This document shows, in pieces, positions 1-39,365 of a DNA stretch of 39,365 nucleotides (positions within the stretch are counted from its first letter, which is position 1; every line of letters starts with the position of its first letter). A program made the translations under genes and the position numbers. Under the pieces are notes generated by a model. It had not been told where the DNA came from. It saw only the letters and a list, made by a program, of their open reading frames with translations, and searched no databases. This DNA comes from an uncultured Flavobacteriales bacterium. GTDB taxonomy: Bacteria; Bacteroidota; Bacteroidia; Flavobacteriales_D; Parvicellaceae. Location of the stretch: contig CAJQPO010000029.1 of NCBI GenBank assembly GCA_905480225.1, positions 1-39,365 on the forward strand. Reading direction: 5' to 3'.

Positions 1-1816
1 TTTTTGATTGGCCTGAATAAATCGGATATTTCAATTCTTTTGACGTTGGATGGGCAAGGAATAAATAATGTGATCCGTTGTCCCCTACTCTGCACCAATA
101 CGCTGGCAGCATATCTCCAGATAGCAGCGGTTCGTGTTTCATCAATTGCTTAAATTCAGAACTAACGTTATTAAGGCGGTACAATTTATTTAGCACCTCT
201 TTATAAAGCTTAGATTTTTGTTTGCCTGGTTCTAACGGTGTGTTTTTTAGGCAGACTGGCAATCCGACTTGTGCTAACTCTAACACACGATTTAGTGCAC
301 GTATATCCATGTAGTCAACATCAATGTATAATGAAGAAAAGGTGGCATCTCCTACTTTTAGCTTCCCATCTATAAAAACAGATTCATGCAAGAAATGTCG
401 ATTTATCCATAGTGGATGATAGCCTTCCAGCTCTTTTGGCGGAAAAACATACCGAAGCTCATATTCTCCCCATACCCAAACCCTTTGTCGCTCAGGTGGA
501 TAAGCACCTTTCATAACACCGTCTTCGTACGGTACGTATACCGCTACATCGCTGTAGGTTTTGCCTGTTTGCAGAATACTGGCTACAGTCTCCATATATA
601 AATTAAAAGCTGGCAATTCAGGTTCTAAACTGCCATCAGGACCAAAATAGGTTGTTGCAAAGAAGTCGATACTGTCAACACCCTTTGGATTATAGGGCAT
701 TCCATGATAGATGTGGTGATTGACTCCTTGAGCAAACAGAGCGTCCGCCACCATTTTAAGGTCTGCGGTTTGTTCTTTTCTTAAATACGTGGCGGGGAAG
801 CCATACATGCAAGTAAAAGTTTCGCTAGAAACCAGACTCTTCGAAGATAAACATGCTGAAGAGCTCACAATACGAGAATAATTAGGATTGTTCAGCATTG
901 CTTCGCTTTCTGGAATATCGACTAAAGAGTAGGTCGTCATTACATCGGTTGGAGCTGCTAAACATTGAACCCTGGACCAAGCTCCTAGCTCTTCGCATTT
1001 TTTAACATAGGGCTTGTAAAACCCGTTCGTAACGTATTGGTCTAGGTGCAGCATGTAATCGTATCTTACATCGGGAAAAGAATCTAGTCCTTTTTCCATA
1101 TACGGAATAATATCATAACCAAAAACTTCTGCAAAAGACGCTTCAAAGCCATCTGTCCAAATTTTATTGGTTGCATTTAATTTGATTTCCCAAGAGTCGG
1201 TGAAAAAAGCAGATTTAGATCCCTTCAATGCCTCTCTCAAGGCCTCTCCTACGGGCTGAGCAAATTGATTGAAAGCGTTACTATCTAGGTGATTAATTAC
1301 CACTTGTGTATCGGGCCAACACCAAGCAAAAGTGAGCTCTTGCTTGAAACTCGAATCGCCATAGATTTTTGTGGCATGCTCTTCATCAATATTACTGCCA
1401 GCTACTGGCCAAGCACTGCCAAAAGTAAAATCACAAAACAGTCCAATTGAATCTGCATACCGTTTGGTGTAACTAACCATTTCAGACCATTCCTTGCTTA
1501 ACCATTTTTGTGCACTGGTGTCTTTCGGATAATATCGACCGTAACTTCTGGCATACATAGCATCATATCTATACAAAGGATATACCCAGGCAATTTCCAC
1601 CCCTCCAAAATTGTTTTTTTTTGCCCAGTCCAGCTGCGTTTTTACGTCAGGTTTTTTTATTTCCGTAGCGAACCACCACCATCGTGTCCCTGGCTTTGAT
1701 GATGGATAAAAGGTGTTTTCTTTCTTTTTAGTTTCAGGTTTGTTTGGGGTGTCACAACCAATTAATACGACTGAAAAGAGAGCGATTAAACAATAAAAAA
1801 GAGACACGTATTTCAT
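1..1816 (-). CDS. GH106-like glycoside hydrolase lipoprotein (3' end outside window)
   Basis: The reading frame is open from an ATG at 1816 to the left edge, giving 605 codons without a stop, so the C-terminus is missing. The N-terminus is a lipoprotein signal: a hydrophobic stretch ending in LIGC with Cys21 as the lipidation site, so the enzyme should be membrane-anchored, probably facing the periplasm or cell surface. After a short linker comes RWWWFATEIKKPDV and, about 20 residues later, GGVEIAWVYP, typical of the start of the TIM barrel in GH106 (alpha-L-rhamnosidase) and related large glycosidases. A later stretch (SSETFTCMYGFP, then DALFAQGVNHHIYHG) matches the usual GH106 catalytic-barrel pattern. 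Family members cleave rhamnose from pectic rhamnogalacturonan or other glycans; the substrate here is inferred only. The start is supported by the signal peptide and by a TAnnTT-type box 4 nt upstream. A related GH family of similar fold is possible. Confidence 0.75.
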   Translation of the reverse strand, partial: MKYVSLFYCLIALFSVVLIGCDTPNKPETKKKENTFYPSSKPGTRWWWFATEIKKPDVKTQLDWAKKNNFGGVEIAWVYPLYRYDAMYARSYGRYYPKDTSAQKWLSKEWSEMVSYTKRYADSIGLFCDFTFGSAWPVAGSNIDEEHATKIYGDSSFKQELTFAWCWPDTQVVINHLDSNAFNQFAQPVGEALREALKGSKSAFFTDSWEIKLNATNKIWTDGFEASFAEVFGYDIIPYMEKGLDSFPDVRYDYMLHLDQYVTNGFYKPYVKKCEELGAWSRVQCLAAPTDVMTTYSLVDIPESEAMLNNPNYSRIVSSSACLSSKSLVSSETFTCMYGFPATYLRKEQTADLKMVADALFAQGVNHHIYHGMPYNPKGVDSIDFFATTYFGPDGSLEPELPAFNLYMETVASILQTGKTYSDVAVYVPYEDGVMKGAYPPERQRVWVWGEYELRYVFPPKELEGYHPLWINRHFLHESVFIDGKLKVGDATFSSLYIDVDYMDIRALNRVLELAQVGLPVCLKNTPLEPGKQKSKLYKEVLNKLYRLNNVSSEFKQLMKHEPLLSGDMLPAYWCRVGDNGSHYLFLAHPTSKELKYPIYSGQSK

Positions 1817-1820
1817 AGAA

Positions 1821-1828
1821 TGAAAGTA
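1821..1828 (-). promoter_or_regulatory. Degenerate -7 box (TACTTTCA) 4 nt before the GH106-like start
   Basis: On the minus strand TACTTTCA is followed by TTCT and the ATG at 1816. It matches the Bacteroidota TAnnTTTG consensus in six of eight positions. The spacing equals that of the better boxes before the genes at 1926, 5999 and 32271, which is why it is listed. No clear -33 element is visible. Confidence 0.3.
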
Positions 1829-1913
1829 AGGAATATTACATACTATTAAATGATGTTTCCTGTGGTATTTGTTTTTTAATTTGTTACCGTGTTAATGAAT
1901 AACGGCAGAAGGC

Positions 1914-1921
1914 TATCTTTG
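1914..1921 (+). promoter_or_regulatory. -7 promoter box TATCTTTG, probable leaderless start
   Basis: A perfect match to the Bacteroidota -7 consensus TAnnTTTG ends 4 nt before the ATG at 1926. With the transcription start expected 3-4 nt after the box, the mRNA would begin at or beside the start codon. I could not find a convincing -33 TTTG at the usual spacing. Confidence 0.6.
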
Positions 1922-1925
1922 CCGC

Positions 1926-3197
1926 ATGAAAAGGAAGATAGTCTTGTTGCTGTGTATTGCTTTGAGCATACTATTTGGCTGGACTTTAGGGTATCTGCGA
2001 CTTCCTTATGTGCATGAAAAATATTCCTTTTGGCTTGGTGCTATTTGTTTTTCAGCATTGTTTATGGCTATTGTCTCATTGCTCAAATTATGGAACAAGC
2101 AAGCTTTATTTTCTCGACCATCAAACAAAAAACAGGATTCGGAAACCGCTAGTGATTCAAAGACAACAGCGTTAAAGTTAATAGTACTTGTCATGGGAAT
2201 TGGATTATGCGCTCTCGCGATGGGTCATGTACTTGTTAAAGGTCAGTTGAAAGATCAAGCTGTAGTTAATCAGCATCAAAAGAAGATTATTAAAGAACAA
2301 GGACAGGTGATTTCATTATTTAAGAATAGAAATTTCGGTGAAATGATCAATGCCGTTTTAATACTGGCTGAGAGGGAGTTAGAATTGGATTCTAATCGTA
2401 GGCTAAGTAATCAATTGATCAATCGTATGGCTGCATTGAGTCAAGCGCTCGAGCCATACACGTCCAGTGCAGGTGACAGCTTGAATGCTAAAGCACATAG
2501 CCCAGAAAGGGGGCAACTATTGTTGGCATTGTCAATTATGCAATTAGATTCTATTACGTTTATGAAAATAAAATCAGAGGTGCTTTTCACTTTTGCTGAT
2601 TTGCGGGGAGCTGATCTGGAAGGTGCTGATTTAAGTGGAATTGATTTGAGTAATTCGGTATTAGAAAATGCTAATTTAATGAATGCGAACCTAAGTAAAG
2701 CTCAACTACAAAACACCAATTTGTATGCTGCAAATATGCGCAATGCGCAGCTAGAAGAAGCTGATTTTAGCCATTCGAATCTTAGCTGGGCAGTCTTGAA
2801 CGATGCATATTTGAAATTCGCGGTTTTTAATGGTGCCTACCTGCGCAATACACAGTTAATGAAAGCTGATTTGCGAGAGGTCTTTTTTCAATATGCTGAT
2901 TTAAGTGGCGCAATCCTGAATGAGTCTGACTTGTCGGGCTCAGACTTAATAGGTACCCGTTTTATAAAAACCAATTTTACAAAAGTTAATCTAGGAAATG
3001 CTCGACTTGTTCAGGCTGATTTTACGCAGGCTATTTTGTACGAAACTGCATTGAACAATGCAAAAGTTGAAAATAACTGGTTTACAAAGGTGAGTGAATG
3101 GAAAGTTTTGGGAGAAAAGAACCTATTTAATGCTTATGTTATAGACAGCACACAATCAGAAACTGGAACTTCTTTTTATGTTTCAAGAAAGAAATAA
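1926..3197 (+). CDS. Membrane-anchored pentapeptide-repeat protein
   Basis: This 423-residue protein has three predicted hydrophobic segments (about residues 4-24, 33-56 and 83-104). A charged, possibly coiled segment follows to about residue 140, then a helical region. From about residue 223 to 385 there is a long run of pentapeptide repeats of A(D/N)LXX type (for example ADLRGADLEGADLSG), with about 30 units expected to form a right-handed quadrilateral beta-helix. The last 35 residues lie outside the repeat. Pentapeptide proteins have diverse roles and the repeat alone does not give a function; the membrane anchor makes a DNA-gyrase-protecting role of the Qnr type unlikely (inference). The gene stands alone, divergent from the GH106-like gene and convergent with the next gene, from which it is separated by 3 bp. 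Confidence 0.85.
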   Translation: MKRKIVLLLCIALSILFGWTLGYLRLPYVHEKYSFWLGAICFSALFMAIVSLLKLWNKQALFSRPSNKKQDSETASDSKTTALKLIVLVMGIGLCALAMGHVLVKGQLKDQAVVNQHQKKIIKEQGQVISLFKNRNFGEMINAVLILAERELELDSNRRLSNQLINRMAALSQALEPYTSSAGDSLNAKAHSPERGQLLLALSIMQLDSITFMKIKSEVLFTFADLRGADLEGADLSGIDLSNSVLENANLMNANLSKAQLQNTNLYAANMRNAQLEEADFSHSNLSWAVLNDAYLKFAVFNGAYLRNTQLMKADLREVFFQYADLSGAILNESDLSGSDLIGTRFIKTNFTKVNLGNARLVQADFTQAILYETALNNAKVENNWFTKVSEWKVLGEKNLFNAYVIDSTQSETGTSFYVSRKK

Positions 3198-3211
3198 CTT
3201 TCAGGAAGTTA
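3195..3211. terminator. Small hairpin spanning both stop codons of a convergent pair
   Basis: TAACTT-TCAGG-AAGTTA forms a 6-bp stem with a 5-nt loop. The left arm contains the TAA of the pentapeptide gene and the loop contains the TGA of the opposing lipoprotein gene. It could work in both directions, but it has no strong T-tract and a 6-bp stem may occur by chance. Confidence 0.3.
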
Positions 3212-4172
3212 CTATAGGCATACCGGCTTTTACCAAGTTGATTTTTTCTACAAATCGAATGATTTCTTCGTCTTCTTTTTTAAATGGTTCAAATCCAATT
3301 TGAAAAGCCCAACTGTAATAATTCTGAACCTCATTGAGGTAGTTGACTAATAACTCAGCTGTCCAACAAGTACTGCTGTTTATGTTGTATCGTCTTTTGA
3401 GTTCCTTACCCAATTCTTGCCCCCATTCATTGTTAATCATGTCTACATAATTATCAACGGGATTATCATCGGGCGCATGGAGTTGTTCATTACTAAATTG
3501 ACCGTTTGTTAATTCAGGCATGTTGTGCAATTCGTGCACATCAGCAACAAAATCTGCTAGATCTTCTGAAAAACAAGAAGTAATGATTGCTTGAGCCGTT
3601 ATGTGATTGAACGTGTTAATGAAGCCTTTTTCACTGCTGTCTCTAGGGTGTAAATAAGCTAACCTAGAAGTATTGATTTTGCGCACAGATGCAGCTGCTA
3701 ATCCATAAAATGCAACATCTCCTTCTCCAAATAAATAGGGCTTAACTCTCGCTAGTAAATATATTTTATTAATGTCCATCCTATTTGCAATTGCGAATGG
3801 CGAATTGTACAAAAGCGTAAGCTTATCTGTCATGTTCCCGTTTCTAGCATTAATGATGTCATTTTGACTGATGCCGGCTTTTAATTCACTGATCACTTCT
3901 ACTCCATTACTACAATGTTTTAAACGAACCATTGATCGCGTGTCTTTACCATTTGAGTCTTCACTGAAACGATTGAAATAATTAATTTCGATGATTTCTT
4001 TAAGTTCTTCCAATGAGTTAATTCTAGATGCGAGCAGGGCCATTTGCATGCCTGGATTTTTATCTGTAATTGATTCAGAATGACAATTGCAATTTTGTGG
4101 ATACTCATCTGAAGAATTGCAGCTTACCAAACTGATAAGAAGACACAATGATGTAAATAGCTGATTTCTCAT
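3201..4172 (-). CDS. Lipoprotein of unknown function, possibly DUF6973-like
   Basis: Counting from the ATG at 4172, the protein has about 323 residues and begins with a classic lipoprotein signal (basic MRNQ, hydrophobic core, lipobox LVSC). An in-frame ATG at 4202 adds ten residues; it is preceded at 2 nt by TAGATTTA, a near match to the -7 box, so that start is also possible. The mature N-terminus is Cys/Asn rich. The C-terminal third carries NHITAQAII, then VADVHELHN, then DMINNEWGQELGKEL. This resembles the His/Glu and NN-x-xG pattern of the DUF6973 family found in secreted Bacteroidota proteins, recalled from memory and not verified. No enzymatic function can be assigned. The gene is convergent with the upstream neighbour and divergent from the GH28 gene. 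Confidence 0.75.
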   Translation of the reverse strand: MRNQLFTSLCLLISLVSCNSSDEYPQNCNCHSESITDKNPGMQMALLASRINSLEELKEIIEINYFNRFSEDSNGKDTRSMVRLKHCSNGVEVISELKAGISQNDIINARNGNMTDKLTLLYNSPFAIANRMDINKIYLLARVKPYLFGEGDVAFYGLAAASVRKINTSRLAYLHPRDSSEKGFINTFNHITAQAIITSCFSEDLADFVADVHELHNMPELTNGQFSNEQLHAPDDNPVDNYVDMINNEWGQELGKELKRRYNINSSTCWTAELLVNYLNEVQNYYSWAFQIGFEPFKKEDEEIIRFVEKINLVKAGMPIVTS

Positions 4173-4339
4173 TATCGAAAAAGATTGCTTTAAGAAGTAC
4201 ATTTTAAATCTAATAGAATTGTCCTTGCCTTCAAAATTTGAAATTAATTTTTTGTATTCAAGAAGGTCTATTGAAGCAATTTAATTTACAAGTAAATTCC
4301 TAAATTGCACAGAATAAATTAAACTTGGCATTAAGTATA

Positions 4340-5827
4340 ATGAAGCTGTATTTTACGTTCATAATGGTCTTTTTTTTGCAGCAAATTGATTATGCCCAAG
4401 TGTATGATGTTACCCGTTTTGGTGCCATTCCGGATGGGGTAACGCTGAATACCAAAGCAATCCAGAGGGCGATTGACACGGCACATGTAAATGGTGGTGG
4501 TCAAGTGTTCATTCCAGCGGGAGAATTTTTAACGGGTAGTATCATTTTAAAAACAGGTGTCGAGCTTTATTTAAGTAAAAAGAGCAAATTGCTAGGAAGC
4601 ACAAATCCAACGGATTACATAAAGTTAAATCGGTGGAAAGCCCTAATTATGGCGGATGCCTCAACGAATATATCTGTTACTGGAAAAGGAGTGATTGACG
4701 GTCAAGGTTTGGCGTTGGCGCTACACATAGATAGTCTTTTTTATATAGGGGAAATTGATAGTTCTGATTATGTATTTCCAGAGATGAGGCCAATGGTAAC
4801 CCTCAGGCCTCAAATAATTGAATTCGTAAGATGCAGTAATATCAATGTCAAGGGCGTCGCGATGAGAAATTGTGCAAGCTGGGTGCAGTCTTATGATCTT
4901 TGTAGCAATTTATTTATTGATGACATATCTGTGGATAGTGATACATATTGGAACAACGATGGAATCGATATTTTAGATTGTAAAAATGTACGCATTACCA
5001 ACTCTACGATTAATAGTTCAGATGATGGTATTTGTTTAAAGTCGTACAATCTTGCACGAGACACTTCAACTTATTGCGATCGTATTTATATTGCCAACTG
5101 TGAAATTCGTTCGAGTGCTAGTGCCATTAAGTTCGGTACAGCATCTAGGGGGGGATTTAAAAATGTTCTTATCGAGAAGGTTAAGGTGTTCGATACATTT
5201 CGATCTGCGGTTGCTTTAGAGTGTGATGGTGGTGGGATTCTCGAAAACATACTTATTGATGGCGTGAAAGCCAAAAATACGGGAAATGCAATCTTTATAA
5301 GACTGGGGAAAAGATTGAATGATCGTCCACCTGGAATAATAAGGAATGTTACCATCAAAAACATGGATGTTGTGGTACCTTTTGGTCGTCCAGATGATGA
5401 TTACAAAATAAGAGGCCCTGAACTACCCTTTTTTCATAATACATTTCCATCCTCTATTACCGGAATTCCTGGCCATATGGTAAATGACATCACTTTAGAA
5501 GACATCAAGATTAGTTATCCAGGTAGAGGGAACAAAGGGTTGGCTTATGCTCCTATATCCAGGCTCAATGAAATTCCAGAACAAATCACAGCATATCCTG
5601 AGTTTTCAATGTTTGGCGAATTACCTGCGTGGGGATTTTATGTCAGACATGTTAATGGGCTTAAAATGAAAGGAATAAAGCTGAAAATTAGAAAGTCGGA
5701 TTATAGAAAAGCTTTTGTGTTTGATGATGTTGAAAATGTATATCTGGAAACCATAAAAATAGGTAATCAAAATAGGGATAATTCCATTCTTTGGAACAAC
5801 GAACGCAACGTAAAAATCACCTATTAA
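4340..5827 (+). CDS. GH28-family glycoside hydrolase (pectin-type), secreted
   Basis: The 495-residue protein begins with a signal peptide (MKLYFTFIMVFFLQQ..YAQ). It continues directly into the pectate-lyase-like beta-helix start YDVTRFGAIPDGV and a coil matching GGGQVFIPAGEFLTGSI, as in polygalacturonases. The GH28 acidic residues are present: NNDGID (Asp about 207) and SSDDGICLKS (Asp 228-229). The usual GHG histidine motif is absent; its place is taken by SAIKFGTASRGGF, as in a divergent bacterial branch of GH28. Members hydrolyse galacturonide or related linkages in pectin; the exact bond cannot be read here. The frame is open to a TTG at 4325, but the ATG at 4340 gives the better signal peptide. 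No SusC/SusD pair or transporter lies beside it. There is no T9SS tail, so a periplasmic location is likely. Confidence 0.87.
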   Translation: MKLYFTFIMVFFLQQIDYAQVYDVTRFGAIPDGVTLNTKAIQRAIDTAHVNGGGQVFIPAGEFLTGSIILKTGVELYLSKKSKLLGSTNPTDYIKLNRWKALIMADASTNISVTGKGVIDGQGLALALHIDSLFYIGEIDSSDYVFPEMRPMVTLRPQIIEFVRCSNINVKGVAMRNCASWVQSYDLCSNLFIDDISVDSDTYWNNDGIDILDCKNVRITNSTINSSDDGICLKSYNLARDTSTYCDRIYIANCEIRSSASAIKFGTASRGGFKNVLIEKVKVFDTFRSAVALECDGGGILENILIDGVKAKNTGNAIFIRLGKRLNDRPPGIIRNVTIKNMDVVVPFGRPDDDYKIRGPELPFFHNTFPSSITGIPGHMVNDITLEDIKISYPGRGNKGLAYAPISRLNEIPEQITAYPEFSMFGELPAWGFYVRHVNGLKMKGIKLKIRKSDYRKAFVFDDVENVYLETIKIGNQNRDNSILWNNERNVKITY

Positions 5828-5928
5828 TACTATTCCTGAACGTATTCTTGCTCAAATCGTAACATCCTGATAATGAAACAATAAAGCTGTTTTATTAACG
5901 GTTAAATATTAAAAAGTAAACTTACAAA

Positions 5929-5945
5929 GTAATTTAGTAAATTAC
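5929..5945. promoter_or_regulatory. 17-bp perfect palindrome, candidate operator
   Basis: GTAATTTA-G-TAAATTAC is a perfect inverted repeat with 8-bp arms, located about 43 bp upstream of the -7 box of the next gene. Just before it, at 5916-5925, GTAA-AC-TTAC repeats the GTAA/TTAC arms at shorter spacing. Symmetry and position suggest a dimeric regulator site; AT-rich intergenic DNA makes chance symmetry more likely than usual. Confidence 0.4.
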
Positions 5946-5988
5946 ATCTGTTTTAGTTACACCACCTTATGCCTACGATTACTAAAAC

Positions 5989-5996
5989 TACTTTTG
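5989..5996 (+). promoter_or_regulatory. -7 promoter box TACTTTTG, probable leaderless start
   Basis: A perfect TAnnTTTG ends 2 nt before the ATG at 5999. This argues for that ATG over the in-frame ATG at 5969, which lies upstream of the box and would be outside the transcript. Confidence 0.6.
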
Positions 5997-5998
5997 CC

Positions 5999-7627
5999 AT
6001 GAATTACATTTATCTACGCGTATCGAATCGACTAGTGTTGCTTCTTTTAGTATTTCTACAAAGTACGATATACGCACAGAATGTGGGGATTAATACAACT
6101 GGAACTGCTCCTGATCCTTCAGCAATGTTGGATATTGACGAAAATAGTAAGGGACTGTTGATTCCGCGAGTGGCTTTGTCAGCAATAAATTCAACATCGC
6201 CAATAGTAGCGCCGGCTACTAGTCTACTTGTTTTTAATACAGCCACTGCTGGAAGTGCACCAATCGATGTATCACCGGGCTATTATTATTGGAATGGAAG
6301 CTCTTGGAGTCGATTTAATTTGGCTGGTGATTCCTGGGATTTACTAGGCAATGATGGTACTTCTTCTATAACTAATTTCATAGGCACTTCGGACGCTGTT
6401 GATTTAGTGTTTAGGACTAACAATGTTGAGCAAGTAAGAATTTTGAGTGCTGGAAATGTTGGTGTTGGAACACCAAGTCCAGATTCAAAACTCCATGTAA
6501 ATGCGCCTTCTGGTGAGGATGTTTTTCGTCTGCAGTCAAATGGAAGCACAAAATTAATCATGGAAAGTGATGGTCAAATAGCGATAGGTGCCTCGTTTTC
6601 ACCGGATGACCAAGTAGATATAAGAGGAAATGTTCAAATTGACCAAGGGTACCTAAGAGTTGGTGCTCCAGCAGCTTCTGCGATTACAAAACGTGGCTCT
6701 AAAGTATTTCTTGATGGCAGTGATGTTACCACATTGACAACGGTTGACAACTATACTTTTACTTGGAACATGGGAACGTTGGATTTGCCAGCGGGCGCGA
6801 CCTCATTTACAGTAAAGGCCATTTCATTCAATTGCACAGGTTATGATGACGATTATGATGAAGATAGTCATGTCTATATTAAAATTGGTGGAAATACCGC
6901 CGGTTGGGCCACTAATTCTGGTTTGTCGTTCAGTGGTGGATCTTTCGATTGGAACTTTGCCGTGGAGGATTTAAGTTGGAATTTTACCGGTAATCAAACT
7001 GTTGAGTTTCAGATTTACGATGAGTGGGGATGGATTGAGGATCATTTTGAAGTGACTAATATTGAGGCGACTGTTTATTACGAATATACCTCGGCATTAC
7101 AAGAAGGAGAAATTTCTGCAGAGGGTAGAATTTATGCCAATTCTATGTATGAAGTAGGAGATTTAGCAGAGCATTTTACTTTAAATACGGAAGCATATGA
7201 ACCAGGAATGATTGTTTCTTATCAATCAGGTAGTGATAATATATACCAATTGACCAGCCATAGTTATGATCCATTGATGGTTGGTGTTGTTTCCGAAAAT
7301 CCTTCGGTTGTGTTGAATAGCTCAAAATCTGGACCACCCGTTGCATTAGTGGGTCGCACTATAGTGAAAATGGCGAAGGGTCAACCCTTAATAAAAGGCG
7401 GTGATTTTCTTACTACTTCGAATGATCCTGGAAGAGCCCAATTGGCGAATAAGCCTGGCGCTGTGATTGGATTTGCTGTTGAAAATCAAGTCGAAGGTCA
7501 GGATTGGGTAGAAATATTAGTTCAGCCAGGCAAATTTCATTACCCAACTCGCACGGGTCCAAATCGACAAGTAATGATTAATGGCAAAGTTCGAACGCAT
7601 CAAAAGCCTGGTTCTAATAGCAAATAG
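5999..7627 (+). CDS. Secreted tail-fibre-like beta-rich protein
   Basis: Starting at 5999 the protein has 542 residues with a signal peptide (hydrophobic core VLLLLVFLQSTIYAQ). The first mature part (NVGINTTG..PDPSAMLDI....KGLLIPRV) is the pattern seen in many Bacteroidota surface proteins annotated as tail-fibre-like. It is followed by short repeats ending in GNVGVGT and SPDSKLHVN. The middle (about residues 245-370) is an acidic, Trp-rich beta domain containing DDDYDEDSH. The C-terminal 170 residues hold GDLAEHF, MVGVVSENPSVVL, VALVGRTIVKM and PGAVIGFAVE. These match a C-terminal module that recurs in bacterial fibre and surface proteins, often beside intramolecular-chaperone domains. There is no T9SS tail. 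A surface or fibre role is inferred. The ATG is chosen because of the promoter box 2 nt upstream. Confidence 0.75.
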   Translation: MNYIYLRVSNRLVLLLLVFLQSTIYAQNVGINTTGTAPDPSAMLDIDENSKGLLIPRVALSAINSTSPIVAPATSLLVFNTATAGSAPIDVSPGYYYWNGSSWSRFNLAGDSWDLLGNDGTSSITNFIGTSDAVDLVFRTNNVEQVRILSAGNVGVGTPSPDSKLHVNAPSGEDVFRLQSNGSTKLIMESDGQIAIGASFSPDDQVDIRGNVQIDQGYLRVGAPAASAITKRGSKVFLDGSDVTTLTTVDNYTFTWNMGTLDLPAGATSFTVKAISFNCTGYDDDYDEDSHVYIKIGGNTAGWATNSGLSFSGGSFDWNFAVEDLSWNFTGNQTVEFQIYDEWGWIEDHFEVTNIEATVYYEYTSALQEGEISAEGRIYANSMYEVGDLAEHFTLNTEAYEPGMIVSYQSGSDNIYQLTSHSYDPLMVGVVSENPSVVLNSSKSGPPVALVGRTIVKMAKGQPLIKGGDFLTTSNDPGRAQLANKPGAVIGFAVENQVEGQDWVEILVQPGKFHYPTRTGPNRQVMINGKVRTHQKPGSNSK

Positions 7628-7663
7628 GTAATTGATTTATCTCGATTTTTGAATAAAGTTGAA

Positions 7664-9220
7664 TTATTTTTTGTCCATTATTTTTCCTGAGGGCACAATG
7701 AAATCAACAGAAGGTTTTAAGGATAAATTGAATGAGTCAACTGATTCTAAGTAAATAAATTCTGCATAAACATGCTCTTTCTTTATCGTTAAATTAACGT
7801 AACCGTGATCGGTTAAATTACAATGTCGAATATGAGGATTTAGTTGCAGGTAGCCATCTTGTGCTCTCAATACAGTCGCGCTATCTGTATGTTCGTCATA
7901 ATTAGAAGAATTAATACTCGGCACAATAAATTCTGAGGCAATTGTCTTCGTTCCAAGTGGTGTTTCTAAAGCAAAAGAACTGTGATAATCTCCCGTCATA
8001 AAAATTAAGTTGTCAATTTTATTATCGGCAATAAAATTCAATAGCTTGTTTCGTTCTGAAGGATAACCATCCCAGCCATCCATATACGGATGATGACCTT
8101 CTTCGGTAGGCACAAGCATAGGACCTAACGGAACTTGATTACCAATAATTTTCCATTTATGATTTTCTTTCAAAACTGATGTAAGCCAATTGTATTGTGG
8201 TTGGCCTAAGATCGACCTGGATTGATCTTGGTATTCTACATTTTCGTGGTCATAAATTTGAGCTGTTCTGCCCGATATTCTAGTATCTAGAATGACCAAA
8301 TTAATTAGGTTTCCAATAGAAAAAGAACGATATAATTTTTCTTTGGGTGCTCTTACTGGCATCCATTCGTAATAGGCTTGAATACCCGCATTTTTTCGAG
8401 ATGACCACTCCCCTTCTGTAGAGTCTTGGTGATTTTCTGCACCATCCATATATGAATTGTTGGCAATCTCATGGTCGTCCCAAGTTGTAATAAATGGTTT
8501 GTTTTGATGCGCTCGAATTAAATTTTTATCTAGCCTGTATAGTGCATATCGAGTTCTGTAATCTTGAAGTGAAATAAGTTCTTGAAGGGGCACATTTGTT
8601 CTTCCTAATGATGTATCTCCGTATGTTCCAGTACCGTATTCATAGATGTAATCACCTAAATGCACAATCAGGTCTATGTCTTCGTCATTTGCCATTGCAC
8701 CATAGGCATTAAAATGACCCCATTCATAATTACTGCAAGATGCGAACGCTATTTTCATCTTATCTGAAACTAATGGGAGTGTTTGCAATTTACCGGTAAT
8801 GGACGTTGCTTCTTTGTGCTGAAAACGATAAAAATATTCAGTTCCAGGTTTCAGGTTTTCAACATCTATCTTCAGCGTATAGTCATCATTAATAGTCGTG
8901 CTTTGTTCTCCAGTCTGTTCAATGGTTTTGAAGTTGGGATTTAATGAAATTTCCCACCGTATAGGGATGGTTTTACTCGGTGTTGTTAAAGTTATTCGTG
9001 TCCAGATGATCGCAGCGTTTTGTGTGGGGTCACCAGAGGCTACACCGTGATAAAATGGAGCGAGTGTCTCATCTAATTTTGACTTTAACATAGGATCAAT
9101 GCAAAGCGAATCTTGCATCAAAGGTTCGTCAGCATCCGTTCCTGATAATTTTTTATTGTCGACTGAACTACAAGAAGCAATAATGAATAAACTGATTGTG
9201 CCGATAAGGAAAGTACGCAT
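7664..9220 (-). CDS. PhoD-like alkaline phosphatase/phosphodiesterase lipoprotein
   Basis: The protein of about 518 residues has a lipoprotein signal (MRTFLIGTISLFIIASC, Cys17). The N-terminal beta domain of PhoD follows with FYHGVASGDPTQNAAIIWTR. Next is the metallophosphatase core: KIAFASCSN, then LIVHLGDYIYEYG (metal-ligand Asp), TTWDDHEIANNSY (DDHE motif) and, near the C-terminus, NLIFMTGDYHSS. PhoD enzymes release phosphate from phosphodiesters and monoesters and usually use Ca/Fe metal centres; they are often induced by phosphate starvation, but I see no clear Pho box here. The frame is open to a TTG at 9238, but the ATG at 9220 gives the standard lipoprotein signal. Length is normal for the family. 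The stop is 36 bp from the stop of the convergent tail-fibre-like gene. Confidence 0.9.
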   Translation of the reverse strand: MRTFLIGTISLFIIASCSSVDNKKLSGTDADEPLMQDSLCIDPMLKSKLDETLAPFYHGVASGDPTQNAAIIWTRITLTTPSKTIPIRWEISLNPNFKTIEQTGEQSTTINDDYTLKIDVENLKPGTEYFYRFQHKEATSITGKLQTLPLVSDKMKIAFASCSNYEWGHFNAYGAMANDEDIDLIVHLGDYIYEYGTGTYGDTSLGRTNVPLQELISLQDYRTRYALYRLDKNLIRAHQNKPFITTWDDHEIANNSYMDGAENHQDSTEGEWSSRKNAGIQAYYEWMPVRAPKEKLYRSFSIGNLINLVILDTRISGRTAQIYDHENVEYQDQSRSILGQPQYNWLTSVLKENHKWKIIGNQVPLGPMLVPTEEGHHPYMDGWDGYPSERNKLLNFIADNKIDNLIFMTGDYHSSFALETPLGTKTIASEFIVPSINSSNYDEHTDSATVLRAQDGYLQLNPHIRHCNLTDHGYVNLTIKKEHVYAEFIYLESVDSFNLSLKPSVDFIVPSGKIMDKK

Positions 9221-9316
9221 GAAGGATGATTTAAACAATTGATAATATAGGAATAAAAAGAACTCTTTTATCGAATTGTGCTTTTGCGCAGGGTTGCGCG
9301 ATCCAACTAAACAACC

Positions 9317-10777
9317 TTATAATTCATTGATATAATTCCCATAAAGATCCTGAAAACTGTATCCTTCTGTAATGCGTTCTTTACTTAATTTCTTGTATTC
9401 AACCAAAGCCCATAAAATAAGTTCTTTCGTGAAGTTTACTGCTTGTTTGGGCGTATCTGGTTGAAATTTCTGGATTAATAAATCTAAGGGCTTAATTCGT
9501 GCTAAATTGTTCTGATAGGCTTTGTCTTCGCTGTCATCCAACAATTCAAACCTGCCTTCTTCAAAAAACCAAGCCAAGACACCATCGTAAACTCCTTCAA
9601 CTTCTTCTTTCTCTAATTTCTCTATTTTTGGAAATAGGGTTGTAAATAAAGTTTTAGCGGCTTGACTAATTAAGTGATGTGCTACAAAATCGGCGCCTTC
9701 TTGTTCCCCCTCATAAACTAACTCAACTTTTCCTGTTATAGCAGGAATTACGCCCATGAAATCACTGAAACGAAGTGTTGTATGCCCGCTATTTTGAAGT
9801 ATTGCTCGTCGTTCAGCTGTACTAATAAGGTTTTCATAAGCTGTAATACTCATTCTGGCACTAATGCCACTTTTTTGGTCAATGTATTCACTTTTTCTAG
9901 CTTCAAATCCAATCTGCTCAAGCAAGTCTTTCGCTAATTCTGGAACAGCAATGTCACTAGAACGCAATTCTTTTTCCGCAGCTTCTTGGCTGGTAATTGT
10001 TTTGGCGACGGTCAGATTTTCTGGATAATGAGTCAAAATTTGGGACCCAATTCGGTCTTTTAACGGCGTAACGATACTTCCTCGGTTGGTATAGTCTTCG
10101 GGATTGGCTGTAAATACAAATTGCATATCTAGCGGCATTCTAAGTTTAAATCCTCTAATCTGCACATCGCCTTCTTCTAGAATGTTGAAAAGGGAGACTT
10201 GTATTCTGGCTTGTAAGTCTGGTAATTCATTAATTACAAAGATACACCTGTTCGCTCTTGGGATCATGCCAAAATGAATGACTCTATCGTCGGCATAACT
10301 CAATTTCAGATTTACTGCTTTTATGGGGTCTATGTCACCAATAAGATCAGCAACAGTAACGTCAGGTGTTGCTAGCTTCTCAAAGAAACGATCTATTCTA
10401 TGTACCCATGAGATGGGCGTTTTTTCGCCCATTTCATCTATTCGATTTTTTGCAAATCTACTTATAGGTGACATCGGATCATCATTAATCTCTGAACCTT
10501 CAATGATTGGCATCCATTCGTCCAATAGATGAGTAAGCTGTCTTGCTAACCTGGTTTTGGCTTGGCCGCGCAATCCAAGTAAGTTAATATTGTGCTTGGA
10601 TAATATGGCTCTTTCTAGTTCTGGTATGACCGTCTGTTCATAACCATGAATTCCTGAAAAAGTAGCATTTCTTGCCTGAAGCGCCTTAATTAAATTTTCT
10701 CGGAGCTCATCTTTTATACTTCTAGAACTATATCCAGCTTTTTTAAGCTCTCCTAAGGTTTTGATATTGTGTTGCAT
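9317..10777 (-). CDS. MoxR/magnesium-chelatase-type AAA+ ATPase
   Basis: In this 486-residue AAA+ ATPase the Walker A is GLRGQAKT (residues 68-75). The Walker B position reads CIFVINELPDL, with Asn183-Glu184 where DE is usual; sensor 1 lies in FTANPEDYTNRG (Asn225), and LKDRIG follows with the arginine-finger region. I recall this N-E form as common in this clade. The family is related to BchI/MoxR and normally works with a von Willebrand factor A partner as a chaperone-like machine that activates or inserts metal or cofactor into a target protein. The partner is encoded 4 bp upstream (10782-11900), so the two should be cotranscribed and translationally coupled. The target is unknown. There are no chlorophyll or cobalamin genes nearby, so a chelatase role is unlikely. 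Confidence 0.88.
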   Translation of the reverse strand: MQHNIKTLGELKKAGYSSRSIKDELRENLIKALQARNATFSGIHGYEQTVIPELERAILSKHNINLLGLRGQAKTRLARQLTHLLDEWMPIIEGSEINDDPMSPISRFAKNRIDEMGEKTPISWVHRIDRFFEKLATPDVTVADLIGDIDPIKAVNLKLSYADDRVIHFGMIPRANRCIFVINELPDLQARIQVSLFNILEEGDVQIRGFKLRMPLDMQFVFTANPEDYTNRGSIVTPLKDRIGSQILTHYPENLTVAKTITSQEAAEKELRSSDIAVPELAKDLLEQIGFEARKSEYIDQKSGISARMSITAYENLISTAERRAILQNSGHTTLRFSDFMGVIPAITGKVELVYEGEQEGADFVAHHLISQAAKTLFTTLFPKIEKLEKEEVEGVYDGVLAWFFEEGRFELLDDSEDKAYQNNLARIKPLDLLIQKFQPDTPKQAVNFTKELILWALVEYKKLSKERITEGYSFQDLYGNYINEL

Positions 10778-10781
10778 TTAT

Positions 10782-11900
10782 CTAATTCTTTTTTTTTCTA
10801 TTCATTTCATAGTCCTGAAAAATCATTTCACCTAAACCTTTGAGTCCAGTAAAGAATGCTTTTCCTTTATTGTGCGCAGTGAACTCATCTACAAAGGATT
10901 GCAGGTAGTTATCTCTTGCTATCATGAAGGTAGTAATTGGAATGTGTAATTTTCGAGCTTGTGCAGCCATTACGTAACATTTATTTACAATAAACTGGTC
11001 TAATCCATTGCTGTTTTTGTAATAGGTTCCATCTGGCATTCTGACACAGCTTGGTTTCCCATCTGTTATCATGAAAATTTGTTTGTTCGTATTTCTTTTA
11101 CGGCGCAATAAGTCCATTGCCAATTGAAGGCCAGCAACGGTGTTGGTATGATATGGCCCAACATTTAGATAAGGAAGTTCTTTTACACTAATTGGCCAAG
11201 CGTCATTTCCAAAAACCAGAATATCTAATGAATCCTTGCGGTACCTGGTGGTAATTAATTCAGCTAATGCCATGGCTACTTTTTTTGCTGGAGTAATTCG
11301 ATCCTCCCCATACAAAATCATACTATGGCTAATGTCGATCATTAAGACTGTGCTCATTTGTGATTTGTGGTGAACATCTTCAACAACCAAGTCTTTTTCT
11401 GTTAGACTAAAATCAGAAACACCATTATTTACCTGTGCATTTCTAATGCTCTCCGTCATAGAAATAGAATCTAAACCATCTCCGTATTGATATGGCCTGT
11501 AATCTCCGGTATGTTCATCTCCATTACCGCTGGATTTCGTTTTATGATTTCCAGTTCCTTTCTTTTTTATGTTTCCAAATATTTGTTCTAAAGCGCCTTT
11601 TCGAATGGCTTGTTCTGTTTTCGCTGTAATGGTCTTATTGCCAGTTCCGTCGGCCTTTAGTTCCTCTCTGATGTATCCTTTGGCCTTTAAGTCTTCTACA
11701 AAATCTTCTAAATTATAATTTAAGGTAGTGAGTCCATATTCTTTATCTAACGTGTCTAGCCAATCCAGTGCTTCCTCTAAGTCACCAGACGTATGTGTAA
11801 TTAATTCTTTGAATACATCAAAGAGTCGATCAAACGGCGTCTGATCCGGAGCTTCGTACTTTTCGAAGGCAAAACCTATTTTTCCACGATTTGAACTCAT
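10782..11900 (-). CDS. VWA-domain protein, partner of the MoxR-type ATPase
   Basis: This 372-residue protein has an N-terminal helical region of about 110 residues and a basic Gly/Lys linker (KKKGTGNHKTKSSGNG). A C-terminal von Willebrand factor A domain of about 190 residues follows. The metal-ion-dependent adhesion site is intact: MIDISHSM gives DxSxS at 189-193, TNTV supplies the Thr, and MITDGKPS the Asp. No signal peptide or membrane segment is present, so it is cytoplasmic. It is the first gene of a two-gene operon with the AAA+ ATPase, an arrangement typical of MoxR-VWA and chelatase I-D pairs. On the minus strand TAAATTCA (11905-11912) lies 4 nt before the ATG, echoing the short box-to-start spacing of other genes here. 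Confidence 0.87.
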   Translation of the reverse strand: MSSNRGKIGFAFEKYEAPDQTPFDRLFDVFKELITHTSGDLEEALDWLDTLDKEYGLTTLNYNLEDFVEDLKAKGYIREELKADGTGNKTITAKTEQAIRKGALEQIFGNIKKKGTGNHKTKSSGNGDEHTGDYRPYQYGDGLDSISMTESIRNAQVNNGVSDFSLTEKDLVVEDVHHKSQMSTVLMIDISHSMILYGEDRITPAKKVAMALAELITTRYRKDSLDILVFGNDAWPISVKELPYLNVGPYHTNTVAGLQLAMDLLRRKRNTNKQIFMITDGKPSCVRMPDGTYYKNSNGLDQFIVNKCYVMAAQARKLHIPITTFMIARDNYLQSFVDEFTAHNKGKAFFTGLKGLGEMIFQDYEMNRKKKN

Positions 11901-11904
11901 GAAT

Positions 11905-11912
11905 TGAATTTA
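11905..11912 (-). promoter_or_regulatory. Degenerate -7 box (TAAATTCA) before the VWA/MoxR operon
   Basis: TAAATTCA-ATTC-ATG on the minus strand resembles TAnnTTTG in six of eight positions and has the same 4-nt gap to the ATG as the box at 1914-1921. It is listed because of the spacing; AT-rich DNA gives many such partial matches. Confidence 0.3.
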
Positions 11913-12028
11913 GCGTTTTAATTAATCTTCTAACAATTGAAAAGGCAATTTAGTTTTTGGAATCAAAGTAAATGACACGAGCATTACTTAGATCGGATAA
12001 ATTAATATGAAAACAAACCAATTCACCC

Positions 12029-12036
12029 TACCTTTG
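12029..12036 (+). promoter_or_regulatory. -7 promoter box TACCTTTG of the first DEAD-box gene
   Basis: A perfect TAnnTTTG ends 20 nt before the TTG start at 12057. The transcript would carry a leader of about 16 nt containing the purine-rich AAGAGA, a possible weak ribosome site. Confidence 0.5.
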
Positions 12037-12056
12037 ACCAATATAAGAGACACGGA

Positions 12057-13169
12057 TTGGAAAATTTTAAGCAATTAGGTATAAGCCCAAATTTCATAAA
12101 AGGTTTGGCTGAATTAAATATTGTAGAGCCTACAGAAATTCAGAGAGAAGTTATACCGCTTCTATTAAATGATAGCATTGATTTAGTTGGACAGGCACAT
12201 ACAGGAACGGGAAAAACGGCTGCGTATGGTTTACCTTTGTTGCATCGAATCAATCCTAAGTTAGCATCTGTTCAGGCTTTGGTGTTGTGTCCTACCAGGG
12301 AACTTAGTCAGCAAGTAAAGAAACAGCTTTTTAAATTCACAAAATACACAGATAAGATTTTCTGTGAAGCTGTTTTTGGGGGGGCACAAATAGAGTTGCA
12401 AATAAGAGCGCTAAGTCGCCCAACGCATGTTCTTGTTGCAACTCCAGGCAGATTAATCGATTTAGTAAAGAGAAAAGCAATTGATCTTAGCCATGTCAGA
12501 ATGATTGTTTTGGACGAAGCAGACGAAATGCTGAGTATGGGTTTTAAAAATGAATTAGATGAAATTCTAAGCTTCTTAGCTTCGGCTGAGTCAAAATGGC
12601 TGTTCTCTGCAACAATCCCTTTAGAAATTAAACGTATCGTTGATGAGCACCTGTCATCCAATGCGCATAGGATAGAGATTAGCGGAAGAAACGTAGTAAA
12701 CAAGAATATTAGCCATCAATTTGTTATTGCGGATGAGATAGACAAGCTTGCCGTTGTGCTTCAATTTTTGAAATCTCGACCAAAAGAACGCGGTGTTGTT
12801 TTTTGTAAAACTAAATTGGCCACCCAAAAACTCGCGAAGCAACTGATTGCGAAAAACATTTCTGCAGATGGTATTCATGGTGATTTAAAACAGAAAGAAC
12901 GTGATAAGGTAATGAGAGGATTTAAAAATGGACAGTTAAGGCTATTGGTTGCCACAGATTTAGCTGCAAGAGGAATAGATATTGATTCCTTGGCTTTTGT
13001 ACTTCATTATCAGCTACCAGACAAAGAGGAGTATTATACGCATAGAAGTGGACGAACAGCAAGAGCGGGTAAAGATGGATTGTCTTTAGCTATTGTGTCC
13101 ACGCGTGAAATGAAACAATTGAGGTATTTTGAAAAAAAATTGGGTATTGCATTTTCTCAGATTCGTTAA
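12057..13169 (+). CDS. DEAD-box RNA helicase (short, core only)
   Basis: This 370-residue helicase consists of the two RecA-like domains and almost nothing else. Visible motifs are the aromatic F4 and Q motif (EPTEIQ), motif I AHTGTGKT (47-54), Ia PTRELS, Ib TPGRLID, II DEAD (153-156), III SAT (184-186), V ATDLAARGID and VI HRSGRTARAG. The usual basic C-terminal RNA-binding tail is missing, so specificity would come from partners or be general. The role is ATP-dependent RNA unwinding in ribosome assembly or mRNA turnover. No ATG is in a suitable place; the TTG at 12057 puts Phe4 and the Q motif at the standard distance. It diverges from the VWA/MoxR operon. Confidence 0.92.
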   Translation: MENFKQLGISPNFIKGLAELNIVEPTEIQREVIPLLLNDSIDLVGQAHTGTGKTAAYGLPLLHRINPKLASVQALVLCPTRELSQQVKKQLFKFTKYTDKIFCEAVFGGAQIELQIRALSRPTHVLVATPGRLIDLVKRKAIDLSHVRMIVLDEADEMLSMGFKNELDEILSFLASAESKWLFSATIPLEIKRIVDEHLSSNAHRIEISGRNVVNKNISHQFVIADEIDKLAVVLQFLKSRPKERGVVFCKTKLATQKLAKQLIAKNISADGIHGDLKQKERDKVMRGFKNGQLRLLVATDLAARGIDIDSLAFVLHYQLPDKEEYYTHRSGRTARAGKDGLSLAIVSTREMKQLRYFEKKLGIAFSQIR

Positions 13170-13195
13170 TGAGGTAGTTCAGTTTCATTTTCGAG

Positions 13196-13218
13196 AAGTT
13201 CTTCTTTAAAAAAGACTT
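13196..13218 (+). terminator. Weak hairpin after the DEAD-box gene
   Basis: About 27 nt after the stop, AAGTTCTTCTTT pairs with AAAAAAGACTT, with one bulge and one mismatch. It is a possible weak terminator; no T-tract follows. The remaining DNA to 13423 (about 200 bp) shows no gene, only a small GTGGAT/ATCCAC inverted repeat. Confidence 0.25.
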
Positions 13219-13423
13219 GATAAAGTTCTTAGCTGTGGATGGGCCTTGTCTATTAGCGCTTCATTCATTTTCAAAATCCACAAAAAAAGATAGGGTCTCG
13301 CTGCATTAAAATAGGACGACGGATTAAAAAAAATTTGAACGAGAATTGAAAATCCGCTCTTAGCATGGAAGTGAAAACAACAGGTGCAGATGATTTACTT
13401 TAACAATAAACTTCGATTCGATC

Positions 13424-13867
13424 TTAAATCTTTTTTACCTTGATGGCGTTAAGTCCTTTTAATCCTTTTTCAAGTTCATAAGTGACGTTGTCATTTTCTT
13501 TTATCTCATCCAACAAGCCGCTAACATGCACAAAGTATTTGTCTCCGGATTTGGTGTCTCTAATAAATCCGTATCCCTTAGAGTCGTCGAAAAAAGCTAC
13601 TTTTCCTGTCATGGGTTCGTCTTCTATTTCTTCTCTTTTCGGAACTCCTAGTTCAATGCTTTCAGCGTCAATGTCGACTTTTTTCGTTCGATCGGGAGGA
13701 GTATCGGTAATGTGTCCATTCTCATCAACATAAGCTAGCATGTTCTCCAGTCCACCACCTTTAGAGTTGGCTTTTCTTTCCTCCTTTTTTAATTGTTTTT
13801 CTTGCCGCTTTTTTAAACGTTTCTTCTCTTTTTCTTTTTTGTTAAACGTTTCTTGAGATCTAGCCAT
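13424..13867 (-). CDS. Cold-shock-domain protein with basic N-terminal extension
   Basis: In this 147-residue protein, residues 1-35 are a highly charged Lys/Glu helix (KEKEKKRLKKRQEKQLKKEE). A linker of about 50 residues follows, then one cold-shock domain from about residue 86. RNP1 is KGYGFI and RNP2 is YFVHVS, both intact, so single-stranded RNA/DNA binding is expected. Classic CspA proteins are about 67 residues; this extended form is common in Bacteroidota. The gene stands alone and is convergent with the DEAD-box helicase, with which a role in cold-adapted RNA remodelling could be shared (inference). The 218-bp upstream region could carry a long leader. Confidence 0.88.
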   Translation of the reverse strand: MARSQETFNKKEKEKKRLKKRQEKQLKKEERKANSKGGGLENMLAYVDENGHITDTPPDRTKKVDIDAESIELGVPKREEIEDEPMTGKVAFFDDSKGYGFIRDTKSGDKYFVHVSGLLDEIKENDNVTYELEKGLKGLNAIKVKKI

Positions 13868-14008
13868 TCATGTTCATTTTAAATTCATAATACCACTACG
13901 GTGTGGTTGTCGTATCTCTTAAATACTTACGTGCAATAACCGTTCAATCAAAATCAGAGGTTGTCGTCTAATGCACTGTAATTAATTGGAAAAATACTAA
14001 ATGTAAAG

Positions 14009-14027
14009 ATACAATTTTATATTGTAT
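14009..14027 (-). terminator. AT-rich hairpin downstream of the T9SS esterase gene
   Basis: ATACAAT-TTTAT-ATTGTAT is a perfect 7-bp stem with a 5-nt loop, about 60 nt past the esterase stop and about 140 nt upstream of the cold-shock gene, read in the same direction. It may be a weak terminator or a leader or operator element for the cold-shock gene; the stem is nearly all A/T. Confidence 0.3.
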
Positions 14028-14085
14028 TTGGTTATTGATTAAGTGGAATCGTCCTTAAAACTTGTGGGCGCGTGTCTGAGGGAAT

Positions 14086-15552
14086 TTAGAATCCAAACCT
14101 GATCAGTTGACTTGAGTTATGCGCATTGTTTCTGCAATTGACAATTATCAATGACGAGTTAAATTCTTTTAAATCAATTGGAATCAATTGATTAGAGCTG
14201 GAAATTGTAGAAATCAGCTTTCCGTCCACAGTAAATAAATTAATAAAAAGTAGGCGCTCAGTTTCATTCTCAATAAAGATTTGGTCTATACTTGGATTCG
14301 GATAAATTCGAAATGGCCGAGTTGTAAAATGAGCATTAAGTTCGGAAGTTGAATTAACTTCAATAGGTAGTGTTAGGGTGTCAAACGCTTTGATCTGATT
14401 TGATCCTGTAATTTCCAATGTGTCATATCCAGGATTGAGCCATTGAATCGTTACGCTATTTGTTGTCTGATTTATAATTGTGCCAAGGTTAAGTGAGACA
14501 CATAAACCGGACAATGAATCATCTGATGTAACGGTATAGGTACCTGTACTATTTAAAAAAGGTGCAAGGTCGCCATTGATGCTAGTCAATTTCGGTTTCA
14601 AGACTTCGTCATACATGAAGGACGCAGACTCTGAGAGTATGGTATCTAAATAGGCCGGATTTAAAAGCTCTGGTTCATGTCCAGCCCCTTCAAAAGGAAT
14701 CAATGAGCTCATCATTCCCATATTATCCATGCGCAACTTTAGTGGTTTGCTTCCATGGAGTAATGGGAATGCTGGAAAACTGAATGGGTGGTCAGAATTA
14801 TAGCTTACCGCGTCGTCTTCAACACCATGAAAAAGAATTACAGGTAAGAAATCATCACTTCTGTCACCGACAAAATTGGTGTCAAGCATGCCGCCCCAGC
14901 AAGCAAGGTATCCGTGAGCCAACACTTCATTGTTGCCGTGATTTGTGTTTCCAGATGAATACGGTCCTCCCAAGTCATTAGCGTCTAATCCAAATCCAAA
15001 ACCTGAGGCAGATGCTGGAATCTGATCAATATCCATAAATGCATTATGCAATGAAGAAATGGCTCCTGCGCTATTGCCGCTTATGATGATGTGATTGGTG
15101 TCAATGCCGTAAGTATGTTGTTCGTCAACCAGAAATCGCAATGCAGCTTGCAAGTCTTGAATAGCTCTATAAACGGCTCGCTCGGCACTTTCTGTGAATA
15201 GTGTGTTAAACCCAAGTCTATAGTTGATAGATGCGCAAATGTAGCCACGTTGTGCCCAGTAAGTGCAAAAGTCAGGAGCTGGCGGATTTAACTTATCTCC
15301 GATAAGATATCCACCTCCAAACTGAAACAACATTAAGGGGCGTGAAATTAACGTATCACCAAGAGGTTTGTAGAGGTCTAATTGATAGGTAATGTCTATC
15401 AGTGAGCCGTAAGGTCTTGCATTCTGGTAATCAATATTGTATAGGGCTTCTGTTGCAAATAATGAGTCTATGTATCTGGTGTGAGTACAAGTTTGACCGA
15501 AACAAGAGGATAGAATCAGTGTGAATAAGCCTATGGTATGTATGGTCTTCAA
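14086..15552 (-). CDS. Secreted alpha/beta-hydrolase (carboxylesterase-like) with T9SS sorting domain
   Basis: The 488-residue protein has a signal peptide (KTIHTIGLFTLILSSCFGQ). An alpha/beta-hydrolase follows: oxyanion-hole region FQFGGGYLIGD, INYRLGF, nucleophile elbow GNSAGA with Ser161, acid Asp246/247 in FHGVEDDAVSYN, and His292 in GAGHEPE. The fold matches carboxylesterase or feruloyl-esterase-type hydrolases of polysaccharide side groups or lipids; the substrate is not readable. Residues 330-400 are a beta domain. The last 75 residues, starting FRIYPNPSIDQIFIEN, are a T9SS type A sorting domain, so it is exported across the outer membrane and attached or released. No ATG precedes the signal peptide in frame; TTG at 15552 is used, right after a TTCATT stretch resembling a -7 box. 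GH106 and GH28 genes lie in the same window, but distant. Confidence 0.87.
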   Translation of the reverse strand: MKTIHTIGLFTLILSSCFGQTCTHTRYIDSLFATEALYNIDYQNARPYGSLIDITYQLDLYKPLGDTLISRPLMLFQFGGGYLIGDKLNPPAPDFCTYWAQRGYICASINYRLGFNTLFTESAERAVYRAIQDLQAALRFLVDEQHTYGIDTNHIIISGNSAGAISSLHNAFMDIDQIPASASGFGFGLDANDLGGPYSSGNTNHGNNEVLAHGYLACWGGMLDTNFVGDRSDDFLPVILFHGVEDDAVSYNSDHPFSFPAFPLLHGSKPLKLRMDNMGMMSSLIPFEGAGHEPELLNPAYLDTILSESASFMYDEVLKPKLTSINGDLAPFLNSTGTYTVTSDDSLSGLCVSLNLGTIINQTTNSVTIQWLNPGYDTLEITGSNQIKAFDTLTLPIEVNSTSELNAHFTTRPFRIYPNPSIDQIFIENETERLLFINLFTVDGKLISTISSSNQLIPIDLKEFNSSLIIVNCRNNAHNSSQLIRFGF

Positions 15553-15862
15553 ATGAATTTTAGGTTTAAGTTAAGGTTTATTACCTAAGTTATTTCGTAT
15601 TTTTCAATATTCAATTATTTTGAGTTGTTCGGTATTGGGATAATGCTATTTTTTCGGTTCGTGTGCTTGTTTGGGATTCGTTAATGTCTTTTTCCGTTTA
15701 CAATAAAATGTCCCATTGTGGGAATTTAATTCCATAAATGAGCAAATAAAGTAAATCATATAATTGCCTGATGTTATTTAAAATACTGCTTATCAGTACT
15801 TTATGAGAATGGCACAGCTGTGGTACTGTATGTGATTGTTCACTTCTGCTAAGTAAACAATT
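15553..15862. other. 310-bp divergent intergenic region with several inverted repeats
   Basis: No credible gene lies here. Visible structures are TCCCA-TTG-TGGGA (15711-15723), which overlaps GGAATT-T-AATTCC (15721-15733), and TACTG-CTTAT-CAGTA (15784-15798). The right arm of the latter, CAGTAC (15794-15799), can also pair with GTACTG (15823-15828) around the palindrome ACAGCTGT (15814-15821). The last group lies 35-80 nt before the adhesin start, in its probable leader or promoter, and could form mutually exclusive hairpins. Confidence 0.4.
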
Positions 15863-18800
15863 ATGCCGATCAAAACCATAAAGCTGCATATAATTTATCT
15901 ACTAAGTACCTTATTGTTGTCTTCGGGTGCTTTTGCTAGTCACGTTTCAGGTGGCGATGTATCCTATACGTGTTTAGGTTCCAATAGCTATTTAGTGACA
16001 TTAAACCTGTACAGAGATTGTAGTGGGATAACGTTAGGCAGTACACAGACTATTTCGGTTACCAACGATTGCGGTTATACCACACAGAGTTTAACTGCCA
16101 ACCTTGTTAATGACCCAGCAACGGGAGAGGACTTTACAAATGTATCTCAACTTTGTCAAGCAGACAGTTTAAATAATACGTGCTACGGTGGCGGTTTACC
16201 CGGTATGCAGAAGTATACCTATCAAGTTGTAATTACCTTAACGCAGCAGTGTGATAGCTATTATTTTAGCTGGGGTGTTTGTTGTAGAAACTCAAGTAAC
16301 AATCTTGTTGGTCAGGTAAGTCCTTATTTTGAAGCTGCATTGAATAATGCTAATGCTATTTGCAACAATTCACCAGTTTTTACGGGACATCCAATTCCAT
16401 ATGTTTGTGTTAATCAACCAGTCACTTATAATTACGGTGTTGTTGAACCTGATGGAAATACGTTAGTTTATTCCTTAATTGATGCTCGTTCGAGCGCGGG
16501 ATCAGTAACGCCATACGCTACAGGATTTAGTGGCTCATCACCGATTGATGGAATTACCGTTAATTCGACAACTGGTGAAATTAATTTTACCCCGACTAAT
16601 ATTGGTTATTACGTAGTTGTTTTAAGCGTCACGGAATACGATTCTGGTGGAGATTTTATAGGCTCTTCATTTCGAGATATGCAATTTGTTGTTCAAAATT
16701 GTTCTAATAATGTGGGTGATTATTCTGGCTTGCAAATCGCCAGTATCTCGGGCAATGCATCCTTAGATGCTGACAACAATATTAATGTCTGTGAAGGAGC
16801 ATCTTTTTGCTTTGATTTAACTTTTGATGACCTAGATGCTATTGACGTTATTTCCTTGAGTTCTAATGTAGAAGCTGTTCTGCCTGGAGCAACTTTTAAT
16901 TGGGTAAGTGCAGGTAGCTCTGCAACTGCAACCATTTGTTGGACAGGTGTAGCGGGTAGCCCGGCGATTAGCAGTTTTACAATTGAGGTTAATGACAATG
17001 CGTGTCCAATCACTGGAATTAGCTATTATACGAAGCAAGTAAATTTCATGGAGCATACTTCTGCCGGTTCCGATCAATTTCTTTGTGATGGGGATGATTT
17101 AAGTTTATTGGCCACAGGCGGGACAGGTTTCACTTGGAGTCTTATTTCAGGAGATCCGTTGGTTGTTGGCAGTAATATATCTTGTGTCAATTGTGCGAAT
17201 ACGGTTGTTTCTCCCGTAACATCGAGCGTCTATCAAGTTGTAAGTTCTAGCTCTTATGCTGGTTGCAATACCATAGATACTATTAATGTGGACATTGTTC
17301 CTACGTTTAGTCATACATTATCGCCTAAACGAGATACGGTATGTTTGAATGAATATTTGAGTTATGACGCAAACGTATCTACTGCAGGAAGTTACACGTA
17401 TAGCTGGTCTCCAGGTACATTTCTTGATAATACTTCATCAGCTGATCCCAATGTGCATGCGACGGTTGCTGGCGTTTACAACCATGTTTTATCCATAGAA
17501 AGCAGCGCCGGATGTGTTAAAACAGATACCGTAGCCTTAGTTGTTTCAACTGACATAGCACCAGATGTGTCCGTTGCACTTTCTCAGGACACCATACATC
17601 CTGGAGATACGGTAGCCTCCGTAACTTCTATTGGGACAGGTCTGCCTGCAACCTCTGGGTTGAGTAGTACAAATAGTTGCTCAGGTACGACAAATTCAGT
17701 AGAAAGTGGTGTTTCTGTTGGAACTAATTCTCAAACGTCGTACCCCGCGCCATATGGAAACTGGTACAAAAATGCCAAACATCAATTTCTCTATACTGCA
17801 GACGACATGGCTGCTATGGGCTTTTCTGGAGGTAAAATAACAGAAATTGGTTGGGAAATAACACAAGTAAACGGAACAACGACTTATCACGATTACACAA
17901 TCAGAATGGGCGTCACAAATTCTACGGCGCTTACTGGGTGGGAAACAGGATTGTCAACCGTTTTTGCTCCTCAGGCGGTCACTATTGCAACGGGATGGAA
18001 TATGCATACACTTACGACTGCTTACGAATGGGATGGCACTTCTAATATCGTGATAGAAATTTGCTTTAATAACTTAGCTGCTGGATATACATACAACTCG
18101 CTAGCATCTTTAGAAACGACCAGTTTTGTTTCATCGCTGTATTATAGAAGTGATGGTGTAATCGCTTGTAATGCCACGTCGTTTTCAACAAGTAGCAATA
18201 GACCTTTGACTCGATTTCAGACTTGCGATGTTAGCGTAGATTTAAGTGACTATATTTTCTCTTGGACACCAGCAGGTGCACTTTCGGATCCAACCGTTAT
18301 AGAACCACTAATGCATGCTACATCAACAACTACGTATAATTTAGAGACTACCAATATGGTAACAGGTTGTAAAAGTAATGATGAAACTACCTTGATTGTA
18401 ATAACTAATCCGTTTCCAATTGAGTTACTTTATTTTGAAGCAGTCCCAGATCATCGTTTTAATAAGGTTGATTTAAACTGGATAACCATGTCTGAAACAA
18501 ATAACAATTTCTTTGAAATTCAACGATCAGAAAACGGTGTGAACTGGTATGCTATTTCACAAATTTCAGGTGCTGGTACAAGCGTAGAAGAAAAGATTTA
18601 TAGAAGCACCGATAATCAACCTTTGAATGGGGTGTCTTATTATCGATTAAAACAAGTTGACTTTGATGGTGTTTATACGTATTCGCCAATTAAAGCCGTA
18701 CAGTTCAATAATCAAGTATTGTTCTCCCCAAACCCCACAACAGGCATGGTGAGACTTAATGTAGAAGCAAATTTGACAACAGATGTAGAATTGCTTGACG

Positions 18801-18937
18801 CCAATGGAAGGTTGGTTTATAAAGAATCCTTCAGAGGTTCGTCGAGTATCAATTTTAGCCATTTACCCAAAGGGATGTATGTCTTAAAAACATTCGCTTC
18901 CGAGAAAGTAACTTTTGACAAATTGATTTTAAAATAA
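15863..18937 (+). CDS. T9SS-secreted adhesin-like protein with Ig/PKD-type domains
   Basis: This 1024-residue secreted protein starts with a signal peptide (IIYLLSTLLLSSGAFA). The mature N-terminus, SHVSGGDVSYTCLGSNSYLV with NLYRDCSG, matches a module widespread in Bacteroidota gliding-associated and adhesin proteins. Cys-containing Ig-like/PKD-like domains follow to about residue 570. A distinct insert (about 600-790, with YPAPYGNWYKNAKHQFLY and ITEIGWEITQVNG) interrupts a PKD-like unit that resumes with FSWTPAGALSDP. Then comes a fibronectin-like segment (IELLYFEAVPD...VDLNWITMSETNNNFFEIQR). The C-terminal 75 residues (VLFSPNPTTGMVRLNVE...PKGMYVLKTF) are a T9SS type A sorting domain. It is expected on the cell surface or secreted; adhesion is inferred. 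The ATG at 15863 gives a normal signal peptide. Confidence 0.87.
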   Translation: MPIKTIKLHIIYLLSTLLLSSGAFASHVSGGDVSYTCLGSNSYLVTLNLYRDCSGITLGSTQTISVTNDCGYTTQSLTANLVNDPATGEDFTNVSQLCQADSLNNTCYGGGLPGMQKYTYQVVITLTQQCDSYYFSWGVCCRNSSNNLVGQVSPYFEAALNNANAICNNSPVFTGHPIPYVCVNQPVTYNYGVVEPDGNTLVYSLIDARSSAGSVTPYATGFSGSSPIDGITVNSTTGEINFTPTNIGYYVVVLSVTEYDSGGDFIGSSFRDMQFVVQNCSNNVGDYSGLQIASISGNASLDADNNINVCEGASFCFDLTFDDLDAIDVISLSSNVEAVLPGATFNWVSAGSSATATICWTGVAGSPAISSFTIEVNDNACPITGISYYTKQVNFMEHTSAGSDQFLCDGDDLSLLATGGTGFTWSLISGDPLVVGSNISCVNCANTVVSPVTSSVYQVVSSSSYAGCNTIDTINVDIVPTFSHTLSPKRDTVCLNEYLSYDANVSTAGSYTYSWSPGTFLDNTSSADPNVHATVAGVYNHVLSIESSAGCVKTDTVALVVSTDIAPDVSVALSQDTIHPGDTVASVTSIGTGLPATSGLSSTNSCSGTTNSVESGVSVGTNSQTSYPAPYGNWYKNAKHQFLYTADDMAAMGFSGGKITEIGWEITQVNGTTTYHDYTIRMGVTNSTALTGWETGLSTVFAPQAVTIATGWNMHTLTTAYEWDGTSNIVIEICFNNLAAGYTYNSLASLETTSFVSSLYYRSDGVIACNATSFSTSSNRPLTRFQTCDVSVDLSDYIFSWTPAGALSDPTVIEPLMHATSTTTYNLETTNMVTGCKSNDETTLIVITNPFPIELLYFEAVPDHRFNKVDLNWITMSETNNNFFEIQRSENGVNWYAISQISGAGTSVEEKIYRSTDNQPLNGVSYYRLKQVDFDGVYTYSPIKAVQFNNQVLFSPNPTTGMVRLNVEANLTTDVELLDANGRLVYKESFRGSSSINFSHLPKGMYVLKTFASEKVTFDKLILK

Positions 18938-19021
18938 GAAATTACGTTCACCCTCCCCTTCTTTTTTTGAAAATCCCAATGAATTGATTCAATATTCGTG
19001 GCGATTTGATGAAACATCTAT

Positions 19022-19029
19022 TACATTTG
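19022..19029 (+). promoter_or_regulatory. -7 promoter box TACATTTG of the TerC-family gene
   Basis: A perfect TAnnTTTG ends 24 nt before the ATG at 19054, allowing a leader of about 20 nt. It shows that this gene probably has its own promoter rather than reading through from the adhesin gene. Confidence 0.5.
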
Positions 19030-19053
19030 ATTGACGATAATAATTATTGATCT

Positions 19054-19881
19054 ATGTTAGAATTGTTTACGCTTGATAATGCCCTTGCGTTGTTCATGTT
19101 GATATTACTTCAAGCTGTGCTTGGGTTTGATAACTTACTGTATATTTCGCTCGAGTCAAAAAGGGCCCCAAGTGATCGACAGCAATTTGTAAGGTCGATG
19201 GGCATTGGAATTGCTATTTTTCTTCGAGTAGGATTGCTTCTTGCATTTAAATCTTTAGAAGACTTTTTTGACTTGTCTATATTGGATATTGAATCAGATT
19301 GGTTTGAAATGCAGCTGAACCTCCATGGCCTTATTTTCCTTGCAGGCGGTATTTTTATTATTTATACGGCGATAAAAGAAATTTGGCACATGATGCTGCT
19401 GCATAAAAGTGATGACTCACATCAAAAAAAGACGAAAGTAAGCACATTAATTATTTGGATTGTTGTCATGAATGTAGTTTTTTCTATTGACTCTATTCTG
19501 AGTGCTATGGCGTTGTGTGACAATTATACCATAATGTCTATTGCTATTGTGTTAGGTGGTATTTTAATGATTTGGTTGTCGGGTACAGTTGCTCGCTTTT
19601 TGGAAAAAAACAAATTATATGAGGTTTTGGGATTATTCATTCTTCTAATTGTTGGCATTATGTTAATCACAGATGGCGGTGAAAAATCTAACATTGTTAT
19701 TGGTGGTAATGATATAGAAGCCATGTCAAAAACAACTTTTTACTTTGTAATTGTAATTCTAGTCTTAGTTGACATCGTTCAAGGCCGTTATCAAAAGAAC
19801 TTATTGCAAAAACAAAAGAAAATGGCTGCTCTAGCAGAGGCGGAGCTGAAAGACATCAAAGAAGAAAGTCATCCAGTTTAA
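19054..19881 (+). CDS. TerC-family integral membrane protein
   Basis: This 275-residue protein is mostly hydrophobic, with about seven membrane helices. The TerC signatures are visible: FTLDNALALFMLILLQAVLG followed by FDNLLYI near the N-terminus, and an internally related half with VVFSIDSILSAMAL; the conserved membrane Asp residues are kept in both. TerC/Alx-type proteins are linked to metal ion (Mn, Ca) homeostasis and metalation of exported proteins. Which ion applies here cannot be told. The C-terminal 40 residues are a charged cytoplasmic tail. The gene has its own promoter box and ends 10 bp from the convergent methyltransferase gene. Confidence 0.88.
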   Translation: MLELFTLDNALALFMLILLQAVLGFDNLLYISLESKRAPSDRQQFVRSMGIGIAIFLRVGLLLAFKSLEDFFDLSILDIESDWFEMQLNLHGLIFLAGGIFIIYTAIKEIWHMMLLHKSDDSHQKKTKVSTLIIWIVVMNVVFSIDSILSAMALCDNYTIMSIAIVLGGILMIWLSGTVARFLEKNKLYEVLGLFILLIVGIMLITDGGEKSNIVIGGNDIEAMSKTTFYFVIVILVLVDIVQGRYQKNLLQKQKKMAALAEAELKDIKEESHPV

Positions 19882-19891
19882 TGGTTGAATT

Positions 19892-21115
19892 TTAGTCAAA
19901 AAATTGATAATATACACACTTTAGATAAGCTCCTTCCGGAAATCCTATTGGGTGGTCGAAATCATGTTCTGTTTGCTCCATAATTTCGAAAGTTCTTTCT
20001 GTTTTAAGTAGACATTGGTGGGTTAATTGAAAAAAATCCGCGGCCTTAATTCTAGAAGAGCAAGAGGCCAAAACAAGGCATCCGTTTCTAGCCGTCAGTC
20101 TTTGTCCTAAGGTGGCTAATTGCTGGTATTGACTGATTGCCTTTTTCACTTCTAATTTGCTCTTAGCAAATGATGGGGGGTCAATGACCACCAAGCTGTA
20201 CTTCTTATTGTCGTTTATAAGGTCTTGTAAGGCTTCGAAAGCATCTGAAACTATGATTTGGTGCCTTTCGTTATCTATAGCGCTATTAATTTGTGCATTT
20301 CTCTTCGCAAATTCAAGGGCTTGACGACTGATATCAATACTGGTTACGCTTTTGGCACCACCCATTAAGGCATGAATACTAAATCCACCTGCATAACTAA
20401 ATACATCAAGAACATGTTTATCTTTTGCCAACAGACCCACTTTTTTCCTGTTGTGACGGTGATCTAAAAAATAACCGGTTTTATGGCCCTTAATTACGTC
20501 AGCCTCAAAATTCAAATAATGCTCTTTGAATGAAACGACATTAGAATCAAGTACACCAAAAACTACTTGACCGTTCTTTAATCCTACCTTTTCGAATCCT
20601 TTTTGGGTGATTCTACTTGTTCTAAGGACGATTGCGTTGGAAGAAGTGATTTCAGCTAAAATTGTGATAATCTCTTTGATATAGGGTAGCCAGATTAGAC
20701 TGTATAATTTTAAAACCAGGACACTTGCATAAACATCTGCGATTAATCCTGGCAACCCGTCATTTTCTCCAAAAATCAATCGATAACTATTAGTGCCTGC
20801 CGGTATTTTAGTTTGCCTGAGGGCATATGCGGCGTTAATTTTAGCTCTGAAAAATGAGGGGTTTATATCTTTAGGTTCGTAAAATTGTAATAATTTGACT
20901 TTAATTGGCGAGTCTGGATCGAATAAGCCGCAAGCCAAGAACTTATTCGATTTAGTATCAAAAACAACCGCGACATCACCCGGTTTTCCAGAGGAGCTTT
21001 GTTTAATGATACTATCCGCAAAAATCCAGGGATGAGATTGCTTAACCATTCGTTCTGCCGATGGTTTCAATTTAATCGCTAAACGATTAACTTTTGAATT
21101 TTGAATTGCATTCAT
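19892..21115 (-). CDS. Class I SAM-dependent rRNA methyltransferase, RlmI-like
   Basis: This 407-residue protein has an N-terminal PUA domain (residues about 8-90, including HPWIFADSI and GDVAVVFD). A central EEHAD-type domain follows, then a Rossmann methyltransferase: HRHNRKKVG and motif I VLDVFSYAGGFSIHAL, then SIDISRQALEFAKRNA and motif IV VVIDPPSFAKSK. This is the layout of RlmI (YccW), which forms 5-methylcytosine at position 1962 of 23S rRNA. LASCSS near the C-terminus may supply the catalytic cysteine usual in m5C enzymes. Length and domain order fit the family well. Divergent from a small exported protein with 58 bp between. Confidence 0.9.
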   Translation of the reverse strand: MNAIQNSKVNRLAIKLKPSAERMVKQSHPWIFADSIIKQSSSGKPGDVAVVFDTKSNKFLACGLFDPDSPIKVKLLQFYEPKDINPSFFRAKINAAYALRQTKIPAGTNSYRLIFGENDGLPGLIADVYASVLVLKLYSLIWLPYIKEIITILAEITSSNAIVLRTSRITQKGFEKVGLKNGQVVFGVLDSNVVSFKEHYLNFEADVIKGHKTGYFLDHRHNRKKVGLLAKDKHVLDVFSYAGGFSIHALMGGAKSVTSIDISRQALEFAKRNAQINSAIDNERHQIIVSDAFEALQDLINDNKKYSLVVIDPPSFAKSKLEVKKAISQYQQLATLGQRLTARNGCLVLASCSSRIKAADFFQLTHQCLLKTERTFEIMEQTEHDFDHPIGFPEGAYLKCVYYQFFD

Positions 21116-21173
21116 ATCTGGAATATTAGATTTAAAACACTTAAATAAAGAAAAGTACTATATATTTATATCA

Positions 21174-21815
21174 ATGTTCAGACTGCTCATATTTTCTTGT
21201 TTATTTTGTTTTAGTCAATTCGCTAACAGCCAAGCTACTTTAATACATTATTTGCGGAACTGGGAGGCAACTGCAGATTCAATAATTCAATCTCATTTTG
21301 ATAGCTGCTTTTATGTAAAGAACATCTCAATGGATATTAAAGATGCACAAATTGTTCACAGTGAAGGACGATTCAAACGTTGGAATGATCTTGTTGACAG
21401 TAATAAAATATCTTCTTATCGATATTATTACATCATTAAATACGGAAATAACAAAAATTTAAGTACACAAGTAACCATAGAATTGAATACAAAAGGAGAA
21501 CCCATTCATCCTCGATTTAATCAACCTGTAAAACTATACAAAGATCGAGATTGCAATTTGGTTTCGTATAGCACCATCATTAACGCTGCTAAAGAAGATA
21601 AATTAAAAGGTAAGCCTGCTGACTGGACCGTTTTCTTTTATTTTAATAGCCCCTGGAATGATTATGCGAGAAAAGCTGGATTCGAATTACACATCTTTAG
21701 GTTTCACGGTGGCAAGACCGGTAAAAAACGTTATCAAGGACATATTTATAACCTGACAACTGGTGAATTAATTGCAAAAACTGGTGGTCGATATACGTTC
21801 CCACTGGATTATTAG
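21174..21815 (+). CDS. Small exported protein of unknown function
   Basis: The 213-residue protein begins with a signal peptide (MFRLLIFSCLFCFSQFANSQ), so it is periplasmic or beyond. I do not recognise the mature part. It is mixed alpha/beta with many aromatic residues (YRYYYIIKYG, DWTVFFYFNSPWNDY) and contains SPWNDYARKAGFELHIFRFHGG and a C-terminal GHIYNLTTGELI. No catalytic motif, lipobox or T9SS tail is visible. TATATTTA, one mismatch from the -7 consensus, ends 5 nt before the ATG at 21174. It ends 22 bp from the stop of the convergent metallo-hydrolase gene; co-function is not implied by this orientation. Confidence 0.75.
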   Translation: MFRLLIFSCLFCFSQFANSQATLIHYLRNWEATADSIIQSHFDSCFYVKNISMDIKDAQIVHSEGRFKRWNDLVDSNKISSYRYYYIIKYGNNKNLSTQVTIELNTKGEPIHPRFNQPVKLYKDRDCNLVSYSTIINAAKEDKLKGKPADWTVFFYFNSPWNDYARKAGFELHIFRFHGGKTGKKRYQGHIYNLTTGELIAKTGGRYTFPLDY

Positions 21816-21837
21816 GGCTGTTTAGTGCAGTTTGAAA

Positions 21838-22815
21838 TCAATAACGGTTTCCTTGCTTTCCAAGTCGATATCCTCTTTCTAACAATTCTTCCTGTGATAT
21901 TCGATCCCACATGAGTTTGTTGGTGTGGTTGAAATGTATGAATACAACTCTGTTTTTTATTGAATCTGCTTCATTTTCTAGTAATTCCATGGTTTCTGAA
22001 ATTAATGGATGTGGAATTGTGTTAATGTTTCTAAAAGGAAGCTCCGTAATTGACAAAAAAGTTCCATCTATGAATGCCACATCGACATCGTTTAATTCGT
22101 TAGCTAACCCCCTATTCCATTTAGACCATTTGTCGATATCAGGAACGAATAAGTAATTGAGCCCTGAAGTAATTATTTTGTATCCGGAAGTTTCTGAAAA
22201 TTCATCACGATGAGGCACTTGGATCGGAATCACTTTTATGCTTGCGGATAAAACAGCTGCACTGTCAAATTTTTCTTCAATGAGGGATATGTTTTTCAAC
22301 TGCACCAATTGGCTCCAAGGCCCATTTGAACTTAAATAGTCGGCCATTATGGGTAAAACATGCACATGAACCCCCTTGGCTCCGAGCGCTTCTCGTCCAA
22401 GCTCCATTAATCCTGTATAATGCCCCATGTGCGCATGCGTAATAAAAATTCCTGCCGGTAAATAGGGATACTTACCATCAGTCAATTCTTTAAATAGCTG
22501 AAGTTGTTCAGTCATGTCAGGAGTGGCTTCAAATAGCCACCATTTTTTCACTTTGGGATCTATCAAGGCAATAGACACGACAAACGTACTTGCAGTATCG
22601 CTGTCATGGGCCAGATTGCAACACATTCTTTCGCAACCTATATGAGGGTAACCGCCATCTTGCGCAATACCTAAAAGAATAATTTCAGGAGCTAATTCTT
22701 GCTGACTAAATATTGGTGTCCAAGCAATAGACCCTGCTATTAGTAGAAAATAGCTGAAGAATATTTGCTTCCAGGTGCAATTTAATAATCTAATGTGCTC
22801 TATAATGCTCTTCAT
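21838..22815 (-). CDS. PqqB-like metallo-beta-lactamase-fold hydrolase, exported
   Basis: This 325-residue protein has an N-terminal hydrophobic segment (about 17-36) that acts as signal or anchor. The metallo-beta-lactamase fold follows: IILLGIAQDGGYPHIGC, the Cys cluster CERMCC (61-66), and the metal motif THAHMGHYTGL (His127, His129, His132). The Asp of the canonical HxHxDH is Gly here. Further His occur in PHRDEFSE and FIHFNHTN, with FIDGTF between. The Cys cluster and motif order resemble PqqB and its relatives. No other pqq gene is nearby, so PQQ synthesis is not supported; a hydrolase or oxidase on an unknown substrate is more likely. Divergent from the SprB-repeat protein. Confidence 0.8.
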   Translation of the reverse strand: MKSIIEHIRLLNCTWKQIFFSYFLLIAGSIAWTPIFSQQELAPEIILLGIAQDGGYPHIGCERMCCNLAHDSDTASTFVVSIALIDPKVKKWWLFEATPDMTEQLQLFKELTDGKYPYLPAGIFITHAHMGHYTGLMELGREALGAKGVHVHVLPIMADYLSSNGPWSQLVQLKNISLIEEKFDSAAVLSASIKVIPIQVPHRDEFSETSGYKIITSGLNYLFVPDIDKWSKWNRGLANELNDVDVAFIDGTFLSITELPFRNINTIPHPLISETMELLENEADSIKNRVVFIHFNHTNKLMWDRISQEELLERGYRLGKQGNRY

Positions 22816-22913
22816 ACAATTGGTCTAAGATAAAGATTCAAATAAACCGCTAATTTATTTAACCTCAAATAAGCAGTTCTGCATTCTAATTTCTTTCCTA
22901 TTTAATACTTAAA

Positions 22914-22926
22914 GTGTAATTTACAC
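22914..22926. promoter_or_regulatory. 13-bp palindrome GTGTAATTTACAC, candidate operator
   Basis: GTGTAA-T-TTACAC is a perfect inverted repeat, ending 16 nt before the ATG at 22943, where it could overlap the promoter. It shares GTAATTTA with the palindrome at 5929-5945, which also precedes a secreted-protein gene. Confidence 0.35.
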
Positions 22927-22942
22927 CTCAATAACATGAATT

Positions 22943-25807
22943 ATGCGATTACATTTCCTTTTTTCTTTTTTTATGGTTCTCTCTGCGGTTCATGGGAAAA
23001 GTCAAATACCTACATGGGTTGAACACTTAGATACTTCAACTACTTTTTCTTCTCCCAGACCAGTCGAACTAAATGGTGATAATATTCTTGATATTGTTAT
23101 TGGTGGCGGTTTAGATGGAAGTCCTGAATCTAGAGGTGTTGTCGCGTTAGATGGTGCATCTGGAAGTCAATTGTGGAATTTCCCTACACAAGAAGAAATA
23201 TTCGGAAGTGCTCAATTTTTAGACATTACAGGTGACAACGTTAAGGATGTTTTTATTGGCGGAAGATATGCGGAGTTCTATGCAATTGATGGCGCAACAG
23301 GCGCTATGTTATGGGAGTTCTTTCCACATTCACCATTAGAAGCTACAGATAGTGGGTGGTTTAATTTTTATACTCCCCAATTTATTCCGGATCAAAATTC
23401 GGATGGCATCATGGACTTATTGGTAGCGAATGGTGGTAATCATAGTTTGCCTGCATGGGATACCTTGCGAGATCCTGGAATGTTATTGGTGATTGATGCT
23501 TTAACGGGGAATGTGCTTGCAAGTGACACGATGCCCGATGGTGAAGAAACGTATTGTTCGGCTATTGCTGTAGATATTGAAGGGACTGGAACTTTGGATG
23601 TCTTATTTGGTTCCGGTGGTGAAAATGAGGGTGGTCATTTTTATAAAGTTGCACTTACGGATTTAATGATGAATGATATAGGTGGAGCTGATGTGTTAGT
23701 ATCCGACAATGAAAAAGGTTTTATCGCTCCACCTAGCGTTTCTGACATTAATCACGATGGAAAATTAGACATTATTATTCAAGGATATAATGGTACCATT
23801 AGTGCTATTGAGGGTGGTAGCCTCAATGTTTTGTGGGAGGTTCAAAATGCTGGAACAGAAGCAAGCGCTGCGCCAGTTATAGGTAATTTTATTGGCGACA
23901 TTAGTAACGATGTATTTGCTGTTTTAGCAAAGGGCTCAGCCCCTACTTTTTTTGACTATTATCAATTGATGATTGACGGTGCGACCGGAGAGGTTCGATG
24001 GAAAGACAGTATTTCGGATCTTCATTTTTCTTCGGCGAATGCAATGGATTTAGATTTAAATGGCAGGGATGAAGTAATTGTCTCACTTAATTATCAAACA
24101 GGAACGCATTTCGAGCACCAACTTCTGAGCATAGACTTCCAATTGAATCAAGTAACGCCAATAAGTATCGCTCAAGGGGGAGTTAATTTGGGCTCAACTC
24201 CGCTCTTGTGCGACATAGATAGCAACGGTTATGTTGATATAGTGTACGCTTTTAGGGCAGACAGTGTTAACCCAATGGGTGCAAACGGATTTAAAGTGAA
24301 TCGACTCGAAACAACTTATCCGATTCCTGGTGTCGGAATTGCTTGGGGAGGATATATGGGAACACATTTCGATGGTACATACACTTCATTAGCATATGAT
24401 TGTGGAACGTTAAATCTTAATTTAAGTGTTGATAATATCAGTTGTAATGATTTTAATGACGGTACGGCATCTGTTCTGCCAAATGGCGGTACGCCTCCTT
24501 ACAACTACAATTGGTCTAATGGTTCAATCAATGACTCTGTTGGGCCGCTGATGCCGGGATCATACAATGTTGTTGTTGTCGACTCTTTAGGATGTTACGA
24601 GAATCAATCTTTTACTATTAATGACCCTTATGTCATTACATTTAGTGGGTCTCCTCCATTGATTTGTCCAGGAGATAGCACATCGCAGGTTACTGTTAAT
24701 TCCTCTGGTTGCCCATGTATGTTTAGTGGTTGTGTGTTTGATTGGAGTAATGGCGACTCTACGAAAACGGCAGCTGGGCTATGGTCTGGTTGGCATTTTA
24801 TAACAATTATTCACACAGATGGTTGTATTACATTAGATTCAGTGCTAATTCCAGAGCCTTCACCAGTTTTGGATTCTGCATTCAGTTCTAATATTTCTTG
24901 TGCTTCTTCTCCTATACCTGACGGATCAATAGAGCTTTTTTTGAGTAATGAAGCAAACACAATGATTTCGTGGAATAATACAGATAGTGTACCGATTATT
25001 GATTCTCTTGATGTTGGATTGTATTACGTAGATTTATTAGATAGTATTAGAGGCTGTTTCGAATCAGACACCTTTCTAATCACAGTGCCAGATACTTTAG
25101 TGGTGTCCTTTACTCAGACCAGTTCTTTATGTCACAAGGATTCTGCTGCGAGTATCTCCCTGATTGCACAAGGGGGAATAGGGCCTTATGAATATCTCTG
25201 GAACACAGGCGATAGTGCGAGCTCAATTTTAGGTCTTGCCCCGGGTTCATATCAGGCACAAATAAGTGACTCTCTTGGCTGCTCGATTGAAAGTCCTGCT
25301 TTTTCTGTTACTACTCCAGATGAAATGCGCACTGTTAATACCATTATTCAAGACACATTGGGAACCTGTCAAGGAGAAGTAACAGTGTTGCCCATCGGAG
25401 GAACGCATCCTTATTCTTATTCATGGATTCCCAGTTTAGATAGCACTAATCAGATAACCGATTTATGTCCTGGTACTTACATCGTCATTATTACTGATTC
25501 CAATGGTTGCCAAATAAACGACACGATAATCATTAATTCTTTAGTGTCTGTTAACGAAACGATTGATCCAAAGATCACGATCTTTCCGAATCCAGCTAGG
25601 GATGTAGTTACTATTATACTAGAGTCAGACAATAGCTTCACGCAGATAAAATTTATGAACATGTTGGGTCAAGTTGAATTTCTTGAAAATTTCAAGAATA
25701 GGAATCAACTAACATTGAATACTTATTCTCTTTCTGCAGGGATGTATATGGTGCATCTTTCAGGTGAAAATGGTATTCCAGTCCTATTACCTGTCTTGAT
25801 TGAATAG
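22943..25807 (+). CDS. T9SS-secreted beta-propeller protein with SprB-type repeats
   Basis: This 954-residue protein has a signal peptide (MRLHFLFSFFMVLSAVHGKS). Residues 20-480 form a predicted beta-propeller built of VCBS/FG-GAP-like and PQQ-like blades, with Ca-binding type loops such as DQNSDGIMD, DINHDGKLD and DIDSNGYVD. From about 498 to 866 there are five SprB-type repeats of about 70 residues; the clearest are ISCNDFNDGTASVLPNGGTP and LCHKDSAASISLIAQGGIGP, each with YxWNxG and PGSYxVxxxDSLGC. Residues 878-954 (ITIFPNPARDVVTIILE...SAGMYMVHL) are a T9SS type A sorting domain. Surface exposure and a role in binding or gliding are inferred. An ATG at 22936 is out of frame. It ends 8 bp from the convergent pseudouridine synthase gene. 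Confidence 0.88.
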   Translation: MRLHFLFSFFMVLSAVHGKSQIPTWVEHLDTSTTFSSPRPVELNGDNILDIVIGGGLDGSPESRGVVALDGASGSQLWNFPTQEEIFGSAQFLDITGDNVKDVFIGGRYAEFYAIDGATGAMLWEFFPHSPLEATDSGWFNFYTPQFIPDQNSDGIMDLLVANGGNHSLPAWDTLRDPGMLLVIDALTGNVLASDTMPDGEETYCSAIAVDIEGTGTLDVLFGSGGENEGGHFYKVALTDLMMNDIGGADVLVSDNEKGFIAPPSVSDINHDGKLDIIIQGYNGTISAIEGGSLNVLWEVQNAGTEASAAPVIGNFIGDISNDVFAVLAKGSAPTFFDYYQLMIDGATGEVRWKDSISDLHFSSANAMDLDLNGRDEVIVSLNYQTGTHFEHQLLSIDFQLNQVTPISIAQGGVNLGSTPLLCDIDSNGYVDIVYAFRADSVNPMGANGFKVNRLETTYPIPGVGIAWGGYMGTHFDGTYTSLAYDCGTLNLNLSVDNISCNDFNDGTASVLPNGGTPPYNYNWSNGSINDSVGPLMPGSYNVVVVDSLGCYENQSFTINDPYVITFSGSPPLICPGDSTSQVTVNSSGCPCMFSGCVFDWSNGDSTKTAAGLWSGWHFITIIHTDGCITLDSVLIPEPSPVLDSAFSSNISCASSPIPDGSIELFLSNEANTMISWNNTDSVPIIDSLDVGLYYVDLLDSIRGCFESDTFLITVPDTLVVSFTQTSSLCHKDSAASISLIAQGGIGPYEYLWNTGDSASSILGLAPGSYQAQISDSLGCSIESPAFSVTTPDEMRTVNTIIQDTLGTCQGEVTVLPIGGTHPYSYSWIPSLDSTNQITDLCPGTYIVIITDSNGCQINDTIIINSLVSVNETIDPKITIFPNPARDVVTIILESDNSFTQIKFMNMLGQVEFLENFKNRNQLTLNTYSLSAGMYMVHLSGENGIPVLLPVLIE

Positions 25808-25822
25808 ATTAAATTTTATTCA
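25801..25822. terminator. Hairpin spanning both stop codons of a convergent pair
   Basis: TGAATA and TATTCA form a 6-bp stem around a 10-nt loop. The stop codons of the SprB-repeat gene and of the pseudouridine synthase gene fall inside it. It may act as a weak bidirectional terminator, like the structure at 3195-3211. Confidence 0.3.
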
Positions 25823-26748
25823 GGTGTGTTGTACTTGGTCCACCGACGCTGTTCTCTATCTAGTTGCGCTTTAAATTTATTAGGGAAAGGAATCGAAAAA
25901 CTAACCGTTTTTTGGCTTTTAGGGTGCTTAAACTGAATCCCTGTAGCTGCTAAAAAAAGACCTTTGTTTGTTTTTGTTTTCGCAGCATACAGCTGATCAC
26001 CGAGAATTGGATTTCCTATTTGTGAACAGTGGAGCCTGATTTGATGCGTTCGGCCAGTTTCAGGTGCTAGTTTCAATAATGTGATGGTATTATTCCTCAG
26101 AGATGGCACCTCCAGTAGTTTATCATATCTGGTAACGGCTGATTGACCTTTTATGGAAGCGTCTAAAGTGCCTGAGGATGGTGTTGATCCATGGACTATT
26201 GCATGGTATGATTTTTTTATTGTCCGAGCTTCAAATTGCATACCTAAATCGCTCATTGCACTTCTGGTTTTTGCAATCACCAATAAGCCAGAAGTAGCCT
26301 TGTCGAGTCGATGCACTGGCTTTGGCCAATTCAATGCATCGGTTTCATTTGTTTTTTGCAGTAAGCTGACCACTCCATTTTGTATAGTTCGAAATTGATT
26401 CCCACTTACGCATATCCCTGCAGGCTTGTTGATAACTGCGAAAAAATGGTCTTCAAAAACGATTTCTAAATCAATGTCGAACGGCTTTGGAGGTAACTCT
26501 TCTAGATCCCAAAGCTGAATAAGTTCTCCATTTTTCATCCAATGAGAAGATGGGATTTTTGAGTTGTTTATTCTAATAGTGCCCTTTTTGACTGCTTTTT
26601 TTATTGATTTATTTGTAGGCAATTCATCTTTGAATACTTTTCGTGCGTACCCCTCTATTCTTATGGGGTTGTTAATGGCTTCAACGCATATTTCTTTTAC
26701 TAAAAACAGAATGCAAATATCTACAGTTTGTACCTGAAAAAAAAACAA
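25816..26748 (-). CDS. RluA-family pseudouridine synthase
   Basis: The open frame has 310 residues. An S4-like RNA-binding domain lies at about residues 40-85 (SIKKAVKKGTIRINN). The RluA catalytic domain follows with VINKPAGICVSG, motif II PVHRLDKATSGLLV (catalytic Asp149) and the C-terminal GRTHQIRLH. It isomerises specific uridines in rRNA or tRNA; the site cannot be read from sequence. The start is unsettled: the frame opens at a TTG (26748) with an N-terminus of hydrophobic, non-homologous residues, and no ATG occurs before the S4-like domain, so a rare codon further down may be the true start. It diverges from the helicase operon with 63 bp between. Confidence 0.88.
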   Translation of the reverse strand: MFFFQVQTVDICILFLVKEICVEAINNPIRIEGYARKVFKDELPTNKSIKKAVKKGTIRINNSKIPSSHWMKNGELIQLWDLEELPPKPFDIDLEIVFEDHFFAVINKPAGICVSGNQFRTIQNGVVSLLQKTNETDALNWPKPVHRLDKATSGLLVIAKTRSAMSDLGMQFEARTIKKSYHAIVHGSTPSSGTLDASIKGQSAVTRYDKLLEVPSLRNNTITLLKLAPETGRTHQIRLHCSQIGNPILGDQLYAAKTKTNKGLFLAATGIQFKHPKSQKTVSFSIPFPNKFKAQLDREQRRWTKYNTPE

Positions 26749-26811
26749 TCTTGATTTCTCTATCTATTTTATAGCGCGGATAGTTGTACCTTCACATTCG
26801 AAAATTGGAAA

Positions 26812-27933
26812 ATGAAATTTGAAGAGTTTGAGTTTGAACAAGGGTTGATGGAATCCTTGGATTACATGGGTTTTGTGGATGCTACGCCTATTCAGGAAAG
26901 TGCCATACCGATTGTTATGCGTGGTGAAGACTTAATTGGATGTGCTCAAACTGGCACTGGCAAAACAGGTGCTTTTCTGCTACCTGTGATCAATGCAATA
27001 ATGAAAAATCCATCGGCGGGAACAAGGGTTCTGGTTGTTGTGCCGACGAGGGAATTGGCCATTCAGATAGATCAACAAATGGATGGCTTTTCTTATACCA
27101 CTAATGTTTCCTCAATGGCACTTTATGGCGGAACTGGTGGTGACGAGTGGGTCCAAACTAAAAAAAATCTTGAGCTTGGTGTTGATGTATTAATCGCTAC
27201 TCCAGGCAAATTACTTTCTCATCTTCAAATGGGGCATGCAGATTTATCAGGATTAAGTCACTTGGTTTTGGATGAAGCCGACCGAATGCTTGATATCGGG
27301 TTTCACGACGATATTTTAAGAATTATTTCATTCCTCCCAAAAAAGAGACAGAATTTGATGTTTAGTGCTACAATGCCTTCAAAAATCAGGTCTTTTGCTA
27401 AAAGAATCCTAAACAATCCTCAAGAAATAACAATGGCTGTTTCTAAGCCAGCTGAAGGAGTTTTACAAGCTGCTTATTATGTTGAAGATGATTTTAAAGT
27501 TGAACTTGTAAATGCACTGATTACCGAAAAGGAGAGTTATGAGAGCATCATTATTTTTGCGTCAACAAAAAAGGATGTGAAGAAGATTGTATCTAGTTTT
27601 AAAAAAAACAAGCTTTCAGCGCGGGGAATTTCATCAGACTTGGAACAGTCTGAACGTGAGGAAGTCTTGAGGAATTTTAAAGCTAAAAAATTTAGAATTA
27701 TCGTGGCTACGGATGTTATAAGTCGCGGGATAGACATCAAAGGAATTAATTTGGTTATTAACTATAATGTGCCAAAAGCACCGGAAGACTATGTACACCG
27801 AATTGGCCGAACAGCGAGAGCAAACACAACTGGTGTTGCTTTGACGTTGGTCAATTCAAAAGAAAAAGGTGGATTGAAAAGAATTGAAAAGCTGATAGAG
27901 AATTCCATTTATACCATGCCATACCCGAATTAG
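26812..27933 (+). CDS. DEAD-box RNA helicase, first gene of a three-gene operon
   Basis: In this 373-residue helicase all core motifs are visible: aromatic residues FEEFEFEQG, Q motif TPIQES, motif I AQTGTGKT (45-52), PTRELA, TPGKLL, DEAD, SAT, ATDVISRGID and HRIGRTARA. As with the helicase at 12057, there is almost no C-terminal extension, so RNA specificity should come from partners. The next gene starts 2 bp after its stop and encodes an S1-domain protein, a natural RNA-binding partner. TACCTTCA (26787-26794), a near match to the -7 box, lies 17 nt before the ATG. Confidence 0.93.
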   Translation: MKFEEFEFEQGLMESLDYMGFVDATPIQESAIPIVMRGEDLIGCAQTGTGKTGAFLLPVINAIMKNPSAGTRVLVVVPTRELAIQIDQQMDGFSYTTNVSSMALYGGTGGDEWVQTKKNLELGVDVLIATPGKLLSHLQMGHADLSGLSHLVLDEADRMLDIGFHDDILRIISFLPKKRQNLMFSATMPSKIRSFAKRILNNPQEITMAVSKPAEGVLQAAYYVEDDFKVELVNALITEKESYESIIIFASTKKDVKKIVSSFKKNKLSARGISSDLEQSEREEVLRNFKAKKFRIIVATDVISRGIDIKGINLVINYNVPKAPEDYVHRIGRTARANTTGVALTLVNSKEKGGLKRIEKLIENSIYTMPYPN

Positions 27934-27935
27934 AA

Positions 27936-28769
27936 ATGATTAATATAGGCCAACATAATACTTTACGCGTAGATCGAATACTAGATCAAGGTGCCTACCT
28001 AGAGGACCAGGAAGGAAATAGCGTGCTACTTCCAAAGCGATACGTTTCTTCCAATCTTAAAATTGACGATGAACTCACGGTTTTTATCTATAATGACTCC
28101 GAAGATCGTCCCGTAGCAACCACAGAAGAGCCCTTGGTAGCACTGAATGATTTTGCGATGTTGAAAGCGGTTGGTAATACAAAATACGGCACATTTATGG
28201 ATTGGGGACTTGCCAAAGACTTGTTGGTTCCCTTCAGAGAGCAAAATAAAGAAATGAGAGAGGGGTATTATTACCTGATCTACTTATATCTGGATGAAGA
28301 AACAAATCGACTTGTGGGTTCTAATAAAATTACGAAATACCTAAAAAGTATCAAGCCAGATTTGAAATATGGTGAGGAAGTAGACCTTATTGTGTGGAAT
28401 AAAACTGATTTGGGGGTTAAAGTAATCGTTAATGGTGCCCATCAAGGGCTTTTATACAATAACGAGATATTTAATGAAATAAAGATGGGCGACCGAATCA
28501 AAGGATTCGTTAAGTTGATTCGTGAAGACAACAAGCTAGATATAAGTTTGCAAAAACAAGGCTATTCCAATATCGAACCAAATGCAAAAAAAATATTGGA
28601 AAAGCTAGAGTCAAATCGTGGTTTCGTTGCATTGAATGACAAAAGTGCTCCTGAATTGATTGTTGCAGCACTAGGAATGAGTAAAAGCACTTTTAAGAAA
28701 TCCATTGGAGCACTTTATAAGCTAAGAAAAATTAGTATAGACAAAGATGGAATACGTCTTTTGAAATAA
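27936..28769 (+). CDS. CvfB-like S1-domain RNA-binding protein
   Basis: In this 277-residue protein, tandem S1/OB-fold domains fill residues 1-210 (LRVDRILDQGAYLEDQEGN; then AVGNTKYGTFMDWGLAKDLL; then MGDRIKGFVKLIREDNKLDI). The C-terminal 55 residues form a winged-helix-like domain (LNDKSAPELIVAALGMSKST and onwards). This is the layout of CvfB (YitL), an RNA-binding protein that affects virulence gene expression in staphylococci; in Bacteroidota its role is unknown. The ATG is 2 bp after the helicase stop and the next gene starts at the base pair after its TAA plus one, so translational coupling is likely. A shared role with the helicase in RNA structure or translation is inferred. Confidence 0.88.
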   Translation: MINIGQHNTLRVDRILDQGAYLEDQEGNSVLLPKRYVSSNLKIDDELTVFIYNDSEDRPVATTEEPLVALNDFAMLKAVGNTKYGTFMDWGLAKDLLVPFREQNKEMREGYYYLIYLYLDEETNRLVGSNKITKYLKSIKPDLKYGEEVDLIVWNKTDLGVKVIVNGAHQGLLYNNEIFNEIKMGDRIKGFVKLIREDNKLDISLQKQGYSNIEPNAKKILEKLESNRGFVALNDKSAPELIVAALGMSKSTFKKSIGALYKLRKISIDKDGIRLLK

Positions 28770-28770
28770 G

Positions 28771-29679
28771 GTGTTCAGTAATCTTGAATTGAATCAATTG
28801 GAGTTAAAAGAATCAATAAGTTATGCGATAAATAGATTCGTAGAAGTGTCTGGTTTGCAAGAATTTAATCTGTCACACGTTTGGTTTTTATTTAGCACAA
28901 TTGCGGCTGTTTTTGTTGTGGAACTCATTGCGGTAAAATGGCAAAATTCAGCGCTACGAAAAATTATTCAATTTGATAAAAGCGCAAGAAATGACCTGTT
29001 TTATTGGTTAACAGAAATAGGCAATATTTTTAATCTCATTGCTTTTGTACTTACATTTGGTATAGCCTATTTTTTAGTCGGCCTAATTCAAAATGCTGTC
29101 CACTTTGAATTAGGCCTTTTTATTCGCATTCCAATTCTTCAATTTGTAGTTATTTATTTAATAAGTGATTTGAATGCGTATTTCAATCATTGGGTTTTTC
29201 ATCGCATTAGGCCTTTATGGAAATTGCACGAATTTCATCATTCTGCTACATCTTTTACAATATTGACACGATATAGAGGGCATTTCGTTGAAATGTCCTT
29301 GAAACGTTTTATTGACGTTTTACCGTTTGTAATTGTAGGTGCTCCCATACAAACCTATATAGGGGTTAAAATCTTGAAAGAGATTCATGGTTTAATGGTG
29401 CATTCTAACATTACATCTGGTTGGGGTTTTATAGGCAGATATTTAATTGTTTCTCCTGCTGCTCATCGAATTCACCATTCTATTAACCCAGAACATTATG
29501 GTAAGAATTTTGGAAATACATTTATTATTTGGGATAGAATTTTCGGCACTTATTTGGAGTCTGATAATGCCATAGAAATCGGAGTTCCAGACAATCCATA
29601 CAATAAAAAAGGTGTTGTGACCGATGTCTTTATTGGTATAAAGCGGTTCTTTCGAGGAATATTTTTTGCTGACAAATAA
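28771..29679 (+). CDS. Membrane fatty-acid hydroxylase / sterol-desaturase family protein
   Basis: This 302-residue protein has about four membrane segments (35-55, 84-105, 120-138, 180-200). The di-iron histidine boxes of the superfamily are HWVFH (140-144), HEFHH (153-157) and HRIHH (232-236), with further His at 206 and 211. Such enzymes hydroxylate or desaturate lipids (sterols, carotenoids, fatty acids, sphingoid bases) using oxygen; the substrate is unknown here. The GTG start at 28771 follows the S1-protein stop by 1 bp, so it is the third gene of the operon; how a lipid enzyme relates to the two RNA proteins is unclear. Its TAA is directly adjacent (0 bp) to the stop of the convergent protease gene. 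Confidence 0.87.
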   Translation: MFSNLELNQLELKESISYAINRFVEVSGLQEFNLSHVWFLFSTIAAVFVVELIAVKWQNSALRKIIQFDKSARNDLFYWLTEIGNIFNLIAFVLTFGIAYFLVGLIQNAVHFELGLFIRIPILQFVVIYLISDLNAYFNHWVFHRIRPLWKLHEFHHSATSFTILTRYRGHFVEMSLKRFIDVLPFVIVGAPIQTYIGVKILKEIHGLMVHSNITSGWGFIGRYLIVSPAAHRIHHSINPEHYGKNFGNTFIIWDRIFGTYLESDNAIEIGVPDNPYNKKGVVTDVFIGIKRFFRGIFFADK

Positions 29680-32271
29680 CTACTTTATTACCTGAAATTT
29701 GGTGGTTGCAATTGCTTTATCTGCATAAATTGTGAGCGAATAAATAGATGGCGATATGTGTGTTAAAGAGAGTTCCGTTTTAAAGTCAGAAACTGACTTT
29801 CTGATTATTATTCGACCGTTAATGTCAGAAACTACTACTTGATTTATTTTCGAAGAAGCTTGAATGATCAACAATTCAGAGGCTGGATTAGGAAACATTT
29901 TATATTGGATTCCATTTTCAGCAACTGGTGAAACCGATATAAAAAGACTATCAGAAATTGAGGAACAACCATTTGAGTCAATATATTCCACAAAAATCCA
30001 TTGGTTATTTGGGGCACTAAAAACAGTGTCATTTTCACCAGTAGCTGCTACTCCATCTACATACCATTGAATCGAGTCGGCCGGATTAGTACTAAGAATT
30101 CCACTACCCCAGTTTGTAATTAGTGGTGTAGCAGGTAAACCATGTTCGGTAATATTGTACCAGACTGAATCACTTATACACCCGTGGATGTCTTGCACCA
30201 AGACATATCCAGAAAAGGAAGTATCGGTAATAAATGAGTTTGATGATGATTCGCCATTCCAGTCATAGACGACATAGCTGCTGTCTGTGGTTAAAACAGT
30301 AGATTGGCCAGCGCAAAAAGCAGTGTCACCCAAAAGAACCGGTAGCACATTCGTTTCATTTAACAATGCAAATGCATCAGGCTTGCCATACCCCCACTGA
30401 TTATTGGGAGTCGTTCCTGTAAATCCGTCTTCAAAGGAAGTGTTTTGCAAAAGTGCTAGGAAATCTTGTTGCGTAATTGAAGGACATTTTTCCAGTAATA
30501 AAGCACCAATGCCTGCAACACATGGCGCGGAAAAAGATGTGCCTGATCTTTTCAAATGGAAACCTGTTTGCGATAATTTATAAGCCTGTGCTCCCCCCTG
30601 AACAATGATGCTTTTAGCAACGGGCAATGAACCAAGCAGCCATCTGCCAGTAGCCGTTACATCCGGTTTGATCAAATTCAACCGGTTAGGTCCGCGACTC
30701 GAGTGGGAAGCAATGCCATCTGTTAATTCATCACAAGCTTGCCAATCCCCCAAGAAATCAGTGTAGCCTGAAGCTTGAATATAATCTCCTACTGTAACTA
30801 CATTTTCATGACATTGAAAACCACTTACCACTGATTGTGTAGAATCAGGAAGTATGTAATTGCTCATTTGAGGCCATGTGCCGAATGCAGGAAGACCCGT
30901 GTCAAGCATATTTGAATACCAAATGACATCAGAACCAACAGCTATACCAAAAACTTCCAAGGACCAGAGATCAAAACTTCCTTCTCCCGAAGAAATTAGG
31001 CTGTAATTGAAATTAGTGGAGTCTATATTGGGCAGAAAAACTTGCAAGTTGTATTGACCACCTCTTAATTCAGTATATATTGATACATCGGCTAACTTGT
31101 TGCCTCCAGACATAATGGAGTCCATCACTGTAGTTCCAATTAAACCATCAGTTAGAATGTTTCTGAAATTAAGGTGTCCACCATGGGTGAAAGAAACGTT
31201 GTGGTCTGCACCTATGGAAAAATTTAAATTCGACATGTTGCTAGTGTCTGCCCAAATATCTAAGAATACTGTTGGTGAAGATGTGGATGCAAAATTAGGC
31301 TGAAACCAGGTGAAATTGGTATCTGTTCCGGCGACGGAATGCCTCAAGTGATAAGGCCCAAATGCACCAGAATTACCTGCAGCAGCGACAAACAACCTTC
31401 CAGATTTTTCATTTAACAAACTATCTAAAAATAATGCTGTAGCGTCAAGGCCGTCATGAGAGCCTAAATAATCACCGTAACTGGCGTTTATCACACAAGG
31501 TTTATTGTACGTGTCAGATAAATCATAAATGTATTTGAATGCATCCACACTTGCTGTCAAATTGACTCCCGTAAAATCTAATGCAACAGCAATGATATCT
31601 GATTCAGGTGCAATTCCGATGTATTTATTACTATGTGTGCCATTTCCTGACATGATACCTGCTACACCAGAACCATGGCCATTCGCATCGTAATGAACAC
31701 AAGTGCCCGCATTGATGTCTGAGCTATCAAAAGCTTGTCCGTAGCCGTATGTGGGCGTTAATGATGCGTCATAAGGTAGGTTCTGGTCCCATATGTTTAA
31801 TATACGAGAGCTCGAATCAGCATTTCTAAAATCCATGTGTTCTAAAGCGATTCCAGTATCAATTAAACCAGCGATGACGTCTTTTCCTTTATAAGACTTT
31901 GGTAATGGGAATTGACCTGAATGAGCGGCAAGTGCTCTGTTTTTTATCAATACAGAATCTCCCAATAGTTTTTTATTTCCCCATTCAAATTCAAAACCTT
32001 CAACAAAAGGCTTTTGTGCTAAAAATTTAATGTCAGAAATACTAATTTCTGCTAAAATTAAGTTTTTTAATTGTCCCTTAATTTTTCTATTCAACAGGTT
32101 TAAATAGGTTTGAATTTGAGCAACGTCACCTCTAATGAAAATGGTTACAACTTGCTCATCACTCATTTGATTAACTAAAAGTTTAGTTTGCACATTCATG
32201 TGCTCAATTTTTGCTTGCTGAGAAAACCCTAAAAAAGGTGATAAAACAAGGAATAAGAATAGCAATCGCAT
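29680..32271 (-). CDS. T9SS-secreted subtilisin-family (S8) serine protease
   Basis: From the ATG at 32271 the protein has 863 residues with a signal peptide (MRLLFLFLVLSPFLGFSQ). A propeptide-like region follows (about 20-120), then the S8 catalytic triad: Asp138 in AGLIDTGIALEH, His199 in GHGSGVAGIMSG and Ser579 in SGTSFSAPCVAG. The oxyanion Asn is in AAAGNSG (about 300). An insert of roughly 150 residues, beta-rich, lies between the oxyanion Asn and the catalytic Ser. Residues 640-780 are Ig-like domains, and the C-terminal 75 (YKMFPNPASELLIIQ...SPSIYSLTIY) a T9SS type A sorting domain. It should act outside the cell on protein. A TTG-extended start at 32277 is rejected in favour of the ATG. 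The stop abuts the hydroxylase stop. Confidence 0.92.
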   Translation of the reverse strand: MRLLFLFLVLSPFLGFSQQAKIEHMNVQTKLLVNQMSDEQVVTIFIRGDVAQIQTYLNLLNRKIKGQLKNLILAEISISDIKFLAQKPFVEGFEFEWGNKKLLGDSVLIKNRALAAHSGQFPLPKSYKGKDVIAGLIDTGIALEHMDFRNADSSSRILNIWDQNLPYDASLTPTYGYGQAFDSSDINAGTCVHYDANGHGSGVAGIMSGNGTHSNKYIGIAPESDIIAVALDFTGVNLTASVDAFKYIYDLSDTYNKPCVINASYGDYLGSHDGLDATALFLDSLLNEKSGRLFVAAAGNSGAFGPYHLRHSVAGTDTNFTWFQPNFASTSSPTVFLDIWADTSNMSNLNFSIGADHNVSFTHGGHLNFRNILTDGLIGTTVMDSIMSGGNKLADVSIYTELRGGQYNLQVFLPNIDSTNFNYSLISSGEGSFDLWSLEVFGIAVGSDVIWYSNMLDTGLPAFGTWPQMSNYILPDSTQSVVSGFQCHENVVTVGDYIQASGYTDFLGDWQACDELTDGIASHSSRGPNRLNLIKPDVTATGRWLLGSLPVAKSIIVQGGAQAYKLSQTGFHLKRSGTSFSAPCVAGIGALLLEKCPSITQQDFLALLQNTSFEDGFTGTTPNNQWGYGKPDAFALLNETNVLPVLLGDTAFCAGQSTVLTTDSSYVVYDWNGESSSNSFITDTSFSGYVLVQDIHGCISDSVWYNITEHGLPATPLITNWGSGILSTNPADSIQWYVDGVAATGENDTVFSAPNNQWIFVEYIDSNGCSSISDSLFISVSPVAENGIQYKMFPNPASELLIIQASSKINQVVVSDINGRIIIRKSVSDFKTELSLTHISPSIYSLTIYADKAIATTKFQVIK

Positions 32272-32274
32272 AAT

Positions 32275-32282
32275 CAAATATA
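32275..32282 (-). promoter_or_regulatory. -7 promoter box TATATTTG, probable leaderless start
   Basis: On the minus strand a perfect TAnnTTTG is followed by ATT and the ATG at 32271, a 3-nt gap that places the expected transcription start on the A of the ATG. It separates the protease from the 1774-residue gene upstream. Confidence 0.6.
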
Positions 32283-32389
32283 AAGGTTATTATGATATAA
32301 TATAGTCAGTAAATTTTGTTGTTCAGTGTCTTTAAAAGTATACCATAAGTCAATATGAGAAGAATCTTTAGGATGTCTTAGTATTGTAA

Positions 32390-35300
32390 TTATTCCGAAG
32401 ATACGGTTGTTTCTGTGTCCCAGGTCGTTTCTGAAATTGGTCGGTCATCTTTAAAGTATTGCTCAGCAAACTTTGTTTTCACCATAATGTATTTATATCC
32501 CTTATTTCCTTGTACAACAACTCTAACCACGGTGACTTTCGTTACATTGCCACGAGCATCAGTGCTTTGATAAACATTTTCTGTCACTCCTTGATCGTAA
32601 TCAATAGCCAATTGGTTTTTAAATGAACTTGCATTTTCCTGTATGTCAATACTAGCGTTATCTTCATATTTATTCCTTCGCGCATTGTATGCATCATCCA
32701 AAACCTGATTCTTTTCAGCTTGATCATTATACATTTTATCCTGAATATTTGTTAAATCGTCTACCCCCTTTTGTCTAGGAACGTCAGCACCAGCTAATTG
32801 GTTGTTCATTTTAGCAGTAAATTCATCTTGATCTTGTTGTTGTTGGTAATTTTTTTCAGTGGCACTCTCTTGCTTATCAGTTTGCTGGTTTTCTAATTGA
32901 TCTCTAGTGGCTTCATTTGCTTCAATACTTCTCTGTCTCTGTTTATCTGATCCAATATTGAATTCTTGAGTTTTTTCTACATATTCTTCTTGCTCTTTGT
33001 GTCTTTCGTAGGTTTTATCCTGCGCACTAAGTTCTTTTTGATTATCGGAGCCCTCGAGTAAATCTATCGTCTTTGTATAATTCGCGACTTTTTTCTGACG
33101 CTGGATATCCAATTCTTCAACATTATCTGCAGCATTGGTTTTATAATTTTCAATATAATTATGTTTTGCGTAAGTTTTATTGTCGCCGTCAGCTGATATG
33201 TTTTCACTCCATTTTGATAGGTCATCTTTATACGTTTCATACGCATCTACATATTTTAAACGGGGCTGCTCTCGAGACTCAGATACATCTTGAAATTTTT
33301 TCAATTCACTTTCAATTGACTGGTGAGTTTGATAAGTGCGTGCTTCATTATTCTCGGCCTGTTGAACTGTCAGGTTTCGATCTAAATCTTTGTATTCCTG
33401 CATTCTTTTAGCAAATTCTAATCTTCTTTGGTCTCCCTCATCCGCGTCTTTAAATAGCTTATCTGTAAAGTTTGTATTAAATTGATGCTGACGGTAGTCA
33501 GTCTCGTTATCAATTTCCTGACGAGATCTATTCCATTCATCAATCGAAACTTTATTGGCTAATTGATTATTGGTTGTTGTTTCTCTTCTGTCAATATTTA
33601 TTTCACTGTCTTGAACAGTTCTCATTTTCAAATCTTGGTTATCAGCGTACGCTAATTCTGACCTCGATAGTGCTACACTCAGTTTAGGGTCTTTCCATTT
33701 TACTAATTGATCCTTATACTGCTCATATGCTTCAGCATTTATGTCTTTACTACTTATTGCTCCTTGCTTTTCTCGATTCGTTCTTTCAATATATTCACGA
33801 GCCTTCGTATAGGAAGTATAGGTTCGATCTGTAAAAGCCCTCTCTTTCGAGACATTTTGATTTTCTCTAATGCTTCTCGCGTTTTCAACTTCATCAATGA
33901 TTCGCTTTCTAGACTCGTCATTTTTGAGGTCCGCATTTGCAAGCCCCAAGTTGTAATCGTCATACTTTTGAAAGCTGTCATCAGATTTGCTTTTAGCATT
34001 AGATTCCAATCGTTGGTTAAAATCAAATTCGGAAACAACCGTTTTTTCAAGTGCCGCATCCCTCCAATTGTCGTCAACGAGTTGGTTGTTCAAAAGATCT
34101 TTTACCGCTAAATCTGGAGATTTCTGCCCAGTTACATTTGTCCCAAATTGTGCATCGGAGCTTCTTTCAACTTTCTTTTTCGTTGTTTTCTGTTCCACAA
34201 GTTCCCCTTTGCTAGCTAGAAATTTTTTAATCTTAGCTATTTGACTTTTTGGATATGCTTCTGCCGGTTTAATTTTTAAAGCACTCTGATAGGACTTCAT
34301 TGCGATTTTAAATTGCTCATCTTTAAATTCAGTGTCAGATTTTGCAATAAGGTTATTGTATTTGTTGTCGAGTGCTAATTTGGCCTCTCTCTCTTTTAAA
34401 ATAGCATTAATCTTACGAATTTGTGCGGGAGGGTATTTATCATTTGCTCTTAATCCTTTAGCCCTGGCATACAATTCTTTTGCTTTTTTGTAATCTTCAG
34501 CTTGAAATTTTTTATCAGCCACATCGATTAGCTTCTGATATGCAGCAGCACCGTCATTCATTTTATCTAGTTTATCTTGCAGCTTGGCAGCTTCTGTAGC
34601 AGGATAGGTCTCGTCATTCTTAATTTTATTAGCAGCCTTGAATAAGTTGATGGCCAGTTGAATTTTTTTTCCATCAGTGGCTATGTCTCTTGCCGAGTTA
34701 GCCTCCTTAATTTTTGCATTATAAGCTAACAGTATTTTGCGATTTGCCTCATCTTCCAAAGCCAAGTCTTTTTCAGCTTGAATTGCTTTTTCAATTAGTT
34801 CTAATTGTTTTTGTGGATATTCTTCATCAAATAAGTTGAGGGCTGCCCTGTAAGTGCTCTTGGCTTGCCCCCAATTTTTCAGTCGATAACTACCATCACT
34901 TTTAGCAATTAATTCATCATATTTTGCTCTTTTTTCTTTTTCGGCTAATTCAGCATTTGCCGCATTTTTTTCTTCTTGAATAGCTTTTACGATTAGAGCC
35001 AACTGTTTTTTCGGGTACTCTTCTGGAAACAGCTTGAGGGCATTCGTATAAGATACTTTTGCCTCAATCCAATTTTTAGAAGCCATTTGTGCGTCTCCAG
35101 ATTTAATGAGATTGTCGTACTTGTCTCGTCGTTCTTTTTCCTTAGCAGCTAATAACTCTTTTGCTTTTTCCTCCTCTTTTTTCTTCGTAATCTCAGCCAA
35201 TCTCTTAGGTGGATATGGATCTTCTGGGTGCATGCCTTTCGCCCTGGTATACAGTTCTTGTGCTTTGTCGTAATCGCCGTTTGTAAACTTGGTGTTCGCA

Positions 35301-37714
35301 ACGCTGATGAGTTTGTCATAAGCATTTTGTGCGCTATTTATTGATTCTAATTTTTCTTGAAGCTTTACGACTTCTTCTGCAGGATAAGTTTCGTCATTTT
35401 TTATCGCATTCGCCTCTTTGTATAAAGCGATTGCTTTATTAATTGCTGGGCCATCATTGGCTAGTCCTCTTGCAGCATCTGCTTGTTTAATTTTTGTTTT
35501 GTATTGCGCTAATGTTTTTGCTTCAGCAGCCAGAGCCATTTTATTTTCTTTTTCTTTTTCAATTTCTATATTGATTTTGGCTATTTGATCTTTAGGGAGT
35601 TGTTCAGAAAAGAGACTAATTGCACGATTATAGGAGGCTTTTGCACCTATCCAATCTTTGGATTGAAACTGTGTATTACCCTTGGATATCAATTGGTCAT
35701 ATTGAGCTCTTTTGGCTTTTTCTGCTGCCTCATTGGCCGCGGCATCCGATTCATTTTTTATTGCTTTTTGAACAGCAGTAATTCCATCATGAGCTTCTTT
35801 CCTGTCATAAATTTTTAAGGCTGAGCTATATGCTTTCCTCGCTTCATTCCAATTCTTTGCATCTAAATAAGATTTGCCATCAGCAATAGCTTTGCTGTAG
35901 TTCGTTTCTTTAACTTTCTCCATTTCTGCTGCTTTTTCAGCTGCTTTGAATTTTTGGATATTGGAATTTATCAATGCAATTTGATCGGTTACTTCTTTTC
36001 TCGAGAAAACAGCAAGAGCTTGAGTGTATGTTTTCTTTGACTCTTCCCAATTTTTTGAATCAAACTCTCCCTTTGCTTTTGATAAAAGTTGTTGATATTG
36101 TTCTTCTTTTTGTTTGTTTAACTCTGCTGCTGCTGATGCATCTGCTTCTTCTTTTATTTTTTTGTTAACGAGCGTGATTTTTTGATTAACATTTGCATCA
36201 TTTGTAATCTTTTTTGCTGCCTCATATGCCGTCTTTGCTTGAACCCAATCATTATTAACGTAATGCTTTTGACCCTGAGCCATTAGGTCATCAAACTCAG
36301 CTTTCTTTTGATTCTCTTCATTTTGCTTTTTCAGAAGAACTTCAATTTTAGCCAGTTGATCTTTTGGTAATTGCTCATCGTATAATCCTAAGGCTTCTTG
36401 ATAGTTCGACTTAGCCAAGTCTAGTTTTTTGCTCGAAAAATTAGCGTTTCCACGAGCAATTAGCCCGTCGTATTTCGTTTTTTTCTGCTTTTCTTGAGAT
36501 TGCTCAGCGAGTTTCTCGTTTACCTTGGCAATTTGTTCAGTTGGGTAGGACTCATTTATTAAGTTTTTAGCTGCTAGGTATTTTGCTTTGGCACCTACCC
36601 AATCTGTTGTAGCAAATTTTGCATCAGCTTCTTTTATGAATGCATCATATCTGGCTTGTTTCTCAAAAATATTCGAAATTTCTTTCAATTTATCTTTAGG
36701 TGCTCTTTCCCCTGGCTTGAGCCCAACTGCTTCCTCATATTTTAGTTTTGCATTGGTATAATCTTTACTGTCAAATGCCGTTTTTGCTTCTTTCATTTTG
36801 GCAACATAGGCTAGATTATTTGCTGCGTTGGCTGCATTGTTCTTCGCTTTATTAGCGGCTGCTATTTTTTTATTTGGTATCGGATCCCCCGGTTTTATAT
36901 TTTTCGCACTTTCGTATTTTGCTATTGCCTCATCGAATTTTTTTGAAGCCACTAAATCATCACCTTCTTTAATCTTAGCATTAAACTTCGCTAAAACTTC
37001 TGCATTGGCCTTATTCTCTTGTAATTTGTTTTCTGCATCCGCTATTTTCGACTCAAGCCCAGGGTGATCGGGTTTAATTAATTTTGCCGCATTGAATTTG
37101 GTGATTGCTTGTTGATAATTGCCGCTTGAGAAAGCTTTGTTACCCGCAGCCAATTCGGTATTGAATTTCTGATCATTTTCTTTCTGCTTATTGGATTGAC
37201 TGGCCATAAATTTTTGAATCTCACTGGAGCGCCGAGAAATAAAGCTCATGTCATAATTCATTTGTCCCGTTGATGGATCTATTCGAGCTTTTGCCACAGG
37301 GCTTTTTGTAATCACTGAATAATCAACACCTGGCTGCTTCGAAATCATCTCAGGGACAAATTGAATTTCTGTCTTTTTTTCCATGATTTCATCAGGGAAA
37401 TACCCTTTCTTACCATCTATTAAAGTAATCTTACTAACAAAACCACCTTTACTTATCGTCACTTCATAAATATGGTCGTATGGCATAATTATATTTTCAT
37501 ATTTGCCGTTGCTTCCAGTTTGCACTGTTTTAAAAGCTTTGCCATCTTGTTTGATTGAAATTGTGGCACCATCTACTTTCCTTCCAAACTTATCAGCAAT
37601 ACCTTTTTTGCCGGATGTTAACACCATTACGGGGTCATCTTGAGCGAGCATACTCGATGGATACGACCAGAGCAAAATTGTCAGAATCAGTACGGTATGT
37701 AGTGTATTTCTCAT
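32390..37714 (-). CDS. Giant exported TPR and 54-residue-repeat protein of unknown function
   Basis: This protein has 1774 residues. It starts with a signal peptide (MRNTLHTVLILTILLWSYPS, cleavage near AQDD). Residues about 35-110 are a carboxypeptidase-regulatory-like beta domain (GKKGIADKFGRKVDGATISI). Residues 184-1167 hold 16 long TPR-like units, each starting near YDxLIxKG and running through FxxKxWxxAKxxYxxAL to a YPKxQLAxI motif; many lie 66 residues apart with a charged helix between. Units 8-11 and 12-15 form a 260-residue super-duplication. Residues about 1244-1690 are about nine degenerate 54-residue units with conserved Tyr at 1407, 1461, 1515, 1569 and 1623. The last 65 residues are a beta-rich cap (VVRVVVQGNKGYKYIMVKTK, then ISETTWDTET). 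No T9SS tail, OmpA domain or membrane span is present. A periplasmic or envelope scaffold is the likeliest role, but this is inference. Confidence 0.85.
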   Translation of the reverse strand: MRNTLHTVLILTILLWSYPSSMLAQDDPVMVLTSGKKGIADKFGRKVDGATISIKQDGKAFKTVQTGSNGKYENIIMPYDHIYEVTISKGGFVSKITLIDGKKGYFPDEIMEKKTEIQFVPEMISKQPGVDYSVITKSPVAKARIDPSTGQMNYDMSFISRRSSEIQKFMASQSNKQKENDQKFNTELAAGNKAFSSGNYQQAITKFNAAKLIKPDHPGLESKIADAENKLQENKANAEVLAKFNAKIKEGDDLVASKKFDEAIAKYESAKNIKPGDPIPNKKIAAANKAKNNAANAANNLAYVAKMKEAKTAFDSKDYTNAKLKYEEAVGLKPGERAPKDKLKEISNIFEKQARYDAFIKEADAKFATTDWVGAKAKYLAAKNLINESYPTEQIAKVNEKLAEQSQEKQKKTKYDGLIARGNANFSSKKLDLAKSNYQEALGLYDEQLPKDQLAKIEVLLKKQNEENQKKAEFDDLMAQGQKHYVNNDWVQAKTAYEAAKKITNDANVNQKITLVNKKIKEEADASAAAELNKQKEEQYQQLLSKAKGEFDSKNWEESKKTYTQALAVFSRKEVTDQIALINSNIQKFKAAEKAAEMEKVKETNYSKAIADGKSYLDAKNWNEARKAYSSALKIYDRKEAHDGITAVQKAIKNESDAAANEAAEKAKRAQYDQLISKGNTQFQSKDWIGAKASYNRAISLFSEQLPKDQIAKINIEIEKEKENKMALAAEAKTLAQYKTKIKQADAARGLANDGPAINKAIALYKEANAIKNDETYPAEEVVKLQEKLESINSAQNAYDKLISVANTKFTNGDYDKAQELYTRAKGMHPEDPYPPKRLAEITKKKEEEKAKELLAAKEKERRDKYDNLIKSGDAQMASKNWIEAKVSYTNALKLFPEEYPKKQLALIVKAIQEEKNAANAELAEKEKRAKYDELIAKSDGSYRLKNWGQAKSTYRAALNLFDEEYPQKQLELIEKAIQAEKDLALEDEANRKILLAYNAKIKEANSARDIATDGKKIQLAINLFKAANKIKNDETYPATEAAKLQDKLDKMNDGAAAYQKLIDVADKKFQAEDYKKAKELYARAKGLRANDKYPPAQIRKINAILKEREAKLALDNKYNNLIAKSDTEFKDEQFKIAMKSYQSALKIKPAEAYPKSQIAKIKKFLASKGELVEQKTTKKKVERSSDAQFGTNVTGQKSPDLAVKDLLNNQLVDDNWRDAALEKTVVSEFDFNQRLESNAKSKSDDSFQKYDDYNLGLANADLKNDESRKRIIDEVENARSIRENQNVSKERAFTDRTYTSYTKAREYIERTNREKQGAISSKDINAEAYEQYKDQLVKWKDPKLSVALSRSELAYADNQDLKMRTVQDSEINIDRRETTTNNQLANKVSIDEWNRSRQEIDNETDYRQHQFNTNFTDKLFKDADEGDQRRLEFAKRMQEYKDLDRNLTVQQAENNEARTYQTHQSIESELKKFQDVSESREQPRLKYVDAYETYKDDLSKWSENISADGDNKTYAKHNYIENYKTNAADNVEELDIQRQKKVANYTKTIDLLEGSDNQKELSAQDKTYERHKEQEEYVEKTQEFNIGSDKQRQRSIEANEATRDQLENQQTDKQESATEKNYQQQQDQDEFTAKMNNQLAGADVPRQKGVDDLTNIQDKMYNDQAEKNQVLDDAYNARRNKYEDNASIDIQENASSFKNQLAIDYDQGVTENVYQSTDARGNVTKVTVVRVVVQGNKGYKYIMVKTKFAEQYFKDDRPISETTWDTETTVSSE
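32645..33982 (-). repeat. Coding tandem repeat: about nine degenerate units of 54 codons
   Basis: This covers residues about 1245-1690 of the giant protein. Five successive conserved Tyr are exactly 54 residues apart (1407 to 1623), the next step is 53, and earlier steps are 51-57. A unit reads roughly DxxYxxHxxxEEYxxK, a variable acidic turn, DxxRQRxIxxxxxxxDxL, then a polar linker. Predicted form: helical hairpins rich in Gln, Asn, Lys and Glu. Confidence 0.7.
34214..37174 (-). repeat. Coding TPR-like array with a 780-bp super-repeat
   Basis: Sixteen TPR-like units lie in residues 181-1167 of the giant protein. Units 8-11 (35120-35899) and 12-15 (starting 35119 and running down to about 34361) match in order at a constant 260-residue offset. 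This includes a divergent TPR unit in each block carrying IKNDETYPA at 771 and 1031. The nucleotide sequence has diverged, so the duplication is old. Confidence 0.75.
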
Positions 37715-37816
37715 TAATTTAAATCAACCACTTTTTACAAATATCGTGAAAATATAGATTCTCTTAATCCATAAGGTGCTAAATCGATTAAGTTACAACC
37801 AAATAAATCTTAATTA

Positions 37817-37824
37817 TATCTTTG
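37817..37824 (+). promoter_or_regulatory. -7 promoter box TATCTTTG of the FAD oxidoreductase gene
   Basis: A perfect TAnnTTTG ends 25 nt before the ATG at 37850. The expected leader of about 22 nt is A-rich just before the start (AAATAAAA), as is common at Bacteroidota start sites. Confidence 0.5.
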
Positions 37825-37849
37825 ACTAAACCGTACACGACAAATAAAA

Positions 37850-38989
37850 ATGAGTTCAAAGCCAACAATAAGTTTTTGGGAAAAAGAAGTGTTTCTAAAA
37901 AATATTGATTTAATAATTATTGGTTCCGGTATTGTAGGGCTGACTGCTGCAATTGAGTTTAATAGGCTTCATCCAGCAAAAAAGATTGTAATTCTAGAGC
38001 GAGGGTCATTTCCCTCTGGAGCAAGTACTAAAAACGCTGGGTTTGCTTGTTTTGGAAGCTTAACTGAGTTGGCATCAGACATGGAAGTAATTGGAGATCA
38101 AAAAGTCTTTGACCTAGTAGACCGAAGATGGAGAGGGCTTTCTGTTTTAAAAGAATTAGTTGGAACTAAATCAATAGAATATGAAAATTTAGGAGGTTAC
38201 GAACTGTTTACTAATCGAGATCAAAACAGCTATGATTCGGCACTTAATTTAATGCCAAAAGTAAACGCTGAGCTGCAAAAAATAATTGGAAAAGATACTT
38301 TTCAAAAAGCGGATGATCGAATCAGCTTATTTAAATTTAAAGGGATAGAACACATTATTTTTAATCAATATGAAGCCCAAATAAATACTGGAAAAATGAT
38401 TAGTCAATTGATTGCTCTGGCGCGTGAGTCTGGAATTGAGATAATCAATGGCGTTACCGTTAATCACATAGAGGATGTTAACACATCAGTGGAAATTGAA
38501 ACGACCTTAGGAAAAATAAAGTGTCTACAATGCTTAATTGCCACCAATGGCTTTACCAAAAAGTTGTTGCCTGAGATTGAAGTGGAACCAGCGCGGGCTC
38601 AAGTTCTAATTACCAGCCCAATTCCTAATCTACCCTTTAAAGGAACTTTTCATTACAATGAGGGTTACTATTATTTTAGAAATGTTGGTGACAGAGTGCT
38701 GTTTGGAGGTGGAAGAAACCTAGACTTAGCTCGTGAAACCACCACTGAAATGGCATTATCTAATTTGATTCAGGAAAAATTAGAAGAATTACTAACCCAA
38801 GTTATTTTACCTACAAATTCTTTTGATATTGAACAACGTTGGTCAGGTATTATGGGTGTTTCTAAAAGTAAGGAAACGATATCGAGACAATTGTCGGAAA
38901 ACGTGAGTTGTGCGGTTCGGCTCGGCGGCATGGGCGTAGCGATTGGTTCCTTAATTGGGCAAGATGCAGCGCGCTCAATTAAATACTAG
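37850..38989 (+). CDS. FAD-dependent oxidoreductase (DAO family)
   Basis: The 379-residue protein has an FAD-binding Rossmann motif at residues 21-34 (LIIIGSGIVGLTAA), the acidic Glu50 that binds the ribose, and RGSFPSGASTKNAGFACFGS, typical of the D-amino-acid-oxidase/glycine-oxidase superfamily. GYYYFRN and VLFGGGRN lie in the substrate domain, and the C-terminal RLGGMGVAIGSLIGQ closes the FAD site. Members oxidise amines, amino acids or similar substrates; the substrate is unknown here. No signal peptide, so cytoplasmic. It has its own promoter box and diverges from the giant repeat-protein gene. Confidence 0.88.
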   Translation: MSSKPTISFWEKEVFLKNIDLIIIGSGIVGLTAAIEFNRLHPAKKIVILERGSFPSGASTKNAGFACFGSLTELASDMEVIGDQKVFDLVDRRWRGLSVLKELVGTKSIEYENLGGYELFTNRDQNSYDSALNLMPKVNAELQKIIGKDTFQKADDRISLFKFKGIEHIIFNQYEAQINTGKMISQLIALARESGIEIINGVTVNHIEDVNTSVEIETTLGKIKCLQCLIATNGFTKKLLPEIEVEPARAQVLITSPIPNLPFKGTFHYNEGYYYFRNVGDRVLFGGGRNLDLARETTTEMALSNLIQEKLEELLTQVILPTNSFDIEQRWSGIMGVSKSKETISRQLSENVSCAVRLGGMGVAIGSLIGQDAARSIKY

Positions 38990-39039
38990 GATTCCAATAA
39001 TCAATCCGTCTTGACTTTTAGTTGTTTCAAAACTTTCTT

Positions 39040-39054
39040 ACCTAGAGCTTAGGT
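39040..39054. promoter_or_regulatory. Inverted repeat between the oxidoreductase and lamin-tail genes
   Basis: ACCTA-GAGCT-TAGGT has 5-bp arms and overlaps TAGGTTTA (39050-39057), one mismatch from the -7 box, 27 nt before the next ATG. It could be an operator or a short terminator for the preceding gene. Confidence 0.25.
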
Positions 39055-39084
39055 TTATGCCATCCAAGTCAAAATTTCTAATTA

Positions 39085-39365
39085 ATGAAGCTTATAGCTA
39101 CCTTTTTACCCTTGCTTTTACTTTGCGCAGGGATTCCCGCACAAATTGTAATTAATGAATACTGTGCAGCCAATAATTCATTAAATGATGCGTTTGGAAA
39201 AACGCCAGACTGGATAGAATTGCATAATTCTGGTGCAACTAACATTGACCTTACGGGATACTACCTTAGTGATAAGGCGGGTAATAATCTAAAGTACCCA
39301 TTGCCCTCATTTACAATCAACTCGGGGCAAAAAGCATTGTTTTTCTGTTCGGGCAGAGGTGCAGT
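39085..39365 (+). CDS. Secreted lamin-tail-domain protein (5' part only)
   Basis: An ATG at 39085 opens a frame that runs off the right edge after 93 full codons. The first 20 residues are a signal peptide (MKLIATFLPLLLLCAGIPAQ). The mature part begins at once with IVINEYCAANNS, DAFGKTPDWIELHNSG, INLTGYYLSD-type residues (here IDLTGYYLSDKAG) and YPLPSFTINSGQKALFFCSG, which is a lamin-tail domain (LTD). In Bacteroidota such domains sit at the N-terminus of large secreted proteins, often with CotH, nuclease or T9SS modules downstream; that part is outside the window. Confidence 0.8.
   Translation, partial: MKLIATFLPLLLLCAGIPAQIVINEYCAANNSLNDAFGKTPDWIELHNSGATNIDLTGYYLSDKAGNNLKYPLPSFTINSGQKALFFCSGRGA

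Follow-up and report, generated by a model that had tools for sequence, protein, structure and literature searches.

The minus-strand gene at 32390-37714 of the window, i.e., the whole stretch of 39,365 nucleotides that was analysed, encodes a giant protein of 1774 residues, and a 54-residue unit is repeated in its C-terminal half. The repeat matches no named family in the Pfam, NCBIfam and PDB sequences searched, and the C-terminal domain that follows it is unnamed in the libraries searched. The protein is tentatively read, with a chance somewhat below even, as a structural component of the cell envelope that is exported, is specific to the order and carries a register-locked helical rod, serving as a scaffold or tether.

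Domain architecture and gene neighbourhood

The domain order is signal peptide, CarboxypepD_reg-like domain, TPR array, 54-residue units and C-terminal domain. The features were assigned as follows.

32390..37714, minus strand: ORF of the 1774-residue protein, with full-length relatives L053 (87% identity) and L052 (54%)
37643..37714, minus strand: putative signal peptide, residues 1-24, from a by-eye reading of the sequence
37430..37597, minus strand: CarboxypepD_reg-like beta domain, residues 40-95 (PF13620, E 1.8e-5)
34220..37162, minus strand: TPR-like array, about residues 185-1165, boundaries approximate (PF07719, E 5.6e-24 over the protein)
32687..33982, minus strand: region of 54-residue repeats, residues 1245-1676, with eight unit positions, of which the profile recognises seven (self-comparison, unit profile)
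33821..33982, minus strand: unit 1, residues 1245-1298 (unit profile)
33659..33820, minus strand: unit 2, residues 1299-1352 (unit profile)
33497..33658, minus strand: unit 3, residues 1353-1406, degenerate, placed by spacing only (gap of 108 between profile matches)
33335..33496, minus strand: unit 4, residues 1407-1460 (unit profile)
33173..33334, minus strand: unit 5, residues 1461-1514 (unit profile)
33011..33172, minus strand: unit 6, residues 1515-1568 (unit profile)
32849..33010, minus strand: unit 7, residues 1569-1622 (unit profile)
32687..32848, minus strand: unit 8, residues 1623-1676 (unit profile)
32393..32626, minus strand: conserved C-terminal domain, about residues 1697-1774 (alignments A1 and A4, AlphaFold2 models, order-wide prevalence)
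37850..38989, plus strand: divergent neighbour, FAD-dependent oxidoreductase (DAO; PF01266, E 2.1e-36)

The protein had been called exported in the initial annotation, and by eye its N-terminus does appear to be of the export type. The signal peptide contains no Cys. Q25, the residue next to it, is invariant in all 32 aligned N-terminal sequences (alignment A3), as the Q-rule, a property of signal peptidase I substrates in Bacteroidetes according to the excerpt of PMC5837995, would have it. A Sec signal peptide of this kind would send the protein out of the cytoplasm. PF13620 scored 25.4 bits in the protein, below the Pfam cut-off of 32.3, and a CarboxypepD_reg-like match at E ≤ 0.1 was found in 31 of the 32 aligned N-termini. 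For the N-terminal half only, TPR membership holds, with PF07719 at 82.7 bits against a cut-off of 27. The main period of the array is 66, with a further one of 59 (lag 66 z 12.2, self-comparison of residues 150-1200). The small beta domain and the long TPR array, both placed by profile, would form a first, protein-binding half. A type A T9SS sorting domain (PF18962, TIGR04183) was not found in the protein by searches which detect one in neighbouring proteins. Neither an OmpA_C-like domain nor a beta-propeller was among the Pfam matches of the whole protein at E ≤ 0.01, and the DivIVA family was absent from the seven matches at this threshold.

A DAO homologue is the most often kept neighbour; of the 45 locus maps, 16 contain one, and some of the 45 stop at contig ends. 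Gene neighbourhood was rejected as a functional clue because only this divergent oxidoreductase is widely kept. In one family, a following gene resembles, by eye, an ApbE-type flavin transferase and another resembles Mpl. The gene next downstream of the giant gene encodes a subtilase (29680-32277), with a 39-bp tandem repeat near its end (29780-29853). The subtilase and the SprB-repeat/FG-GAP protein at 22943-25807 both carry a type A T9SS sorting domain. Elsewhere in the window, a 423-residue pentapeptide-repeat protein (1926-3197; PF00805, E 1.9e-38) lies beside an alpha-L-rhamnosidase-like gene.

The 54-residue unit and its relatives

An aligned 54-residue repeat, beyond mere composition, had been described at 33982-32645, and these coordinates are right, corresponding to residues 1245-1690 of the minus-strand ORF. 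When residues 1390-1700 were compared with themselves under BLOSUM62, the score peaked at lag 54 (z 8.6) and lag 108 (z 7.7), and both exceeded all 500 shuffles (maximum over lags: 95th percentile 3.4, largest 4.8). A unit profile was grown from the protein and its relatives, with matches counted at i-E < 1. It placed unit starts at 1245, 1299, 1407, 1461, 1515, 1569 and 1623, with steps all of 54 or 108. The four units 1407-1569 were seeds of the profile, and those at 1245, 1299 and 1623 were non-seeds. The profile agrees with the exact 54-residue spacing first noted for the five Tyr residues from 1407 to 1623. The last unit proposed, at 1676 and 53 residues apart, was not matched by the profile and is the transition to the C-terminal domain. 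The looser units proposed upstream held in part: the profile places 1245 and 1299, but position 1353 is degenerate, and the lag-54 signal in residues 1200-1400 alone was not significant in self-comparison (z 2.3).

The five units from 1407 share pairwise only 8-16 of 54 residues, and no 162-bp DNA repeat was listed by TRF in the window at score ≥ 30; the repeat is therefore considered old. In its own genome, a doubled-unit profile matched only the giant gene (four matches, all inside), and in the phylum sample it matched one of 296 genomes, the own one. The 54-residue segment gave no Pfam family at E ≤ 1 and no NCBIfam family at E ≤ 0.1, and the best PDB sequence match to the region had E 0.11; the initial annotation, too, had recognised no named repeat family. 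Among 38 aligned members, scattered Pfam and NCBIfam matches occurred in 1-2 members each, without pattern. The best were adenosine deaminase models (4.7e-5 and 5.7e-5, two members) and SMC_prok_A (4.4e-4, one member). Four PHROGs families matched one of 30 members each (best E 0.0048) and were set aside. In literature searches of open-licence papers, none of the titles or abstract openings listed dealt with the protein.

A whole-protein search of 39 genomes from the same family gave matches in 30, some of them weak or in the N-terminal part only. The named records of relatives are MAGs labelled Crocinitomicaceae, Cryomorphaceae, Flavobacteriaceae, Flavobacteriales or Bacteroidetes, and single-contig genomes exist among the relatives (e.g., G118, G120 and G056). 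Within the family, lag 54 ranked first or second in all 23 measured sequences, a count that leaves out the too short L055, and reached z ≥ 3.5 in 19 of them. In the wider order, lag 54 or 55 reached z ≥ 3.5 in 13 of 18 proteins; a clear signal was absent in the other five (L116, L118, L123, L125 and L126). L112 and L129, from another family (f10), have a period of 55 instead of 54. The units of L032 and L033 were copied recently, as their DNA shows, with period 162 and 96% and 88% matches, and in L115 DNA-level unit matches are 73%. In the giant protein, by contrast, the units are ancient: the unit keeps its length while its sequence changes, and the period has outlasted the residues that occupy it.

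Doubled-unit profiles of 16 proteins were compared with the same-family profile, and in about half of them descent of the units from a common ancestor across families is supported. E was at most 2.5e-4 for L119, L121, L110, L115 and L111, 0.002-0.0043 for L113, L122 and L124, and 0.045 or worse for eight; all 16 reversed controls were at least 0.05. Regular units were detected by the same-family unit profile neither in L035 nor in any of the 18 wider-order proteins. Among 25 proteins, stalk length falls into steps of about 53-54 residues (R 0.68). The Rayleigh p of about 8e-6 is indicative only, since a text pattern defined the boundary, the lengths had been seen before the test was chosen and the relatives are non-independent. 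These lengths came from 30 full-length rows, from which the near-duplicates L053, L052, L039 and L042 and the 55-residue L129 were dropped.

In four loci of the same family, the frame of the relative is split into two ORFs (L036:6622-11648, L046:5505-10227, L047:5989-11071 and L054:5572-7731), which may reflect gene fission, decay or assembly error. In two other loci, a small ORF like the N-terminal beta domain (L037:5807-6310, 167 residues; L128:2776-3372, 198 residues) lies directly upstream of the giant gene on the same strand.

The conserved C-terminal domain

The C-terminal domain has about 75 residues and is predicted by AlphaFold2 as five strands with a short helix. With the order-wide profile A4 it was detected in 271 of 299 sampled genomes of the order and in 62 of 65 genera, and with the family-derived profile A1 in 255 of 299; these figures count matches to the domain, not whole giant proteins. 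Among good-quality genomes of the order, 198 of 203 had an A4 match and five had none. In the phylum sample (n=395), a match at E ≤ 0.001 with A1 or A4 was found only in three genomes, all of the same order. Two weak phylum matches (E 0.003 and 0.0045) were treated as chance after by-eye reading; they fall at genes which we take, by likeness, to be UvrA-like and LigD-like.

Among the matches listed, most copies of the domain lie in frames of about 850-2400 residues. Several genomes (e.g., G039, G040 and G058) carry the domain a second time, in a frame of about 200-300 residues. For G044, G060 and G077, the matches listed place it only in a frame of about 270-305 residues. Two short proteins (L114:3096-3944, 282 residues; L117:2775-3521, 248 residues) combine a TPR-like part with the same C-terminal domain and lie near a gene read by eye as a LysR-type regulator. 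In some families they represent a mini-paralogue of the giant protein.

No PDB sequence matched the domain at E ≤ 10, and Foldseek with the model of stalk and domain gave no PDB match at E ≤ 0.001 (best 0.13). A further fold comparison reached Z up to 6.2, its matches being in part SMC-head sheets against the C-terminal domain and in part long helices, and was not taken as evidence of kinship. Because it is the best conserved part, this compact beta domain at the end of the rod would be a likely anchor or docking head. Its presence in most sampled genomes of this order of Bacteroidota, together with its lack of detection in sampled outsiders, makes the giant protein look like an uncharacterised building element of the envelope. 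With 198 of 203 good-quality genomes carrying it, the domain should matter for how these bacteria are built.

Helical periodicity, candidate readings and known systems

AlphaFold2 predicted two helices of 132 and 153 residues for the protein, followed by the five-stranded domain (mean pLDDT 77.5, pTM 0.26). For a proline-bearing diverged relative, helices of 143 and 149 residues and again a five-stranded domain were predicted (mean pLDDT 71.0, pTM 0.25), with pLDDT below 70 in the first 150 residues. Both models are of a single chain. Long helices through charged repeats are readily drawn by AlphaFold2.

In a column-permutation Fourier test of hydrophobicity, covering 39 of 40 proteins (the too short L036 was left out), harmonic 15, i.e., 3.60 residues per turn, had z 10.7. 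Harmonic 17 (3.18 residues) was as strong, with z 10.3, and neither was reached by any of 1000 controls. When 41 proteins were scanned singly, 11 had their highest peak at 3.59-3.63 and 14 had it at 3.155-3.195. The giant protein's own highest peak was 3.175, reached by 12 of 300 shuffles; in a shorter stretch of it, harmonic 15 exceeded the shuffled mean by a factor of 8.8 and harmonic 17 by a factor of 6.8. L112, whose units have 55 residues, peaked at 3.66, i.e., 55/15, with a strong harmonic 15, and L129, the other protein of this unit length, gave no helical peak. In 60 filtered units pooled from 92, the local helical phase was 134-158 degrees at columns 4-19 and 117-171 degrees at columns 28-46. 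Between these halves it was weak or departing, with 74 degrees at column 25.

According to the excerpt of PMC9858780, an undistorted helix has 3.63 residues per turn. Compared with this, a 54-residue unit of 15 turns would give a rod that is nearly straight. On the preferred reading, the units would form such a rod, long and alpha-helical, in which two or more chains probably join as a coiled coil. Each unit of 15 turns at 3.60 would return the same face to the same side, and units could be gained, lost or rewritten without breaking the hydrophobic stripe. At 0.15 nm per helical residue, a unit is about 8.1 nm and eight units are about 65 nm. As one helix this is too long, given the width of the periplasm, to cross it upright, and the rod would lie along the envelope or bundle. 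A conserved DxxRxxN[VI]xx[VLM]xxYK surface would be shown about every 8 nm along it, where partners may dock. The most likely job would be that of a scaffold or tether, presumably periplasmic. If true, a helical scaffold of great length would lie outside the cytoplasm, and its 15-turn unit would be unusually strict.

The preferred reading is argued for by the period of 54, harmonic 15, L112 at 55/15, the length steps, the AlphaFold2 helices, the agreement in helical phase, the order-wide prevalence of the C-terminal domain and the negative sorting-domain search. Against it were counted the neighbours, which give no function, harmonic 17, the own peak of 3.175, L129, the prolines and phase departure, the low hydrophobicity, the low pTM, the helix bias of AlphaFold2, the five wider-order proteins with no clear lag 54 and the short-frame genomes. 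A plain rod leaves two features unexplained, namely the 3.18 harmonic and the prolines at columns 24 (20%) and 30 (32%) of the pooled units. Proline at such positions is typical of helix starts.

Stacked helical hairpins or a long stalk had been suggested at the outset. In an alpha-solenoid, each unit would comprise a pair of helices, about 25 residues each, that begin at the DxPR and TYxN motifs; this is possible but rather unlikely. The unit resembles itself at shift 29 (= 25), the top lag of the circular profile self-correlation (0.128, against a spread over lags of 0.062). DxPR and a polar stretch, KTYxN, resemble helix caps, and at both of these joints the hydrophobic amplitude falls; harmonic 17 is strong and gives the protein its highest peak. 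However, both AlphaFold2 models break once in about 290 helical residues, not twice per unit. Hairpins need neither exactly 15 turns in 54 residues nor the near-equal phase of the unit halves, computed at 100 degrees per residue without a shuffle control. Hydrophobic residues make up about 21% of the stalk (17-34% over 41 proteins), which is little for a solenoid core. The stalk is thus favoured by the two models and the shared helical phase, and hairpins are less favoured, although the 3.18 harmonic, the prolines and the two-fold unit fit them. The low hydrophobicity would also suit a largely disordered, charged linker in which the repeated motif would serve a partner as a linear binding motif and the helix would be transient. 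This is quite improbable; the high D/E/N/Q/K content, the conserved polar D22 (75%), R25 (85%) and N28 (63%) and the falls in pLDDT speak for it, but a linear-motif linker would tolerate indels, whereas the spacing of 54 is kept in diverged lineages and the 3.60 harmonic is strong.

With regard to function, the protein could be an accessory, in a way comparable to PorE, of the machinery for type IX secretion or gliding. This would be compatible with any of the structural readings, and is given a low probability. The machinery is present, with SprA detected in 265 of 269 same-order genomes; SprA is near universal there, so its co-occurrence cannot discriminate. PorE is likewise a proposed periplasmic scaffold with TPRs and a CRD in the excerpt of PMC5053529. 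Against this role, no machinery gene was found among those neighbours annotated or read, and the C-terminal domain is confined to the order in the phylum samples. Also counted against it, type IX secretion machinery occurs more widely than the order. A bolder form of the preferred reading is considered unlikely, i.e., an order-wide exported cytoskeleton-like element. Here a periplasmic coiled-coil rod, anchored by the C-terminal beta domain, would act as a ruler or track with a partner every 8 nm and set envelope spacing, cell shape or gliding.

Known systems resemble parts of the protein. Residues of about 185-1165 match TPR models; the TPR unit has 34 residues, whereas the array has the longer period of 66, which we infer may be a TPR pair plus an extended segment. 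PorE (PG1058), in the excerpt of PMC5053529, is an envelope protein for which a role as periplasmic scaffold is proposed; it joins TPRs to a carboxypeptidase-regulatory-like domain. In the same excerpt it is predicted to be a lipoprotein and has a beta-propeller as well as an OmpA_C-like domain, whereas the Pfam matches of the giant protein include neither of these two; no long repeat rod is described, whereas the giant protein has the 54-residue units. In domain content, PorE is the closest system.

FilP and Scy of Streptomyces are cytoplasmic and have a 51-residue repeat. In the giant protein, unlike them, the rod is preceded by a signal peptide, a beta domain and TPRs and followed by another beta domain, and its unit has 54 residues. 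In the excerpts of PMC9858780 and PMC6599971, FilP and Scy are long rods with non-heptad helical periodicity. In the former excerpt, their hendecads give little supercoil and they carry a DivIVA-like N-terminal motif, for which the Pfam search gave no match in the giant protein. A comparable non-heptad rod in the giant protein may be indicated by the 3.60 harmonic and the AlphaFold2 helices of single-chain models, but the 3.18 harmonic is equally strong. Among bacterial rods that are long and non-heptad, FilP and Scy offer the closest working model, and the giant protein is filed as a new family of the long periodic rod kind, outside FilP/Scy.
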